Source: Marinobacter sp. SS13-12 (GTDB taxonomy: Bacteria; Pseudomonadota; Gammaproteobacteria; Pseudomonadales; Oleiphilaceae). Taken from it: 64,000 nucleotides of DNA. The notes under the pieces were generated by a model. It was not told where the DNA came from and did not search any database. It worked only from the letters and a program-made list of their open reading frames with translations. Position 1 is the stretch's first letter. Every line of letters starts with the position of its first letter. The position numbers were made by a program, and so were the translations under genes. Where the stretch lies: positions 1,550,001 to 1,614,000 of the forward strand of contig NZ_JASSUA010000001.1 of assembly GCF_030227115.1 (NCBI RefSeq), written 5' to 3'. Positions 1 to 64,000 of the stretch are shown piece by piece.

Positions 1-2667
1 AGCGACCTGGTGGATGGCCTCGGGGAAGAGAACAACCCCGAGTGGAAAACCATTGCTATCGACGAGAAGACCAATCAGCTGACTGCGCCTAATGGATCTA
101 TCGGTTACCGCTGGGGCCAGAAAGGCAAGTGGAACCTGAAGCAGACCGCCGGCAGCGCCGATGTGGAACTGCAGCTGTCCATGGTCGAGAAACACGATGA
201 CGTGGTGGACGTTGCCTTCCCTTACTTCGGCGGTATCGAGCATGACCATTTCAAGAGCGTGGAAATCTCCGACACCCTGACCCACAAGCTGGGCAGTCGC
301 AAGGTTGAGTTGGCCGACGGCAGCGAAGGCCGCGTGGTCACGGTTTATGACCTGATGGTGGCGAACTACGGCATCAGCCGTGGCCTGGGCGACGATGATG
401 GCGCTACCTCTTACGATGAAGTGAAGCCCTACACCCCGGCCTGGCAGGAAAAGATCACCGGCGTTCCTGCCGGCAAAGTGATCCGTATTGCCCGTGAATT
501 CGCCGACAACGCCGACAAGACCAAGGGCCGTTCCATGGTCATCGTTGGTGCCGGTATGAACCACTGGTACCACATGGACATGAACTACCGTGGCCTGATC
601 AACATGCTGATCATGTGTGGCTGTATTGGCCAGAGCGGTGGTGGCTGGGCCCACTACGTGGGCCAGGAAAAACTGCGCCCGCAGACCGGCTGGCAGCCGC
701 TGGCGTTTGGTCTGGACTGGCAGCGTCCACCGCGCCACATGAACTCAACCTCCTTCTTCTATGCCCACTCCGGCCAGTGGCGCTACGAGAAACTGGGTGT
801 GGACGAAATCCTGTCGCCGCTGGCGGACAAGTCCAAATTCAGTGGCAGCCTGATTGACTACAACGTCCGCGCCGAGCGCATGGGCTGGCTGCCGTCTGCG
901 CCGCAACTGAACCGCAACCCGCTGGGTATCGCAGCCGAAGCCGAGAAAGCCGGCATGGAAGTGGCCGATTATGTGGCCCAGTCCATGAAGGACGGCTCCC
1001 TGGCCTTCGCCAGTGAAGACCCGGAAGCACCGCAGAACTGTCCGCGCAACCTGTTTGTGTGGCGCTCCAACCTGTTGGGCTCCTCCGGCAAGGGCCATGA
1101 GTACATGCTCAAGTACCTGCTGGGTACCAAGAGTGGCCTGCAGGGCAAGGATCTTGGCCACGAAGGCGGCGCCAAGCCGACGGAAGTGAAATGGCATGAC
1201 GAAGCGCCGGAAGGCAAGCTTGACCTGCTGGTGACCCTGGACTTCCGCATGTCCACCACCTGTCTGTATTCCGACGTCGTTCTGCCGACCGCCACCTGGT
1301 ATGAGAAAAACGACCTGAATACCTCGGACATGCACCCGTTCATTCACCCGCTGACTGCCGCCACTGATCCGGCCTGGGAAGCGCGCAGTGACTGGGAAAT
1401 CTACAAGGGCATTGCCAAGGCGTTCTCCAAAGCAACCGAAGGTCACCTGGGTGTCGAGAAAGACGTGGTTACCCTGCCGCTGCTGCACGACGCACCGGCC
1501 GAGCTGGGCCAGCCCTTCGACGTGAAGGACTGGAAGCGTGGTGAGTGCGAACTGATTCCCGGCAAGACTGCGCCCAACTTCATCACCGTTGAGCGTGACT
1601 ACCCGAACACCTATGCACGCTTTACCTCACTCGGGCCGCTGCTGGACAAGCTGGGCAACGGTGGCAAGGGCATCAACTGGAACACCGAGAAGGAAGTGAA
1701 GTTCCTCGGCGACCTGAACTACAAGCATATCGACGGGGCCAACGCCGGCCGTCCGAAGATTGAAAGCGCGATTGATGCGGCGGAAGTCATCCTGACCCTG
1801 GCGCCGGAAACCAACGGCCAGGTAGCAGTGAAAGCCTGGGCAGCACTGTCCGAGTTCACCGGCCTGGACCACAGCCATCTGGCGAAGAACAAGGAAGAGG
1901 AAAAAATCCGCTTCCGGGATATCGTGGCGCAGCCGCGCAAGATCATCTCCAGCCCGACCTGGTCTGGCCTGGAAGACGAGCACGTGTCCTACAACGCCGG
2001 CTACACCAACGTTCACGAGCTGATTCCCTGGCGCACCCTCACCGGTCGTCAGCAGTTCTACCAGGACCATGAGTGGATGCGCGCCTTTGGTGAGAGCCTG
2101 CTGGTGTACCGTCCGCCCATCAACACCAAGACTGTCAGCAGCATGTTGAACCAGCGCAGCAACGGAAACCCCGAGAAAGCGCTGAACTGGATCACACCAC
2201 ACCAGAAGTGGGGCATCCACAGCACCTACAGCGATAACCTGCTGATGCTGACCCTGTCCCGCGGTGGTCCGATCGTGTGGCTGAGTGAAGACGACGCCAA
2301 AGAGATGCAGATCGAGGACAACGACTGGATCGAACTGTTCAACGCCAACGGTGCCATCGCGGCCCGGGCGGTGGTCAGCCAGCGGGTCATGCCGGGCATG
2401 GTGATGATGTATCACGCCCAGGAGCGGATTGTGAATATTCCAGGTTCCGAGATCACCGGTACCCGTGGTGGTATCCACAACTCGGTTACCCGGGTATGCC
2501 CGAAGCCGACCCACATGATTGGTGGCTACGCCCAGTATTCCTACGGCTTCAACTACTACGGCACCGTAGGCTCCAACCGCGATGAATTCGTGGTGGTGCG
2601 CAAGATGCACAACATCGACTGGCTCGATGGCGAAGGTAACGACACTGTTCAGGAGGCTGTAAAATGA
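1..2667 (+). CDS. narG: Respiratory nitrate reductase alpha subunit NarG (5' end missing)
   Basis: This is the catalytic molybdopterin subunit of membrane-bound nitrate reductase, which reduces nitrate to nitrite with electrons from quinol passed through NarI and NarH. The reading frame is open from the first base of the window, so the gene starts upstream; about 888 C-terminal residues are present of the roughly 1,250 usual for the family. The missing part should carry the N-terminal iron-sulfur site and the Asp ligand of molybdenum. Family-typical stretches include HWYHMDMNYRGLINM followed by CGCIGQSGGGWAHYVGQ. The stop overlaps the narH start (ATGA), showing translational coupling within narGHJI. 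Assignment is secure from sequence and from the following narHJI genes. Confidence 0.97.
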   Translation, partial: SDLVDGLGEENNPEWKTIAIDEKTNQLTAPNGSIGYRWGQKGKWNLKQTAGSADVELQLSMVEKHDDVVDVAFPYFGGIEHDHFKSVEISDTLTHKLGSRKVELADGSEGRVVTVYDLMVANYGISRGLGDDDGATSYDEVKPYTPAWQEKITGVPAGKVIRIAREFADNADKTKGRSMVIVGAGMNHWYHMDMNYRGLINMLIMCGCIGQSGGGWAHYVGQEKLRPQTGWQPLAFGLDWQRPPRHMNSTSFFYAHSGQWRYEKLGVDEILSPLADKSKFSGSLIDYNVRAERMGWLPSAPQLNRNPLGIAAEAEKAGMEVADYVAQSMKDGSLAFASEDPEAPQNCPRNLFVWRSNLLGSSGKGHEYMLKYLLGTKSGLQGKDLGHEGGAKPTEVKWHDEAPEGKLDLLVTLDFRMSTTCLYSDVVLPTATWYEKNDLNTSDMHPFIHPLTAATDPAWEARSDWEIYKGIAKAFSKATEGHLGVEKDVVTLPLLHDAPAELGQPFDVKDWKRGECELIPGKTAPNFITVERDYPNTYARFTSLGPLLDKLGNGGKGINWNTEKEVKFLGDLNYKHIDGANAGRPKIESAIDAAEVILTLAPETNGQVAVKAWAALSEFTGLDHSHLAKNKEEEKIRFRDIVAQPRKIISSPTWSGLEDEHVSYNAGYTNVHELIPWRTLTGRQQFYQDHEWMRAFGESLLVYRPPINTKTVSSMLNQRSNGNPEKALNWITPHQKWGIHSTYSDNLLMLTLSRGGPIVWLSEDDAKEMQIEDNDWIELFNANGAIAARAVVSQRVMPGMVMMYHAQERIVNIPGSEITGTRGGIHNSVTRVCPKPTHMIGGYAQYSYGFNYYGTVGSNRDEFVVVRKMHNIDWLDGEGNDTVQEAVK

Positions 2668-4232
2668 AAATCCGTTCCCAAGTCGGCATGGTACTGAACC
2701 TGGACAAGTGCATCGGATGCCACACCTGTTCTGTGACCTGTAAAAACGTGTGGACCAGCCGTGAAGGCATGGAATACGCCTGGTTCAACAACGTCGAAAC
2801 CAAGCCCGGTATCGGCTACCCGAAAGAGTGGGAGAACCAGGACAAGTGGAAGGGCGGCTGGATGCGTGACAGCTCCGGCAAGATCCGCCCGAAGATCGGT
2901 GGCCGCTTCCGGATTCTGGCGAACATTTTCGCCAACCCGGATCTGCCGCAGATCGATGACTACTACGAGCCGTTCGATTTCGATTACCAGCATCTGCATA
3001 CCGCCGGTGACAGCAAGCACCAGCCGGTAGCACGGCCACGGTCGCTGATCTCCGGCCAGCGCATGCAGAAAATCGAATGGGGCCCGAACTGGGAAGAAAT
3101 CCTGGGTACCGAGTTTGCCAAGCGTCGCAAGGACAAGAACTTCGACCAGGTACAGGCAGACATCTATGGCCAGTTCGAAAATACCTTCATGATGTACCTG
3201 CCGCGCCTGTGCGAGCACTGCCTCAACCCTACCTGCGTAGCCAGTTGCCCCAGCGGCGCTATCTACAAGCGGGAAGAGGACGGCATTGTGCTGATTGACC
3301 AGGACAAATGCCGTGGCTGGCGGATGTGTGTGTCCGGCTGCCCGTACAAGAAGATTTATTTCAACTGGAAAACCGGCAAGTCCGAAAAATGCATCTTCTG
3401 CTACCCGCGGATTGAAGCCGGCCTGCCTACCGTATGCTCCGAGACCTGTGTCGGCCGCATCCGCTATCTGGGCGTGCTGCTTTACGATGCTGACCGCATT
3501 GAAGAAGTGGCCAGTACCCCGGGCGAGCATGAGCTGTACGAGAAGCAGCTGGAAATCTTCCTGGATCCGAACGATCCGAAGGTGATCGAGCAGGCGAAAA
3601 AGGACGGCATCCCGATGAACGTCATCGAAGCCGCCCAGCAAAGCCCGGTCTACAAGATGGCCGTGGACTGGAAACTCGCTCTGCCACTGCACCCGGAATA
3701 CCGCACTCTGCCCATGGTCTGGTATGTGCCGCCACTGAGCCCGATCCAGTCTGCGGCGGAAGCCGGCAAGGTTGAGTTTGACGGCATACTGCCGAAGATT
3801 GAAAGCCTGCGGATTCCGGTCAAGTACCTGGCCAACCTGCTGACGGCTGGCGACGAAAAGCCGATTGTCCGTGCACTCAAGCGGATCATGGCCATGCGCC
3901 TGTACAAGCGCGCGGAAACCGTGGAAGGCAAGGAAGACCTGCGGGCACTTCAGGAAGCCGGGCTGACCAAGGCCCAGGCCGATGAAATGTACCGTTACCT
4001 GGCCATTGCCAACTACGAGGACCGCTTCGTGATTCCCACCAGCCATCGCGAGCTGGCGAAGGAAGCCTTCCCCGATGCTCACGGCGAGCGTGGTGGTTGC
4101 GGATTCAGCTTCGGCGACGGCTGTAACGGCGACAGCGAGTTCAACATGTTTGGTGGCCGCAAACAGACCACCAGCATGGTGCAGAAGCTGTCCACCGTGA
4201 AGCAGGTTGACCCGAAACAGCTGCAGGAATAA
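2664..4232 (+). CDS. narH: Respiratory nitrate reductase beta subunit NarH
   Basis: NarH is the iron-sulfur electron-transfer subunit between NarI haems and NarG on the cytoplasmic membrane face. It has 522 residues, the normal family length. Four Cys clusters are visible: C16-x2-C19-x2-C22-x3-C26 near the N-terminus, then CEHCLNPTCVASCP, CRGWRMCVSGCP and CIFCYP with a later CSETC. The Trp in CRGWRMC replaces a Cys, as expected for the subunit's [3Fe-4S] centre. The start overlaps the narG stop and narJ follows after 10 bases, so this is one operon. Confidence 0.97.
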   Translation: MKIRSQVGMVLNLDKCIGCHTCSVTCKNVWTSREGMEYAWFNNVETKPGIGYPKEWENQDKWKGGWMRDSSGKIRPKIGGRFRILANIFANPDLPQIDDYYEPFDFDYQHLHTAGDSKHQPVARPRSLISGQRMQKIEWGPNWEEILGTEFAKRRKDKNFDQVQADIYGQFENTFMMYLPRLCEHCLNPTCVASCPSGAIYKREEDGIVLIDQDKCRGWRMCVSGCPYKKIYFNWKTGKSEKCIFCYPRIEAGLPTVCSETCVGRIRYLGVLLYDADRIEEVASTPGEHELYEKQLEIFLDPNDPKVIEQAKKDGIPMNVIEAAQQSPVYKMAVDWKLALPLHPEYRTLPMVWYVPPLSPIQSAAEAGKVEFDGILPKIESLRIPVKYLANLLTAGDEKPIVRALKRIMAMRLYKRAETVEGKEDLRALQEAGLTKAQADEMYRYLAIANYEDRFVIPTSHRELAKEAFPDAHGERGGCGFSFGDGCNGDSEFNMFGGRKQTTSMVQKLSTVKQVDPKQLQE

Positions 4233-4242
4233 GGAGACCAGG

Positions 4243-4983
4243 ATGCAACTTTTAAAAGTAATAGCGCGGGTGCTCGAGTACCCCACCGATGAACTCCAGG
4301 CCTCCAAAGACGCCCTGACAGCAGCCGTTCTGGAAGACAACCGGCTGCCGCGGCAGAACAAGGAGCAGCTGCTGAGATGCATCGACCTGGTGTGCGACGG
4401 TGATCTGCTGGATATGCAGGAAAACTACGTGGGCACCTTCGACAAGGGCAGGGCGACGTCCCTGCTGCTGTTCGAGCACGTTCACGGCGAATCCCGTGAC
4501 CGTGGCCAGGCCATGGTGGACCTGATGGAGCAGTACCGCGCCAACGGCCTGGAAATCGATGCCAAGGAACTGCCGGACTACCTGCCGCTGTTCCTGGAGT
4601 ATCTCTCCACCCGGCCATGGGAAGAGATCCGGAACTGGCTGGAAGACATCCACCATATTCTGGGGCTTCTGGGCGAAAGGCTGTACCAGCGCGAGAGCCT
4701 GTACCACGTGTTGATGGATTCGCTGCTGGTGCTGTCCGGGCGCGAGGCGAATCGTCAGGAGCTGGCACAGATTGTCGCCTCCGAAGAGCGTGACGACACG
4801 CCGGAAGCGCTGGACAAGGTCTGGGAAGAGGAAATGGTCAAGTTTGTGGACGATCAGGGAAGCTCCTGCAGTACCGGAGGCGTTGTAGGCCAGCGCCGCC
4901 GCGAACTGGAGCAGACCCAGACCATTCACCTGAGCGATCAGCTGATGACGGACGTAACGCCCCGTCAGGCAGGAGGCGCCTGA
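4243..4983 (+). CDS. narJ: Nitrate reductase molybdenum cofactor assembly chaperone NarJ
   Basis: NarJ is a TorD-type cytoplasmic chaperone that holds apo-NarGH while the molybdenum cofactor is inserted and before docking to NarI. The protein has 246 residues and begins MQLLKVIARVLEYPTDELQ, the usual NarJ opening, followed by the helical core with DYLPLFLEYLS. The start at 4243 was chosen over upstream in-frame codons because an AAGGAGA ribosome site lies 7 bases before it and the upstream extension overlaps narH. It sits between narH and narI as in most nar operons. Confidence 0.95.
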   Translation: MQLLKVIARVLEYPTDELQASKDALTAAVLEDNRLPRQNKEQLLRCIDLVCDGDLLDMQENYVGTFDKGRATSLLLFEHVHGESRDRGQAMVDLMEQYRANGLEIDAKELPDYLPLFLEYLSTRPWEEIRNWLEDIHHILGLLGERLYQRESLYHVLMDSLLVLSGREANRQELAQIVASEERDDTPEALDKVWEEEMVKFVDDQGSSCSTGGVVGQRRRELEQTQTIHLSDQLMTDVTPRQAGGA

Positions 4984-5003
4984 GGGCGCGGGAGGAAACT
5001 GAA

Positions 5004-5684
5004 ATGATGTCCTATCTCAATACACTGTTATTCGGGGTCTACCCCTACATTGCTATCGCTATCCTGGTGATTGGTACCTGGGCACGTTATGACCACGGCC
5101 AGTTCACCTGGAAAGCCCATTCCAGCCAGATGCTACGCAAGAAAAACATGGTCATGGCCAGCGTGCTTTTCCATGTGGGTGTGCTGGTGATCTTCTTCGG
5201 CCACCTGGTGGGCCTGCTGACGCCCCACGCGCTCTACGAGCCGTTCATGACGCCGGGGACAAAACAGGTTATGGCGATCGTGGTGGGTGGCATTGCCGGT
5301 GCGATGGCAATCGTCGGTGGTGGAATGCTGGCCTGGCGCCGGCTGACCGACCCCCGCGTAAAAGCCAACAGTACCTTCGCGGACAACATGATCATCATCA
5401 TACTGGTGGTCCAGCTGGTCCTGGGCATGCTCACCATCCTGCCCACGCTGGGGCACCTGGACGGTAGCACCATGCTCAAGTTCTCTGCCTGGGCCCAGGG
5501 TGTTGTCACCCTTCAGGGCGGGGTGGCCGGCTACATTGCCGACGTGCACTGGATCTACAAGACCCATATCTTCCTGGGCCTGACCATCTTCGTGCTGTTC
5601 CCGTTCACCCGACTGGTGCACATGCTCAGCGTGCCGGTGGAGTATTTCGGGCGCAAGTACCAGGTGGTGCGCAAGCGGGCGTGA
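5004..5684 (+). CDS. narI: Respiratory nitrate reductase gamma subunit NarI
   Basis: NarI is the membrane dihaem cytochrome b that oxidises quinol and anchors NarGH. The 226-residue protein has five hydrophobic segments and His residues placed for haem ligation, for example in VLFHVGVLVIFFGHLVGL and near the C-terminus in THIFLGLTIFVLFPFTRLVHM. It begins with two consecutive Met codons after a GGAGG site. It is the last canonical nar gene; a PpiC-type gene follows after a 142-base gap holding a repeat. Confidence 0.96.
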   Translation: MMSYLNTLLFGVYPYIAIAILVIGTWARYDHGQFTWKAHSSQMLRKKNMVMASVLFHVGVLVIFFGHLVGLLTPHALYEPFMTPGTKQVMAIVVGGIAGAMAIVGGGMLAWRRLTDPRVKANSTFADNMIIIILVVQLVLGMLTILPTLGHLDGSTMLKFSAWAQGVVTLQGGVAGYIADVHWIYKTHIFLGLTIFVLFPFTRLVHMLSVPVEYFGRKYQVVRKRA

Positions 5685-5711
5685 TCGGATGATCAAGGGG
5701 ATCGTTAACAG

Positions 5712-5802
5712 TGTCGGATTACGCGTGGCGGGGCCACGCTAATCCGACCTACCCGGGCCCGAAAGCAGAAACGTAGGTCGGATTAGCGAAGCGTAATCCG
5801 AC
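5712..5802. repeat. REP-like palindrome doublet (copy 1)
   Basis: Two back-to-back hairpins share the arm TGTCGGATTA / TAATCCGACA and are joined by a short linker. The first spans 5712-5752, the second 5773-5802, and they are inverted relative to one another with GTAGGTCGGATTA facing inward. The same pair occurs at 63645-63748. This is the organisation of REP/BIME elements. It lies between narI and the ppiC-type gene, where it could stabilise or attenuate the nar transcript; that role is inference. Confidence 0.8.
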
Positions 5803-5826
5803 AATCAGACCAAAGGTGAAGCAACC

Positions 5827-6633
5827 ATGCAACTCATCCCCGTCGGCGAAGCCGAAAAACCCAGAAACCAGTTTCCGCCGGTGTATGTGGGTGACACCCT
5901 CATCGGCGAAGACGACATCGCCCGGGAAATGCAACACCACCCGGCCGAAGAAGTCGCCGAAGCCTGGCACGAAGCTGCCAAAAGCCTCGTCATCCGCGAA
6001 CTCCTCCTGCAACAGGCCAGCCGCCTGAACCTGGACGACATCGCTGACGAAGAAGACCGCATCGCCCGCGTACTGGAACTGGAACTCAACGTCCCCGACC
6101 CCAGCGAGCAGGACTGCGAACGCTTCTACGCCGCCAACCCCGGCCGCTTCTGCAGCCCGACCCTGATGGCCGTCAGCCACATACTCCTCGCCGCCGCCCC
6201 GGACGACGTCCAGGAACGCATTCGCCAGGAAGAAGCAGGGCGTCAACTACTATCGTCCTTACTCGACGGCCGTGCCCAGTTCGCCGAACTGGCCAAACAG
6301 TACTCCGCCTGCGAATCCCGCCACCAGAGCGGCAGCCTGGGCCAGATCAGCAAAGGCCAGACCGTCGACGAGTTCGAACGCCCGGTTCTGTCCCTGCAGG
6401 AAGGCCTCAACCCGGAGTTGATCGAAACCCGCTACGGCTGGCACCTCGTCCGCGTCGACCAACGCATCGACGGCGAACAGCTGCCCTACGACTACGTAAA
6501 GCCCCAGATCCGTCAGTACCTGAGCGAAAGCGTGACCAGACGAGCGTTCCGCCAGTACCTCCAGGTTCTCGCTGCGGAAACCGGTGTGGAAGGTGTGGAC
6601 ATGGAAATACCCGACTCACCCCTGATGCAGTAA
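5827..6633 (+). CDS. PpiC-type peptidyl-prolyl isomerase of the nar cluster (NifM-like)
   Basis: This 268-residue protein has the layout of a NifM/SurA-like parvulin. A helical N-terminal half (about residues 25-110) is followed by a PpiC rotamase domain (about residues 115-225) with SHILLAAAPDD, FAELAKQYSACESRHQSGSLG and ETRYGWHLVRVD. There is no signal peptide, so it should be cytoplasmic. Genes like this commonly follow narGHJI in pseudomonads and are thought to help nitrate reductase fold. Codon use is strongly C-ending compared with its neighbours. It starts with ATG after a GGTGAAG site. Confidence 0.88.
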   Translation: MQLIPVGEAEKPRNQFPPVYVGDTLIGEDDIAREMQHHPAEEVAEAWHEAAKSLVIRELLLQQASRLNLDDIADEEDRIARVLELELNVPDPSEQDCERFYAANPGRFCSPTLMAVSHILLAAAPDDVQERIRQEEAGRQLLSSLLDGRAQFAELAKQYSACESRHQSGSLGQISKGQTVDEFERPVLSLQEGLNPELIETRYGWHLVRVDQRIDGEQLPYDYVKPQIRQYLSESVTRRAFRQYLQVLAAETGVEGVDMEIPDSPLMQ

Positions 6634-6663
6634 TGCGTGTGCCCGAAAACCATGGAGACTGGC

Positions 6664-6756
6664 GGGGAACCTCTTTCCAAAACTGTGCGGAGCCATGGAT
6701 GGCGGAGCTCAAGCGCCACATGGATGTGCTTGAGCGTGTTTTGGGAAGAAGGGGCC
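6664..6756. repeat. Variable-arm hairpin element, copy A
   Basis: The core carries GCCATGGATGGC and CACATGGATGTG, each able to form a small hairpin, between outer arms starting CTTTCCAAAAC and GTTTTGGGAAG. The arms pair only imperfectly here, so this copy looks degraded compared with those at 12366 and 44369. With the FNR-like box at 6816 it accounts for the 308-base gap between the ppiC-type gene and the Dnr-like regulator. It could terminate the nar operon. Confidence 0.7.
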
Positions 6757-6815
6757 CATTGGTCCGTGCCCCCGAGTAAACAAGAGAGCCAGCATCCTGG
6801 CAGCAAGGCCCCTCT

Positions 6816-6829
6816 TTGAGCTAAGTCAA
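6816..6829. promoter_or_regulatory. Possible FNR/ANR/DNR box
   Basis: TTGAG-CTAA-GTCAA matches the FNR-family consensus TTGAT-N4-ATCAA at eight of ten positions. It lies about 113 bases before the start of the Dnr-like gene and could place that gene under oxygen or NO control. The match is imperfect and untested. Confidence 0.4.
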
Positions 6830-6941
6830 TTACTCAGTAATAACCGCCCAACTACCCCCATAGGGGGAGCGATTTTCCTCCCAAGCCCCACTATTATAAA
6901 ACCAGATTTGAAATGCATTATTAATGCAGGGGGCAAACAAA

Positions 6942-7691
6942 ATGGCACTATTACAAACCGCCGAAACACGCTACAGCAAACCGGTACTGGTTGCCGTCAA
7001 CAAGCCGATAGAAGAGGACGACAGCCTGGCTCCAATGCGCCAGCATGCCCTCTTTTCCTCGCTGAGCGACGACGACCTCAACGCATTGATGCAACAGTCC
7101 AGACGCCTGCGCCTGGGTCATCACCAACTGCTCTACCGCCAGGACATGCCTGCTCACCACTTCTTCTTCGTGGTTTCCGGACGGCTGCGCCTGTACCGCC
7201 TCGACGCCTCTGGCATCGACCGCACACTCGACAGTATTGCTCCCGGTGACTGCTTCGCAGAAGTCATGATCTATGCAGACCCGGCAAGGTACGCCTGTTA
7301 CGCCGAAGCACTCAAATCCAGCGAAGTGCTGATGATACCCGTCAAGGTTTATCAGGACCTGCTGGAAAGGAAGCCTGAATACACCCAGGCGGCCTTGCGC
7401 CATTACGCCAGACGCAATGTGGCCCGCTTTCATGATCTGGAAATCATGACCGTACAGAACGCCCGTGACCGCCTGATCCGCTACCTGATTGACCTGCTGC
7501 CCAATGGCGGTGAAGAGGGGGGGGAAGTGGAACTGCCGCTGCCCAAGTGCCTGGTCGCGTCCCGCCTCGCCATGCAGCCGGAAACCTTCTCGCGGATCCT
7601 GGCAGATCTCAAAGCGAATGGCTTGGTTCGGGTCAACCGCAGCCGGTTGTTCATCACCGACCCGTCCCGACTTATCCAGATCAGCCAGTAA
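6942..7691 (+). CDS. dnr: Crp/Fnr-family regulator, Dnr-like
   Basis: A 249-residue regulator with a cyclic-nucleotide-type sensor fold (about residues 30-150, including VVSGRLRLYRLDASGIDRTL) and a C-terminal helix-turn-helix (VASRLAMQPETFSRILADLK). It lacks the N-terminal Cys cluster of FNR, so it should not sense oxygen through an iron-sulfur cluster; this fits the Dnr/Nnr group, which responds to NO. The start at 6942 is preferred over 6924 because AGGGGG lies 8 bases before it. Lying between the nar and nos genes, and with a perfect palindromic target before nosR, it is the likely activator of this cluster. The exact subfamily is inferred. Confidence 0.8.
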   Translation: MALLQTAETRYSKPVLVAVNKPIEEDDSLAPMRQHALFSSLSDDDLNALMQQSRRLRLGHHQLLYRQDMPAHHFFFVVSGRLRLYRLDASGIDRTLDSIAPGDCFAEVMIYADPARYACYAEALKSSEVLMIPVKVYQDLLERKPEYTQAALRHYARRNVARFHDLEIMTVQNARDRLIRYLIDLLPNGGEEGGEVELPLPKCLVASRLAMQPETFSRILADLKANGLVRVNRSRLFITDPSRLIQISQ

Positions 7692-7714
7692 ATAGTCAAG
7701 GCAGGAACGCTCAA

Positions 7715-8116
7715 ATGATCTCAAGCTACACCGATTTGCTCAAAGCCGCTGATGCCGAACCCGAGCCCCAGCGCCTGTTGTTCGTATTCTGCCGTGCCGA
7801 GTTGCCGGACGATGCATCAGACGCCGAAAAGGCCGCCTTTGCCAACGGCGAGGGCGGCGCCCTGACGCCGGTGGTATGTGTTGACAAAGCGCCCGAAGAA
7901 GTCAGTGACTTTGATGCACTGGTAGAGGAATCCCGCCAGACCGGACAGTCCTGGGATGTGGTATTCGTCGCTGCCATGTCTGGCCGCGGCGGCATGAAGC
8001 CGTCCTCCGATGAAGCACAGCAACCCCTCACCATGATGGTGGAGTCCATCCGCCTTGGCCACGTGGGAAATTACCTGCCTCTGGACCGAACGGGCCAATC
8101 CGTTAGCCTGGGATGA
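7715..8116 (+). CDS. Conserved hypothetical protein of the nos cluster
   Basis: A 133-residue cytoplasmic protein without membrane segments, rich in acidic residues, with RLLFVFCRAELPDD near the start, GEGGALTPVVCVDK in the middle and VVFVAAMSGRGG later. I recognise the type as a conserved proteobacterial family sometimes labelled a ribonucleotide reductase alpha-subunit relative, but nothing here resembles a reductase catalytic core. Its gene starts 23 bases after the Dnr-like gene on the same strand, so the two may be co-transcribed. Function unknown. Confidence 0.75.
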   Translation: MISSYTDLLKAADAEPEPQRLLFVFCRAELPDDASDAEKAAFANGEGGALTPVVCVDKAPEEVSDFDALVEESRQTGQSWDVVFVAAMSGRGGMKPSSDEAQQPLTMMVESIRLGHVGNYLPLDRTGQSVSLG

Positions 8117-8157
8117 TGCGGGCCGGACTTCCCATCGGCCTATCCAGATAGAGGTAT

Positions 8158-8171
8158 TTGATTTTCATCAA
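8158..8171. promoter_or_regulatory. Perfect FNR/DNR box upstream of nosR
   Basis: TTGATTTTCATCAA matches both half-sites of the FNR/DNR consensus TTGAT-N4-ATCAA exactly. It is centred about 50 bases before the nosR start, a position suited to activation. It is the strongest candidate target for the Dnr-like protein encoded at 6942. Confidence 0.8.
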
Positions 8172-8214
8172 TGACGGTCCATCCTTGTTGTATCCAATTG
8201 AACCGGGGGTTTGA

Positions 8215-10359
8215 GTGTCTAACGGAATCCGCTTAGTTTTTATGGCGCTGATGATTCTGGCCATGACTGCCAATGCCCAGCCGCTGAGCGAGTATGAGCC
8301 CGCGGCAGGGCGCCAGGTGATTCAGATTGCCATCCCGTCCGTGACCGACTTCCAGCCGCGCGAAGATAACCGTGCCATTCAGGAGCTCTATGCTGGAGAT
8401 GAACTGGTGGGCTACGCCTACCAGACACTCGATTTCGTGCAGACCCCGGCCTATTCCGGCAAACCCCTGAACGCCATGGTAGTGCTCGACACCGAGGGCG
8501 AGATCAAGCGCGCGCGGGTGATACACCATGATGAGCCGATTCTTCTGATCGGCATCCCCGAAATCAAGATGCACGAATTTACTGACCAGTACACCGGCCT
8601 CAAAGCAGACCAGAGAGTCACGGTGGGCGGTAAGTCAACCGAACGCCGCATGGCCGTTGATGGCCTGTCGGGTGCTACGGTGACGGTGATGGTGATCAAT
8701 GAGGTCATCATGAGGACCGCTCACCGGATAGCGGGGGAGCTGGGCCTGGTCGAAAGTACCGGTGTTGGTGAACGCCCTCCCATGGCAGAGGTCGATACAG
8801 ACAGCTTCCGTAAAAGATCCTGGACGGAACTGACCGGTGACGGCTCCATCCGTCGGATGTTGGTAACTCGCGGTCAGGCAGACGATGCCTTTGTTGGTGG
8901 CCCGGCCGAAGGTGTTGAAACCGCCGCCCCGGGAGAGCGCGACGATCCTCTGATTGATCTCTACGTAGCCTACCTGAATGTTCCCACCATTGGCCGAAAC
9001 CTGCTGGGTGGCAAGCAGTATGAATGGCTGACCTCGGAATTGAAGGAAGGTGAGCATGCCATTGCCGTGATGGCCAGGGGTGAGTATTCCTTCAAGGGGT
9101 CCGGTTATGTTCGTGGAGGAATCTTCGATCGCATTCAGATCCGCCAGTTCGGGGACACCTTCAATTTCCGTGACCTTGATTACTATCGCCTGAGTGATGT
9201 GTACCTGGGCGACATGCCACGCCTGCCTGAAATGGCGATCTTCATTATTCGCCAGCAGTACAACTTCGACCCGGGCACACCCTGGTCGCTGGAGCTGTCC
9301 GTCAAACGCCAGACCGGTCCCCTGGACAGCGAGTTTGCAGTATTCCCGATGGAATATCAGCTGCCGGAACAGTACTACACCCGGCCAGAAGTGGAGTTGA
9401 CCGAAGAAGAGTGGCTGGAAGCACAACCCATGTGGGTGCAGGTCTGGTATCAGCGCCAGTTCCAGATCATTGTTCTGGGTATCGGACTTGGCGTTCTGAT
9501 GTTCATCCTGTTTTTCCAGGACTGGCTGGTCAAGAAGCCCAAGATAACCCGCTGGATACGCCACGCCTTTCTGACCTATACCCTGTTCTTTATTGGCTGG
9601 TATGCCCTGGGGCAACTGTCGATCGTCAACGTGCTGACGTTCGTCAACAGCCTGATCAGCGGGTTCCGTTGGGAGACCTTCCTCGTGGACCCGGTGATAT
9701 TCATTCTCTGGGCAACGGTCGCCGGTATCGTTCTGTTGTGGGGGCGGGCGGTTTACTGTGGCTGGCTCTGTCCGTTTGGTGCGCTTCAGGAGCTGGTGAA
9801 CGAAATTGCCCGCAAGCTAAAAGTGCCCCAATACACGGTACCGTTTGCCATCCATGAGCGCCTCTGGGCCATCAAGTACATCGTTCTGCTGGTGCTGTTC
9901 GGCGTCTCCCTGGACTCCCTGGCTACCGCCGAAAAAATGGCTGAAATAGAGCCGTTCAAGACTGCCATCACCTTGCGCTTTGATCGCAGCTGGCCATTCG
10001 TTACCTATGCCGTGCTGCTGATCGGGGTGAATCTGTTCACCCGCAAAGTCTTCTGCCGGTACATGTGCCCTCTGGGCGCAGCGCTGGCGCTACCCACCAA
10101 GTTGAGGGTTTTCGATTGGCTGAAACGTCGCAAAGAGTGCGGCCACCCATGCCGGCTGTGTGAGCACGAGTGCGAAGTGCAGGCAATCCATCCTGACGGC
10201 ACCATCAATTACCAGGAGTGCCATTACTGCCTCGACTGCCAGATGACCTATTTCGACGACAAGAAGTGCCCGCCATTGATTGTCAAACGCCGTGGCAAGC
10301 GCCGTGGCCATAACGCACCGGGCCATCCGGAACAAATACCGGTCACCCAGGTGACATAA
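8215..10359 (+). CDS. nosR: Membrane flavo-iron-sulfur protein NosR
   Basis: NosR supplies electrons to, and supports expression and maturation of, nitrous oxide reductase. The 714-residue protein has a signal segment, a periplasmic FMN-binding domain with SGAT at residues 152-155 (Thr155 is the expected covalent FMN site, which needs an ApbE transferase not found here), membrane helices from about residue 415, [10 protein letters not shown] and [11 protein letters not shown] motifs, and a cytoplasmic ferredoxin part with CRLCEHEC and CHYCLDC. A GTG start at 8215 follows a GGGGG site; ATG at 8242 is possible. The gene heads nosRZDFYL and has an FNR box before it. Confidence 0.95.
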
Positions 10360-10415
10360 GAAAAGCAGTAAATCCAAATGCAATACCGCCATTACCAACA
10401 ACGGAGTTGGACGCT

Positions 10416-12305
10416 ATGAAGAAAAGAGAAGAACTCGGTAACGATGCACCGGAAGAGAGCGGCCTTAGCCGCCGGAAATTCCTGGGTGCAACCGCACTGG
10501 CAGGTGCCGTAGGCGCGACGGGCCTGGGTGGCGCCGTGATGACCCGGGACTCCTGGGCTGCCGCAGTCAAGGACGCCCAGAACAAGTATAGCGTTGCCCC
10601 CGGCGAGCTGGACGAATACTACGGCTTCTGGAGCGGTGGTCACCAGGGCGAGGTGCGTGTCCTTGGCGTGCCGTCCATGCGTGAGCTGATGCGTATTCCG
10701 GTTTTCAACGTGGACTCCGCCACCGGCTGGGGCATCACCAATGAGAGCAAGGAGATACTTGGCGGCGATCGGCAGTATCTGAATGGTGACTGTCACCACC
10801 CGCACATCTCCATGGAAGACGGGCGTTACGATGGCAAATACCTGTTCATCAACGACAAGGCCAACAGCCGTATTGCACGTATCCGCCTGGATATCATGAA
10901 GACGGACAAGATCACACACATTCCAAACGTCCAGGCGATTCACGGCCTGCGGCTGCAAAAAGTGCCGCGCACCAAGTACGTGTTCTGTAACGCGGAATTT
11001 GTGATTCCACACCCGAATGACGGCAGTGATTTCAGCCTGGAAAACAGCTACACCATGTTCAGTGCTGTTGATGCAGACACCATGGAAGTGGCCTGGCAGG
11101 TGATTGTGGACGGCAACCTGGATAACACCGACGCCGACTACACCGGCAAATATGCCGCTTCCACCTGTTACAACTCGGAAAAAGCGGCAGATCTCGCTGG
11201 CACCATGCGCAATGACCGCGACTGGGTTGTCGTGTTCAATGTCGAGCGTATTGAAGCGGCCGTCAAGAGCGGCGACTTCAAGACCGTTGGTGACTCCGAT
11301 GTGCCGGTGGTGGACGGGCGTGAAGGCTCGAAACTGACCCGTTACATTCCGGTTCCGAAGAACCCGCACGGTCTGAATACGTCGCCGGACGGCAAGTACT
11401 TCATTGCCAACGGCAAGCTGTCACCGACCTGTTCCATTATCCAGATCGACAAGCTGGACGATCTCTTCGATGACAATATCGAGCTGCGCGACGCCATCGT
11501 CGCCGAGCCGGAGCTGGGCCTCGGGCCCCTGCACACCACCTATGATGGTCGTGGCAACGCCTACACCACCCTGTTCATCGACAGTCAGGTGTGTAAGTGG
11601 AACATTGCCGATGCGATCAAGGATTACAACGGTGAGAAGACCAATTACATCCGTCAGAAGCTGGATGTGCACTACCAGCCTGGCCACAACCATGCGTCCC
11701 TGACCGAATCCCGCGATGCGGACGGCAAATGGCTGGTGGTGCTGTCGAAGTTCTCCAAGGACCGCTTCCTGCCGGTAGGTCCGCTGCATCCGGAGAATGA
11801 TCAGCTGATCGATATTTCCGGCGAGGAGATGAAGCTGGTTCACGATGGCCCTGCGTTTGCTGAGCCACACGACTGTATCCTGGTTCGTCGTGATCAGATC
11901 AAGACCAAGAAGATCTACAGCCGTGACGATCCGTTCTTTGCAAGCGCCCGTGCGCAGGCTGAGAAGGATGGCATTACTCTGGAGGCTGCCAACGAGATTA
12001 TCCGTGACGGCAACAAGGTACGTGTTTACATGACCTCTGTGGCGCCGCAGTTCGGGACTACGGAGTTCAGGGTCAAGGAGGGTGATGAGGTTACGGTGTA
12101 TGTGACCAATCTGGACTCCATCGAGGATGTGTCTCACGGGTTCGTTATGGTGAACCATGGTGTGAGTATGGAGATCAGTCCGCAGCAGACGTCGTCGGTG
12201 ACCTTTACGGCGGGTAAGCCTGGGGTTTACTGGTACTACTGCAGCTGGTTCTGCCATGCGCTGCACATGGAGATGGGGGGTCGCATGTTGGTCGAGAAAG
12301 CCTGA
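10416..12305 (+). CDS. nosZ: Nitrous oxide reductase NosZ (Tat type)
   Basis: NosZ reduces N2O to N2 in the periplasm. The 629-residue protein has a twin-arginine signal (SRRKFLG), a seven-bladed propeller that carries the CuZ ligands (DCHHPHIS is one such His site), and a C-terminal cupredoxin domain with the CuA motif [12 protein letters not shown]. The Tat signal and length place it with clade I enzymes. ATG at 10416 was chosen over an in-frame TTG at 10407 because ACGGAG lies 9 bases upstream. NosR precedes it by 56 bases. Confidence 0.97.
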
Positions 12306-12365
12306 TTTAGGCTTGGTTCTGAGCCGGGACTCTTGCGGGAGTTCCGGCCATCAGGCTTTGGAGTA

Positions 12366-12483
12366 GCAACCCAAGTGGAGAGACCTTTCCAAAACACGCT
12401 CCTTGCGGCACATCCATGTGACGCTTGAGCTACGCCATCCATGGCTCCGCACAGTTTTGGAAAGGTCTCTCCACTTGGATTGC
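12366..12483. repeat. Variable-arm hairpin element, copy B
   Basis: Arms 12366-12395 and 12454-12483 are complementary over 30 bases with one G-T mismatch. The core between them contains CACATCCATGTG and GCCATCCATGGC. It is in the opposite orientation to copy A. The inner ends (CCAAAAC/GTTTTGG) are shared with copies A and C, while the outer arm sequence is private to this copy. It separates nosZ from nosD inside the nos operon, where it could act as a partial terminator or 3' stabiliser of the nosZ message. Confidence 0.88.
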
Positions 12484-12530
12484 CGCACTTCGGTGCTGGC
12501 CTCTTAATGTTTTTTCCTAGAGAGAAGTTG

Positions 12531-13796
12531 ATGATTCAAATTTTGCGTTACGGAGTGGCCCTGACAGTCGCTCTGTTATCGCTGACCGCCCATGCGGACC
12601 TGCAACAACAGCTTGATGCACTGGAGCCAGGTGCTGTCTTTGAGCTTCCCCCCGAGAAACTTTCGTCGCTGGATCTCCGCGTGGCCGGTGTGACGGTGTC
12701 CTGCCATGCCGATACGGTCATCGACGGCGGTGGTGAGGGGAACGCCATCGATATTATGGCGGAGGAGGTGACGTTTTCCGGTTGTGAGGTGCGCAACTGG
12801 GGTGGCGATCTCAATGAGCTGGATGCGGGCATTTTTGTGGCGCGGGAGGCTCGGGGAGCGATTGTCGAGAATAATCGTTTGCAGGGGCCGGCGTTCGGGA
12901 TCTGGCTGGATGCGACGAAGAATGTGACCGTCCGTAATAACAAAGTACGAGGGAAGCCGTCGATCCGTTCCCAGGATCGGGGCAACGGAATTCATATGTT
13001 CAACACCACCGGCGCGTTGATCGAAGGCAATGACATCAGTCAGACCCGGGACGGTATCTATATCGAGACGGCCAACAATAACGAGCTCCGCGGCAACCTG
13101 ATGACAGATCTGCGTTATGGCATTCATTACATGTATTCGATGCACAATCTGCTGGAGGGTAATATCACCCGCGGGACGCGCACCGGGTATGCGTTAATGC
13201 AGAGTAAGTATCTGACGGTGGTCAACAATCGGTCCGAGAACGATGAGAATTACGGCATTCTGATGAATTTCATCACCAACTCCGAGTTGCGGGGCAACGT
13301 GGTGACCGGGGTATCTCAGGGCCAGACAGCGGGGGTTTCGATTTCGGGCGCAGAGGGTAAAGCGGTGTTCATTTATAACTCGCTTTACAACACCTTCGAG
13401 GACAATGTGTTCCGGGAAAGCAATATCGGGATTCATCTGACTGCGGGTTCGGAGGAGAACGAGGTGTTCAACAACGCGTTTGTGAATAACCAGCGTCAGG
13501 TGAAATATGTGGCTACCCGCACCCAGGAGTGGTCGAAGGAGGGGCGGGGCAACTACTGGAGTGATTATCTGGGGTGGGATCGCAATCAGGATGGTATTGG
13601 CGATGTGGCCTATGAGCCCAATGACAATGTGGACCGCCTGCTGTGGACCTACCCGGAGGCCAAGGTGCTGATGTTCAGCCCGGCGGTGGATACCTTGCGT
13701 TGGGTGCAGGATGCGTTTCCCGTCGTCAAAGCTGCTGGTGTGAGTGATTCCCACCCGCTGATGCGCCAGCCAGAACCGTTACAACCGGAGTCGTAA
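12531..13796 (+). CDS. nosD: Copper-cluster maturation protein NosD
   Basis: NosD is a periplasmic right-handed beta-helix protein that works with the NosFY transporter to assemble the CuZ sulfide cluster of NosZ. The 421-residue protein begins with a Sec signal (LRYGVALTVALLSLTAHA) and then shows repeated beta-helix units rich in Asn, such as GNDISQTRDGIYIETANN. The start at 12531 follows a GAGAGAAG site; upstream in-frame codons run through the hairpin element and were rejected. Its stop shares one base with the nosF start. Confidence 0.95.
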   Translation: MIQILRYGVALTVALLSLTAHADLQQQLDALEPGAVFELPPEKLSSLDLRVAGVTVSCHADTVIDGGGEGNAIDIMAEEVTFSGCEVRNWGGDLNELDAGIFVAREARGAIVENNRLQGPAFGIWLDATKNVTVRNNKVRGKPSIRSQDRGNGIHMFNTTGALIEGNDISQTRDGIYIETANNNELRGNLMTDLRYGIHYMYSMHNLLEGNITRGTRTGYALMQSKYLTVVNNRSENDENYGILMNFITNSELRGNVVTGVSQGQTAGVSISGAEGKAVFIYNSLYNTFEDNVFRESNIGIHLTAGSEENEVFNNAFVNNQRQVKYVATRTQEWSKEGRGNYWSDYLGWDRNQDGIGDVAYEPNDNVDRLLWTYPEAKVLMFSPAVDTLRWVQDAFPVVKAAGVSDSHPLMRQPEPLQPES

Positions 13797-14728
13797 TGAG
13801 CTGTTTCCGTCTTGAGAATGTGAGTTACCGCTACGATAAGGCCCTTGTGCTGAATGGTGTTGACCTGCGACTGGAGCCCGGAGAGATTCTCGGGCTGTTT
13901 GGCCACAACGGCGCTGGCAAAACCACCAGCATCAAGCTGATCCTGGGGCTGATGACGCCGAACCAGGGAAAGGTGTCGGTGCTTGATGGCGAGGCGGGTG
14001 ACCCTCATGTCAGTCAGCACATTGGTTACCTGCCGGAGAACGTGATGTTCTACCCGCAACTGACCGGGCGGGAGATTCTGAATCACTTTGCCCGCCTCAA
14101 AGGCGCGCCCCTGAAGCAGGTGCCGGAGCTGCTGGAGCAGGTGGGGCTCAGTGATGCCATGAATGCGCGGGTGAAGACCTACTCCAAAGGCATGCGCCAG
14201 CGCCTGGGGCTTTCCCAGGCGCTTCTGGGCAAACCGAAATTGCTGATGCTGGATGAGCCAACGGTGGGGTTGGACCCGGTGGCAACGGCGGACCTGTATC
14301 GGTTGTTGCGCAAACTGCGGGATGAAGGCACGGGTATTGTGCTGTGCTCCCATGTGCTGCCGGGGGTGGAGCCCTACATCGATCGCGCAGCGATTCTTAC
14401 CGACGGTGCCGTGAAGGCTGTAGGCGACCTCGCCTCCCTGCGTCGGCAGGCGAACATGTCGGTGACCCTGTCCATCGAACCGGCCAACGGCACGGCTGCA
14501 TTGGAGAAAGCTATCACGGGTGCTTCAGCGGCTAATGGCCTGATGATCAAAAAAGACAACGGGCGCCTGCAGGTAGACGTTCGTCCCACAGAGAAAATGG
14601 CGCTGATTCAGGCCCTGCTGGATTCCGGAGAGGTTCGGGACCTGGGCATTTACCAGCCCACGCTGGAGGACGTGTACGTGCACTTTATCGGCTCCGGTGG
14701 CCTGGCTCACCGCGGAGGTGCCCAGTGA
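13796..14728 (+). CDS. nosF: ABC transporter ATP-binding protein NosF
   Basis: NosF is the ATPase of the NosFY transporter, believed to supply a sulfur species for CuZ assembly. The 310-residue protein has Walker A (GHNGAGKTTS), the signature TYSKGMRQRLGLSQAL and Walker B (LLMLDEPTVGLDP), followed by a C-terminal regulatory extension of about 90 residues. It overlaps nosD by one base and nosY by four, so all three are translationally coupled. Confidence 0.96.
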   Translation: MSCFRLENVSYRYDKALVLNGVDLRLEPGEILGLFGHNGAGKTTSIKLILGLMTPNQGKVSVLDGEAGDPHVSQHIGYLPENVMFYPQLTGREILNHFARLKGAPLKQVPELLEQVGLSDAMNARVKTYSKGMRQRLGLSQALLGKPKLLMLDEPTVGLDPVATADLYRLLRKLRDEGTGIVLCSHVLPGVEPYIDRAAILTDGAVKAVGDLASLRRQANMSVTLSIEPANGTAALEKAITGASAANGLMIKKDNGRLQVDVRPTEKMALIQALLDSGEVRDLGIYQPTLEDVYVHFIGSGGLAHRGGAQ

Positions 14729-15555
14729 ACAGCATCTGGACCATCGCCCGCAAGGAACTCAGTGACAGCCTGCGTAACCGCTGGCTCATCGCCATCGCCC
14801 TGGTGTTTGCCGTGCTGGCCCTGGGCATCGCCTGGTTTGGCGCAGCGGCCTCGGGGCAGGTGGGTTACGCCTCCACACCCGCAACCATTGCCAGCCTGGC
14901 CAGCCTGGGTATTTTCCTCATCCCCCTGATCGCGCTATTACTGGCCTACGACGCCATCGTCGGCGAGGAAGAAGGCGGCACGCTACTGCTGTTGATGACG
15001 TATCCACTGAGCCGTGGCCAGCTGCTATTTGGCAAGTTCCTCGGCCATGGCCTGACCCTGGCGTTTGCCACTCTGATCGGCTTCGGCGTCGCCGGCATCG
15101 CCATTGCCCTGCTGGTGGATGACGTGGCCGTTGGCGCCCTGGCCGCCGCCATGTTCCGGTTTATTGTTTCCACCATCCTGCTGGGCTGGGGCTTCATTGC
15201 GCTGGCCTACCTGATCAGTGTGCGGGTCAGCGAAAAGCCAGTAGCCGCCGGCATGGCCCTGGGTATCTGGTTCTTCTTCGTACTGGTTTTCGACCTGATG
15301 CTGCTGGGCATCCTGGTCGCCAGCGAGGGCAAACTCAGCCCGGAGCTGCTGCCCTGGCTGCTGATGCTCAACCCCACCGACATCTACCGACTGCTCAACA
15401 TCGTTGCCTTCGGCGAGGGCGCACAGTTAAGCGGTGTGCTGAGCCTCGGTGCAGACCTGCCCATTGGTCCGGCAGGAATGTGGTTCGCCCTGGTGCTGTG
15501 GTTTGTTATCCCCCTTACCGGTGCCTGGGCCCTGTTCCGTCGCCGCCGAATCTGA
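14725..15555 (+). CDS. nosY: ABC transporter permease NosY
   Basis: NosY is the membrane partner of NosF. The 276-residue protein has six predicted hydrophobic segments and the opening SIWTIARKELSDSLRNRWL, typical of this ABC-2 permease family. It starts with GTG inside the nosF stop overlap, indicating coupling. nosL follows after 13 bases. Confidence 0.95.
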   Translation: MNSIWTIARKELSDSLRNRWLIAIALVFAVLALGIAWFGAAASGQVGYASTPATIASLASLGIFLIPLIALLLAYDAIVGEEEGGTLLLLMTYPLSRGQLLFGKFLGHGLTLAFATLIGFGVAGIAIALLVDDVAVGALAAAMFRFIVSTILLGWGFIALAYLISVRVSEKPVAAGMALGIWFFFVLVFDLMLLGILVASEGKLSPELLPWLLMLNPTDIYRLLNIVAFGEGAQLSGVLSLGADLPIGPAGMWFALVLWFVIPLTGAWALFRRRRI

Positions 15556-15568
15556 TCCGGAGATTGCC

Positions 15569-16132
15569 ATGCGTACTATTAACGTTAAAACTTTGTCGGT
15601 AGCGGTGATGTTTGCCATTTTCCTGGCCGGCTGCTCCGAAACGGAAGAACAGGTCACCGAAAAGCCCGACCCGGTCCACATCGAATCCGGCGACGAATGC
15701 CATGTCTGCGGCATGGCCATCACCCGTTTCCCCGGCCCGAAAGGTGAAGCCATAACCGCCCGGGAGCAGAAAGTGAACAAATTCTGTTCAACCCGCGACA
15801 TGTTCTCCTGGGTACTGCAGCCCGAAAATGCCAAACGCGACCACACCCTCTACGTACACGACATGGCTCAGACCGACTGGGAACACCCGGACGACACTGC
15901 ATTGATCGACGCCCGGGAGGCTTTCTTTGTGGTGGGGTCGGAGCGCACCGGAGCCATGGGGCCAACCCTGGCTTCGTTCGCATCGGAAAATTCGGCGCTG
16001 GAGTTCGCCAACGAATTTGGCGGAGAGGTAGTCAAGTTCCAGGATGTGACCATGCAACACCTGACCCGGGACATGAGCCAGACTGTGTCAGACCACAACA
16101 TGGAAATGAGCAGTCACGACGGCAATCACTGA
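15569..16132 (+). CDS. nosL: Copper chaperone lipoprotein NosL
   Basis: NosL is an outer-membrane-type lipoprotein that delivers Cu(I) to NosZ. The 187-residue protein has a lipoprotein signal ending in LAGC and the copper-binding CHVCGMAI motif near mature residue 30. It also has a His/Met-rich tail with HNMEMSSHDGNH that could bind copper. A longer upstream frame overlapping nosY was rejected because CGGAGA lies just before ATG 15569. It closes the nos operon; a strong hairpin element follows. Confidence 0.94.
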   Translation: MRTINVKTLSVAVMFAIFLAGCSETEEQVTEKPDPVHIESGDECHVCGMAITRFPGPKGEAITAREQKVNKFCSTRDMFSWVLQPENAKRDHTLYVHDMAQTDWEHPDDTALIDAREAFFVVGSERTGAMGPTLASFASENSALEFANEFGGEVVKFQDVTMQHLTRDMSQTVSDHNMEMSSHDGNH

Positions 16133-16142
16133 ATTCGCATAA

Positions 16143-16250
16143 GCCCGGAAGTGGGTGGGCCCTCCGGGATCGTCAAAAACATGGATGTTTTTGTCGAGCG
16201 TACATGGACGTATTCACAGCGTATCCCGGAGGGCCCACCCACTTCCGGGC
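16143..16250. repeat. Variable-arm hairpin element, copy D
   Basis: Arms 16143-16170 and 16223-16250 are perfect 28-base inverted repeats with a GC-rich sequence unlike the arms of the other copies. The core holds ACATGGATGT and TACATGGACGTA, echoing the CATGGATG motifs of copies A-C but otherwise different. It lies between convergent nosL and moaA and may serve as a bidirectional terminator. Confidence 0.85.
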
Positions 16251-16297
16251 GTTCACTCCGAGCCAGAAGCTCCGGGCGTTAACTCAGAGCCAGAGTC

Positions 16298-17290
16298 TCA
16301 ACCGCCAGTCATATTCATAAACCGAAGAATCTGCACATCCCCCTCACTGGAGAAGTGATGCCGCTCAGGCTTCAGATCCATGGCATTTATGATGGTTTCA
16401 CGCAGCTTGTCATTGGTCACCGGATGGCCGCGCAGAACACGGCGCAAGTCCACCGAATGTTCATTGCCAAGGCAAAGCAGCAGGCGACCCTCTACCGTCA
16501 CGCGAACGCGGTTGCAGGTTGAACAGAAATTGTGGGAATGAGGTGAAATAAAACCGACACGGGAATCGCTGCCCCGCATCCGGTAATAGCGGGCAGGACC
16601 GCCGGAGTCTTCAGGCGTGGGTATCAGCTCATGTCGCTGGCTGATAATGTCGCGAACTTCATCGCTGGTGCACAACACCTGACCGCGGTCATGGTCAGAA
16701 ATCTCACCCAGCGGCATTTCCTCGATAAAGGTAATGTCCACCTTTTTCTTGCGGGCAAACTCCACCAGCTCCGGCACTTCCTGGTCATTACCGCCTTTCA
16801 TCACCACCGTGTTGAGCTTGATGCCCTCAAAACCAGCGTCCTTGGCAGCATCAATGCCATCCAGCACCTGGCTTAGCCGACCGGTACGGGTGATCCGGTG
16901 AAATTTGTCGGCATCCAGTGAATCCAGGCTGATGTTCAGCCGCTTGAGCCCGGCCTTGCGCAGCGGTTCCGCCATGGTCGGCAGCTGGCTGCCATTGGTG
17001 GTCATGGCAAAATCCCGCAGGCCGTAGCTGCCAATTTCCTTTACCAGCTCCAGAATGTCCTTGCGCACCAGGGGCTCGCCCCCGGTCAGCCGGATTTTTT
17101 CCGTGCCGAGGGAAACAAAGGTTCTGGCCACGCGGGCAATCTCTTCCAGGGTCAGTACCTGTTGGCGGGGCAGGAAGGTCATTTCCTCCGCCATGCAGTA
17201 TACACAGCGAAAATCGCAGCGGTCAGTGACAGACAGACGCACGTAGTTGACGGTGCGGCCAAATCGGTCGGTCAGCTTGGCTTGGGGCAT
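16298..17290 (-). CDS. moaA: GTP 3',8-cyclase MoaA
   Basis: MoaA is the radical SAM enzyme that begins molybdopterin synthesis by rearranging GTP. The 330-residue protein has the N-terminal radical motif [19 protein letters not shown], the C-terminal second cluster motif with CSTCNRVR and a later Cys in LLLCLGN, and ends in the required Gly-Gly. Its place next to the nar genes suggests supply of cofactor to NarG. It runs towards nosL. Confidence 0.96.
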
Positions 17291-17396
17291 GGGAATCGTT
17301 CCTGTCCTTCGCTGTATGAGCTCTCATTCGAGAGTGTAGCTCAATTATGGCAAAACAGCCTGTTGAATCCGATACCCCCGCGGGAGTATTCCCCTC

Positions 17397-17879
17397 TCAG
17401 TTGCCACCATCAATGCGGCTGAACAGCAGGTCATTCTCAGTCTGTATGTGGGCTTTCAGGTCGTCGCGGAAGGTCGCGAGTCCCTGGTAGAGACGCTGCC
17501 AGCTTCCGCACGCACCGTCCGGCAAGGTCAGACCATTGGTGAGCCGCTCCAGTTCTTCCAGCGCGGAGCCGTGATCCTCGTGCTCGTGCCGCATCACAGA
17601 TACAGGGCCGCCGGCCATGGCGACCATCCCACGTGTGATCATGGGAAACAGAATCTGCTCTTCCTTGGCCATATGGGCCTCGAGCTCTTCAGCCATCTGC
17701 CCGAGGTGGGCCGAGAGGCCGGCAGGGCAGGCGGTATGGCCGCCGTGAACCCTTTCTACTCTCTCGGAGAGCTGGATCAGTTCCGGTAACTGCTCCCGGT
17801 GGGTGTCGTGGTAACGGGTCAGGATATGTTCGATCAGTTCTTCGTTGGATGCCTGGGTCATAGTTTCAGCAATTGTCAT
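17397..17879 (-). CDS. Hemerythrin-like di-iron protein
   Basis: A 160-residue helical protein with the His/Glu pattern of the hemerythrin HHE fold: HILTRYHDTHREQLPEL, HMAKEEQILFPM, MRHEHEDH and HIQTENDLLF. It resembles the C-terminal part of the iron-centre repair proteins YtfE/ScdA/DnrN but lacks their N-terminal Cys-containing domain. It lies just downstream of the NO reductase gene on the same strand, so it probably belongs to the NO stress response. Binding or delivery of iron or NO is inferred. Confidence 0.85.
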   Translation of the reverse strand: MTIAETMTQASNEELIEHILTRYHDTHREQLPELIQLSERVERVHGGHTACPAGLSAHLGQMAEELEAHMAKEEQILFPMITRGMVAMAGGPVSVMRHEHEDHGSALEELERLTNGLTLPDGACGSWQRLYQGLATFRDDLKAHIQTENDLLFSRIDGGN

Positions 17880-17939
17880 GACAACACTCCTTGGTTTGGG
17901 TTACGCAGAGCGGCCTTCCCTGGCCGGGGCTCTGCTGAA

Positions 17940-20231
17940 TCAGGCGCTCAGCTCGCTGGCAGCACCTTGCTCGTCAGTTTCGAGGGTGACCGGCTCCAGA
18001 TCCGGGAAGAAGACCCCCTTCACTACCTGCCAGGTCACTGCCAGGGCGCCGACAATGAAGACCACGTCGCCGATGGTTCTGACCCAGCGCAGGGTCTGCA
18101 GGATATCGCTCTGCATGAAGGCTTCACTACGCGCGTACCACAGCCCTTCGCTGGCGCTGGCCACGAACTGGATGATGCCGACGGGCAGCAGGCTGGTGAA
18201 CAGCATCAATACCAGGCCAATGTTCAGCCACCAGAAGCCGACTTTCATCAGCCGCTCGTCAAAGACGATGCGTGGGCGGATGTAGCGCAGGATCAGAAGG
18301 GCGAAGCCCAGGGCCAGGAATCCGTAGACGCCAAAGAGAGCTGCGTGGGCGTGGGTGGGCGTTGTGTTCAGGCCCTGGATGTAATACAGCGCGATCGGTG
18401 GGTTGATCATGAACCCGAGTACGCCTGCACCCAGCATGTTCCAGAAGGCAACCGCCACGAAAAAGGTCAGCGGCCAGCGGATGTTTTCCATCCAGGGTGC
18501 GCGGGACTTCAAACGCCAGTTCTCCCATGCCTCGTAGCCGAGTACGACCAGTGGCACTACTTCAAGGGCACTGAAGGTGGCGCCTACCGCCATCACCGGT
18601 GTGGTGGTGCCGGAGAAGTACAGGTGGTGGAAGGTTCCCGGTACACCACCGAGCATGAACAGGCTGGCAGAAGCCAGGCTGGCGGACGTAGCCACAGTGC
18701 GGGACACCAGACCCATGCTGCAGAAAATGAAAGCCAGCGCAGCGGTGGCGAACACTTCAAAGAAGCCTTCAACCCACAGGTGGACAATCCACCAGCGCCA
18801 GTATTCCATGATGGAGATGTGAGTGCGTTCACCGTAGAAGAAGCCCGCACCATAGAAGAGGCCGATGGCAACGACCGAGGCGGTCAGCAGGGCCAGCAGG
18901 TTCTTGTCACCGGGCTGGCGCAGGGCGGGAACAATGCCGCGCAGCATCAGCACCAGCCAGAACACGATGCCGAGGAATTTGCCAATCTGCCAGAGACGCC
19001 CAAGGTCCACGTACTCGTAACCCTGGTGGCCCAGCATGAAGCTGAGGTTGGCGGGCATGATTTGGGCAATAGCCAGGAAGTTGCCGATAAACGAGCCGGC
19101 AACCACGGCCACCAGAGCCCAGAACAGCACGTCGACACCCAGCTTCTGGAATTTCGGATCCTTGCCGCCATTGATGATGGGGGCGAGGAACAGGCCGGCG
19201 GCCAGGAAGCCGGTGGCGATCCAGAACATGGCGGCCTGGATATGCCAGGTACGTAACAGCGAGTAGGGGAACCATTCGGAGGTGTTGATGCCGTAGAAGC
19301 TCTGCCCTTCCACCGTGTAATGCGCGGTAAAGCCGCCGAGCATCACCTGGAAGGTGAACAGGCCAACCACCAGTACCAGGTATTTGCCCAATGACTTCTG
19401 GGAAGGGGTGAGCCCAACGGCGCTCAACGGATCCTTGAGCGGGGCTTGCGGCTCCTCATCTTCTTTGCGCAGGAAGGCCCAGGCCCAGATCAGACCGCCG
19501 ACGCCGGCAATCAGCAGAACCACACTGATTAATGACCAGACCACGTTCTCCGCGCTCGGGGTGTTGTCAATCAGTGGCTCGTGAGGCCAGTTGTTGGTGT
19601 AGGTGACATCGCTGTCCGGGCGCTCGGTGGCAGCAGCCCAGGCTGTCCAGAAGAAGAACTCGGTCATCCGCTCGCGGCGCTCGGCGCTGGGCAGGGTGTT
19701 TTCCTTCATGGCGTAGTTTGAGCGCGTCGACTGCAACTCCGGCGCATCGCTGAACAGCCGGCTGTAGTAGTCGGCGGTCTCGTTGATGGCAGCTGTCCTG
19801 CGTTCAGACAGATGCAGGGTACTGGTGGCGTCATCGTAGGTATTGGTGCGGTACTCGGTCTTCAGGTCGTACTGCAGGGCGTTCTGCTGCTGCCCGGTGA
19901 GGCTGTGCCAGTCCTGCCCGTATTCCTCCTGAGCGGCAATTTCCAGCCAGGTTTCCAGTTCCCGGTGCAACCAGTCTGCGGTCCAGTCCGGCGCCTGATA
20001 GGCCCCGTGACCCCAGATAGACCCAAGCTGCATACCACCAACGGACTGCCACGCGGTCTGGCCGTCGAGAATGCTTTCCTCGGTCATCAGGGTGTCGCCG
20101 TTGGCAGACACGACCTGATCAGGAATGGGCGGCGCGGCGCGGTAAACTTCCGCCCCGAAATAGCCCAGTAACGTGAAGGTAACCCCCACGATGGCAATCA
20201 ACAGAAACCATAGGCGGCGGTATTTGGCCAT
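17940..20231 (-). CDS. norZ: Quinol-dependent nitric oxide reductase (single subunit)
   Basis: This 763-residue protein reduces NO to N2O using quinol directly. It is a long single-chain enzyme, with an N-terminal periplasmic domain (about residues 35-220) fused to a haem-copper-oxidase-like core of about 12 helices. Core His sites include TWHIQAAMFW, WIVHLWVEGFFE, TFHHLYFSG and THAHAALFG. The start at 20231 (MAKYRR) was chosen because GAGGAG lies 6 bases before it; the ATG at 20237 directly abuts that site. No norC-type partner is present. A palindromic NsrR-like site lies upstream. Confidence 0.94.
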   Translation of the reverse strand: MAKYRRLWFLLIAIVGVTFTLLGYFGAEVYRAAPPIPDQVVSANGDTLMTEESILDGQTAWQSVGGMQLGSIWGHGAYQAPDWTADWLHRELETWLEIAAQEEYGQDWHSLTGQQQNALQYDLKTEYRTNTYDDATSTLHLSERRTAAINETADYYSRLFSDAPELQSTRSNYAMKENTLPSAERRERMTEFFFWTAWAAATERPDSDVTYTNNWPHEPLIDNTPSAENVVWSLISVVLLIAGVGGLIWAWAFLRKEDEEPQAPLKDPLSAVGLTPSQKSLGKYLVLVVGLFTFQVMLGGFTAHYTVEGQSFYGINTSEWFPYSLLRTWHIQAAMFWIATGFLAAGLFLAPIINGGKDPKFQKLGVDVLFWALVAVVAGSFIGNFLAIAQIMPANLSFMLGHQGYEYVDLGRLWQIGKFLGIVFWLVLMLRGIVPALRQPGDKNLLALLTASVVAIGLFYGAGFFYGERTHISIMEYWRWWIVHLWVEGFFEVFATAALAFIFCSMGLVSRTVATSASLASASLFMLGGVPGTFHHLYFSGTTTPVMAVGATFSALEVVPLVVLGYEAWENWRLKSRAPWMENIRWPLTFFVAVAFWNMLGAGVLGFMINPPIALYYIQGLNTTPTHAHAALFGVYGFLALGFALLILRYIRPRIVFDERLMKVGFWWLNIGLVLMLFTSLLPVGIIQFVASASEGLWYARSEAFMQSDILQTLRWVRTIGDVVFIVGALAVTWQVVKGVFFPDLEPVTLETDEQGAASELSA

Positions 20232-20253
20232 GGTCATCTCCTCTCTGGTTTAA

Positions 20254-20274
20254 AGATGTACTAATAATACATCT
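20254..20274. promoter_or_regulatory. NsrR-like operator before the NO reductase gene
   Basis: AGATGTA-N7-TACATCT forms an inverted repeat resembling the NsrR consensus (AAGATGYATTT and its complement). It lies about 25 bases upstream of the norZ start, where bound NsrR would block transcription until NO destroys its cluster. A single half-site, AAGATGTATT, occurs at 20412-20421 before the divergent small gene. Confidence 0.75.
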
Positions 20275-20447
20275 ATAAAAATAAAAAGTAACTGGTTTGC
20301 GCCATTTTCTGAGAGGTAACCACGGGGTGGTATTCTTTGATAGTGGTGGCAGAGAGCGAAGTACAGGGTTTGCACTGGTTGTTGAAAATGTGATCAGTTA
20401 GGTCTATATTAAAGATGTATTCAATATAATTTAATGGGGGGAAGGGG

Positions 20448-20663
20448 ATGGAGAAGCTACTCGGGTTCGCAAATGGCGCCATGCTTGCGTCGACCGTTGG
20501 GCTGCTGGCCACTATTCTGCTCGCCTATCCGTTTGCCGGTTCTTTGCCCATGGCCGGACAGATCATCGCCCACATCGGAACCCTGTTGTTTGCCACCAGC
20601 ATCAAGATTTCATACGTCACCAGGCTGGTGTCACTGAAACAACTGGGGAGACCCGTACACTGA
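20448..20663 (+). CDS. Small membrane protein, function unknown
   Basis: A 71-residue protein with two hydrophobic segments (about residues 12-28 and 36-55). ATG 20448 is preceded by the strong purine run GGGGGGAAGGGG. It is divergent from norZ and followed by a DUF454 gene and nsrR on the same strand. The half NsrR-like site at 20412-20421 suggests NO-linked expression. I do not recognise a family. Confidence 0.65.
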   Translation: MEKLLGFANGAMLASTVGLLATILLAYPFAGSLPMAGQIIAHIGTLLFATSIKISYVTRLVSLKQLGRPVH

Positions 20664-20715
20664 TTAAAGGTAGAATGACGACATATCTTGCTGTCGTTCT
20701 CGAGAGAGGATGCTG

Positions 20716-21084
20716 ATGATTCCATTGTCCGGAAGAACCGGTTTCCAGATCCTTGCGTATACAAGTATCGCATTGGCTGCTATCGGTGTTGTGTTGCCAC
20801 TGTTGCCGACCACACCGTTTGTTCTGCTTGCTGCCTGGTCTGCAAGTAAGGGCTCGCCTGCTTTTGCTGAATGGCTGGAGAATCACCAGGCTTTTGGTCC
20901 GGCGATAGAAAACTGGCGCAGCAGGGGCGCCATTCCCCGCAAGGGAAAATGGCTTGCCTGTGTGATGCTGTGTGTAAGTTGGTCCGTGCTGTTTATTAGT
21001 GGCTCGGCACCTGCGGTGCTGGTAGCGACAGGTCTGATTTTTTTTGGCCTCGCCTGTTATCTCTTAACACGTGCCTCGTACTAA
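20716..21084 (+). CDS. DUF454 (YbaN-type) inner-membrane protein
   Basis: A 122-residue membrane protein of the DUF454 family, recognised from GVVLPLLPTTPFVLLAAW, the soluble loop with WLENHQAFGPAIENWRSRGAI and two C-terminal helices. Function is unknown; family members often sit near respiratory or NO-response genes. ATG 20716 was chosen over 20710 because the AGAGAGG site is 6-7 bases away from it. It lies 29 bases before nsrR. Confidence 0.85.
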   Translation: MIPLSGRTGFQILAYTSIALAAIGVVLPLLPTTPFVLLAAWSASKGSPAFAEWLENHQAFGPAIENWRSRGAIPRKGKWLACVMLCVSWSVLFISGSAPAVLVATGLIFFGLACYLLTRASY

Positions 21085-21113
21085 CGATGCATCTGAAGTA
21101 TTGGAGTTGGTAA

Positions 21114-21551
21114 ATGCATATCACCCGTTACACCGATTATTCCCTGCGTGTTCTGATCTACCTGGCGGTGCAGGGTGACGAACTGGCAACGATTCAGGAA
21201 ATCGCAGACAGCTACGACATCTCCAAGAATCACTTGATGAAGGTGGTTCATCAGCTCAACAAAAAGGGCTACATCGAGACTGTCAGGGGTAAGAAAGGCG
21301 GTATGCGGTTGCAGATGGCGCCTGCGGACATCAACGTTGGCATTCTTGTGCGGGAAACTGAACAGGACCTCAATATTGTTGAATGTTTCTCATCAAAGAA
21401 CGCCTGTCGGATCACGCCGGTCTGTGGCTTGAAATCCATGCTTGGGGAAGCTCTGACCGCCTTTCTCGAAACCCTGGACAAGTACACTCTGGCAGATATC
21501 ATTCAGGATCAACACCGCCCCCAGCTTCTCAGGCTGTTACAGATTGCGTGA
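21114..21551 (+). CDS. nsrR: NO-sensing Rrf2-family repressor NsrR
   Basis: A 145-residue Rrf2 winged-helix repressor. The N-terminal half holds the DNA-binding helices (ELATIQEIADSYDISKNHLM), and Cys91, Cys98 and Cys104 form the iron-sulfur binding loop seen in NsrR. Nitrosylation of the cluster releases DNA. The position near norZ and the NsrR-like operator at 20254 support this rather than IscR or another Rrf2 member. A GATGCATC palindrome at 21086-21093 just before the start may be an autoregulatory half-site. Confidence 0.92.
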   Translation: MHITRYTDYSLRVLIYLAVQGDELATIQEIADSYDISKNHLMKVVHQLNKKGYIETVRGKKGGMRLQMAPADINVGILVRETEQDLNIVECFSSKNACRITPVCGLKSMLGEALTAFLETLDKYTLADIIQDQHRPQLLRLLQIA

Positions 21552-21677
21552 CACCTGCCTGCGGTGGGAACAAAAACTTACCGTATCGAGACATCTTTAA
21601 TCAAAGTCTGCCCTCCCGGTTCGATAGAATGGTGATAAGCAAACCTATCACAACAATATCAAGCAAGAGGGCGGGTT

Positions 21678-23522
21678 TTGCAGCTATCCATGTTTCTGGT
21701 GCTGCTCCTGTGCCTGGTTCAGGGGACAGCGCTCGCTAGTACCGGGATAACAGACCCTCGTCCGGTGATTCTGGACGAGGACAGCGAGCGCCTGAATATC
21801 TCCCGTCACCTGTCCTACTACGAGGATGCCTCTGGCGCCTACGGTATCGAGGACATTCTGGCTGACTGGCCATTGATTGCCTCGGTCGAAAAGCCGGATG
21901 ACGCCTACAATTTTGGTTTCACCGACTCCACCTACTGGTTTCATACCCGAATTGAGAATCGCGGCAACCCCAGTGATCGCTGGGTCATAGAAGGGCTTTA
22001 TCCGATCATTGACCGGATGGATGTCTTCTTTCTCCGCGAAGATGGCCGCATTGAGCGCCATCTGGCTGGCGACTCCGTACCCTTCGCGACCCGCGGCCGG
22101 ACCCATCACAATATCAACTTTTCGTTTGATCTCGGGGCGGGTGAGTCCACCGATGTCTTCTTCCGTGTTCGTACCTCTGGCGCAGTCCAGATGCAGTTGA
22201 TGTTGTGGGAGAACGAAGCGTTCAGCGAAGCCGATCACCAGGAGCGGTTTGTCCTGGGGATCTACTACGGCCTGCTTTTCTGTATGGCGGCGTTCAACCT
22301 GTTGATTTTCATATCCATACGCGACAAGAACTATCTCTGGTATGTGTCCTATATCGCCTTCTACGGGCTCCTCCAGTTTACGCTGAATGGGCTTGCCTTT
22401 GAGCACCTGTGGCCGGAGAGCACCTGGTGGAACAACCGGGCCGTCTCCTTCCTGATTGCCATGGGTATGTTCAGCATTCTTGGCTTTTCCAAGTCGTTTC
22501 TTGCCCTGAAGGAAAATGCTCCGCGGCTGGAGCGGATATTCGTTGGCTTCATGGTGTTCTTCCCACTGATGGCACTGGCCTCTCTGTTCTGGCCAGCGTA
22601 TGGGCCTGTTATTCGGGTAACCACGTTCATGGCGTCGGTGTCAGTGCTCTTTATCCTGGCCGGTGGCGGGATTTGCCTGTACCGGAACTTCAAGCCTGCG
22701 CGCTATTTCATGATCGCCTGGTCTGCACTGCTTGCGGGGATGATTCTGTATACCCTGAAAACCTTTGGTTTGGCGCCTGCCAACTTCATTACCGACTACG
22801 GCATCCAGATTGGTTCTGCTTTTGAAGTGATCCTGCTGTCGCTGGCGCTGGCCGACCGCATGAGGCTGCTGATGCTGGAAAACCAGCAGATCCAGGAAGA
22901 AATGACGCATCGCCTCGAGCAACGGGTTTCAGAAAGGACATCGGAACTGGAAGTGGCGAACCGGCAACTGGAGGCACTCAGCTCAACCGATGGACTGACG
23001 GGGGTTTTCAATCGACGTTATTTCGATGAGCGGCTGTCCGAGGAAAGTGTGCGATGCAGTCGCAGTGGCCCGCTGTCGTTGCTGATGATTGATGTCGACC
23101 TGTTCAAACCACTCAATGACTCGCTGGGTCACCAGGCTGGTGACGCCTGTCTCAAGGCGCTAGCCAGTGCCATCTCAGCGACGGTTAACCGTCGGGCGGA
23201 TGTTGTTGCCCGGTATGGCGGAGAGGAATTCGTGGTGATTCTGCCCGATACCGATTCGGCAGGGGCACGGTTAATGGCAGATCAAATCCGTAAGAAGATC
23301 TGCGGCAAGCTGGGCTTTACCTGGAACGACCGGGCCGTTCCAGTGTCTGTCAGTGTCGGTGTGGCTACGGCACCGGCCAGGCAGCGGGTCGAACCCGATG
23401 AGCTGATCGGCGCCGCAGACGCGGCCCTGTACGAAGCCAAGCAGGGCGGGCGCAATACGGTCAGGTACAGGGACTGCGCCAGCAGTCATGCCGGCGTGCA
23501 ATTCCCGACACATCAGGACTGA
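21678..23522 (+). CDS. 7TMR-DISM membrane diguanylate cyclase
   Basis: A 614-residue sensor that should make cyclic di-GMP. It has a signal peptide, a periplasmic 7TMR-DISM extracellular domain (about residues 25-170), seven hydrophobic segments (about 185-390), a short coiled coil (LEQRVSERTSELEVANRQLE), then a GGDEF domain with the intact active motif RYGGEEFVVILPD. The TTG start at 21678 is supported by AAGAGG about 7 bases upstream; ATG 21690 is the alternative. The 3' end overlaps the convergent desaturase gene by 10 bases. The ligand is unknown. Confidence 0.9.
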   Translation: MQLSMFLVLLLCLVQGTALASTGITDPRPVILDEDSERLNISRHLSYYEDASGAYGIEDILADWPLIASVEKPDDAYNFGFTDSTYWFHTRIENRGNPSDRWVIEGLYPIIDRMDVFFLREDGRIERHLAGDSVPFATRGRTHHNINFSFDLGAGESTDVFFRVRTSGAVQMQLMLWENEAFSEADHQERFVLGIYYGLLFCMAAFNLLIFISIRDKNYLWYVSYIAFYGLLQFTLNGLAFEHLWPESTWWNNRAVSFLIAMGMFSILGFSKSFLALKENAPRLERIFVGFMVFFPLMALASLFWPAYGPVIRVTTFMASVSVLFILAGGGICLYRNFKPARYFMIAWSALLAGMILYTLKTFGLAPANFITDYGIQIGSAFEVILLSLALADRMRLLMLENQQIQEEMTHRLEQRVSERTSELEVANRQLEALSSTDGLTGVFNRRYFDERLSEESVRCSRSGPLSLLMIDVDLFKPLNDSLGHQAGDACLKALASAISATVNRRADVVARYGGEEFVVILPDTDSAGARLMADQIRKKICGKLGFTWNDRAVPVSVSVGVATAPARQRVEPDELIGAADAALYEAKQGGRNTVRYRDCASSHAGVQFPTHQD

Positions 23523-24610
23523 GCGTCGGCATTACTGAATTCAGGCAGCATCCGGTTGCGCATGCGATCGGGCAGGGAATACCCCAGAATACGCTTCAGT
23601 ACCGTAGAGTACTGCCTGGCGAAGGTTCCGGTGTTGTAGGGGATGCCGTGCTTTTTACACACTGCCTGCACCTGCTCCGAGATCTCCGGGTACCGGTGTG
23701 CTGGCAGGTCCGGGAAGATGTGATGCTCCACCTGGTAGCTCAGGTGGCCACTCATCACGTGCATCCACTTGCCGCCGGTAAAGTTGCTCGAGCCGGTCAG
23801 CTGGCGCAGGTACCAGTGGCCTTTGCTCTCACCTTCGCACTCCTCCTCGGAAAAGGTTTCCGCATCCTGGGTAAAGTGGCCACAGAAAATGACCGTGGAT
23901 GACCACAGGTTGCGGATCAGGTTGGCGCCGACATTGCCGGCCAGCACCACCGGTGCTACCGGAAAAGTGACCAGGGGAAAGAACACGTAATCCTTGAACG
24001 CCTGGCGTCCACCCTTGCGAAAGAAGTCCTTCAGGAACGGGATCTTCTCACGCACCGAAATTTCCCGGCGGCGGATCCGCTCGGATTCCAGCTCATGCAG
24101 CCCTACGCCCCACTGGAAGAATACGCTCAGCAGGACATAGTTGATGAACTGCAGGCTGTGGGCCGGCTTCCACTTGTCATCGTCGCTCAGCCTCAACAGC
24201 GCATAGCCGTAGTCCCGGTCCTTGCCAATGATGTTGGTGTAGGTGTGGTGTTCGTAGTTGTGAGTGCGTCGCCAGGAATCGCCGGTGCACACCGTGTCCC
24301 ACTCGTAGGTCTGGGAGTGGAGAGACGGGTCATTCATCCAGTCGTACTGGCCGTGCATCACGTTATGGCCGATTTCCATGTTCTCGATGATCTTGGAGAT
24401 GCCCAGCGCTGCGGTGGCAGCGATGAACACCGGCGGGATAAACCCGAAAGGCATCAGCACACGGCCGCCCACTTCCAGGGAGCGGTGCAGGCGGACTATC
24501 TTGCGGATGTAACGGGCGTCCCGTTCACCCAGGTCGGCAATCACCTGGTCACGGATGGTATCCAGGTCCTGTTCCAGTTCTTTCAACTGTGTTTCGTTCA
24601 TCTTATTCAT
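23513..24610 (-). CDS. desB: Membrane fatty acyl desaturase, DesB-like
   Basis: A 365-residue membrane di-iron desaturase. The three His boxes are HNVMHGQYDW, HNYEHHTYTN and QVEHHIFPDLP, and the N-terminal third has two hydrophobic hairpins. It should insert a double bond into acyl chains, probably acyl-CoA, using electrons from the reductase encoded just upstream (24680-25783). The arrangement with that gene and a divergent TetR gene matches desT-desC-desB of Pseudomonas aeruginosa. Confidence 0.88.
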   Translation of the reverse strand: MNKMNETQLKELEQDLDTIRDQVIADLGERDARYIRKIVRLHRSLEVGGRVLMPFGFIPPVFIAATAALGISKIIENMEIGHNVMHGQYDWMNDPSLHSQTYEWDTVCTGDSWRRTHNYEHHTYTNIIGKDRDYGYALLRLSDDDKWKPAHSLQFINYVLLSVFFQWGVGLHELESERIRRREISVREKIPFLKDFFRKGGRQAFKDYVFFPLVTFPVAPVVLAGNVGANLIRNLWSSTVIFCGHFTQDAETFSEEECEGESKGHWYLRQLTGSSNFTGGKWMHVMSGHLSYQVEHHIFPDLPAHRYPEISEQVQAVCKKHGIPYNTGTFARQYSTVLKRILGYSLPDRMRNRMLPEFSNADAQS

Positions 24611-24679
24611 GGTGTTCTCCTAGCAGCACCCTTGGTCCGGCACTGCGAATAATGGGTTCAGGCGTTGTGGCAGGGTCGG

Positions 24680-25783
24680 TCAGATATCAATGGACACCGG
24701 CCCGCTGGGAACAGACACACAAAGCTGAATGGTTTCCTCGCCTGGCCCGGACGCTTTCCCGGTCAGGCGATTGACGACAGTCCCGCTGGTCTTGCGGCAA
24801 CTGCACTGGTGGCAGATACCCATGCGGCAGCCATGACGGGGGGACAACTTCGCCGCCTCTGCAATTTCCAGCAGAACGGCATCGCCTTCGGACGAGACAT
24901 CCAGGTTGCTGCGCTCAAAGCGGACAGCGCCGCCCAGGGTGTCGGTATCCAGATGGGCTGCCGGTACCGAGAAGAAAGTGCTGTGAATACGGTCTTCGGA
25001 AATGCCCCGGCGATAAAGCAGGTCATTTGCCAGGTCCATAAGCCCCTTCGGTCCACAGAGGTAACAGCGCCGTGCCGTCAGCCCGGGAACCTCGTCCAGG
25101 TGTTGATCGCTGAGAAACTGCGGGGTTTCTGTCTCGCTGGTGGCGAAGATATTCAATGTGAAGGCCGGCCAGCGACCGGCCAGCGCATGCAGTTTTTCCG
25201 CGGCGATCACATCTGCCTGGGTGCGCACAAAATACAGCAGGGTAACCGGCGCCCGGTAGTCTGAGGCCGCCATGGTTTCGAGCTGGCTCAGTACCGGTGT
25301 AATACCACTGCCACCGGCAATGTACAGGGCCGGCTCCTGGGGATCGGGGATCCGGAAATCCCCGAATGCATCGCCCAGGCCGATCACCGTGTCGGTTTCC
25401 AGATGGTCGTGCATCCAGTTTGTCACCAGCCCGCCCGGAAGGCGTTTGATAGTCAGGGTGACAGCCCCGTCGCTGCGCCATTGGAGCGGCGAACTGGACA
25501 GGCTGAAGGTCCGGCTGCGGCGAATGCCGTCTATATCAATTCCGATATTGACGTGCTGGCCGGCTTCAAACCCCTGCCAGCGTTTCGCGGGCGCCAGCAC
25601 AAAGGTCTTGGTGTCGGCAGTTTCGTTGTAGATGGCTGTCACCATGGCCGGAGTGTATTGCTGGACCCACATGGGATTGATGCGCTCCAGCAGGGGGTCG
25701 AAAAAGGCAGCCGGGTCGTCCCGGTTAAAAAGCTGCCTGCCGAGCCAGTGCAGGGTGGGTGACTTCTCCAGTACAGATATCAT
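24680..25783 (-). CDS. desC: Flavin/[2Fe-2S] oxidoreductase partner of the desaturase, DesC-like
   Basis: A 367-residue electron-transfer protein that should pass electrons from NAD(P)H to the desaturase. It has an FAD-binding barrel (about residues 45-145, with RSRTFSLSSSP), a nucleotide domain (YIAGGSGITPVLSQLE) and a C-terminal plant-type ferredoxin (CRMGICHQCSC, later LCVSVP). ATG 25783 was chosen over an upstream in-frame ATG because AGGAGAAC lies before it and the longer form would run through the operator region. Confidence 0.9.
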   Translation of the reverse strand: MISVLEKSPTLHWLGRQLFNRDDPAAFFDPLLERINPMWVQQYTPAMVTAIYNETADTKTFVLAPAKRWQGFEAGQHVNIGIDIDGIRRSRTFSLSSSPLQWRSDGAVTLTIKRLPGGLVTNWMHDHLETDTVIGLGDAFGDFRIPDPQEPALYIAGGSGITPVLSQLETMAASDYRAPVTLLYFVRTQADVIAAEKLHALAGRWPAFTLNIFATSETETPQFLSDQHLDEVPGLTARRCYLCGPKGLMDLANDLLYRRGISEDRIHSTFFSVPAAHLDTDTLGGAVRFERSNLDVSSEGDAVLLEIAEAAKLSPRHGCRMGICHQCSCRKTSGTVVNRLTGKASGPGEETIQLCVSVPSGPVSIDI

Positions 25784-25804
25784 GATCGTTCTCCTATGTA
25801 CTGA

Positions 25805-25939
25805 TGTGTACAAGTGTTCACTAATGTGTACGACTGTACACATCGAAGGTCAGGGCAGCAATCAGGCGCATAACATTGTCCTATAATGACAAGTTCGGGT
25901 TATTTTTGGTGCGCGGATGTGTACACTTGTTGACATGTG
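25805..25939. promoter_or_regulatory. DesT-type operator region between desC and desT
   Basis: The divergent gap contains repeated GTGTACA half-sites. They occur as TGTGTACAAGTGTTCA (25805-25820), TGTGTACGACTGTACACA (near 25825-25842) and TGTGTACACTTGTTGACA (25918-25935). The palindromic spacing suits a TetR dimer. Control of both divergent genes by the adjacent TetR protein is inferred from the DesT model. Confidence 0.65.
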
Positions 25940-25965
25940 AGTGACAGACGAGCTGTACCGGGTCT

Positions 25966-26595
25966 ATGGCAGACAAACAACGACGCAAGCCGGGTGAAAC
26001 CCGTGAGAAACTGATGAACGCGGCACTGGCCCTGGTGGGCAAGGGCAGGCACTTTGCCAGTTTAGGGATACGGGAGGTAACCCGGCAGGCGGGGGTGGTG
26101 CCCACCTCGTTCTACCGGCATTTCCGCAATATGGACGATCTCGGACTGCAACTGGTGGACGAGCTGGGGCTGGTACTGCGACGAATGATGCGGGAGGCCC
26201 GCGCCAATGTGTTTCAGGCGGACAAGCTGATTGACGAGTCGGTAGGCATCTTTATTACCCATGCCCAGAACAATCGCAGCTTCTTCATGTTCATGGCCCA
26301 GGGGCTGGCCGGGGAGAGCCGGGCGATTCAGGAAGGTATCCGCAGTGAGATGCGCTATTTCGCCAGCGAGCTGGCCAACGACCTGCGGCGGCTAAAACTG
26401 GCCGATCATCTCAGCGACGCCGATCTGGACCTGACCTGTGACCTGGTGGTGCGCAGTGTGGCCTTCAGTCTTACGGACATCCTGGGTATCTCGCCCGAGG
26501 ACGATTATCAGGAAGAGCAGGTCAGAAAACGCACGGCCCGTTTCCTGCAACTTATTTTCGTAGGCGCCGCCCACTGGAAAAGCCACCCCGATTAA
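25966..26595 (+). CDS. desT: TetR-family regulator, DesT/FabR-like
   Basis: A 209-residue TetR repressor. The N-terminal domain contains the helix-turn-helix GIREVTRQAGVVPTSFYRHF (about residues 34-53), and the C-terminal domain would bind an acyl effector. DesT in Pseudomonas senses the saturated to unsaturated acyl-CoA ratio and represses desCB; the same gene order here supports that role. Its stop codon lies inside a terminator hairpin. Confidence 0.85.
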   Translation: MADKQRRKPGETREKLMNAALALVGKGRHFASLGIREVTRQAGVVPTSFYRHFRNMDDLGLQLVDELGLVLRRMMREARANVFQADKLIDESVGIFITHAQNNRSFFMFMAQGLAGESRAIQEGIRSEMRYFASELANDLRRLKLADHLSDADLDLTCDLVVRSVAFSLTDILGISPEDDYQEEQVRKRTARFLQLIFVGAAHWKSHPD

Positions 26596-26610
26596 CCCGG
26601 GGTGGCTTTT
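26577..26610. terminator. Bidirectional rho-independent terminator
   Basis: A 15-base stem (AAAAGCCACCCCG at the left, CGGGGTGGCTTTT at the right) around a short loop, flanked by A and T runs, ends the TetR gene on the plus strand and the wax ester synthase gene on the minus strand. The desT stop codon is within the loop. Confidence 0.88.
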
Positions 26611-26631
26611 CAGTCGCGGAATGGCGGGCGA

Positions 26632-28113
26632 TCAGGTTTTTGGTGACGCTTTTTTGCGGGCTGCCCGGCGAACCCGGGCAGCAGGTTTGCCCTGGCTGGT
26701 GGTGCCGGATTTGGCTGGCGGGGCCACTACAAGGCTTTCCAGTTCATCAAGGGCTTCACCGGTATAGACGGCAAGTTTCTGCATGCTGGGCAAGGTGTCC
26801 CGGCACCCGGTAAATCCGAAATTCAGTGATCCCGCGTAACTCAGGCAGGTGATGTTAAGTGCACCGCCGTGAGCAATCAGCGATACCGGGTACATGGCCT
26901 CCAGTCGCGCTCCCTCATAATACAGAGTCTCTTCCGGGCCCGGCACATTGGAGATGGTGACGTTAAAAACCGGCCGCATACGCCCGCCCATCCCCGACAT
27001 CAGTTGCAGAATGTAGGGTGACATCAGCAGCATGGTGTATTGCGTCAATGCCTTGCGGGGCAGTTTCTGCAGATGTTGCTTGGCACGTCGGGTGGACTGC
27101 TTGATGCTCTGTAGCCGGGTAAGAGGGTCGGCTTCATCCGTGGCCAGTGAAGCAATCATGAAACTGATCTGGGTGCCGGTGCCCTGGTCATCAGACGGCC
27201 GGATATTAACCGGAATACCTGCTGTCAGTGGTATGTCCGGTAAGCCGTCCTGTTCCAGAAGGAAGCGCCGCAGGGCGGTGCCGCACAGGTAAAGCACGAT
27301 ATCATTGAGGGAGGCGTTGGTGGCTTGCGACACCTTCTTGATACGTTCCAGCTGGTAGTGTTGGGTAGCCAGACGACGCTGGCCGGTTACCCGGTGGTTG
27401 AGGGCTGATAACGGGCCGGCAAACGGGGCAGTGAGACCATCTTCCGGGTGTCGTGCCGAATGGATCAGGCGGTTCATGGCGTCCCACAGACGCGGCGCCA
27501 TGTCGGCCTGCAGCTTCAATGCATCCATTGCTTGAGAGAAGGCTCCGGTTACACTGGCTTCGGCGTCGGTTTTGTTACCGCGGGTGCGCTCCGGGCGCAC
27601 TGCCCAGGGGGGCTGCATATTCGTTTCGCCGGGGTCCTCGCTCAGTACACGCTGCATCAGCCGAACACCGCTGATGCCGTCGATCATCGAGTGGTGCATC
27701 TTGGTGTAAAGGGCAAAGCGATTATTCTCCAGGCCTTCAATAATGTGGCATTCCCACAGGGGCCGGGCAAAATCCAGCGGGTTGGAGTGGAGTCGTGACA
27801 CCAGGATGCCCAGCTCGCGTTCACTGCCGGGGCGGGGCAGGGCTGAGTGGCGCACGTGGTAATCCAGGTCCAGCTTCTTGTCCACTTTCCAGGAAGGGGC
27901 TACCACACGGCCGAGAAATCCGGAAAAGGCCAGCTTGTAACACCAGGGCGGTGCAATATCGGCGTCCTCTTTCATGCGGGTAAGCATGTCCCTCAGAAAG
28001 GTTTCCGGGGCGTCTTCCGGCAACGAAAAAATCTGCAGGTTGCCAACGTGCATTGGCGTATCTTCCGACTCTACTGCCAGCCAGGATGCATCCAGTGTTC
28101 CCAGGCGTTTCAT
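26632..28113 (-). CDS. Wax ester synthase / diacylglycerol acyltransferase
   Basis: A 493-residue WS/DGAT acyltransferase that joins acyl-CoA to fatty alcohols or diacylglycerol to make storage lipid. The active motif HHSMIDG (family HHxxxDG) is present near residue 135, and the C-terminal domain has NVTISNVPGPEETLYYEGA. A Lys/Arg-rich tail follows. Such enzymes are characteristic of Marinobacter. The neighbouring desaturase unit would shape its acyl substrates. Confidence 0.93.
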   Translation of the reverse strand: MKRLGTLDASWLAVESEDTPMHVGNLQIFSLPEDAPETFLRDMLTRMKEDADIAPPWCYKLAFSGFLGRVVAPSWKVDKKLDLDYHVRHSALPRPGSERELGILVSRLHSNPLDFARPLWECHIIEGLENNRFALYTKMHHSMIDGISGVRLMQRVLSEDPGETNMQPPWAVRPERTRGNKTDAEASVTGAFSQAMDALKLQADMAPRLWDAMNRLIHSARHPEDGLTAPFAGPLSALNHRVTGQRRLATQHYQLERIKKVSQATNASLNDIVLYLCGTALRRFLLEQDGLPDIPLTAGIPVNIRPSDDQGTGTQISFMIASLATDEADPLTRLQSIKQSTRRAKQHLQKLPRKALTQYTMLLMSPYILQLMSGMGGRMRPVFNVTISNVPGPEETLYYEGARLEAMYPVSLIAHGGALNITCLSYAGSLNFGFTGCRDTLPSMQKLAVYTGEALDELESLVVAPPAKSGTTSQGKPAARVRRAARKKASPKT

Positions 28114-28312
28114 TGATCGTCCTCTTCATGATTGTTCTACCAAACTGCATGTCGTCCTGTGCGTTTGGATTTACATAGTTGTTGTTCGCAAGTATACGCA
28201 ACAACAGGAATAATCACACGACGAACGAAGGGAAAGGTTTCACTTTTTTTGGTTTGCCTGTGCTATTTTCTATAGCTGATTAACTTCATCAAAACAAAAA
28301 TCTGGAGGCATT

Positions 28313-29200
28313 GTGGAATCGAGTCCACTGATCTCTGCGGGGTTACCGATCGCCCTTTTTATTATCATGATCGGTATCGGAATGACGCTGTCGATCAGGG
28401 ACTTTCGCCAGGTGGCGGTCTATCCCAGAGGCATGATTGTGGGAACCGTTGCCCAGATCCTGCTGATGCCGCTGATTGCCTTTGCGCTTGCCGCCATGCT
28501 TGACCTGGCCCCTGCGATTGCCGTCGGCCTGGTGATTATCGCAGCCTGCCCTGGAGGCACCACTTCCAATCTGTTTGTATTGCTGGCACGGGGTAATATT
28601 GCCCTGTCGATTGTGCTGACGGTGACAGCCAGCCTCATTACCATTATCACCCTTCCTATACTGACCAATTACGCCCTGCAGCTTTACGCCGGAACGGAAG
28701 AATCCATCACCCTGCCGGTAGGGCGAACCGTAGGTATGCTGGTTGGCATCGTGTTGTTCCCGGTTGCTGTCGGCATGGTTTTCCGTACCCGTGCACCCGA
28801 GCTGTCCCGTCGCGCTGAGAGTGCGGTGAGCGTGTTCGGTGGCGTGGTTCTGGCGCTACTGGTGGTGGGACTGGTGTGGGGCGTACGCGACCAGATCTGG
28901 GACCTGCTCCGTCAGGCCGGCCCTGCAACCCTGCTGCTGAACCTGGCGGGGATCTTCGTGGGGCTTTTGGCCGGGCGGGCGACCGGATTAACACAGCGCG
29001 AATCCATCGCCGTTGCGGTCGAGCTCGGCATCAAGAACAGTACCATTGCCCTGCTGGTGACCCTGACGCTGCTGGAATCCAGTGCCATGTCGATTCCTGC
29101 GGCCGTTTACGGTGTGCTGATGTTCCCCATCGGCTTTCTGCTGGCCGCCTACGGCCGGAAAATCATTCCCGCCTCCATCATCGCGAAGCAGTCGCCATGA
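28313..29200 (+). CDS. Bile acid:sodium symporter (BASS) family transporter
   Basis: A 295-residue protein with about ten hydrophobic helices and the BASS features AACPGGTTSNLFVLLARGN and ELGIKNSTIALLVTLTLLE. Substrates of bacterial BASS proteins include organic acids such as pantoate and pyruvate; the one here is unknown. It starts with GTG after CTGGAGG. Its stop overlaps the lrgA-like start, forming an operon with lrgA and lrgB relatives. The preceding 199-base divergent gap holds an imperfect palindrome with GTTGTT/AACAAC arms (about 28180-28206). Confidence 0.88.
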   Translation: MESSPLISAGLPIALFIIMIGIGMTLSIRDFRQVAVYPRGMIVGTVAQILLMPLIAFALAAMLDLAPAIAVGLVIIAACPGGTTSNLFVLLARGNIALSIVLTVTASLITIITLPILTNYALQLYAGTEESITLPVGRTVGMLVGIVLFPVAVGMVFRTRAPELSRRAESAVSVFGGVVLALLVVGLVWGVRDQIWDLLRQAGPATLLLNLAGIFVGLLAGRATGLTQRESIAVAVELGIKNSTIALLVTLTLLESSAMSIPAAVYGVLMFPIGFLLAAYGRKIIPASIIAKQSP

Positions 29201-29577
29201 ATTTTCTCAATGGAATGACGCTGCTGCTGGTCTATCAGTTGGTGGGGGAAGTCACCGTTCGCCTGCTGGCGGTGCCCATTCCCGGGCCGGTGCTGGGCAT
29301 GGTGATGCTGTTCCTGACCCTGATGATCAGAGGACACACGCCGGAGCCGCTGCAGAATGCCTCAACCGCCTTGCTCAGCCATTTGTCCCTGCTGTTTGTG
29401 CCGGCTGGCGTCGGCATGATGGCGCATTTTGACCGTATCGCGGATGAGTGGCTGCCGATCACCCTGGCCCTGTTTTTATCCACCATCATTACCATGGTCG
29501 CCACCGCCGGCATCATGCAGCTAACCACGCGGTGGTTTGCCCGGTCCGAGAGCGGGGGAGGGCAAGGGCATGAATGA
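29197..29577 (+). CDS. lrgA: LrgA/CidA-family membrane protein
   Basis: A 126-residue protein with four hydrophobic helices and the family motif PGPVLGMVMLFL. LrgA/CidA proteins act with LrgB/CidB; originally viewed as holin-like, related pairs are now linked to transport of small carboxylates. It overlaps the BASS gene by four bases and the lrgB-like gene by eight, so the three are tightly coupled. Confidence 0.9.
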   Translation: MNFLNGMTLLLVYQLVGEVTVRLLAVPIPGPVLGMVMLFLTLMIRGHTPEPLQNASTALLSHLSLLFVPAGVGMMAHFDRIADEWLPITLALFLSTIITMVATAGIMQLTTRWFARSESGGGQGHE

Positions 29578-30295
29578 ACCAGCCATCCGTGATATCTGGG
29601 TTTACCTGTCCGCCTCGCCACTGCTGGGGCTGACCATAACGCTGGTGGCCTATGGCCTGGCCTATCGCTTGTACCTGAAATCCAATTCCAGCCCGCTTGC
29701 CAACCCGGTGGTCACGTCCGTGGCGATGCTGATCGCGCTTTTGATGATTACCGGCACCTCCTACAGCGAATATTTTGAGGGCGGCCAGTTTGTTCACTTC
29801 CTGTTGGGGCCGGCCACCGTGGCATTGGCGGTGCCTTTGTACCAACAGTTTTCCCGGCTACGGCAGCTCTGGTTGCCGGTGACCATTTCCCTGGTTTGTG
29901 GCGTGGTGATTGCCGCAGGAAGCTCCATCGGTCTGGCCTGGCTGCTTGGAGGCTCCACGGAAATCCAGATGTCACTGGCGCCAAAATCTGCAACGGCGCC
30001 TGTCGCCATGGGTATTTCAGAAACCATTGGTGGCATTCCCTCCCTGACCGCTGTTCTGGTAGTGGCAACGGGTATTGTGGGCGCTGTGCTGGGCACCAAA
30101 CTGTTTGAATGGATGCGTATTACCGATGACAGCGTGAAAGGCATTGCCATGGGCGTGGCAGCCCACGGTATCGGCACTGCCCGGGCGTTTCAGGTAAGTT
30201 CGCAGATGGGGGCTTTTTCCGGACTGGCGATGGCGTTGTCGGCTTTTGCGACGGCGTTGATCGTGCCCTGGTTGGTGGACCTGATCGGGATATAG
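29570..30295 (+). CDS. lrgB: LrgB-family membrane protein
   Basis: A 241-residue membrane protein of the LrgB/CidB family with LGPATVALAVPLYQQ, LAPKSATAPVAMGISE and GIGTARAFQ. It should form a transporter with the LrgA-like protein. The start at 29570 follows a GGGCAAGGGC site. It is the last gene of the BASS-LrgA-LrgB operon; a TonB receptor gene starts 44 bases later. Confidence 0.92.
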   Translation: MNEPAIRDIWVYLSASPLLGLTITLVAYGLAYRLYLKSNSSPLANPVVTSVAMLIALLMITGTSYSEYFEGGQFVHFLLGPATVALAVPLYQQFSRLRQLWLPVTISLVCGVVIAAGSSIGLAWLLGGSTEIQMSLAPKSATAPVAMGISETIGGIPSLTAVLVVATGIVGAVLGTKLFEWMRITDDSVKGIAMGVAAHGIGTARAFQVSSQMGAFSGLAMALSAFATALIVPWLVDLIGI

Positions 30296-30339
30296 TCACG
30301 TATCCAATGCTGGTATCTGCAATCGGAGACAGGGGAGGC

Positions 30340-32400
30340 ATGGTGGTGTTCTCAAAAGCATGGAAAGTGGTGTTTTCAGGGTTGGCGGCTACCTGTGCCT
30401 TTTCTACAGCAAATGCCCAGAGCGAGACGGGCGCTTCTGAAACGGTCATCGAGGTGACATCGCCCCGATTGGTGCGTGATCTTTACGAGACCCCCGCTGC
30501 CGTTTCCGTCATAGATACGCCGGATATCCGGGAGGGCCAGCAGCGTCTGCAGCTGGACGAATCCCTGGACACCGTCCCAGGCCTGTTTTTCCAGAATCGC
30601 TACAACTTTGCCCAGAACCTGCGCCTGTCCACCCGCGGCTTTGGCGCCCGGGCGCCATTTGGCATTCGCGGTATCCGTATCCAGGTGGACGGTATTCCTT
30701 ACACCCTGCCGGATGGCCAGTCCCAGATTGACGCCGTGGATCTGGATTCGGCCCAGCGTATTGAGGTCATTCGCGGGCCATCGTCGGTCCAGTACGGTAA
30801 CGCTTCTGGCGGTGTTATCGATATCACCACATCCAGGGGCGATGATCAGCCGCCAGGCACGCGGTTACGCCAGGATGTAGGAAGCGACGACTATTACAAA
30901 ACCACGGCTCAGGCCAATGGAAGCCGGGGGCCTACCAGCGGTATCGCAACGATGTCGTGGCTGAACTACAACGGCTACCGGGATCAGAGTGAAGTGGAGA
31001 AAGGTCTGTTCAATGGTCGCCTTTCCCATCAGTGGGATGAAGGCCAGCGACTGACAGCCACGTTTAATGCTCTGTACACGCCAAAGGCGGAAGACCCGGC
31101 CGGCCTGACCGCGGCGCAGGTAGAAGACGACCGGTCCCAGGCTACGTCGAATGCCGAGAGGCTGGACGCAGGGCAGGAGGTTGACCAGCAGACGCTAGGA
31201 CTGCTTTACGAAACCCCCGCCATCGGTGCCGGTGACCTCACCGTTAGCACCTTCTTTACCCGCCGCGACTTTACCCAGCAGCTACCGTTTCCCGGCCCCA
31301 GCCGGATCGCCTATGACCGCCAGTTTTACGGCATCAGTTCGGATTATCAGCAGGGCAGTGATGTCGCGGGACTGCCCTTGACCTGGATGCTGGGCGCCGA
31401 CCTCCATCGCCAGGTTGATGAACGACGCCGCTACCAGGTGTCCTTCAGTGGCGTTACCGGGCAGACCCAGGAGGAAACCCAGAACGGCACCACCGCCGCC
31501 GTGTTTGCCCAGGGTGACCTGGCGGTGACGGAGCGCTTTACCCTGTCACTGGGAACCCGGTTTGATCGCCTGCGGCTGTCGGTGGATGACCATTGGCTGG
31601 TCGATGGCGACGATTCCGGCAGCCGGACTTACGACGAGTTCAGCGGCTTTGCGGGTGCCAGTTACCGCACTGCTCCGCGCCAGCAGGTTTACGCGACCAT
31701 TGGTACCGCCTTCGAGGCACCCACCTTCACCGAATTTGCCAATCCCGACGGCAGCGGCGGTTTCAATCCGGACATCGAACCGCAGCAGGCCCTTAACCGG
31801 GAAGTAGGCGTGCGCGGAGGCTTCGGCGAGGGGCTCAGCTATGACCTGGCACTGTTTTCCATTCGGGTGGATGACGAAATCCTGCCCTACGAAATCGACG
31901 GCAACAGCCGTACCTTCTATGAGAATGCCGGCCGCACCGAGCGCAACGGTGTTGAGCTGGGCGTGAGTTGGGATATTTCCTATGCCTGGCGGATAACCAG
32001 TGCCCTTACCCTGGCGGATTACACGCTCAGGGACTTCGAGGATGAGCAGGGCAACGACGCAGACGGCAACCGCCTGCCCGGATTGCCCCGTGAGCAATGG
32101 GTTACTGAAGTGGAATGGAAAGGCAGCGGCCAGCGCTTCGCTGCCCTGGAATGGCAATACATTGGTGATCTGTACGCCGAAAACAGCAACCAGACCAAGG
32201 TTCCTGATTACTGGCTGTTCGGGATACGGGCGGGCGACACGGTCCGTTTCGGAAGCCAGAGCCTGAATCTGTACGGTGGTGTCCGCAATCTGCTGGACGA
32301 GGACTATTTCAGCAATATCCGCATCAACGCCAACAGGGGAGCCTATTACGAGCCTGCGCCAGGAAGAACTTTTTATGCCGGCGTGGAATGGGTATTCTGA
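30340..32400 (+). CDS. TonB-dependent outer-membrane receptor
   Basis: A protein of about 686 residues with a signal peptide (ending near NAQ), an N-terminal plug (about residues 35-155, with [19 protein letters not shown]) and a 22-strand barrel ending in the Phe-terminated strand FYAGVEWVF. It should import a siderophore, haem or similar ligand across the outer membrane. GGGGAGG lies just before ATG 30340; GTG codons at 30343 and 30346 are alternative starts. No inner-membrane partner is adjacent, so the ligand is unclear. Confidence 0.9.
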
Positions 32401-32438
32401 GGGCTGACAACAACACGAACCTCAGGGTGTTCATAACC

Positions 32439-33797
32439 ATGCAAACCAAGTTTCTTCTCGAAGAAAGCCAGATGCCGAAGTACTGGTACAACCTGCAGGC
32501 GGATTTTCCGGAGCCGCTGCCAGCGGTGCTCCACCCGGTGACGCAGCAACCAGTCGGGCCCTCGGATCTTGAACCGCTGTTTCCCATGTCGCTGATTGAA
32601 CAGGAAGTAACGACAGAACGGGAGGTCGAGATTCCCGAGCCGGTACAGGATGTCTATAAACTCTGGCGCCCGGCGCCCCTGTACCGGGCTCATCGTCTCG
32701 AGAAAGCCCTTGGTACCCCAGCCAAAATCTTCTACAAGTACGAGGGCGTGAGTCCTGCGGGCAGCCACAAGCCCAACACCGCTATTCCTCAGGCATTCTA
32801 TAACCGCGAAGCCGGCATTCGCACTCTGACCACGGAAACCGGCGCTGGCCAGTGGGGCACGTCGCTGTCGTTTGCCGGGTCCCTGTTCGATATGGACGTG
32901 ACCGTGTTCCAGGTTCGGGTTTCTTACGACCAGAAGCCCTATCGCCGGGCGGTGATGGAAACTTACGGCGCGAAATGTGTGGCTTCACCATCAGAGCTGA
33001 CAGAATTCGGGCGTAAGGTGCTGGCGGAGAACCCGGACCACACCGGCAGTCTCGGTGTTGCCATTTCCGAGGCGGTGGAACTCGCAGTGAAGGACCCGAA
33101 CACCAAGTACGCCCTGGGTTCGGTGCTGAACCATGTGTTGCTGCACCAGAGCATCATTGGCCTGGAATGCATGCAGCAGATGGAAATGGCGGATTGCTGG
33201 CCGGATGTCATCGTCGGCTGCACCGGTGGTGGTTCCAACTTCGCCGGCATTGCGTTCCCGTTTATGGGCCATGCCCTGCGGGGCGGCCAGAAATCCCGGA
33301 TCGTTGCAGTGGAACCTTCAGCCTGTCCGACCCTGACCCGTGGCAAGTACGCTTACGATTACGGCGATACCGCGCATATGACGCCGCTCACCAAGATGCA
33401 CACTCTGGGTTCTGACTTTACCCCTCCGGGTTTCCACGCCGGCGGTCTGCGTTACCATGGTATGGCACCGATGGTATCCCACGCCAAGGAGCTGGGCCTG
33501 TTTGAGGCGGTGTCCTATACCCAGCGTGAATGCTTCGAGGCCGGCGTACTGTTCGCCCGCAACGAGGGCATTGTGCCGGCACCGGAAGCCAACCACGCGG
33601 TCAAGGGAGCCATCGACGAAGCCCTGCGCTGCAAGCGGGAAGGCAAGGAAGAAGTGATCCTGTTCAACCTGTGTGGGCATGGTCACTTTGATATGGCGGC
33701 CTACACCTCGTATTTCGCCGGTGATCTGAGCGACCACGAATACAGTGAGCAGGAGATGGCAATGGCCCTGTCGGGATTGCCGTCAGTCTCGGCGTAA
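32439..33797 (+). CDS. trpB2: TrpB2-type tryptophan synthase beta-like enzyme
   Basis: A 452-residue PLP enzyme of the TrpB2 group, longer than TrpB1 (about 400). The N-terminal extension ([17 protein letters not shown]) is typical of TrpB2. The PLP lysine lies in [10 protein letters not shown], and the phosphate loop is [10 protein letters not shown]. TrpB2 enzymes condense indole or related nucleophiles with serine-derived aminoacrylate and often occur without trpA, as here. The upstream in-frame extension overlaps the TonB gene and lacks a ribosome site. Confidence 0.9.
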
Positions 33798-33826
33798 ATG
33801 AATCCTGATGGGGAGTGACCTTACGG

Positions 33827-35371
33827 TTACTCCTCGTCAAGATCCTTTGGCGGGCAGTGGGCCTCGTCGACCACCTGGCCATCATCCACACTTTCCAGAT
33901 GCACGTCGAAGCCCCACAGCCGGTGTACATGACGCAGCACCTCTTCGGTATCGTCACCCAGGGGCACCCGGTCCACGGGGATGTGCCGCAGCGTCAGGGA
34001 GCGGTCACCGCGCACATCCACGTTCCACACCTGGATGTTGGGCTCGCGGTAGCTCAGGTTGTACTGACGTGCCAGCTTTTCCCTGAGGATCCGGTAGCCC
34101 GGATCGTCATGAATCGCGGTAATGCGGTACACGTCTTCTTCATCATCGTTCTGGATGGCAAAGAACTTCATGTCCCGCATCACCTTGGGCGACAGGAACT
34201 GCTGGATGAAGCTTTCATCCTTGAAGTTCTTCATCGCGAAATGCAGGGTTTCCACCCAGTCGGTACCGGCAATATCCGGGAACCACTCCCGGTCCTCAGC
34301 GGTCGGGTTTTCGCAGATACGCCGCAGGTCGGTGAACATCGAGAAACCCAGGGTGTACGGGTTGATACCGGAGTACCAGGGGCTGTCGAACGGCGGCTGG
34401 TACACCACCGCGGAATGGCTCTGCAGGAACTCCAGCATGAAGCCGTCGTTGACCAGGCCCTTGTCATACATGCGGTGCAACAGGGTGTAGTGCCAGAAGG
34501 TGGCCCAGCCTTCGTTCATCACCTGGGTCTGGCGCTGGGGGTAGAAATACTGCGCCAGCTTGCGCACGATGCGAATCAGTTCCCGTTGCCAGGTTTCCAG
34601 TAGTGGCGCATTTTTTTCAATGAAGTAGAGAATATTTTCCTGGGGCTCTTCTGGATAACGCTGCTTGCGCCTGACTGGGTCTTCATCGTCGCCCAGTTTC
34701 GGAATGGTTCGCCAGAGGTCGTTGAGCCTGCGCTGCTGATATTCCTCCCGCTCTTTTTGTCGGCGTGCCTCCTCAGACGCGGAAATAGGCGCAGGGCGCT
34801 TGTAACGGTCCACTCCGTAGTTCATCAGCGCGTGACAGGAGTCGAGGATCTGCTCCACGGCGTCTACGCCGTGGCGCTCCTCGCATTCGGCCACGTAATC
34901 CCGGGCGAAGACCAGGTAGTCGATAATGGCGCTGGCGTCTGTCCAGGTACGGAACAGGTAGTTGCCTTTGAAGAAAGAGTTGTGGCCATAGGAGGCATGG
35001 GCAATCACCAGGGCCTGCATGGGCAGGGTGTTCTCTTCCATCAGGTAGGCGATGCAGGGGTTGGAGTTGATGACAATCTCATACGCCAGCCCCATCTGGC
35101 CGCGCTGGTACCCCTTGGAGGTCGACAGGAACTGCTTGCCAAAGGACCAGTGATGATAGCCCACCGGCATACCTACGGAACTGTAGGCGTCCATCATCTG
35201 CTCGGCACTGATCACTTCCACCTGGTTGGGGTAGGTGTCCAACCCGAATTCTGCCGCGCACTTGGCGATCTCTTCGTCATACTTTTCAAGCAGCGGGAAG
35301 GTCCACTCGGAACTGGTGGAAATCGGCTCCCGGGTTCTCGGCTCGTTGGGTCTGTCCATGGTGTCGGTCAT
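33827..35371 (-). CDS. SpoVR family protein
   Basis: A 514-residue SpoVR/YcgB protein, recognised from [31 protein letters not shown] and [13 protein letters not shown]. The function is unknown. In proteobacteria it is usually encoded with yeaH and prkA as a stress or stationary-phase unit, not in sporulation. It overlaps the YeaH-like gene by four bases. Confidence 0.93.
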
Positions 35372-36663
35372 GCGGCTTTCCTCTCGAACAACTGACGGAA
35401 GACCGGATAGATTTCACCGGGGTCGGCGATCTGCTGCAGGGCGAAGCTCTGGGGGAATCGCTCCTGGATCTTCTCGTACTCGTACCACAGCATCTGGTGA
35501 TCCTGGGGCGTGATCTCCACATAGGCGTAGTACTGCACCAGCGGCAGGATGCTGTCGGCCAGCAACTTGCTGCAGATGGGCGAGTCATCGTTCCAGTTGT
35601 CGCCGTCCGAGGCCTGGGCTGCGTAGATATTCCACTCGGCGGGGGAGTAGCGGGACTCGATGATCTTGTGCATCAGCTTCAGAGCGCTGGAGACGATGGT
35701 GCCGCCGGTTTCGCGGGAATAGAAGAACTCTTCCTCGTCCACTTCCTTGGCGCTGGTGTGATGCCGGATAAACACCACTTCGATTTTCTTGTAGTTCTTC
35801 TTCAGGAACAGGTACAGCAGGATAAAGAAGCGTTTGGCGATGTCCTTGTGCATCTGGGTCATGGACCCGGAGACATCCATCAGGCAGAACATCACGGCAC
35901 TGGTGGCCGGTTGTGGCTTTTTGAGGTGCTGGCGGTAACGCAGGTCAATCTCGTCGATAAACGGGATGCGACGGACATTGGCCTTCAGTTCGGCGATTTC
36001 ATCTTCCAATGCCTTGATCTGGTCCTCATGGCTGAAGGCCGGGTCCAGATCTTGCGGCGCACTCTTGAGTGCCGCCAACTGCGCCTCCATCTCACGGATC
36101 TTCTTCTTGCGGGCGCCGCCGAGGCCGAGCCGCCGCGCATGGGCACCTCTCAATGAACGCACTACATCCAGCTTGGCCGGAACGCCCTGGGTGGAGAAAC
36201 CGGAACGAACGTACTTGAACGCCTCGGTATCTTTCAGCTTCTTGCGGGCAAGATTGGGTAATTCCAGATCATCGAAGAGGAAATCCAGGAACTCTTCCTG
36301 GGTGATCTGGAAGGCAAACTCGTCCATGCCCTCGCCATCGGGGCTGGCCTGACCCTGCCCCTGGCCTTTACCGCCTCCTCCCGGAGGCTTGGGCACGGTA
36401 TCACCGGTCACAAACTCCTTGTTGCCGGGGTGGATGACCTCCCGTTTGCCACCCTGACCGTGATGGAATATCGGCTCGTCGGTATCCCGGGAGGGAATGC
36501 TGACGTTCTCGCCGCGCTCAATATCCGTGATGGAACGACGGTGCACCGCATCCGCCACCGCCTTCTTGATATGGTGGCGGTAACGGCGCAGGAACCGCTC
36601 CCGGTTCACCGCGCTCTTGTTTTTACCGTTCAGTCGCCGGTCGACTACGTGGGTCATACCCAT
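35368..36663 (-). CDS. yeaH: DUF444 (YeaH-type) von Willebrand A-like protein
   Basis: A 431-residue protein of the YeaH/DUF444 family. It has a basic, disordered N-terminal third with a Gly-rich stretch ([11 protein letters not shown]) and a C-terminal VWA-like domain with the metal-site motif DVSGSMTQ. It probably acts with PrkA in stress signalling. The start at 36663 is supported by GGAG eight bases upstream. It is the middle gene of prkA-yeaH-spoVR. Confidence 0.92.
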
Positions 36664-36711
36664 AGTTTCACTCCAGTTCAGCGCACTTTCTCAGCACAGA
36701 TAGAGGCTGAC

Positions 36712-38634
36712 TTATTGAGACTTACGAACCCGCAGGTACCATTCCGCAAGGAGGCGTACCTGTTTTTCCGTGTAGCCTCGATCGACCATACGCTCGACGA
36801 ACTGCTTGTGTTTGTTCTGGTCTTCCTGGCTTGCCTTCGGATTGAAGGAAATAACCGGCAGCAGGTCCTCGGTATTGGAGAACATTTTCTTCTCGATCAC
36901 GCTGCGCAGCTTTTCATAGCTGAGCCAGGACGGATTGCGACCCTGGTTGTTCGCCCGTGCCCGCAGCACGAAGTTCACCACCTCGTTGCGGAAATCTTTC
37001 GGGTTGCTGATGCCGGCGGGTTTCTCGATTTTCTCCAGCTCGTCGTTGATGGACGAACGGTCGAGAATTTCCCCGGTTTCCGGGTCGCGGTACTCCTGGT
37101 CCTGTATCCAGAAATCGGCGTAGGTCACGTAGCGGTCGAACAGGTTCTGGCCGTACTCGCTGTAGCTTTCCAGGTAAGCGGTCTGGATTTCCTTGCCGAT
37201 GAACTCCACATAATGGGGCGCCAGGAACTCCTTGATGAAGCGCAGGTAGCGGTCCTGGGTTTCTGGCTGGAACTGCTCCTGTTCTATCTGTTTTTCCAGC
37301 ACATAGAGCAGGTGAACCGGGTTGGCAGCCACTTCTGTGGTATCGAAGTTGAATACCTTGGACAGGATCTTGAAGGCGAAACGGGTAGATAGTCCGTCCA
37401 TGCCTTCGTTCACGCCGGCGGCATCCCGGTATTCCTGCATCGACTTGGCCTTGGGATCGGTATCCTTGATGTTCTGGCCGTCGTAGACCCGCATCTTGGA
37501 GAAAATGCTGGAGTTTTCCGGCTCCTTGATGCGTGACAGGATGGAGAACTGCGCCAGCATATCCAGGGTGTCCGGAGCACAGGGCGCGCCCGCCAGGGAG
37601 CTGTCCCGCAGCAGTTTGCGATAGATATCAATCTCTTCGGTAACACGCACGCAGTAGGGCACCTTGACGATGTAGACCCGGTCAAGGAAGGCCTCGTTGT
37701 GCTTGTTGTTACGGAACGTCTGCCATTCAGACTCGTTGGAGTGGGCAAGAATGATGCCGTCGAACGGCACGGAACCCATGCCTTCTGTGGTGTTGTAGTT
37801 GCCTTCCTGGGTGGCGGTCAGCAGCGGATGCAGCACTTTGATCGGCGCCTTGAACATCTCCACGAATTCCATCAGGCCCTGGTTGGCCTTGCACAGGCCG
37901 CCGCTGAAGCTGTAGGCGTCCGGGTCATCCTGGGAATAATCTTCCAGCATACGGATGTTGACCTTGCCCACCAGTGCGGAAATATCCTGGTTGTTGTCGT
38001 CCCCCGGCTCGGTCTTGGAAACACCGATCTGGTCCAGAACCGAAGGGTACATTTTCACCACCCGGAACTGGCTGATATCGCCGCCGTATTCATGCAGGCG
38101 CTTTACAGCCCATGGCGACATGATGGATTTGAGATAGCGCGGCGGAATGCCGTATTCCTCTTGCAGGATGCCGGCATCCTCTGCCGGATCGAACAGGCCC
38201 AGCGGGGACTCGTTCACCGGTGAGTCTTTAATGGCGTAGAAGGGCACTTTCTGCATCAATGACTTGAGCTTTTCAGCCAGCGAGGATTTACCACCACCAA
38301 CGGGGCCGAGCAGGTAAAGGATCTGTTTCTTCTCTTCCAGGCCCTGGGCGGCATGGCGGAAGAAGGAAACAATATTTTCTACGGCCTCTTCCATGCCGTA
38401 GAACTCGGAGAATTCCGGATAGCGTTTGATGACTTTGTTGGAAAAAATCCGAGACATCCTGGAATCACGGGATGTGTCGATATGTTCCGGCTCACCGATT
38501 GCCAGCAACATTCTCTCTGCGGCGGTGGCATACGCCGTTGGGTCCTTTTTGCAGATCTCCAGGTATTCCTCAAGGGTGTATTCTTCCTCCTGAGTTGCTT
38601 CATACCGGTTTTTGAAGTGCTGCACGATGCTCAT
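36712..38634 (-). CDS. prkA: PrkA-family serine protein kinase / AAA protein
   Basis: A 640-residue PrkA (YeaG) protein. The N-terminal AAA domain has Walker A GPVGGGKSSLAEKL near residue 110, and the C-terminal domain shows the PrkA family's kinase-like region. In E. coli YeaG supports adaptation to nitrogen starvation. It is the first gene of the operon; the 234 bases upstream contain an imperfect inverted repeat (ACCGAACCGAA/TTCGGTCCGGT, about 38759-38800) that could be regulatory. Confidence 0.94.
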   Translation of the reverse strand: MSIVQHFKNRYEATQEEEYTLEEYLEICKKDPTAYATAAERMLLAIGEPEHIDTSRDSRMSRIFSNKVIKRYPEFSEFYGMEEAVENIVSFFRHAAQGLEEKKQILYLLGPVGGGKSSLAEKLKSLMQKVPFYAIKDSPVNESPLGLFDPAEDAGILQEEYGIPPRYLKSIMSPWAVKRLHEYGGDISQFRVVKMYPSVLDQIGVSKTEPGDDNNQDISALVGKVNIRMLEDYSQDDPDAYSFSGGLCKANQGLMEFVEMFKAPIKVLHPLLTATQEGNYNTTEGMGSVPFDGIILAHSNESEWQTFRNNKHNEAFLDRVYIVKVPYCVRVTEEIDIYRKLLRDSSLAGAPCAPDTLDMLAQFSILSRIKEPENSSIFSKMRVYDGQNIKDTDPKAKSMQEYRDAAGVNEGMDGLSTRFAFKILSKVFNFDTTEVAANPVHLLYVLEKQIEQEQFQPETQDRYLRFIKEFLAPHYVEFIGKEIQTAYLESYSEYGQNLFDRYVTYADFWIQDQEYRDPETGEILDRSSINDELEKIEKPAGISNPKDFRNEVVNFVLRARANNQGRNPSWLSYEKLRSVIEKKMFSNTEDLLPVISFNPKASQEDQNKHKQFVERMVDRGYTEKQVRLLAEWYLRVRKSQ

Positions 38635-38868
38635 AGATGGCCCCTCGCTTGCTCTCTAACTGTTTGAAAGACAGCTTTTAGTTCACGCAATTTCCCCGTT
38701 GCTGTTGGATCCGTCGCCCCGGACGGTGGTTATGGTTATGAGTGAAAGTATAGGAAGTACCGAACCGAATTACGCTGGTGCGCTCATTTCGGTCCGGTTA
38801 TTTTGAGCTTAGTTCAAGCTTCGGGACTTGGACAGGGGGAGAAGCGTTAAGGTTCATTAAATTGTGTA

Positions 38869-39522
38869 TCAGCGTTTCTGCAGCCGAAACACGCTTTCGG
38901 TGGCTCCAGCAAGGCCTTTGCGCTTGGTAAAGGGGTGATCTTTCGCCAGGGTATTGGTGAGGATGTGTTCGATTTCGTAATCGCCGGCGTACAGTTCCCG
39001 GACTTCTGTATCGCTGACGTTAAAGGGAGGACCCTTGATGTCAGTGTCGTAATCCAGGGTAATCAGCAAGATTCGCGTGCCGTCCGGGATGACCGCAGTC
39101 AGGTGGTCAACGTAGTCCTTGCGCATATGCGGGGGCAGGGCGATCAGTGCGGCACGGTCGTAGACCAGCCTCACGTGTCGCAGATCCTCCGGCACCAACT
39201 GGAAGAAGTCGCCACACCAGAGTTCCAGGTCGTCGTGCTTGAAGGTGGTAAAGGGCTCGCCGGGGTGGACCCTGGCTTTCTCGCCGCCCTCTTCGAAAAA
39301 GTCCTTGCAGGCAACGTCGCTGAGCTCCACCCCGATGATGGGATGGCCGCGGTCGTGAAGCCACCACATGTCATGGGCTTTCCCGCACAGGGGCACGAGG
39401 ACAGCACCCGTGCCGCTGCCGGCAAGTTCGGGCCAGTGGTCGTGGAGGTACTGGTTCACGGTGCCTTCGTGGAAGCCGATTTCTTTCTTGGCCCAGCGTT
39501 CGTGCCAGAATTCGTGTTCCAT
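38869..39522 (-). CDS. tpm: Thiopurine S-methyltransferase
   Basis: A 217-residue SAM-dependent methyltransferase of the TPMT family. The N-terminal FWHERWAKKEIGFHEGTVN is diagnostic, followed by VLVPLCGKAHDMWWL for SAM binding. Bacterial members methylate thiopurines and detoxify tellurite or selenite. AGGGGAAC precedes the ATG. It is divergent from the dehydrogenase gene. Confidence 0.93.
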   Translation of the reverse strand: MEHEFWHERWAKKEIGFHEGTVNQYLHDHWPELAGSGTGAVLVPLCGKAHDMWWLHDRGHPIIGVELSDVACKDFFEEGGEKARVHPGEPFTTFKHDDLELWCGDFFQLVPEDLRHVRLVYDRAALIALPPHMRKDYVDHLTAVIPDGTRILLITLDYDTDIKGPPFNVSDTEVRELYAGDYEIEHILTNTLAKDHPFTKRKGLAGATESVFRLQKR

Positions 39523-39620
39523 GTGTGTTCCCCTTGTTCACTGGTTGGAGGTTTTAATCAGTCTAACTTAATCTTGGAGACTGTTGGTTGATCGAAAACA
39601 TCACGAATGAGGATCGATGG

Positions 39621-40553
39621 ATGAAAGCCGTATTTCTGGATGCAGACACACTGGGTCATGATGTGGACCTGTCGCCGATCGAAGCCGTAACCGGAGAGAT
39701 GGTGAAGCACCCGCGCACGTCACCGGAGCAGGTGCTGGAGCGTATCCGGGGCTTCGATACGGTGCTGGTGAACAAGGTGGTGCTGAAGCAGGCGCATTTT
39801 GAGGCGTGCCCGGAGCTGAAGACGATTTCGGTGGTGGCCACAGGGTTGAATAACATAGACCAGGAGGCTGCGAAGGCACACGGCATCAGGGTGATGAACG
39901 TGACCAACTACGGCCGCTCCACCGTGGCCCAGCACACCATGGCGCTAATGCTGGCGCTGGCCACGCGGTTGCTGGATTACGACCGGGATGTGCGCGCCGG
40001 TCGTTGGGGGCAGAGCCCGATGTTCTGTTTGATGGATCACCCCATCATGGAGCTGGAAGGGCGTACGCTGGGGATTGTCGGTTATGGCGATCTGGGACAG
40101 GGCGTTGTTGAGCGGGCGAAGGCGTTCGGAATGAACATCCTGCTGGGTGCCAGGCCGGGCCAGGCCGCTGGCGAGGTGGATGGTTACTCTCGCATTCCCA
40201 TGCATGAATTGCTGCCCAGGGTAGACGTGCTATCCCTGCATTGCCTGTTGACGGACGAAACCCGGAACATGATCGGTGCCCGCGAGCTGAAGATGATGAA
40301 ACCGGAGGCGCTGGTGATCAACACCAGCCGCGGTGGCCTGGTGGATGAGCAGGCACTGGCCGATGCCCTGCGCGCCGGAACTATTGGCGGTGCAGGCTTT
40401 GACGTCTTGACGGAAGAGCCCCCCCGCAATGGCAACCCGCTGCTGGCGGACGATATTCCCAACCTGATAGTGACACCCCATTCGGCCTGGGCGAGCCGGG
40501 AGGCGAGGCAGAGGATTGTGGAGATTACCGCGCGTAATCTGTTATCTGTCTGA
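39621..40553 (+). CDS. D-2-hydroxyacid dehydrogenase
   Basis: A 310-residue NAD(P)-dependent D-isomer-specific dehydrogenase that interconverts 2-oxo and D-2-hydroxy acids. It has the nucleotide motif GIVGYGDLGQGV and the catalytic residues Arg in NTSRGGLVDEQAL, Glu in DVLTEEPP and His in TPHSAW. The length and sequence are close to glycerate/hydroxypyruvate reductases, but the exact substrate cannot be fixed. The start follows GAGGA by eight bases; an upstream TTG was rejected. Confidence 0.88.
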   Translation: MKAVFLDADTLGHDVDLSPIEAVTGEMVKHPRTSPEQVLERIRGFDTVLVNKVVLKQAHFEACPELKTISVVATGLNNIDQEAAKAHGIRVMNVTNYGRSTVAQHTMALMLALATRLLDYDRDVRAGRWGQSPMFCLMDHPIMELEGRTLGIVGYGDLGQGVVERAKAFGMNILLGARPGQAAGEVDGYSRIPMHELLPRVDVLSLHCLLTDETRNMIGARELKMMKPEALVINTSRGGLVDEQALADALRAGTIGGAGFDVLTEEPPRNGNPLLADDIPNLIVTPHSAWASREARQRIVEITARNLLSV

Positions 40554-40612
40554 TTTTACGGTTACTCTCCTAGCCTATAATTCGCACAATACACTGTTAA
40601 ACGGGACGTCGT

Positions 40613-41935
40613 GTGGCTTCTATCCAATTTAAAGACCGGCTCCAGGAAGCTGAAACCTGGATTCTGGCCAATCCCAATCCACCGCACAGATGGCCGTGGA
40701 CCTGGTTGTATAAAACCGGGCGCACGGCCTATGCCCTGGTGCGGGATATCATTGCCGGCAACCTGACCCTGCACGCCATGAGTCTGGTCTATACCACCCT
40801 GTTGAGTATCGTGCCTCTGCTGGCGCTGAGCTTTTCGGTACTCAAGGCGCTGGGCGTGCACCAGCGTATGGAGCCCTTCCTTTACCAGTTCTTTGAGCCC
40901 ATGGGCCCACAGGGCATCGAGATTGCCGAACAGATTCTGGGGTTCGTGGATAATATGAAGGTAGGTGTGCTGGGCTCCGTGGGCCTGGCTCTGCTGGTCT
41001 ATACCGTGATTTCGCTGGTGCAGAAAATCGAGCGTTCCTTCAATATGATCTGGCGGGTGCCGGATATGCGTTCCATGGCCCAGCGCTTCAGCAACTACCT
41101 CAGCGTGATCATGATCGGCCCGTTGTTGATGGTGTCGGCCATCGGCATCAGTGCCACCATCTTCTCGTCGGCGTTTGTCCAGGCGTTGATGGCGGTGGAA
41201 CCCCTGGGTTCAGTAATTATCTTTGCCACCCGCTTTACCCCGTTCCTGCTGGTGGTCGGGGCATTCACCTTTGTATATGTGTTTATTCCCAATACCAGAG
41301 TGAAGCTGCGTTACGCTTTTATCGGTGGTCTGATTGCAGGCATTTCCTGGCAGGCTGCAGGCATGCTGTTTGCCTCATTTGTGGCAGGCTCGGCGAAATA
41401 CGCCGCCATCTATTCCAGCTTCGCCATCGGTATCATCCTGCTTATCTGGCTCTACCTGAACTGGATCATCCTTTTGCTGGGCTCCAGCATCGCATTTTAT
41501 CTGCAGAATCCCGGCGCAGTCGCCAAGCGCAGCCAGGTAAGGTTATCCCCGGAACTGCAGGAGAATACTGGCCTGGCACTGATGTGGCTGGTGGCAAAAC
41601 CATTCAGTGAAGGCCGGCCGGCCCCCCAGCAGGAAGATCTTGAACATACCCTGCGAGTGCCCGGTGAGGTAACCCGCGGAATCAGCGACAAGCTCATTCG
41701 TGCACGACTGCTGGCGCTGGCGGGTCGTAATGGTGACTGCCTGGTTCCGGGCCAGTCGCTGGACCGGATTACCATCGGAGGCGTTCTTGAAGCTATTCGC
41801 CACGATGAGGATCGTGTGGTTGACCGTCTGCCTTACCGGATACCCGAAAGACTCAGGGCCAGGGCTCCAGAGGACGAATCAGTCACTTTCGCCGAATTGC
41901 TGAGACAGGAAGTGGAAGGCCGGAAAGAAGCCTAG
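40613..41935 (+). CDS. YihY/BrkB-family inner-membrane protein
   Basis: A 440-residue protein with six hydrophobic helices in the first 285 residues (for example LVYTTLLSIVPLLALSFSVL and AIYSSFAIGIILLIWLYLNW). A cytoplasmic C-terminal extension of about 140 residues looks like a small helical domain. The family was once called RNase BN, which is not correct. The role is unknown. It starts with GTG; its end overlaps the convergent HDOD gene by four bases. Confidence 0.88.
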   Translation: MASIQFKDRLQEAETWILANPNPPHRWPWTWLYKTGRTAYALVRDIIAGNLTLHAMSLVYTTLLSIVPLLALSFSVLKALGVHQRMEPFLYQFFEPMGPQGIEIAEQILGFVDNMKVGVLGSVGLALLVYTVISLVQKIERSFNMIWRVPDMRSMAQRFSNYLSVIMIGPLLMVSAIGISATIFSSAFVQALMAVEPLGSVIIFATRFTPFLLVVGAFTFVYVFIPNTRVKLRYAFIGGLIAGISWQAAGMLFASFVAGSAKYAAIYSSFAIGIILLIWLYLNWIILLLGSSIAFYLQNPGAVAKRSQVRLSPELQENTGLALMWLVAKPFSEGRPAPQQEDLEHTLRVPGEVTRGISDKLIRARLLALAGRNGDCLVPGQSLDRITIGGVLEAIRHDEDRVVDRLPYRIPERLRARAPEDESVTFAELLRQEVEGRKEA

Positions 41936-42972
41936 GCGCGGGTTTTGGCGCCTGCCTCAAGAACATCGAGGATGGTTTTGCGCACCCGGGTAAACTGCTC
42001 ACCGGAGATATGGATGATACGCAGCACGTCTCCCTCAGGCATGTTGCGCTGGTGTGCATGCCGCAGCACCTCCCGGGTTCCGACAATGATGCCGTCATTA
42101 AGCGGGGATTGCTTCTGATTCGGAGCAGGGCGCTCTGCCGCCAGCAGTTGCGCATGGTACTTGGGTGGAAGATTCCACTCGTTGGCCAGCAACTGTGACG
42201 TGGCCCACTGATAGCGGGAGAGGGCGCTGTGTATCAGTGAGGGCGGCGCCTCGGTCATCCCCGGTTCCGCACGGCAGATTCGCTGCAGCTCTCTCCGCAA
42301 GGTGATATAGGAGAGCGCCGGCAGCAACCCCGTCACAAAAAAGACGCTGGTATCCTGGCCCTGAATCCTGGCAATCAGTTCCGCACTTCGGGCGCAGGTA
42401 AGCCCCCAGCGCCAGACCCTCTGGGCAAAAAGGGCTTCGCGGCTGTTTCGGGCCGCCATCATCGGGCGCATGATAGCGGCCGAAATCACGTTGCGAATAC
42501 CGTCCAGTCCCAGCAAGAAAACGGCCTGATCCACGGAGTCTATGGACTGGTCGCCGGGCCGGAAATAGGGGCTGTTGGCAACCTGTAACAACTGGTCGGT
42601 CAGTGCCGGATCGTTGAGGATGATCTCGGTCAGTTGATGGCGGTCCGATTTCTCATCGGAGAGCGCCCGCATCAACATGGGCAGGGTCATTGGTTGGCGT
42701 GGTAATTCGTCCAGTTCCTGATTGGCAATTCGCCCGCGCAGATTGTCCAGAATGTGCTCCCATTGCCCGGGCTCTGAGCGCAACGTCGCGGGGGGCGAAT
42801 CCAGCAGCCAACAGAACAGATTTTCTTCCAGATGGTCAATCAGCGCGGGATCTGCGGCCGAATTGTCATCCACCGGCGCAGATGGATTAAGCAGGCGGGA
42901 TTCAGGGGCTGATGCGATGACTGGCTCGTCGGAATTGAATAGTCCTGAAATCCAGGAAAAAAAGCCTGGCAT
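41932..42972 (-). CDS. HDOD domain protein
   Basis: A 346-residue protein with an HDOD domain (about residues 95-290, with LPMLMRALSDEKSDRHQLTEII and VFLLGLDGIRNVI). HDOD is a degenerate HD phosphohydrolase-like domain used in signalling and often linked with cyclic di-GMP. The start at 42972 (MPGFFSW) follows GGAGG by six bases; a longer frame was rejected for lack of a ribosome site. Confidence 0.85.
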   Translation of the reverse strand: MPGFFSWISGLFNSDEPVIASAPESRLLNPSAPVDDNSAADPALIDHLEENLFCWLLDSPPATLRSEPGQWEHILDNLRGRIANQELDELPRQPMTLPMLMRALSDEKSDRHQLTEIILNDPALTDQLLQVANSPYFRPGDQSIDSVDQAVFLLGLDGIRNVISAAIMRPMMAARNSREALFAQRVWRWGLTCARSAELIARIQGQDTSVFFVTGLLPALSYITLRRELQRICRAEPGMTEAPPSLIHSALSRYQWATSQLLANEWNLPPKYHAQLLAAERPAPNQKQSPLNDGIIVGTREVLRHAHQRNMPEGDVLRIIHISGEQFTRVRKTILDVLEAGAKTRA

Positions 42973-43095
42973 CCGATGCCTCCGGGAAAAGAATAGTCGC
43001 CGGGAAATACATACCCGTACTCCCGGAGTATAGATCCCGGCAGCCGTTATGCCCAGCATAAACCGACATAACTGTCCGTTTTCCGGCGCTAAAAA

Positions 43096-44325
43096 TCAGA
43101 GAATCGAGCCGCCGAACACAAAGACCAGTTGGCAGATACCGGCTGCAAAGCCCAGGAAGGCTCCCACCAGAATCAGTTTGATCTCGTCTTCCTGGAAGCA
43201 GGGGCGCAGCAGGTCCTGGAATTCTTCCGAGGACAGGGCAATCATGCGTTCAACCATGATGGTTTCCACGGCTCTGGCCCGGTCCGTTTCGAACACCGGG
43301 TTGTTGAACGAGCTTCGGGAAATATCGATGGCTTTCTGTCCTACCTGGTTCTTCAGGGTCGCGAACCCTGTTGGCCCAAAGGCCACCTGGGTCAGGGCCT
43401 TGCCCATGCCCGCAGTTTCATCCACCAGTGGCTTGATGTGCTTCTTGACCATGTTGCGTGCACGGTCGCCTTTCGGGCCTTCGAGTATGGCGTTGATGAT
43501 ATTACCGACGGTGAGGATTTCATGGGTCACGATGTGGCAAAACGACTCGGCCACTTCCTGCTGACGCTTGAGGAACAGGCCCTGCAGCCGCAGAAACCCG
43601 ATCCTTTTCTCGTGCAGTGGGCGAAAGATTACGTTCAGCGCGATCCAGTTGGTGGCCCAGCCCACCAGCAAGCCGAAGAAAGGCAGTACCCACCAGCTCT
43701 GGTAGAAGTACCAGACGGTCATCTGGACCAGTCCGAACAGGAAGCCGAAGTAGAAGCCGGAGTTGATGATAAAGCGGAATTCCGCTTCGCCGCATTCGAT
43801 GAATATCCGGTTCAGCAGGCGTTTGTCTTTAGCCAGCCGTTCGATGACCATACTTTTGATGTCCAGCAGGTCTTCGATGTTGTCGGATACGTCGCCCACC
43901 AGGTTGTCCACCAGTTGCGGCGTGGATTTCCGCACCCGGTCGTAGACCATGTTTCTGGCGGAGGCAGGCAGGTTTTCCCAGAAGGTGGGGTATTCCTTGA
44001 GCATCAGTTCGTCGACGTATTCTTCGGTGCGGGGTTCGACGGTATAGATGATGTGGGCGGCGAGTACCTGGGGGTCGATCTGCTGGAAGATTTCCCGCAC
44101 TGTGCCAATTTTGGAGATGGTGGCGTCGACGCTGATGGCGGCCATTTTTCGCGCCTTGGAGGGGATGATGCCCTGCCAGCCCAGCAACGGGGGTTTGCCG
44201 ACGAATTCCAGCGGGTAGAAGGTCATCTTGATGGCGAGCCAGTTGGTGGTCCAGCCAATCAGGGCGGCAATGACCGGGATACTGAGGTATTGCCAGAATT
44301 CTGGGTTGCTTAGCAGGCTTGTCAT
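43096..44325 (-). CDS. DUF445 family membrane protein
   Basis: A 409-residue DUF445 protein, recognised from the opening IPVIAALIGWTTNWLAIKMT and the repeated WATNWIALNVIFRP motif. There are hydrophobic segments at the N-terminus, in the middle and at the C-terminus. Function is unknown. It lies 123 bases upstream of the HDOD gene on the same strand. Confidence 0.9.
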   Translation of the reverse strand: MTSLLSNPEFWQYLSIPVIAALIGWTTNWLAIKMTFYPLEFVGKPPLLGWQGIIPSKARKMAAISVDATISKIGTVREIFQQIDPQVLAAHIIYTVEPRTEEYVDELMLKEYPTFWENLPASARNMVYDRVRKSTPQLVDNLVGDVSDNIEDLLDIKSMVIERLAKDKRLLNRIFIECGEAEFRFIINSGFYFGFLFGLVQMTVWYFYQSWWVLPFFGLLVGWATNWIALNVIFRPLHEKRIGFLRLQGLFLKRQQEVAESFCHIVTHEILTVGNIINAILEGPKGDRARNMVKKHIKPLVDETAGMGKALTQVAFGPTGFATLKNQVGQKAIDISRSSFNNPVFETDRARAVETIMVERMIALSSEEFQDLLRPCFQEDEIKLILVGAFLGFAAGICQLVFVFGGSIL

Positions 44326-44368
44326 CCGGTGTTCGCTTTTTTGCTGGTTATTGGTGGTCTGGTGCCTA

Positions 44369-44481
44369 CTGGCTTACGGGGAGGGTTCTCCAAAACACGC
44401 TCCTGCGGCACATCCATGTGACGCTTGGGCTCCGCCATCCATGGCTCCGCACAGTTTTGGAGAACCCTCCCCGTAAGCCAG
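44369..44481. repeat. Variable-arm hairpin element, copy C
   Basis: Arms 44369-44396 and 44454-44481 are a perfect 28-base inverted repeat. The core is nearly identical to that of copy B (CACATCCATGTG, then GCCATCCATGGC), and the inner arm ends are shared, but the outer arm bases differ and still pair with each other. It occupies the gap between rsmE and the DUF445 gene, both on the minus strand, so it could terminate rsmE transcription. Confidence 0.88.
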
Positions 44482-44607
44482 CCCAAACCACGGAGATGTC
44501 TTCAACAGTTTTGAGCCTTTTTCGACTCGAAAGGGATCATGTTGTCAGTCGCCGCTTCTGTCAATGACTTGCCTGCCAGCATGCGACGGCGGCACGGTCG
44601 GAAAGTG

Positions 44608-45342
44608 TCAGCTTCCGATGTCTCCCCACAGCCACTGGCACAGGGCCATGGCGGCGACCGGAGCGGTTTCGGTTCTGAGGACACGCGGGCCGAGGGCGAC
44701 GGGGAGGAAGCCGGCGGTTTCGGCGGCGGTGATTTCGTCCGCGCTGAGGCCGCCTTCGGGGCCGATCATCAGGGCGACCCGGGCGGGTTTGGTCATGGTG
44801 TTCAGGGACTGTTCGGTGCGGTGGTGGAGGACCAGGCGCAGGTCGCAGTCACTGGTGTGTTCGAACCAGTCCGCCAGGGTCATCACGGGTAATATCTCGG
44901 GTACCCGGGCGCGGCCGCATTGTTCGGCGGCGCTGGTGGCGACGGATTGCCAGTGGCGCAGGCGTTTGTCTTCGCGGTCGCCCTTGAGTTTCACGTCGCA
45001 GCGTTCGGTGGTCAGGGGCACGATGCGGGTGACGCCCATTTCCACGGCTTTCTGAACGGCGTAATCCATCCGGTCACCCTTGGAGAGTGTCTGTCCGAGG
45101 ACGATCTCCAGGGGAGAGTCGGTGGCGTTTTCCATCGGGCTGGCAACCCGGACTTCCACCCGTTTTTTGCCCGACTCGGTGATGGTGGCAGGGTAGTCGT
45201 TGCCGTCGCCGTTGAACAGCAGCAATTCCTGGCCCGGCTGCATGCGCAGCACGCGGCCAACATGCTGTGCCGCGTTGTCGTCCAGCTCAGCCGTGGCTCC
45301 CTCGTTCAGAGGAGAGTCGGTGTAGATACGAGGGATGCGCAT
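44608..45342 (-). CDS. rsmE: 16S rRNA (uracil-1498-N3)-methyltransferase RsmE
   Basis: A 244-residue SPOUT methyltransferase with an N-terminal PUA-like domain and the knot motifs LMIGPEGGLSADEI and LGPRVLRTETAPVAAM. It methylates U1498 of 16S rRNA. It follows bioA by 10 bases on the minus strand, so the two are probably co-transcribed. Confidence 0.95.
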   Translation of the reverse strand: MRIPRIYTDSPLNEGATAELDDNAAQHVGRVLRMQPGQELLLFNGDGNDYPATITESGKKRVEVRVASPMENATDSPLEIVLGQTLSKGDRMDYAVQKAVEMGVTRIVPLTTERCDVKLKGDREDKRLRHWQSVATSAAEQCGRARVPEILPVMTLADWFEHTSDCDLRLVLHHRTEQSLNTMTKPARVALMIGPEGGLSADEITAAETAGFLPVALGPRVLRTETAPVAAMALCQWLWGDIGS

Positions 45343-45352
45343 GGTGTGTTGG

Positions 45353-46705
45353 TCAGTCCCGTACTGCGATTTCGATGCCTTCAGTGGCCACCTGGGCCAG
45401 GTGGCGGATCTGTTCTTCGGTGATCACATAAGGGGGCATAAAGTAGACCACATTGCCCAGCGGCCGCAACAGTGATTGTCGGGTGAGGGCGTGCTGGTAG
45501 ACGCGGATGCCGCGGCGCTCCTGCCAGGGGAAAGGCTCCTTGGTGGCCTTGTTCTTGACCATTTCCACCGCCAGGGTCATGCCGTGCTGGCGGATGTCGC
45601 CAACGTTGGGATGGTCCGCCAGGTGGGCCACGGAGTCGGCCATGCAGGTGCTCAGGCGCTTGTTGTTCTCGATCACATTGTCGTCGCGGAAGATGTCCAG
45701 GGTCGCCAGGGCAACGGCGCAGCCGATGGGGTTGCCGGTGTAGCTGTGGCTGTGCAGGAACGCCTTCAGGGTTTCGTAGTCGTCGTAGAAAGCGTTATAG
45801 ACCTTATCGGTGGTGAGCACCACGGACAATGGCAGGTAGCCGGCAGTCAGGCCTTTGGACAGGCACATGAAGTCCGGAGTAATGCCGGACTGCTCGCACG
45901 CAAACAGGGTGCCGGTGCGGCCGAATCCCACGGCAATCTCGTCGGCGATCAGGTGCACGTCATACCTGTCACAGGCTTCACGCAATCTGGTGTGGTAAAT
46001 GGGGTGGTGCATGCGCATGCCACCGGCGCACTGGATCAGGGGCTCCACCACCACGGCGCAGATTTCGTCGTGCTTTTCTGCCAGCAGCGCTTCCATGGCC
46101 TCGAACTGCCGCAGGGCGTATTCCTCGTCAGTTTCACCCGGCTCCTTGTTGAAGGCGTCCGGGGAGGGCGCCGTCAGCACTTCCATCAATAACGGCTGAT
46201 AGGTGTCCTTGTAGAGGGAAACATCGCCCAGGGCCAAGGCGCCCAGGGTTTCTCCGTGATAACTGTTGCTCAGATTCACGAAGTTTTTCTTGCCCGGCTT
46301 GCCGTGGTTTTTCCAGTAATGGAAGCTCATCTTGAGCGCCGCTTCAATTGCGGAAGAGCCGTTGTCCGCGTAAAAGCACTTGTTGAGGCCTTCCGGGGTC
46401 GCTTCAATAAGCCGTTCTGACAGGTTTACCACAGGCTCGTGGGTAAATCCGGCCAGGATCACATGCTCCAGCTGGCCGATCTGTTCCTGAATCGCGGCGT
46501 TGATTCGCGGATTGGCATGGCCGAAGAGGTTAACCCACCAGGAGCTCACAGCGTCGATGTACCGGTTGTGCTCGAAATCCTCAAGCCAGACGCCTTCTCC
46601 CCGTTTGATGGGGACCAGTGGCAGGGTTCCTTCGTGATCTTTCATCTGGGTGCAGGGATGCCATACGGATTTAAGGCCGCGGGCGACGAGGTCAGCATTA
46701 CGCAT
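45353..46705 (-). CDS. bioA: Adenosylmethionine-8-amino-7-oxononanoate aminotransferase BioA
   Basis: BioA makes 7,8-diaminopelargonic acid in biotin synthesis using SAM as amino donor. The 450-residue fold-type I PLP enzyme has SSWWVNLFGHANP near the N-terminus, LIADEIAVGFGRTG for cofactor contact, and the PLP Lys in CLSKGLTAGYLPL. No other bio gene is nearby. A BirA-like box lies upstream. Confidence 0.95.
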   Translation of the reverse strand: MRNADLVARGLKSVWHPCTQMKDHEGTLPLVPIKRGEGVWLEDFEHNRYIDAVSSWWVNLFGHANPRINAAIQEQIGQLEHVILAGFTHEPVVNLSERLIEATPEGLNKCFYADNGSSAIEAALKMSFHYWKNHGKPGKKNFVNLSNSYHGETLGALALGDVSLYKDTYQPLLMEVLTAPSPDAFNKEPGETDEEYALRQFEAMEALLAEKHDEICAVVVEPLIQCAGGMRMHHPIYHTRLREACDRYDVHLIADEIAVGFGRTGTLFACEQSGITPDFMCLSKGLTAGYLPLSVVLTTDKVYNAFYDDYETLKAFLHSHSYTGNPIGCAVALATLDIFRDDNVIENNKRLSTCMADSVAHLADHPNVGDIRQHGMTLAVEMVKNKATKEPFPWQERRGIRVYQHALTRQSLLRPLGNVVYFMPPYVITEEQIRHLAQVATEGIEIAVRD

Positions 46706-46746
46706 GATAAATCTCCGTCAGACGCTCAGGTTATGAATTCTCGGCG

Positions 46747-46774
46747 GTTAACCTGTGCGGATATTACAGTTAAC
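46747..46774. promoter_or_regulatory. Possible BirA operator upstream of bioA
   Basis: GTTAACC-N14-AGTTAAC closely resembles proteobacterial BirA sites (TGTTAACC-N14/15-GGTTAACA). It lies about 40 bases before the bioA start on the side expected for its promoter, so bioA may be repressed by biotin through BirA. Confidence 0.6.
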
Positions 46775-46874
46775 AGCGGCCGCTGACCACTGTGCCAACC
46801 ACCAATGACCGGCGGGCCAATGTGCCTGCAGCACGCCTTGCCCACAATCGGGTCATTCATTCACGGAGGCCGTT

Positions 46875-47363
46875 ATGGAACTGGAACTGAGACATTCATA
46901 CGATGCTGGCCTGGAGCGGGTGCTGGGCGCCTTCTTCGACGAAGCCCACATCCACGAGAAAAACCAGCGACTGGGTTCCCGTAACGTGCGGGTACCGGAA
47001 CTGAGCCGCGATGAGCTATCGGCAAAGGTTGTGGTGGAACGGGAAATGATGGCCTCAACCGAGGTGCCCGGTATTCTCTCCAGCTTTCACCGGGAGTGGA
47101 ACCGGGTGCGACAGGAAGAGCACTGGTTCCGCAAGGACGACGGCGAATGGCATTGCGAATTCCGGGTACGGATCGAGGGCGTGCCGGCAAAAATCAAGGG
47201 CAACATGCGACTTCAGGGCACAGACCAGGCCTGCATCAACTACGTCACGCTGAATGTCTTGTGCGAAGTGCCACTGCTGGGCAAAAAGATTGCCCGGTTT
47301 CTGGCGGATGATTCCCATACCAAGATCGAGAAGGAATACAGGATTACCCGCCAGTTGTTATGA
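46875..47363 (+). CDS. DUF2505 family protein
   Basis: A 162-residue protein of the DUF2505 family, which has a START/SRPBCC-like lipid-cavity fold. It begins MELELRHSYDAGLERVLGAF and ends with a helix carrying DDSHTKIEKEY. No catalytic residues are evident and the function is unknown. The start follows GGAGGC. It is divergent from bioA and overlaps the end of hsdR by six bases; it marks the left border of the restriction locus. Confidence 0.82.
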   Translation: MELELRHSYDAGLERVLGAFFDEAHIHEKNQRLGSRNVRVPELSRDELSAKVVVEREMMASTEVPGILSSFHREWNRVRQEEHWFRKDDGEWHCEFRVRIEGVPAKIKGNMRLQGTDQACINYVTLNVLCEVPLLGKKIARFLADDSHTKIEKEYRITRQLL

Positions 47364-50300
47364 GGCGGTGGGCCGGTACTTCTTGAAATTTTCTGCCTGT
47401 TCGAAAATTTCTTTGTAGACCTCATCCCGGTCAATGGGTGGGTAGCCATGCTTCCCCAACAGCAGGATGAGGTCCACCTTCAGTTCTGCCTTGATATCCT
47501 CGCGTCGGTTCCAGTCGGTATACTTCACCTTATCATCCACCACGGCTTTCACTGCCTCGGAAAGCGGGAGGAGCTTCTTTTCGGGATAAGTGAAGTCATA
47601 CTTGGTCGCCAGGTCTTTCAGGATGTCGTAAAAGGCTTTGACTTCCAGATCGATTCCCAGCTCCTCAAAGGAGCCAACTTCATGTTTCAGTGACTGGATC
47701 ATTCCCATGTAGCGGTCGATAATCTCGTCGGTGAAATCTTCAACTACTTCGCCTCGCAGAACATCCGCTTCCTTTCGTTCATTGTATTTTTCTACCAGCG
47801 CCTGAAGCTGCTTCGAGAAGTCTACACCACGGGCTTTGTTGACCCTTTTGAAGTCCTCGATCGCTTTGGCGAGAAGCTGTTGGAGAAGTTTGATCTTGGT
47901 ATTGGGAAGTTTGATTTTCTCGATTTTGGCCAGATAGTCATCGTCGAAAATGTTTCGTGCTTCGGCACCATCTTCGCCAAGCTTGAAAATTTCCTCCACG
48001 CCGTCGGCGTTCAGGGCCTCCGTCATCATCTCCCGCACCCGAGCGTTCATCTGGGCGGTGTCCGGGGCATGGCCGCGAGTCAGTTTGAAAACGATGGAGC
48101 GAACGGCCAGATAAAAGTGAATCTGGTCCCGCTCGATCTGGGTCACACCCTCTGAACCACTGCAAATGTCATAAGCCGCTTTCAGGCGTTTTACCAACGC
48201 CATAAACCGTTTCTCGATCTTGTCCGTGAGTTGGGCGTACTCGGCGGCCCGGTTCAGACAATTCAGCTGGTGTACCGGGCTGCCCTGGAAATAAAGGCGG
48301 TCATCAAACTTGTGAAACAGTTTGCCGAGTAGATCCAGGTGGTCTTTGACTACAATGATCGACTGCTCGATTTCCTCGATGTTTTGCTGGTCGGCTTTGT
48401 TGTAGTGGGCCAGTGCCAGGTTCATCTGCTTCTTGATGCCGATGTAGTCCACCACCAGGCCTTTGCGCTTGCCTTCAAATTTTCGGTTGACCCGGGAGAT
48501 GGTCTGAATCAGGTTATGGCGCTGAATGGGTTTATCAATGTAGAGGGTGTCCAGAAAAGGCACATCAAAGCCGGTGAGCCACATATCCACCACAATAGCG
48601 ATCTTGAAGTTGGATTTTGAACTTTTGAACTGGCGGTCCAGCTCCTTGCGATCGTCCTGAGTGCCTAGCAAGTTCCAGAGTGTCTTGGGATCATCTTTGC
48701 CCCGGGTCATGATCAATTTGACCCTTTCCATGGGCTTGATTTCTTTCCGGTCCTTGTCTGACAGATCGGCACCGGGTTCGCAGACCAGAACTTCGTTCCA
48801 CTGTGGTCGAAGCGCGATCAGTTCCTGCCATAAGTTGTAAGCTATATTACGATTGCTGCACACGAACATTGCTTTACCTTTGACGGTAGCCCCTTCCTCT
48901 ACCCGCTGTTCGTAGTGATGAACAAAGTCCTTTGCCAGCGTACGTAGCCGATCCGGATCGCCCAGGATCACGCTCATGTTGGCGCTGGCTTTTTTGCTCT
49001 CCTCAATCTGGTACTCGCTGGCTCCGTCCTCAGCGCACTGCTCGTAGTAAGCCTCTATTTCCTGGAGCTTTTCGTTGTCCAGGATCACCTTGGCGGCCCG
49101 GCCTTCGTAAACGATAGGTACAGTAATCTCGTCCTTCACCGATTCTGTCATGGTGTAGCTGTCCACCACCTTACCGAAAACATCCAAGGTGGCGTCTATG
49201 GGGGTACCTGTGAAACCGACATACGTGGCATTGGGCAGTGAATCGTGTAGGTATTTCGCAAAACCGAAGCTGCGCTTCACGCCGCTTTCAGTAACCCGGA
49301 TTTTCTGGTCCAGGTTCACCTGGCTTCGATGTGCTTCATCAGAGATGCAGATCACGTTGGAGCGATCCGTCAGGAGTTCGGTGTCTTCGGTGAACTTGTG
49401 GATGGTGGTTAAAAAGACCCCGCCGCTGGTTCGCCCCTTTAGTAGTTCACGCAAATGACTACGGCTCTCCACGCTGATTACCGTTTGGTCGCCAATGTAC
49501 TCCTTGGCATTGGTGAACTGGCCGGAGAGCTGGTCGTCAAGATCTGTTCTGTCCGTAATCAAAACAATCGTGGGGCTTTCAAAATCCACGCTTTTCATGA
49601 GCAGGCGGGTGAGAAACAGCATGGTGAAACTCTTGCCGCAGCCGGTCGCCCCGAAGTAGGTGCCACCTTTACCGTCGCCTTTGGGCCTTCGGTGTTTCAG
49701 AATGTTTTTGAACAGCTTGCCGGCGGCGTAGAACTGTGGGTATCGGCAAACAATTTTCTCTTCCCGATGGGACTTGTCGGGGAAATAGATGAAATGTCGG
49801 ATGACTTCCCGCAGTCGGTTGTGGTCGAACAACCCCTGAATCATCGTGTGCAGGGCGTTGATGCCATCCTGTTCGATGGTCTCGTCACCGGTGACCTTGC
49901 GCCAGGTATAAAAGTATTCGTAAGGCGCAAACAGTGAGCCCAAACGGGAATTCACACCATCACTAATCACGCACAGGGCGTTGTACTTCATCAGTTCTGG
50001 AATATCACGAGCGTAGCGAATGGTGAGTTGCTTCCAGGCATCGTAAATGGTGGCGTTCTCACGAGTGGCGCTTTTGAACTCGAAAACCACCAACGGCAGG
50101 CCATTGATGTAGAGAATCGAATCGGGAATCCGCTTTTCGAGTCCCTCGATCTCCAACTGATTGACCACCCGGTAGATATTGCCGCCAGTATGGTAGTCCT
50201 CTCCATCATCGGCGATGACGGTATCCACTTCTCCCGATTCGGGCTCCCGTAGCTCTGGAAGCCCGGAATAGTCCAACAGTTGGATGTAAAGGTCCTTTTG

Positions 50301-50597
50301 GGAGTGGTCCTCTCGTTTCAGAAGAAAACCATCAGCTACCCATTTGTGGACGGTCTTGTTGGAGGCGTATAGATCGGAGGCGGAAAGGGTGTCCAGTCGA
50401 TTGATGATCGTGTCAACTTCATGAGCGGTAATGTTGTCATTGGCATACCGCCGCGCCAGGAACGTCTTTAGATCATCCCGGATCAGAACGTCGTCTGGCG
50501 ACCTGGAAAGGGAGGGGCCGGGGGTGTGAGGAAATCCCTGCTCACCCAGCAGGGCGATGATCGCCTGTTCCAGTTTGTCCTCGGTGAACTTGGGCAT
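47358..50597 (-). CDS. hsdR: Type I restriction enzyme R subunit HsdR
   Basis: HsdR is the translocating and cutting subunit of a type I restriction complex. The 1,079-residue protein has an N-terminal PD-(D/E)xK-type nuclease domain (VFEFKSAT near residue 170), then SF2 helicase motifs including GATGCGKSFTM and DEAHRSQ, and a C-terminal helical region that binds the methylase. A good AAGGATAGGGA site precedes the ATG. It is separated from hsdM and hsdS by about 7.5 kb of cargo. Confidence 0.96.
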   Translation of the reverse strand: MPKFTEDKLEQAIIALLGEQGFPHTPGPSLSRSPDDVLIRDDLKTFLARRYANDNITAHEVDTIINRLDTLSASDLYASNKTVHKWVADGFLLKREDHSQKDLYIQLLDYSGLPELREPESGEVDTVIADDGEDYHTGGNIYRVVNQLEIEGLEKRIPDSILYINGLPLVVFEFKSATRENATIYDAWKQLTIRYARDIPELMKYNALCVISDGVNSRLGSLFAPYEYFYTWRKVTGDETIEQDGINALHTMIQGLFDHNRLREVIRHFIYFPDKSHREEKIVCRYPQFYAAGKLFKNILKHRRPKGDGKGGTYFGATGCGKSFTMLFLTRLLMKSVDFESPTIVLITDRTDLDDQLSGQFTNAKEYIGDQTVISVESRSHLRELLKGRTSGGVFLTTIHKFTEDTELLTDRSNVICISDEAHRSQVNLDQKIRVTESGVKRSFGFAKYLHDSLPNATYVGFTGTPIDATLDVFGKVVDSYTMTESVKDEITVPIVYEGRAAKVILDNEKLQEIEAYYEQCAEDGASEYQIEESKKASANMSVILGDPDRLRTLAKDFVHHYEQRVEEGATVKGKAMFVCSNRNIAYNLWQELIALRPQWNEVLVCEPGADLSDKDRKEIKPMERVKLIMTRGKDDPKTLWNLLGTQDDRKELDRQFKSSKSNFKIAIVVDMWLTGFDVPFLDTLYIDKPIQRHNLIQTISRVNRKFEGKRKGLVVDYIGIKKQMNLALAHYNKADQQNIEEIEQSIIVVKDHLDLLGKLFHKFDDRLYFQGSPVHQLNCLNRAAEYAQLTDKIEKRFMALVKRLKAAYDICSGSEGVTQIERDQIHFYLAVRSIVFKLTRGHAPDTAQMNARVREMMTEALNADGVEEIFKLGEDGAEARNIFDDDYLAKIEKIKLPNTKIKLLQQLLAKAIEDFKRVNKARGVDFSKQLQALVEKYNERKEADVLRGEVVEDFTDEIIDRYMGMIQSLKHEVGSFEELGIDLEVKAFYDILKDLATKYDFTYPEKKLLPLSEAVKAVVDDKVKYTDWNRREDIKAELKVDLILLLGKHGYPPIDRDEVYKEIFEQAENFKKYRPTAS

Positions 50598-50842
50598 TCC
50601 CTATCCTTACTGCGCGATCTGGTGTCCGGGGAGTGGTTTATCCGTAGGGTTTATTAGCATGTTACCTGATTGTAGCCATTTTTTGCCCACCTGACGGTGT
50701 CACATTGTGAAATCGGGTAATTTGGCCAACGAATAGCTTGCGTATAAGATACGTTCAAGCCTTTTAGGAGTTGGGATGCTTCTGATAGTGCATTGCAAAT
50801 GGTTTAGCGCGAATAGCGCAGTTATAGACAAGGACGTCAGAT

Positions 50843-51649
50843 ATGTCATCACAAACCCGAAGCGGCGATTGGGTAAAACGCGGTAGGAAATCAGCCTCGC
50901 TGGATCGCCTCGAAGCCTATTTCACTGGCAATGGTTATACCCCCCATCGCCACGACACTTATGCCATCGGCCATACACTCTCCGGCGTTCACAATTTCCG
51001 TTATCGCGGAAGTCTGCGTAATAGTCTTCCGGGCGGAACGATTGCCATCTATCCCGACGAGTTGCACGACGGAGAGGCGGGTACGGATGAAGGCTTCCGA
51101 TACAGAATAATGTACGTTGAACCGGCCTTGCTTCACGAGGTTCTGGGCGGCAGGCCATTACCTTATATCCCTGGTGGGCTTTCTCAGGACCCCCGTTTAA
51201 TGGCCGCATCCAGAGCGCTTCTTCAGGATATGGATCAGCCCTTGGATCACCTGGAGGAGGCAGACTCAATATACGACCTGGCGCAAGCGTTGGCTGCAGC
51301 CGCCGGTAATCCAACGAAACGCAAGAAGCTGGACGTTCTCGCTGCTCAACGGGCTCGAGAGTTTATGCACGCCTCATTAGACGCAATGATCACAATGGAT
51401 GAACTCGAGGCTGTTACTGGCCGAGATCGATGGGGGCTTTCCAGGGATTTCCGCAGCCTTTTTGGCACAAGTCCCTATCGCTACCTAACGATGCGCAGGC
51501 TCGATAGAGCCCGCGAACTGATGCAGTGTGGTTCATCGCTTGCAGAGGTTGCCGTGATGGTCGGCTTCAGTGATCAGAGTCATCTTACCAACCACTTCAC
51601 ACGGGCCTACGGTATAACCCCGGCCCGATGGCTCAGAATGCTTCGCTGA
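50843..51649 (+). CDS. AraC-family regulator beside the peptide and AzlCD genes
   Basis: A 268-residue regulator with an N-terminal cupin-like effector domain (about residues 25-110, with PHRHDTYAIGHTLSG) and a C-terminal AraC DNA-binding domain (LAEVAVMVGFSDQSHLTNHF then GITPARWLRM). AraC regulators of this type often stand next to azlCD pairs. Here the peptide, maturase and dioxygenase genes lie between the two, all on the plus strand, so control of the whole set is likely but inferred. The inducer is unknown. Confidence 0.88.
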   Translation: MSSQTRSGDWVKRGRKSASLDRLEAYFTGNGYTPHRHDTYAIGHTLSGVHNFRYRGSLRNSLPGGTIAIYPDELHDGEAGTDEGFRYRIMYVEPALLHEVLGGRPLPYIPGGLSQDPRLMAASRALLQDMDQPLDHLEEADSIYDLAQALAAAAGNPTKRKKLDVLAAQRAREFMHASLDAMITMDELEAVTGRDRWGLSRDFRSLFGTSPYRYLTMRRLDRARELMQCGSSLAEVAVMVGFSDQSHLTNHFTRAYGITPARWLRMLR

Positions 51650-51795
51650 ACCTAGGCGCAATTCTGTGACCCCCTTCTCGTTTAAAAGTCCTTTTCCTGC
51701 ACGATCTTTCAAGATCACGATGCCCACTCACCTCTATGCTGCTATTCAAATAGCCGGATGCCTTTAACTGTCTAAAAATGCATATTTTTGGCCTG

Positions 51796-51853
51796 GCACA
51801 AGGATTTGTGCTCGATCAGAGCGCAAATAAGAGCACGGAGATAACTCTGTGCT
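51796..51853 (+). promoter_or_regulatory. Tandem leader hairpins before the repeat peptide
   Basis: Two inverted repeats lie within 100 bases of the peptide start: GCACAA-GGAT-TTGTGC (51796-51811) and AGCACGGAG-ATAA-CTCTGTGCT (51832-51853, one wobble pair). They would fold in the 5' leader of the transcript or form operators for the AraC-type protein. A further palindrome, AAAAATGCATATTTTT, occurs at about 51774-51789. Function is not established. Confidence 0.5.
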
Positions 51854-51886
51854 TAGTGCAAATCCATAATGAAAAGGAAAGTAACT

Positions 51887-52054
51887 ATGAACCAGAATAT
51901 TTCAACTATCGGTGGAACTGTCGGCGGCACTGTTGGAGGAACAGTGGGTGGCACGGTTGGCGGAACGGTAGGAGGTACCGTTGGTGGAACTGTTGGCGGA
52001 ACAGTTGGGGCTTCCCTTGGCTCAACCAAGTTGAAAACAAAATTGACCAAGTAA
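51887..52054 (+). CDS. Gly-Gly-Thr-Val repeat peptide, candidate RiPP precursor
   Basis: A 55-residue peptide consisting of a short leader-like start (MNQNISTI), eight perfect GGTV repeats (residues 9-40), and a tail GASLGSTKLKTKLTK with four lysines. It has no Cys or aromatic residue. ATG 51887 is preceded by AAGGAAA at a spacing of six bases; the upstream in-frame ATG at 51869 has no site. The synonymous codons differ from repeat to repeat, so the repeat is held at protein level. The radical SAM maturase gene follows 78 bases later with a hairpin in the gap. Precursor status is inferred from size, composition and context. Confidence 0.8.
   Translation: MNQNISTIGGTVGGTVGGTVGGTVGGTVGGTVGGTVGGTVGASLGSTKLKTKLTK
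51911..52006 (+). repeat. Eight in-frame 12-base repeats encoding GGTV
   Basis: Each unit encodes Gly-Gly-Thr-Val, but the bases vary: Thr is encoded by ACT, ACA, ACG and ACC, and Val by GTC, GTT, GTG and GTA across the units. This rules out a recent simple microsatellite expansion and indicates selection on the peptide. Confidence 0.95.
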
Positions 52055-52068
52055 TCCCCATTGATATT

Positions 52069-52098
52069 CGAGGTGGCGTGTGCGAGTGCGCTACCTCG
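52069..52098 (+). promoter_or_regulatory. Hairpin between the precursor peptide and maturase genes
   Basis: A stem with arms CGAGGTGGCG and CGCTACCTCG (one mismatch) encloses a 10-base loop in the 78-base gap. There is no good T run, so full termination is unlikely. Such a stem could protect the short peptide message or reduce read-through, giving more precursor than enzyme, as in many RiPP operons. That role is inference. Confidence 0.55.
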
Positions 52099-52132
52099 TC
52101 ATTTAAAAGTTAGAAATTGGTTAGGTGTTGAT

Positions 52133-53638
52133 ATGGCTGATAGTCGCTACGTGCTTTCAAGTGATCTGATCTTAAACCAGGTAGGTGATCGCTTTGCTGC
52201 CTATCACAGACAGCTCGGTGGGTTATGCTTTTTGGATGGCAATAGTAAGAGCCTACTTGAAAGCTTCTCGACTCCAAGATTTTTATCGAATGATGTGATG
52301 GAAGTGGAAGCAAGTGACCGTTCTGAGGAGTTGATACAGCAATTGATTGCACGGCGGTTGATTGTGAATAAAGAGGAAGAGGCTGAATCTAAAGAAGATG
52401 TGTGGCCTGCCGTTGAAAAGAAAATAAACGTGATCCAGTTAATACTCGCTAATGCGTGCAATTTTGGTTGCACCTATTGTTTTGAAGGTGTCCAGGGAAA
52501 AGAACTCTCCGCAGAGGACGATTTCAATAGAGTCGACGAATCGAGGATAATTGCGAGGGAAGGCATAAAGGTTAATATTGAAGATTCAATTTATGCCTCT
52601 AAAGAGCGCTTTGAACACCAGTATGATCCTAAGAATCGAGCAATGAAGCCTGAAGATGGTGTTTCCTATGTGGAGTCTTCACTGGCAGTAGCGAGATCTG
52701 CTGGCGTAAAAGAGGTGATGGTTCAGTTTTTTGGTGGCGAGCCGCTGTTGAACTGGAGAACTGTCAAGGCAGTCCTTGAGCACTTTGGTAATGGCGAAAA
52801 TCACGACATAATAATAAATTATTCTACGGTTACTAATGGCTCTCTAATAACAAAAGAAGTTTCGGAGACATTCTCGAAATATAATGTCGCTGTTTGCGTG
52901 AGTTTCGATTCCCCAACAAGCCCAAACCGTCCTCTAAAAAACGGAGACGACAGTACCCCTGTTGTAATGGACGGGTTCAAAATGTTGAGAAAATACAACA
53001 ACCGTGTAGCTATCAATTCGGCCTTGACTTCAGACACGTGGAATGACTTCGACGAATCAATCGTGGATCTGGCGGTTGACGTTGGGGCACGTGAAATTGG
53101 AGTCGTTGTAGACTTTGATCCCACATTCTATTCCGAGTTCGGTACGCAAAATATTGTAGACCGCCTTTGGCGGGTAGTTGAGTACGGAAGAACTCGTGGC
53201 GTCGTTCTTACAGGATATTGGCACCAGATCTTCCAGGTGATGCTGGGCTTTGACGTGGTTGCCGACAGAGGATTCAAAAACTGCTCAGCAAAGGGTGCTC
53301 AATTTAGCATTGAGCCAAATGGATCAGTTTTTTCATGTAAGGCGGGTTCCACTCTTCTAGGTAATATATCTGATGAAGAGCGAATTCTGGATTCGGAAGA
53401 GTATCTTAGCCACGCACGGTTGCGGCGTAACAATCCCGAGTTTTGTAAAGGCTGTGAAATTGAAGGGTTCTGCGGTGGGCTTTGCTTGGGGCCTCTGGAA
53501 AAGAAGTACGACGCGGTCGATGTGGTTGAACCTGCTGCCTGTGAGTTTTATAGAGGAATCACCAGAAAGCACATCGAGTCATTGAAGCCGCATGAGATTG
53601 CGACTTTTGATCTTGAAGAAAGGGCAGAGGAGGCCTAA
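52133..53638 (+). CDS. Radical SAM/SPASM peptide maturase
   Basis: A 501-residue radical SAM enzyme. The SAM cluster motif is C109-x3-C113-x2-C116, with GGEP at residues 201-204. The C-terminal SPASM domain has seven Cys (384, 402, 438, 441, 447, 451, 470) including the canonical CX2CX5CX3C, so two auxiliary [4Fe-4S] clusters are expected. The first 85 residues could hold a PqqD-like peptide-recognition fold (LIQQLIARRLIV). About 85 residues separate the Cys motif from GGEP, longer than usual. TTAGGTG supports ATG 52133 over an upstream TTG. AT-rich composition unlike the flanks suggests transfer. The chemistry is unknown. Confidence 0.9.
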   Translation: MADSRYVLSSDLILNQVGDRFAAYHRQLGGLCFLDGNSKSLLESFSTPRFLSNDVMEVEASDRSEELIQQLIARRLIVNKEEEAESKEDVWPAVEKKINVIQLILANACNFGCTYCFEGVQGKELSAEDDFNRVDESRIIAREGIKVNIEDSIYASKERFEHQYDPKNRAMKPEDGVSYVESSLAVARSAGVKEVMVQFFGGEPLLNWRTVKAVLEHFGNGENHDIIINYSTVTNGSLITKEVSETFSKYNVAVCVSFDSPTSPNRPLKNGDDSTPVVMDGFKMLRKYNNRVAINSALTSDTWNDFDESIVDLAVDVGAREIGVVVDFDPTFYSEFGTQNIVDRLWRVVEYGRTRGVVLTGYWHQIFQVMLGFDVVADRGFKNCSAKGAQFSIEPNGSVFSCKAGSTLLGNISDEERILDSEEYLSHARLRRNNPEFCKGCEIEGFCGGLCLGPLEKKYDAVDVVEPAACEFYRGITRKHIESLKPHEIATFDLEERAEEA

Positions 53639-53640
53639 GT

Positions 53641-54378
53641 ATGAATATGTCATTAACCACGACTGACTTGAAGCCTACTAATGAGCAGTATATTGAAAAT
53701 GGATTTTGTGTTGTAGAAACGCCTGCGCTGTCTCATGAAATTATTGCTTCCTTTGATGAGCTTCCCAGAGACTGTCACAGCAAGGGCAGGTTAAGGAAAA
53801 TAAGGTTGTCTCAATATTTCGGATATTTTGAAGATAACGAGTGGATATTCGGGCTGCTCCCAAAAAGGCGGTATATTCAGTCACCCGAATATATAAAGTT
53901 AAAAGAAGCTGGTGGGGTTCTGAGATACAGAGAGCAATTAACTATCGATCCTTTTCCACTGATGTCTTGCATTATGCAGGAGCTACCCATCGATACGGGG
54001 GATATCTTCCATCTGAATGTAAATCAGATTCGCGTCATTGCCAATGAGGAGTATCGCGGAATCACGGTGCCGGAAGGGCCGCATAGAGATGGTCATCAGT
54101 TTAGCGTTATTGGTGTTGCCGCGAGAGAGAACGTGGTAGGGGGTGAGACGCAGGTAATCGATCCCAATACGGGAAATATTGTATTCAGGTATGAGTTAAA
54201 GGAGAACGAAGCCATCATTATTGATGATGAGCGGTATGTTCATTACGCGACAAATATTGAGCCTGAAGAGGGAAGCACCGGCTATCGGGATATCTGGGTT
54301 ATCGAAATCAATAAATGGGAAAATCGAGCTTATGGACCGGTTCATGAGAAAAGGGCAAGGGGCCTAGAGTTATGCTAA
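53641..54378 (+). CDS. 2-oxoglutarate/Fe(II) dioxygenase (PF10014-like)
   Basis: A 245-residue oxygenase resembling the family of bacterial L-isoleucine dioxygenase. The iron ligands appear as H148-x-D150 in EGPHRDGHQF and H201 in RYVHYATNI, with R216 (TGYRDIWVIE) placed to bind 2-oxoglutarate. It starts two bases after the maturase stop, with GAGGAGG inside the maturase end, so the two are co-translated. It could hydroxylate Val or Thr side chains of the repeat peptide, or a free branched-chain amino acid. Which substrate is used cannot be told from sequence. Confidence 0.85.
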   Translation: MNMSLTTTDLKPTNEQYIENGFCVVETPALSHEIIASFDELPRDCHSKGRLRKIRLSQYFGYFEDNEWIFGLLPKRRYIQSPEYIKLKEAGGVLRYREQLTIDPFPLMSCIMQELPIDTGDIFHLNVNQIRVIANEEYRGITVPEGPHRDGHQFSVIGVAARENVVGGETQVIDPNTGNIVFRYELKENEAIIIDDERYVHYATNIEPEEGSTGYRDIWVIEINKWENRAYGPVHEKRARGLELC

Positions 54379-54393
54379 GGAAGTATAGGTTGG

Positions 54394-55116
54394 GTGGAAA
54401 GCGTGAGTGCTAGCTTTGAGGATGCGAAAGGAGCACTGACATCTCCCAGTGCTCTATCCCGGGTAGTGCCACCAGCGCTTGCAGTGGCCCCCGTTAGCAT
54501 GCTGTTCGGTTTTATAGCCTGTCAGGCTGACTGGACTATTTTGGATGTGTTTCTTGTAAGCGTGCTGGGTTTCTCGGGGAGTGGGCAGTTTGCGGTTCTT
54601 CCGCTCTCCCAGTCCGGCTCGGGGTTTCTAACCATGCTCTTTGTTACCGCTTCCATAAACAGCCGGTACTTCCCAATTGCTTACGTGTCCTCTGGTCGGT
54701 TACCGCAAAGGAAGGTGAGCCGATACCTAACGGCTCATATGCTGGGAGACGAAGCCTATGCAACCGAAAGTCCATCGGATGGCCCCCAGACTATTTTTCT
54801 GATCCGGAGCGTCATTTTTATTACATGGGTTCTGTCAGCGTTGGTGGGTGCGGCCCTGGGGCAGTCACTTCAGCTCCCTTGGCTTGGGGATAATGTCAAT
54901 CTGGGGTTTTCAGCCAGCGCAGTGCTGGTATTCCTTTCGGTGAGCCAGCTCAGGTTACGGGTTTTTGTCGATGATGGGTTTACCGTATCCCGGGTAGGTG
55001 CCGTCGTCCTCGGCCTGACCGTTGCTTTAGTGCTGATATACTCGCTGGGGCCGGTCTATTTTTGGGTGCCTGGCATTATCGTGACATCAATCCTGCTCGC
55101 CAAGGCCAGGTTATGA
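54394..55116 (+). CDS. azlC: AzlC-family branched-chain amino acid exporter, large subunit
   Basis: A 240-residue membrane protein of the AzlC family, with about five to six helices and the motif ASINSRYFPIAYVSSGRLP followed by HMLGDEAYA. AzlC works with AzlD to export branched-chain amino acids or their analogues. It starts with GTG 15 bases after the dioxygenase gene and overlaps azlD by four bases. In this context it might export a modified amino acid or short peptide product; that is inference. Confidence 0.9.
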   Translation: MESVSASFEDAKGALTSPSALSRVVPPALAVAPVSMLFGFIACQADWTILDVFLVSVLGFSGSGQFAVLPLSQSGSGFLTMLFVTASINSRYFPIAYVSSGRLPQRKVSRYLTAHMLGDEAYATESPSDGPQTIFLIRSVIFITWVLSALVGAALGQSLQLPWLGDNVNLGFSASAVLVFLSVSQLRLRVFVDDGFTVSRVGAVVLGLTVALVLIYSLGPVYFWVPGIIVTSILLAKARL

Positions 55117-55427
55117 ATAGCGCTGCAATGCTGGCCGTTCTCGCGCTGTTTGCGGCCAGTTTGATCGTTAGAGTTTTACCTGTGCTGCTCCGGTTCGAAC
55201 TTGCCGCACCGTGGAAGGTCTATGTGGAGCAGGCGGTTCCGTCAGCGGTTTTCATTAATTTTATTGTTTATATTTTCTACAGCGAATTGGCCCGGGAGCC
55301 TCTTGCCGCGACAATTTCTCTGGCCCTGGTAGCTACTGTTGCCTTGCTGACGTCAATGGGACTGTTGATTTCGGCGTTGGTTGCTGCTGGCAGTTACTAC
55401 TCGCTTGTCTATTTCATGCCATTTTGA
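55113..55427 (+). CDS. azlD: AzlD-family exporter small subunit
   Basis: A 104-residue protein with about four hydrophobic helices and the AzlD opening LFAASLIVRVLPVLLRFELAA. It is the obligate partner of AzlC and is translationally coupled to it through ATGA. It is the last clear gene of the plus-strand peptide cluster. Confidence 0.9.
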   Translation: MNSAAMLAVLALFAASLIVRVLPVLLRFELAAPWKVYVEQAVPSAVFINFIVYIFYSELAREPLAATISLALVATVALLTSMGLLISALVAAGSYYSLVYFMPF

Positions 55428-55439
55428 GGACGACGAGCC

Positions 55440-55583
55440 TTGCTTAAACTAAATAGGCAAAGGCTCTGGTGTAATACCCCGCCGATTCGGTCAATGTCAG
55501 AGGGCCTGGAAGAGAAGCTGCTTGAACTGTTCAAGAACTATGTCGACAGAAAGTTTTTCACGAAAGGAAAATCTGTGGTCTAG
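55440..55583 (+). other. Short open frame after azlD, possible gene fragment
   Basis: A 47-codon frame from TTG continues in the same frame as azlD after its stop and encodes a peptide with the well-formed helix MSEGLEEKLLELFKNYV and a basic tail. There is no convincing ribosome site before TTG. Its stop overlaps the convergent DUF6933 stop. It may be the remnant C-terminus of a lost gene or simply chance; I cannot assign it. Confidence 0.25.
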
Positions 55584-56131
55584 CATTGTTCCAACAACTC
55601 CAGCATCGCCCGTTTTGGCCAGATACAACCCTTGACTCCCTTCGCAGAACAAGGCCGTTCGGCTAAAAAGGCGCCTGTTCTGTACGGCGCCAGATCGATG
55701 ATCGAGAGGTTGTCATACCAGATCTGATGCTCCAGATCCTGCTTCATCTGGTTCATGGTGGCCTGCACTGAGCGGTCGCATTCCGAGTCGCAAACCAGTT
55801 GCGAGAGTATATTTCCGGCAGTGTTCATTTGCGTCTCATTAGCACCGGATTTAATGAGAGTGTTCATCAGAGCGTCCTGAAACCACCAGTCCAGCTCCGC
55901 AAAGTCCGGTTTCGTGAGGCAAGTTGCCAGCACCGGAAAACGAGTGGTGTCATGAACGAACAACACACAGTTGCGGCGCTGGATGGTGAGCAGGTTGGCG
56001 TGCCAGCCGCTCATAGGGCTCTCAGCTTCATCATTAACTGCTTGCGGGAGCAATGCCTTCCTCTTTATCCGACCGGACGAATCCAGCGGCAGCTTTGCCA
56101 AAAGTTTCTTTGTGCAGTGGAGTTGGATCAT
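55580..56131 (-). CDS. DUF6933-type hypothetical protein
   Basis: A 183-residue soluble protein that begins MIQLHCTKKLLAKLP and has RRNCVLFVHDTTRFPVLATC with DWWFQDALMNTL. I recognise this as the DUF6933 type, of unknown function, often in accessory regions. ATG 56131 is preferred over the GTG at 56149 because family proteins start at MIQLHCTKK. It stands alone on the minus strand between the peptide cluster and the HipA-like pair. Confidence 0.7.
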   Translation of the reverse strand: MIQLHCTKKLLAKLPLDSSGRIKRKALLPQAVNDEAESPMSGWHANLLTIQRRNCVLFVHDTTRFPVLATCLTKPDFAELDWWFQDALMNTLIKSGANETQMNTAGNILSQLVCDSECDRSVQATMNQMKQDLEHQIWYDNLSIIDLAPYRTGAFLAERPCSAKGVKGCIWPKRAMLELLEQC

Positions 56132-56382
56132 AGGTTTCTGGCTTCGCACTCGGCTGACGTCTCACCACCGTCAACTTCGATTTGTGATGAAATGGTAAAA
56201 GATCTAACGTTTCATGCGGTTAAGTGTCTCGGGGTGTCGCTATACGATTAGTGATGAAATACACTTGCCTGAATACCTGCGCTGTTACAAGAAGAGAATA
56301 TGGGATACGGTTGAATCGTTCCACCGTGACCTTCAGTAAGATGTACCCGAGTAATCGTTGAGTAAAAGGGAATTTCATACCT

Positions 56383-57135
56383 GTGCCGAGTTTGCCTCCC
56401 CATGAAGTCGAGATCGTCGAGGTGTTGCGCCGCTCGGAACACGGTATGACTCTGCCGTTCATCTGCAGAGGCAATGATGGAGAGATTTATTTCGTCAAAG
56501 GCAGCGGTGCGGGCAGGCAGAGTCAGATTAACGAATGGATATCTGGCAACCTCGCTCTGGCCATGGGAATTCCCGTAGCCCCATTCAGACTTGTCGATGT
56601 TCCCGACGAGTTAGTCGATGTGTTGTCAGCGGAGGATGCGCTTGCGTTGGGTTGCGGCCCGGCTTTTGGATCGGTGGAACAGAGGATAACGGAGTTGGCT
56701 TTCTCCCAGATTCCTGATGTCCCATCTGAAATGCGTGGCTCTCTCCTTGTTTTCGATTGGTGGATATCCAACGTCGACCGTCAATTGACGAAAAACGGCG
56801 GAAACGCAAATTTATTCTGGGATGCGGAAACTCAGCGCCTTGTGGTCATCGACCACAACCAAGCCTTCGACCCGGATTTCGATCCAGATCATTTTTTCCG
56901 GTACCACGCCTTCAAGGACAGCGTGCCGGTCGCGTTCGATGACTTGATTGAGCGTCAGCACTATACTGATCGGATGGAACAGGCTTTGAGGGAGTGGGAC
57001 AACATAATCCAGGCCATTCCCGAGGAGTGGTCTTATATAGACCCCGAGATGACGATGAAACTGGACTTTGATCCGGATTCATTTCTGAAACACTTGCAGC
57101 GTTTTCGTAGCGACAACTTTTGGAACCGAAAATGA
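56383..57135 (+). CDS. HipA-like kinase-fold protein (HipA_2 type)
   Basis: A 250-residue compact relative of HipA kinases. It has a nucleotide-loop-like segment with Lys (EIYFVKGSGAG), the catalytic-loop-like NVDRQLTKNGGNANLFW, and the metal-binding Asp in LVVIDHNQAF. It is much shorter than HipA (about 440) and has no HipB partner. It starts with GTG and overlaps the next gene by four bases. Pairs of this kinase type with DUF3037 proteins are widespread; substrate and role, possibly defence or toxin-like, are not known. Confidence 0.8.
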   Translation: MPSLPPHEVEIVEVLRRSEHGMTLPFICRGNDGEIYFVKGSGAGRQSQINEWISGNLALAMGIPVAPFRLVDVPDELVDVLSAEDALALGCGPAFGSVEQRITELAFSQIPDVPSEMRGSLLVFDWWISNVDRQLTKNGGNANLFWDAETQRLVVIDHNQAFDPDFDPDHFFRYHAFKDSVPVAFDDLIERQHYTDRMEQALREWDNIIQAIPEEWSYIDPEMTMKLDFDPDSFLKHLQRFRSDNFWNRK

Positions 57136-57986
57136 CCAGGATAGCGTGCCAATACGCCATCGTGCGGTTTATGCCTTATATCGAGACGGGCGAGTTTGCC
57201 AATGTTGGTATTTTGCTGTGGGCGCCGAGAACCCGCTACCTGGGCTTCAAACTGCTTCGGAAAAAACATGCCCGTATCACGCAGTTTTTTGAAGAACTGG
57301 ACCGGGGGTTGTACCTCAAAACCATGGCGAATCTGGATGCTGAGTTGTGCAGAGTGCAGGGCATGCTGAAAGACCAGATCGGCGAGTTTGGTGACAACGA
57401 CCGGGAGTATGGATTTCATAAAGGCCTGTTTCAGGAGCTCATCCGACCCCGTGAAACCATTGTGCGGTTCAGCGAGCAGCGGGCAGTGCTGGCGGAGAAT
57501 CCAGAGCAAACACTGACTGGGCTCTACGAGTATTACGTTGGCAGGAACTTCGTCACCAGAGAATATCAGGAGACGGTTCTCGAGAGAGGCATCAAGAAAC
57601 TCCTGGAACAGCGGGATCTGGCCCGCCGTTTTACCAAACGCCGGATCGAAGATCAGCTTTACGGAGTCACCTTGCCCTTTGTTGAGCAAAAGGGCGATGA
57701 TGCCATCCGGGTGATTAAACCCCTGTTCTTGGGGCAGACCGACTCCACGGCTATCATTGAGCATGGCGGCAAGTGGAAGCTGAAAGTGGATCAGCTCCGC
57801 AAACGCCATCTGCTGAAAGGCCCCGTGTTATTTCCGGTTAAAGGCCCCGAGCGTGGCCAGATTAACGACGTTCGTGTAGAGGCGTTTGAGGAAACCCTTG
57901 CCAACCTGGCTGGCGATGGTATCGAAATAACCCTGCACACCGATAAAAACAGAATTCTCGAGTTTGCCGGATTGCATGGCCAGTAG
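57132..57986 (+). CDS. DUF3037 family protein
   Basis: A 284-residue protein of the DUF3037 type, recognised from YAIVRFMPYIETGEFANVGILLW near the start. The rest is helical and basic, without recognisable catalytic residues. It is translationally coupled to the HipA-like gene and probably works with it. It ends 135 bases before the end of hsdS. Confidence 0.82.
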   Translation: MTRIACQYAIVRFMPYIETGEFANVGILLWAPRTRYLGFKLLRKKHARITQFFEELDRGLYLKTMANLDAELCRVQGMLKDQIGEFGDNDREYGFHKGLFQELIRPRETIVRFSEQRAVLAENPEQTLTGLYEYYVGRNFVTREYQETVLERGIKKLLEQRDLARRFTKRRIEDQLYGVTLPFVEQKGDDAIRVIKPLFLGQTDSTAIIEHGGKWKLKVDQLRKRHLLKGPVLFPVKGPERGQINDVRVEAFEETLANLAGDGIEITLHTDKNRILEFAGLHGQ

Positions 57987-58040
57987 TGATCTCAGGCTCT
58001 TCGCCGGGTCTGATAGCACCTGCCGGCTTCCCTCCTGATG

Positions 58041-58065
58041 AACTTGTAAGTAATTCTTACAGGTT
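58041..58065. repeat. Short palindrome at the cargo/hsdS border
   Basis: Arms AACTTGTAAG and CTTACAGGTT (one mismatch) surround TAATT in the gap between the DUF3037 gene and hsdS. There is no T run. It could end the convergent transcripts or mark the edge of the inserted segment; neither is shown. Confidence 0.4.
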
Positions 58066-58121
58066 GCACCCCGACCGGAGTCGCCCTTGTCGGTGCTTCA
58101 GAACATAAGCGTGCAGACAGG

Positions 58122-59486
58122 CTAGATGGCCTCCTCCACTTGTTTCTCCACCTCAGGAATTCGGAGTTCGCCGGAGAGGAGTTTGGGGAGGAGGGTGTCT
58201 CGGAGCAATCCAAGAGACCGCGACTCGTTCGCCAGAGCCGTCATTTTCTCGAACCAGGCTTCGCAGTTATTTCGATACAGATCGAGAATGTCGGGCATTT
58301 TCGGGGTGCAGATGAAGTAATTGTCAAAACAAGAATTTTGGACTCGCTGTCGCCCTGAAGAACCTACCATGTTGGATATACAGTGCTGGCGAAATGCTTC
58401 TTGTCTCGCTAGCGCGGCTACGAAAGGGGTGCCAATTGCGTTTTTCGGTCGCATTACAATAAATTCTGTCGAGCCGAAGCCCGGGTCACCGAATGATAGG
58501 AAGTCGACTACTCCAGTCTTCCCATTTTCCAAACATGGCGTGATCCGGGCGAGCAGCACATCCCCGCGTTCAAACTTTGCACCACCCGCATATTCTTTTT
58601 CTGAAATTTCGCCGACACAGTAGCCTGATGTTGGCAAGGCTTTCATGTCTACGTGTTTCGCTTTTTGTCCCTTCTTTATCGTGACTTTGGGGTTGATCTC
58701 GATTGCTTCGCTCAGGGGAGTCACTTGCCACCCCTCCGGCACCCATCCCATTTCGTCCGTCAGCACAAACCGATCCGGGAACTGCTGGCGGATATGGTCG
58801 GGCAGGGGCTTGCGCCGGTCGCCGAGGGCGGCTCTGGCGTCGGCGCGGCTTTGCAGGGCTTCGGGGATGGGGTTGCCGGCGGCCAGGGCGTTGTCGATCA
58901 CCGGGTCGAAGTCCACGAACCAGCTTTTGAACAGGGCCTGGGCCATGGATTCGAGGGTGATGTTGATTTCTTGGTTGAGGGTAATTTTTTTGTCAAGGGC
59001 CCTGAGGACTCCTGAAATTCGTTTTTGCTCTTTAAGAGGCGGTATTCGTATTGGAAAAAAAGGCAGTTCTTTCAGGGCGATCCTATCTACTGTCGCCCCT
59101 GAAATCGTTCTGGTTTTAATCTCCCGTTGAAACTCTGGACCGAGGTATGCAAAGAGAAGGTATGAGGGATCGACTTTGTTTGTATCTGGTCTGAGTAGCC
59201 CCATTCTTCTTCCGAGACAGGCTTTGATGCCAGAGGGCATCAGGGCGGCGTCTCCAAGTCTCGTCTCGTAGGAAAACAGAATATCTCCTTGCTGAGGAGT
59301 TACTCTTCGGGTCCATTTTTCAAATTGCTCTTCACTTATGCGGGCTGATTTAGAAAGGTCTAGTTGGCCTCCAATAAGGCTAGATATGCTTAGAAAGTAA
59401 GGTCCCTCTGTAATTTTTTTGGGCGTTGCGTGGGGACCGTCAAATACTTGAGCAACTTTGCCAATTGTTGTCCACTCACTCCCCAT
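58122..59486 (-). CDS. hsdS: Type I restriction specificity subunit HsdS
   Basis: HsdS sets the DNA target of the type I complex. The 454-residue protein has two target-recognition domains (about residues 1-150 and 235-390), each followed by a helical spacer; the first spacer has KEQKRISGVLRALDKKITLN and FKSWFVDFDPV. The target sequence cannot be predicted. The first recognition domain and parts of the second are more AT-rich than the spacer, as often seen after domain exchange. It overlaps hsdM by 11 bases. Confidence 0.94.
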   Translation of the reverse strand: MGSEWTTIGKVAQVFDGPHATPKKITEGPYFLSISSLIGGQLDLSKSARISEEQFEKWTRRVTPQQGDILFSYETRLGDAALMPSGIKACLGRRMGLLRPDTNKVDPSYLLFAYLGPEFQREIKTRTISGATVDRIALKELPFFPIRIPPLKEQKRISGVLRALDKKITLNQEINITLESMAQALFKSWFVDFDPVIDNALAAGNPIPEALQSRADARAALGDRRKPLPDHIRQQFPDRFVLTDEMGWVPEGWQVTPLSEAIEINPKVTIKKGQKAKHVDMKALPTSGYCVGEISEKEYAGGAKFERGDVLLARITPCLENGKTGVVDFLSFGDPGFGSTEFIVMRPKNAIGTPFVAALARQEAFRQHCISNMVGSSGRQRVQNSCFDNYFICTPKMPDILDLYRNNCEAWFEKMTALANESRSLGLLRDTLLPKLLSGELRIPEVEKQVEEAI

Positions 59487-61047
59487 AACCCAACCCCTCT
59501 AAACTCCCTCGAATCACCGCATCCAGCTTCTCCCCCTCATCCATCTGCCGATACAGCATCTTGCTCAGCTCCGCCATCTTCACCTCAAACGGCACACCAT
59601 CGTCTTCAATCTCAGCCGCACCCACGTAACGGCCGGGGGTGAGCACATAATCATTGGCCTTGATGTCGTCGAGGGTGACCGCTTTGCAGAAGCCGGGTAC
59701 GTCTTCGTACTCACCATCCTTCGCCTCACCCCGCCAGGCGTGGTAAGTGCGGGCGATGTGGTTGATGTCGTCGGGGGTGAGTTCCTTGTGTACACGGCTG
59801 ATCATACTGCCCATGTTGCGAGCGTCGATGAACAGGGTTTCGCCTTCGCGGTTGCGGTGGTTGCTGTCGCTGTGACCGGGGATGGTCTGGGCCTTTTTGT
59901 TTTTGGTGAGGAACCACAGGCACACGGGGATCTGGGTGGTATAGAACAACTGGCCGGGCAGGGCGATCATGCAGTCCACCAGGTCGTTCTCGACCATTTT
60001 CTGGCGGATGGCACCCTCGCCCTTGGTGTTGGTGGACATGGAACCGTTGGCCATCACGAATCCGGCAGTACCGTGTTCGGACAGCTTGGCAATCATGTGC
60101 AGTATCCAGGCGTAGTTGGCGTTGCCGGTGGGCGGCACCTCGTAGCCGGCCCAGCGGGGGTCATCGGTGAGTTCGTCGGACGCACGCCACTGATCCATAT
60201 TGAACGGCGGGTTGGCCATGATGAAGTCCGCCTTCAGGTCCGGGTGCTGGTCCTTGAAGAAGCTGTCGGCCGGTACATCCCCCAGGTTGCCGGCAATGCC
60301 GCGAATGGCCAGGTTCATCTTGGCCAGTTTGTAGGTGGTGGCGGTGTATTCCTGGCCGTAGATGGAGATGTCTTTCTGGTTGCCCTGGTGGCTTTCCACA
60401 AACTTGATGGACTGCACGAACATACCGCCGGAGCCGCAACAGGGGTCGTAGATCTTGCCCTGGAACGGCTCGATCATCTCGGCCAGCAGGTTAACCACGC
60501 ATTTGGGCGTGTAGAACTCGCCGCCGCCCTTGCCTTCGGTGGCGGCGAACTTGCCGAGGAAGTATTCGTACACCCGGCCGACCACGTCTTGCTCGCGGTC
60601 TTCAACGGTGTCGATGTTGTCGATGGAGTCGATCAGCGCGGCCAGTTTGCTTACGTCGATGCCCAGGCGGGAGAAGTAGTTGTCCGGCAGGGCGCCGCGC
60701 AGGGATTTGTTGGTTTTTTCGATGGTCGACAGTGCGGTATCGATCTTCAGGGCGATGTCGTCCTGCTTGGCATGCTTGCGGATAAAGCTCCAGCGGGCTT
60801 CCGGTGGCAGGTAGAACACGTTTTTCATGGCGTAGAACTCCACCATGTCCACGTAATCGCCCTGGCCTTCATCAACCAGCGCCTGTTTGCGTTCCTCGAA
60901 CTTGTCGCTGACAAATTTCAGGAAGATCAGGCTGAGTACCACGTGCTTGTACTCGGAGGATTCCACCGTGCCGCGCAGTTTGTCGGCGGTGTCCCAGAGG
61001 GTCTGTTCGAAGCTTTTGGTGGTTTTTTTGCTTTGGGTTTTGGCCAT
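59476..61047 (-). CDS. hsdM: Type I DNA methyltransferase subunit HsdM
   Basis: HsdM is the N6-adenine methyltransferase of the complex. The 523-residue protein has an N-terminal helical domain (SFEQTLWDTADKLRGTVE), the SAM motif DPCCGSGGMFVQS and the catalytic ANPPFNMD. The start at 61047 (MAKTQSKK) matches usual family starts; a longer frame reaching 61140 has no support and runs into the terminator region. It is the first gene of the hsdMS unit. Confidence 0.96.
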   Translation of the reverse strand: MAKTQSKKTTKSFEQTLWDTADKLRGTVESSEYKHVVLSLIFLKFVSDKFEERKQALVDEGQGDYVDMVEFYAMKNVFYLPPEARWSFIRKHAKQDDIALKIDTALSTIEKTNKSLRGALPDNYFSRLGIDVSKLAALIDSIDNIDTVEDREQDVVGRVYEYFLGKFAATEGKGGGEFYTPKCVVNLLAEMIEPFQGKIYDPCCGSGGMFVQSIKFVESHQGNQKDISIYGQEYTATTYKLAKMNLAIRGIAGNLGDVPADSFFKDQHPDLKADFIMANPPFNMDQWRASDELTDDPRWAGYEVPPTGNANYAWILHMIAKLSEHGTAGFVMANGSMSTNTKGEGAIRQKMVENDLVDCMIALPGQLFYTTQIPVCLWFLTKNKKAQTIPGHSDSNHRNREGETLFIDARNMGSMISRVHKELTPDDINHIARTYHAWRGEAKDGEYEDVPGFCKAVTLDDIKANDYVLTPGRYVGAAEIEDDGVPFEVKMAELSKMLYRQMDEGEKLDAVIRGSLEGLGYGE

Positions 61048-61144
61048 CGAAATTACTGCATCCTGTGCCGGCTGTGAAATTGAAGGCTGCCGGATGGTTG
61101 GTCTGTTTGGAGGGCATTGTTGCCGTTTGGCGGCAGGCATTCAA

Positions 61145-61170
61145 GAAAAAAGCCCCCGGGATTGGGGGCT
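61145..61170 (-). terminator. Rho-independent terminator of the amino-acid ABC operon
   Basis: On the minus strand AGCCCCCAATCCCGGGGGCT forms a stem-loop followed directly by a run of T. It lies 19 bases after the ATPase gene stop and upstream of hsdM, and so insulates the restriction locus from the transporter operon. Confidence 0.9.
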
Positions 61171-61188
61171 CTGTTGGGCAGGCTCAGA

Positions 61189-61935
61189 TCAGTGCGACAG
61201 CACCCGGCTCAGGAACGATTGTGTACGTTCATTCTGCGGGTTGTCGAACACATCCGCCGGCTTGCCTTCCTCGACAATCTGGCCTTCGTGGATGTAGATC
61301 ACGCGGTCGGCGACTTCCCGGGCGAAGCCCATTTCGTGGGTCACCACCATCATGGTCATGCCTTCCCTGGCCAGTTCCCGTATAACATCCAGCACTTCGC
61401 CGATCATTTCCGGGTCCAGCGCCGAGGTGGGTTCGTCGAACAGCATCAGTCTGGGTTCCATGGCCAGCGCACGGGCAATGGCTACCCGTTGTTGCTGGCC
61501 GCCGGACAGATGGGTGGGGTACTTGTCTGCCTGGCTGGCAATGTCCACGCGGTTCAGCAACCGCTCTGCGGTCGCGTTGGCGATGGTCTGGGGAGTGTCC
61601 TTGACCTTCATGGGTGCCAGCATGATGTTTTTCTTCACGGTAAGGTGCGGGAAGAGATTGAACTGCTGGAATACCATGCCCACTTCCTTGCGGATTTCCG
61701 CCAGGGCTTTCGGATTGCCGCTTTTCGGCGCAAGCTCATTGCCGTCCACGATCAGCTTGCCGGATTCAAACTCTTCCAGGCCGTTGACGCAGCGGATGAG
61801 CGTCGATTTGCCGGAGCCACTGGCGCCGATGATGACCACCACTTCGCCGGCTTCAACGGTCAGGTCAATTTCCTTGAGGACATGCAGGGTACCGAAGTAC
61901 TTGTTCATGCCCCGCATTTGCACGATCTGTGTCAT
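61189..61935 (-). CDS. Polar amino-acid ABC transporter ATPase (GlnQ/HisP type)
   Basis: A 248-residue ATPase that powers amino-acid uptake. It has Walker [14 protein letters not shown], signature [15 protein letters not shown] and Walker [15 protein letters not shown]. It is the last gene of the binding protein-permease-ATPase operon and is followed by a terminator. Confidence 0.95.
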
Positions 61936-61948
61936 GGGTACCTATCCT

Positions 61949-62620
61949 TCAGACAGAAGCCAGTCCGCGCCGCTCGATGAAGCGGAGCACGAGAGAGAGG
62001 GAGAGGGTAATCGCGAGGTACATGAGCGCCACCACGAAGTAGACCTCGAAGGCGGTAAAGGTATTGGCGATATACACCTGGCCCTGACGAACCAGTTCGC
62101 CCACACCAATCACCGAGAACAGGGAGGTGTCCTTGATGCTCACGATCGCCTGATTGCCCAGGGGCGGGATCATGCGGCGGAAAGCCTGGGGCCAGATGAT
62201 CGACCAGAAGGTCTGGGACCGTGACAGGCCCAGGGACAGGCCGGCTTCAGTCTGGCCCTTGTCGATGGACTGCACGCCGCCCCGGACAACTTCGGAGATA
62301 TAGGCACCGGAGTTCAGGGCAATAGCTGCAATACCGGCAGTCAGCGGGTCAATGGGGCCGCCGACCAGATCGGGCAAACCATAGAAGATGAACAGCACCT
62401 GAACCAGAATCGGGGTGCCGCGAAAAATTTCGATGTAGGCGGTGGCAGGCCAGCGAAAGAACCATTTTTTATTGATACTCAGTAGGCCAAAAATGATACC
62501 GAGCACAAAGCCGATGGCGAGGCCGCCAAAGGAAATAAGAAGGGTGTAGGGAATACCTTTAAGCAGGTAAGGAATCGCGTTGATGGCAGCCTGCCAGTCA
62601 AACTGAAACTGGAATTCCAC
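61949..62620 (-). CDS. Polar amino-acid ABC transporter permease
   Basis: A 223-residue permease with five hydrophobic helices and the family loop YISEVVRGGVQSIDKGQTEA, followed by GLSRSQTFWSIIWPQA. It is the only permease gene in the operon, so the transporter probably uses a homodimer. It lies between the binding protein and the ATPase genes. Confidence 0.94.
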   Translation of the reverse strand: MEFQFQFDWQAAINAIPYLLKGIPYTLLISFGGLAIGFVLGIIFGLLSINKKWFFRWPATAYIEIFRGTPILVQVLFIFYGLPDLVGGPIDPLTAGIAAIALNSGAYISEVVRGGVQSIDKGQTEAGLSLGLSRSQTFWSIIWPQAFRRMIPPLGNQAIVSIKDTSLFSVIGVGELVRQGQVYIANTFTAFEVYFVVALMYLAITLSLSLVLRFIERRGLASV

Positions 62621-62684
62621 AGTGGATATCTCCGTTGGATGGGGAGTGGCCAGCCGGGGCGTTGTGCGCCCCGGCTTTGGTTTT

Positions 62685-63449
62685 TCAGTTTTCCTTGTCT
62701 TCCGGCAAGGGGCCGAACCATTTCTCGTAGATATCTTTGTAGGTGCCGTCTTCCTTCATCTCAGCCAGAGCGTGATTCACGTCGTCTACCCATTCGCTGC
62801 CGTCTTTCAGGGCGATGCCGTACTGCTGGCCTTCGTAAAGCTCACCAACGGTTTTGACCTTGCCTTCGCCTCGGGTCTTGGCGAAGTAGCCTACGTTTGG
62901 TGCGTCGTAGAACACTGCGTCAACAGCGCCGGACATAAGCGCCATGTACATGTCAGAACTGCCCGGGTACGGGGTCACACCGCCGTCCTCGTCCAGGGTT
63001 TTCATCAGGTAGTCGTAACTGGTGCTGCCAATTTTGGTGCCGATCTTCTTGCCTTCGAGGTCGGAAATCTCTTCGACCTCATCGTTGTCCTGGCGCACCA
63101 TAATCCGCAGGCCGGAATCGTAATACGGGTCGGAAAAATCAACGATTTCCTCACGCTCTTCGGTAATGGTAATACCTGCGATGGCGATATCCACGTTACC
63201 GGTCTGCAGGGCAGGGATGATGCCATTGAAGTCCATGGTGTTCAGGTCGATCTCAAAGCCGGCACGATCGGCCACTTCGCGGATGATCTCCATATCGAAC
63301 CCGATCATCTCACCGGTTTCCTGGTCCATCATCTCGAAAGGTACGAAGCTGGGGTCGGTGACAACACGCAGGGTCTCTGCGCTGACGGTTCCTGCGGCCA
63401 CGGTGAATGCCAGGGTTGCGCCAACTGTTTTAATCCATTTGGTGCTCAT
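62685..63449 (-). CDS. Polar amino-acid ABC transporter substrate-binding protein
   Basis: A 254-residue periplasmic binding protein with a Sec signal (KTVGATLAFTVAAGTVSA) and the type 2 fold; motifs include DPSFVPFEMMDQETGEMIGFD and AIAGITITEEREEIVDFSDP. The likely ligand is glutamine, glutamate, cystine or a similar amino acid. ATG 63449 follows AGGAGA; an upstream in-frame ATG was rejected. It is the first gene of the operon. The 312 bases upstream hold its promoter region and a REP doublet. Confidence 0.93.
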   Translation of the reverse strand: MSTKWIKTVGATLAFTVAAGTVSAETLRVVTDPSFVPFEMMDQETGEMIGFDMEIIREVADRAGFEIDLNTMDFNGIIPALQTGNVDIAIAGITITEEREEIVDFSDPYYDSGLRIMVRQDNDEVEEISDLEGKKIGTKIGSTSYDYLMKTLDEDGGVTPYPGSSDMYMALMSGAVDAVFYDAPNVGYFAKTRGEGKVKTVGELYEGQQYGIALKDGSEWVDDVNHALAEMKEDGTYKDIYEKWFGPLPEDKEN

Positions 63450-63644
63450 ACAATCTCCTGTTTTTTGCTTTTGTTGCCCGTGCACCTGGTGGAGTGCTCC
63501 GGAAATGCAGGCTGATCAAGCCAGTTCTTCCCGGGGGCAGTTAATGGAACTGCAACTTTTATACTTTAGACCATAGGTCAGAGATGTACAGGAAATCAAT
63601 TGGTTGGAGGAGCGGAGAGGCAGGAGGAGAAGGCTGGAGGAAGT

Positions 63645-63748
63645 TGTCGGATTACGGCCCATTGGGCCTAATCCGACCTACGGGTTACTGCAAAATTGCC
63701 GGCATAGAGTGTAGGTCGGATTAGGTCCGAAGGACCGTAATCCGACAA
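63645..63748. repeat. REP-like palindrome doublet (copy 2)
   Basis: Two inverted hairpins (63645-63681 and 63711-63748) share TGTCGGATTA / TAATCCGAC with copy 1 at 5712. It lies in the gap between the binding-protein gene and metF and fills much of the 312 bases; the remainder shows only a short AT-rich promoter-like part near 63555. Confidence 0.8.
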
Positions 63749-63761
63749 CATGGAAGACCCA

Positions 63762-64000
63762 TCAAAAAGCAATCTTCTCCCGCTCACCAAGCCCCAGGTT
63801 CTTCCAGATACTGACACTGGGCTCGGCCTGGTTCAGGGTATAGAAGTGCAACCCCGGCGCCCCGGCGGCGAGCAATTTCTCGCACATGCGGGTGACCAAT
63901 TCCTCTCCGAACTTGCGGATGCTGTCGCTGTCGTCGCCGTAGGCTTCCAGCTGCTTGCGAATCCAGCGGGGGATTTCCGCGCCGCACATGTCGGAGAAGC
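63762..64000 (-). CDS. metF: 5,10-methylenetetrahydrofolate reductase MetF (3' end only)
   Basis: The C-terminal 78 or so residues of MetF, which makes 5-methyltetrahydrofolate for methionine synthesis. The stretch with CGAEIPRWIRKQLEAYGDD and GLHFYTLNQAEP is characteristic. The gene runs off the end of the window on the minus strand. Confidence 0.9.
   Translation of the reverse strand, partial: FSDMCGAEIPRWIRKQLEAYGDDSDSIRKFGEELVTRMCEKLLAAGAPGLHFYTLNQAEPSVSIWKNLGLGEREKIAF

What the first reader, a model, noticed from the sequence alone, without database searches (positions are those of the whole stretch)
50843..55427. Candidate new RiPP-type pathway: GGTV-repeat peptide with radical SAM/SPASM enzyme, Fe(II)/2OG dioxygenase and AzlCD exporter
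Seen: six plus-strand genes in order, araC, a 55-residue peptide with eight GGTV units, a 501-residue radical SAM enzyme with full SPASM Cys set, a 245-residue H-x-D...H dioxygenase two bases later, azlC and azlD. Known: short peptide plus SPASM enzyme is the hallmark of radical-SAM RiPPs. The peptide has no Cys and no aromatic residue, so it cannot be a sactipeptide, ranthipeptide or aromatic cyclophane. Remaining options include epimerisation, Thr ether links, or links involving Lys. A hydroxylase plus a branched-chain amino acid exporter beside a valine-rich precursor is an unusual pairing. Two models are possible: a modified peptide is exported or degraded to a modified amino acid that AzlCD exports, or the dioxygenase-AzlCD part acts on free amino acids and the peptide part was inserted beside it.
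Basis: partly seen in the sequence, partly recalled or inferred. Interest (0 to 1): 0.9.

Follow-up and report, generated by a model that had tools for sequence, protein, structure and literature searches.

The report
A tvg cyclopropyl-amino-acid gene cluster
This is a marine-bacterium copy of a gene cluster already known to turn the valines of a repetitive peptide into three-membered rings, and comparison with its relatives suggests that the peptide is a disposable scaffold for making a free unusual amino acid that the cell exports or builds into other compounds.

Summary
In detail: araC, a 55-aa peptide with eight GGTV units, a radical SAM/SPASM enzyme, a PF10014 Fe(II)/2OG dioxygenase, azlC and azlD lie in order on the plus strand. 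It is not a new pathway. It is the tvgABCDE cluster of Kostenko et al. 2022 (PMC9062424), whose TvgB from Halomonas anticariensis was shown by MS and NMR to join the two methyl groups of repeat valines, giving cyclopropylglycine. That strain's locus was fetched here (L011): TvgB 74% identical. Nineteen of 21 related loci have TvgB and TvgC homologues, all 19 with the peptide and 16 with azlC. The paper leaves the end product open. Relatives point to a free amino acid. TvgD/E match amino-acid exporter families (AzlC clearly, AzlD weakly), not peptidases. One Pseudomonas adds a carbamoyltransferase and a LysE exporter. Two Oxalobacteraceae have, in place of azlCD, a second dioxygenase, threonine deaminase and an NRPS. 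A distant PF10014 enzyme lies near azlC with no TvgB homologue. I propose that TvgA is a consumable multi-copy scaffold: modify, digest, hydroxylate, export. TvgB's chemistry is known from an orthologue; everything after it is inferred.

The parts
50843..51649 (+). AraC-family regulator, probably of this operon
   Evidence: Pfam AraC_binding 5.7e-25 and HTH_18 3.7e-21. A close homologue lies upstream of tvgA in 12 of 19 relatives and downstream in one, L019. Regulation itself is inferred.
51887..52054 (+). tvgA: 55-aa precursor with eight GGTV (= TVGG) units and C-terminal LKTKLTK
   Evidence: ORF and Shine-Dalgarno-like AGGAAA; synonymous variation only among repeats; L-x3-L-[ST]-[KR] tail in 19 of 19 peptides compared.
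52069..52098 (+). GC-rich hairpin between tvgA and tvgB, possible processing or attenuation element
   Evidence: Window -21.4 kcal/mol, z -2.31. Of 17 intergenic regions folded, 15 have energies of -19.7 or lower, 9 have z at or below -2, six of the 15 have z between -1.2 and -1.9, and L019 and L025 show no hairpin beyond shuffles. Function inferred.
52133..53638 (+). tvgB: radical SAM/SPASM cyclopropylglycine synthase (orthologue)
   Evidence: Pfam Radical_SAM 2e-12, SPASM 1.4e-5; 74% identical to the Litchfieldella (Halomonas) anticariensis enzyme (L011); best solved structure 8vpo, E 4e-116. Activity shown for the orthologue in PMC9062424.
53641..54378 (+). tvgC: PF10014 Fe(II)/2-oxoglutarate dioxygenase, predicted hydroxylase
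   Evidence: PF10014 1.5e-31; invariant HxD...H; nearest solved chains 8jms and 9dq0, E 5.5e-47 and 1e-46; 18 tvgC rows on one side of a branch, support 96/91.
54394..55116 (+). tvgD = azlC: amino-acid exporter subunit
   Evidence: PF03591 1.3e-23; homologue at the same place in 16 of 19 relatives.
55113..55427 (+). tvgE = azlD: small exporter subunit
   Evidence: PF05437 E 4.1e-4, 20.9 bits, below cut-off 23.7; overlaps azlC by 4 bases; homologues after azlC in relatives.

Best explanation
The locus is a tvg operon. TvgA is a ribosome-made scaffold carrying eight valines in GGTV units. TvgB converts these valines, while in the peptide, to cyclopropylglycine (shown for the orthologue, inferred here). 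The peptide is then digested by housekeeping peptidases, because none of the six operon proteins matches a peptidase family (inferred). TvgC hydroxylates the released cyclopropyl amino acid, or does so on the peptide before digestion (inferred). AzlCD exports the resulting branched-chain amino-acid analogue and so protects the producer (inferred). The product would act as a free amino-acid antimetabolite, or as a building block where other tailoring genes are present.
For: Same gene set and order as tvgABCDE; the experimental strain's locus is L011: TvgB 74%, TvgC 58%, AzlC 55%, AzlD 38% identical. TvgD matches Pfam AzlC and TvgE, weakly, AzlD; no peptidase family was hit. AzlCD is an amino-acid exporter that also removes 4-azaleucine (PMC10882977, passages). 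PF10014 enzymes hydroxylate free Leu, Ile and Thr, and the IDO operon carries an amino-acid exporter (PMC3684760, passages). PF10014 near azlC without a TvgB homologue: L038/L054. L016: tvgABCDE + TauD-like oxygenase + carbamoyltransferase + LysE exporter. L023 and L021: tvgABC + TauD-like oxygenase + threonine deaminase + NRPS, same strand, no azlCD at the site; in L023 followed by an MbtH-like protein (by eye), HlyD and MFS pump proteins and a thioesterase. NRPS adenylation domains load free amino acids (general knowledge), and the second one reads as a valine-type pocket (by hand, code recalled).
Against: TvgC and TvgDE are not assayed in the paper read; its authors expect TvgC to oxidise the peptide and TvgD/E to hydrolyse and export it. 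L021 and L023 are of one family, so the NRPS link may be one event; the first adenylation domain of L023 does not read as valine-type, and a valine-type one may simply load valine. The genomes of L021 and L023 each hold one azlC elsewhere, so loss of export is not shown. AzlCD is promiscuous. L025 has the trio with no AzlC in its genome and no NRPS recognised nearby, only a WelO5-like oxygenase. No protease was found, so the release step has no gene.
Confidence: 0.6

Rival explanations
1. Published expectation: TvgC hydroxylates the cyclopropylglycine-bearing peptide, which is cut into small peptide units such as Gly-Gly-Thr-CPG and exported by TvgD/E.
For: Stated in outline in PMC9062424 (the exact unit is my example); the repeat invites cutting into equal units; TvgB acts on peptide.
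Against: TvgD/E are AzlC/AzlD-type and no peptidase family was hit. Apart from the tvg and araC genes, no gene family (ORFs of 90 aa or more) recurs in more than three of the 21 loci (those few were not annotated). Carbamoyltransferase, LysE exporter and NRPS neighbours fit an amino acid better.
Confidence: 0.3
2. The poly-cyclopropylglycine peptide is itself the product, for example a membrane or structural peptide.
For: Long, regular GGTV arrays; no obvious cleavage site between units.
Against: Unit number varies from 4 to 12, which a length-dependent pore should not tolerate; amino-acid exporter and NRPS neighbours.
Confidence: 0.06
3. The dioxygenase-AzlCD pair works on free branched-chain amino acids and the peptide-rSAM pair is an unrelated insertion.
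For: PF10014 near azlC without a TvgB homologue exists (L054); peptide-rSAM without dioxygenase exists (L027).
Against: Trio kept in 19 of 21 loci; tvgC rows on one side of a branch, 96/91; Mantel r 0.84 between rSAM and dioxygenase, 0 of 2000 permutations (not corrected for species kinship); in three loci the trio persists without azlC at the site.
Confidence: 0.04

Closest known systems
tvgABCDE of Halomonas (Litchfieldella) anticariensis DSM 16096, poly-cyclopropylglycine RiPP pathway (PMC9062424; abstract, sections 4, 5, 7, 9, 15 and passages read)
   Same: Gene order, TVGG-repeat precursor, orthologous TvgB (74%) and TvgC (58%), AzlC/AzlD-type TvgD/E.
   Different: Eight units instead of the eleven counted in L011, and none of the Ser-bearing units of L011; araC counted in here; I read TvgD/E as amino-acid exporter, not peptidase.
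TigE-type cyclopropyl synthases (8vpo; the name TigE and its Ile-to-methylcyclopropylglycine activity are recalled, from no call)
   Same: Closest solved structure to TvgB, E 4e-116, with a weaker match of the N-terminal region; 8vpo is among the structures used to check RRE models in PMC12710340 (passage).
   Different: Its precursor and operon were not examined here.
IDO and Hil operons: PF10014 free-amino-acid hydroxylases with RhtA or other exporter (PMC3684760, passages)
   Same: PF10014 dioxygenase with an amino-acid exporter; product an amino-acid analogue.
   Different: No peptide or radical SAM enzyme in the operons as described in the passages; HilA, HilC and RhtA types are not among the six window proteins.
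AMB cluster of Pseudomonas aeruginosa (PMC4357302, abstract and outline)
   Same: Amino-acid antimetabolite made with Fe/2OG oxygenases, NRPS and a LysE-type transporter, a gene mix like that of the L016 and L021/L023 variants.
   Different: No ribosomal precursor in the abstract; no homology tested.

Membership tests
tvg poly-cyclopropylglycine pathway | Precursor with repeating TVGG motif | tested here: met
   Eight GGTV units at 51887-52054.
tvg poly-cyclopropylglycine pathway | TvgB orthologue, radical SAM with SPASM domain | tested here: met
   74% identity to L011, invariant cluster cysteines; Pfam Radical_SAM and SPASM. L011 is named Litchfieldella anticariensis FP35 = DSM 16096, the strain number given in PMC11002830.
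tvg poly-cyclopropylglycine pathway | TvgC Fe/2OG enzyme (IPR018724 in the review; PF10014 here) | tested here: met
   PF10014 1.5e-31; in one group with L011's.
tvg poly-cyclopropylglycine pathway | TvgD and TvgE, two membrane-associated transporter proteins | tested here: met
   AzlC and AzlD homologues at the same place in L011, 55% and 38% identical.
tvg poly-cyclopropylglycine pathway | Val to cyclopropylglycine conversion | not testable with these tools
   Shown only for the orthologue (PMC9062424).
Sactipeptide / ranthipeptide | Cys donor in the precursor | tested here: not met
   No Cys in window peptide. Of the best 25 of 57 NCBIfam hits shown for the enzyme, only the SPASM domain model TIGR04085 passes its cut-off; PapB scores 94 against 340 bits.
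IDO/Hil free-amino-acid hydroxylation operon | PF10014 hydroxylase with exporter, acting on free amino acid | tested here: inconclusive
   PF10014 and AzlC present; HilA, HilC and RhtA types not among the operon proteins; substrate not testable.
AzlCD amino-acid exporter | AzlC (PF03591) | tested here: met
   84.4 bits, cut-off 32.1.
AzlCD amino-acid exporter | AzlD (PF05437) | tested here: inconclusive
   20.9 bits, cut-off 23.7; accepted on position and homologues.
AzlCD amino-acid exporter | Export of an amino acid | not testable with these tools
   Family property from PMC10882977.

The most novel reading that the evidence does not exclude
TvgA is a consumable, multi-copy ribosomal scaffold for mass-producing a free non-proteinogenic amino acid, hydroxylated cyclopropylglycine, which different bacteria then export as an antimetabolite (AzlCD), decorate by carbamoylation (L016) or feed to a nonribosomal peptide synthetase (L021, L023), so that one repetitive peptide supplies several building blocks to a nonribosomal pathway. 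In L021/L023 the operon copy of threonine deaminase would be a resistant spare of the enzyme that the product inhibits.
Probability: 0.35. Interest if true: 0.82.

Novelty: new member of a known kind. Interest (0 to 1): 0.45.

Why it matters
The tvg enzyme chemistry is known but, in the paper read, the end product is not. The comparison turns an open question (peptide, small peptides or free amino acid?) into short tests, questions the reading of TvgD/E as peptidases, and points to L016 and L023 as organisms where the fate of the cyclopropyl residue should be visible. If a ribosomal peptide feeds a free amino acid to an NRPS, two biosynthetic worlds usually kept apart meet in one operon.

Tried and rejected
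Sacti-, ranthipeptide and cyclophane readings: no Cys or aromatic residue in the window peptide; among the best 25 of 57 NCBIfam hits no maturase model passes its cut-off. Epimerised beta-helix pore: repeat number varies from 4 to 12. Plasmid carriage: no match among 72,556 plasmid records at 1e-60. Promoters and terminators: no more sites than shuffles (6 against 6.1, 4 against 5.1). Literature, all 10 searches used: '2OG-Fe dioxygenase' + AzlC + radical SAM 0 papers; FlmE + radical SAM + SPASM 0; glycine-rich repeat + radical SAM + RiPP + threonine 0; 'GGTV' + 'radical SAM' 0; OhkG only unrelated papers among the 4 listed of 5; one search gave the PF10014 and AzlC papers (15 listed of 32); one search found the tvg paper (20 listed of 24); TvgA/TvgB/TvgC gave that paper and one review as relevant among 20 listed of 27; 9DQ0/8JMS/8VPO gave one RRE paper; cyclopropylglycine with NRPS, antimetabolite, AzlCD and others listed 15 of 118, none of the 15 holding cyclopropylglycine. 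Papers on 8vpo, 8jms and 9dq0 themselves were not found, so later tvg work outside this library may exist. L069 and L070 came from the wrong contig of G614 and were not used. L078 proved to have the contig length of L018 (61824) and was not used.

Rows dropped: L024 (BLAST values equal to L009), L027 and L028 were left out of the peptide count (window + 18 loci). L024, L026 (frame-broken) and L028 were left out of A3; these and L027 out of A4. Of the 19 intergenic regions, 17 were refolded with shuffles (L008 and L012 left out). The PF10014 tree used 24 of 31 non-tvg loci (25 tried, one too short, six not tried) and warned of several long branches.
Full report
What is there. The peptide is best read from ATG 51887, which has AGGAAA upstream; the enzyme from ATG 52133 (501 aa); the dioxygenase starts two bases after the enzyme's stop codon. 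The eight GGTV units differ in codons (3, 3, 4 and 4 codons per position) but never in amino acid, so the repeat is kept as protein.

What it is. A profile of 19 aligned enzymes (window and relatives) matches one solved chain, 8vpo, far above all others (E 4e-116; next 7e-17). I recalled this as TigE, a cyclopropyl synthase; no call confirms that name. Following that lead, a paper search found Kostenko et al. 2022, PMC9062424. I read its abstract, sections 4, 5, 7, 9 and 15 and passages. It describes tvgABCDE from Halomonas anticariensis: TVGG-repeat precursor, radical SAM enzyme, Fe/2OG oxidase and two membrane proteins. TvgB joined the two valine methyls in the repeats of a synthetic peptide, up to three of four in the assay, with loss of 2 Da each, and NMR matched an authentic cyclopropylglycine peptide. 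A review (PMC11002830, passages) gives the strain as DSM 16096. Our locus L011 is Litchfieldella anticariensis FP35 = DSM 16096; its TvgB is 74% and its TvgC 58% identical to the window's. The window is therefore a new member of a published pathway.

Distribution. The search for related loci returned 21 loci in Gamma-, Beta- and Alphaproteobacteria and one actinomycete (classes from the organism names). Nineteen of 21 (L008-L026) have tvgB and tvgC homologues side by side (in L026 both matches are split by frame breaks) and all 19 have a GGTV peptide upstream. AzlC is found in 16 of 19 and missing at the site in L021, L023 and L025; the genomes of L021 and L023 hold one azlC each elsewhere, that of L025 none. 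An AraC homologue is upstream in 12 of 19 and downstream in one. The other two loci: L027 (Actinocrinis) has no tvgC match but an ATP-grasp protein, two radical SAM enzymes and a peptide of alternating GGTI and AGTI units; L028 (Pseudomonas sp. LD120) holds what looks like a decayed remnant of tvgB and of the start of tvgC. By genome sampling the system is rare: strong matches in 3 of 97 genomes around the window, the window's own included, 2 of 294 in the Massilia family, 3 of 298 in the Pseudomonas genus and 3 of 201 in the Halomonas family; each of these last three tallies includes the locus genome used as centre. Among 296 actinomycetes 2 match at 1e-30, the centre included; the other, G854, has two relatives of about 30% identity near a carbamoyltransferase gene.

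Conserved anatomy. Nineteen of 19 peptides compared end in L-x3-L-[ST]-[KR] (L019 has one more residue) and the stretch before the repeat is short, so the tail may be the recognition element; that is inference. Between tvgA and tvgB, 15 of 17 intergenic regions fold at -19.7 kcal/mol or lower; z is at or below -2 in 9 of 17, between -1.2 and -1.9 in six, and L019 and L025 show nothing beyond shuffles. It may set the peptide-to-enzyme ratio. The rSAM and dioxygenase distance matrices correlate (18 rows, r 0.84, 0 of 2000 permutations as high), though common species descent is not corrected for. In a tree of 42 PF10014 proteins the 18 tvgC rows fall on one side of a branch (support 96/91; several long branches warned of; 24 of 31 other loci used). 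In 369 gammaproteobacterial genomes 8 match the tvgC profile at 1e-15; the window's own (7e-132) stands far above the next (8.5e-38), which has no TvgB match beside it.

Why a free amino acid. First, TvgD is Pfam AzlC and TvgE a weak Pfam AzlD match; no peptidase family was hit. AzlCD of Bacillus subtilis exports 4-azaleucine, histidine and probably asparagine (PMC10882977, passages). Second, PF10014 enzymes act on free Leu, Ile and Thr and the IDO operon pairs one with an RhtA-family exporter (PMC3684760, passages). Here, one of the 24 other PF10014 loci (L038) has an azlC homologue; a longer stretch (L054) shows PF10014, a GNAT gene and azlC in a row, and no TvgB homologue; its azlD was not found with the window's azlD. 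The 23 others show no azlC within about 1.5 kb. Third, L016 adds a TauD-like oxygenase, a carbamoyltransferase (PF02543 and PF16861) and a LysE exporter (PF01810) after azlCD, the toolkit of an O-carbamoylated hydroxy amino acid. Fourth, in L023 (Pseudoduganella namucuonensis) tvgABC is followed, with gaps of 95, 16 and 34 bases, by a TauD-like oxygenase, a threonine deaminase and an NRPS (AMP-binding 7e-85), then an MbtH-like protein (named by eye), HlyD and MFS pump proteins and a thioesterase; L021 (Massilia) has the same start, its NRPS broken up by masked stretches. NRPSs load free amino acids. The second adenylation domain's pocket, read by hand from one frame, is D-A-F-W-L-G-G-T-F, close to a valine code that I recall as DAFWIGGTFK; cyclopropylglycine is a valine analogue. 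The first domain's pocket, read the same way, is not valine-like. L025 has a WelO5-like oxygenase (PF22814, 2.8e-19) that by eye keeps an HxD motif, so probably a hydroxylase.

Mechanism proposed. Shown for the orthologue: Val to cyclopropylglycine in TvgA by TvgB. Inferred: digestion by general peptidases, hydroxylation by TvgC on the free amino acid (or earlier on the peptide), export by AzlCD. The authors of PMC9062424 also expect multiple small-molecule products per peptide, but with TvgC acting on the peptide and TvgD/E hydrolysing and exporting; a word search of its main text finds no AzlC, nonribosomal, carbamoyl, branched or 'free amino acid'. The two models are separated by the tests listed.

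Against my reading: nothing downstream of TvgB is assayed; L021 and L023 are of one family and may count as one event; a valine pocket does not prove a cyclopropylglycine substrate; both their genomes keep an azlC elsewhere; L025 has the trio with neither AzlC nor an NRPS seen; no release protease is known.

Genomic setting. The operon sits between a type I restriction hsdR gene (47358-50597) and a DUF6933 gene (55580-56149), with a HipA-like kinase, a DUF3037 protein and an hsdS-type specificity gene beyond. The tvgA-tvgC part has 44-46% G+C against 56.5% for the window. This fits horizontal arrival at a variable site.

Verdict. A real, well-conserved operon; not a new pathway; a new member of a known kind whose relatives give a sharper and testable account of what the pathway is for.

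Noticed in passing
window 50728-55589; L087, L088, L089: The tvg operon fills a variable slot beside a type I restriction gene; two Marinobacter-genus relatives without tvg carry other genes there, including PAAR-motif proteins (PF05488), so the slot seems to exchange cargo.
   Followed up: partly
L021:10309-14407; L023:10345-17489 and L076: tvgABC continues into TauD-like oxygenase, threonine deaminase and NRPS, with MbtH-like protein (by eye), HlyD/MFS pump and thioesterase after it in L076; azlCD absent from the site.
   Followed up: partly
L016:4855-8389: TauD-like oxygenase, carbamoyltransferase and LysE exporter follow tvgABCDE in a Pseudomonas.
   Followed up: partly
L025:8941-9891: A WelO5-like 2OG enzyme (PF22814) directly after tvgC in Rhizorhapis suberifaciens; HxD seems kept by eye, so probably a hydroxylase rather than a halogenase.
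   Followed up: no
L027:4888-9515: Actinocrinis variant: ATP-grasp protein, peptide with alternating GGTI/AGTI units and two radical SAM enzymes, no dioxygenase match; would predict methylcyclopropylglycine if TvgB-like chemistry holds.
   Followed up: partly
L075:2838-11881: Another actinomycete with two diverged relatives of TvgB near a carbamoyltransferase gene (PF02543/PF16861); no GGTV-type peptide recognised.
   Followed up: no
L028:8073-8659: Apparent decayed tvgB/tvgC remnant in Pseudomonas sp. LD120, with flanking genes homologous to those at the P. chlororaphis locus, which suggests loss.
   Followed up: partly
window 55580-57986: DUF6933, HipA-like kinase (HipA_2) and DUF3037 genes next to an hsdS-type gene; the HipA-like gene is found in 8 of 62 genomes of the genus searched, the window's included.
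   Followed up: partly
L077: A large ORF resembling insecticidal toxin-complex/SpvB proteins lies in the wider flank of the Pseudoduganella contig; seen in a listing only.
   Followed up: no
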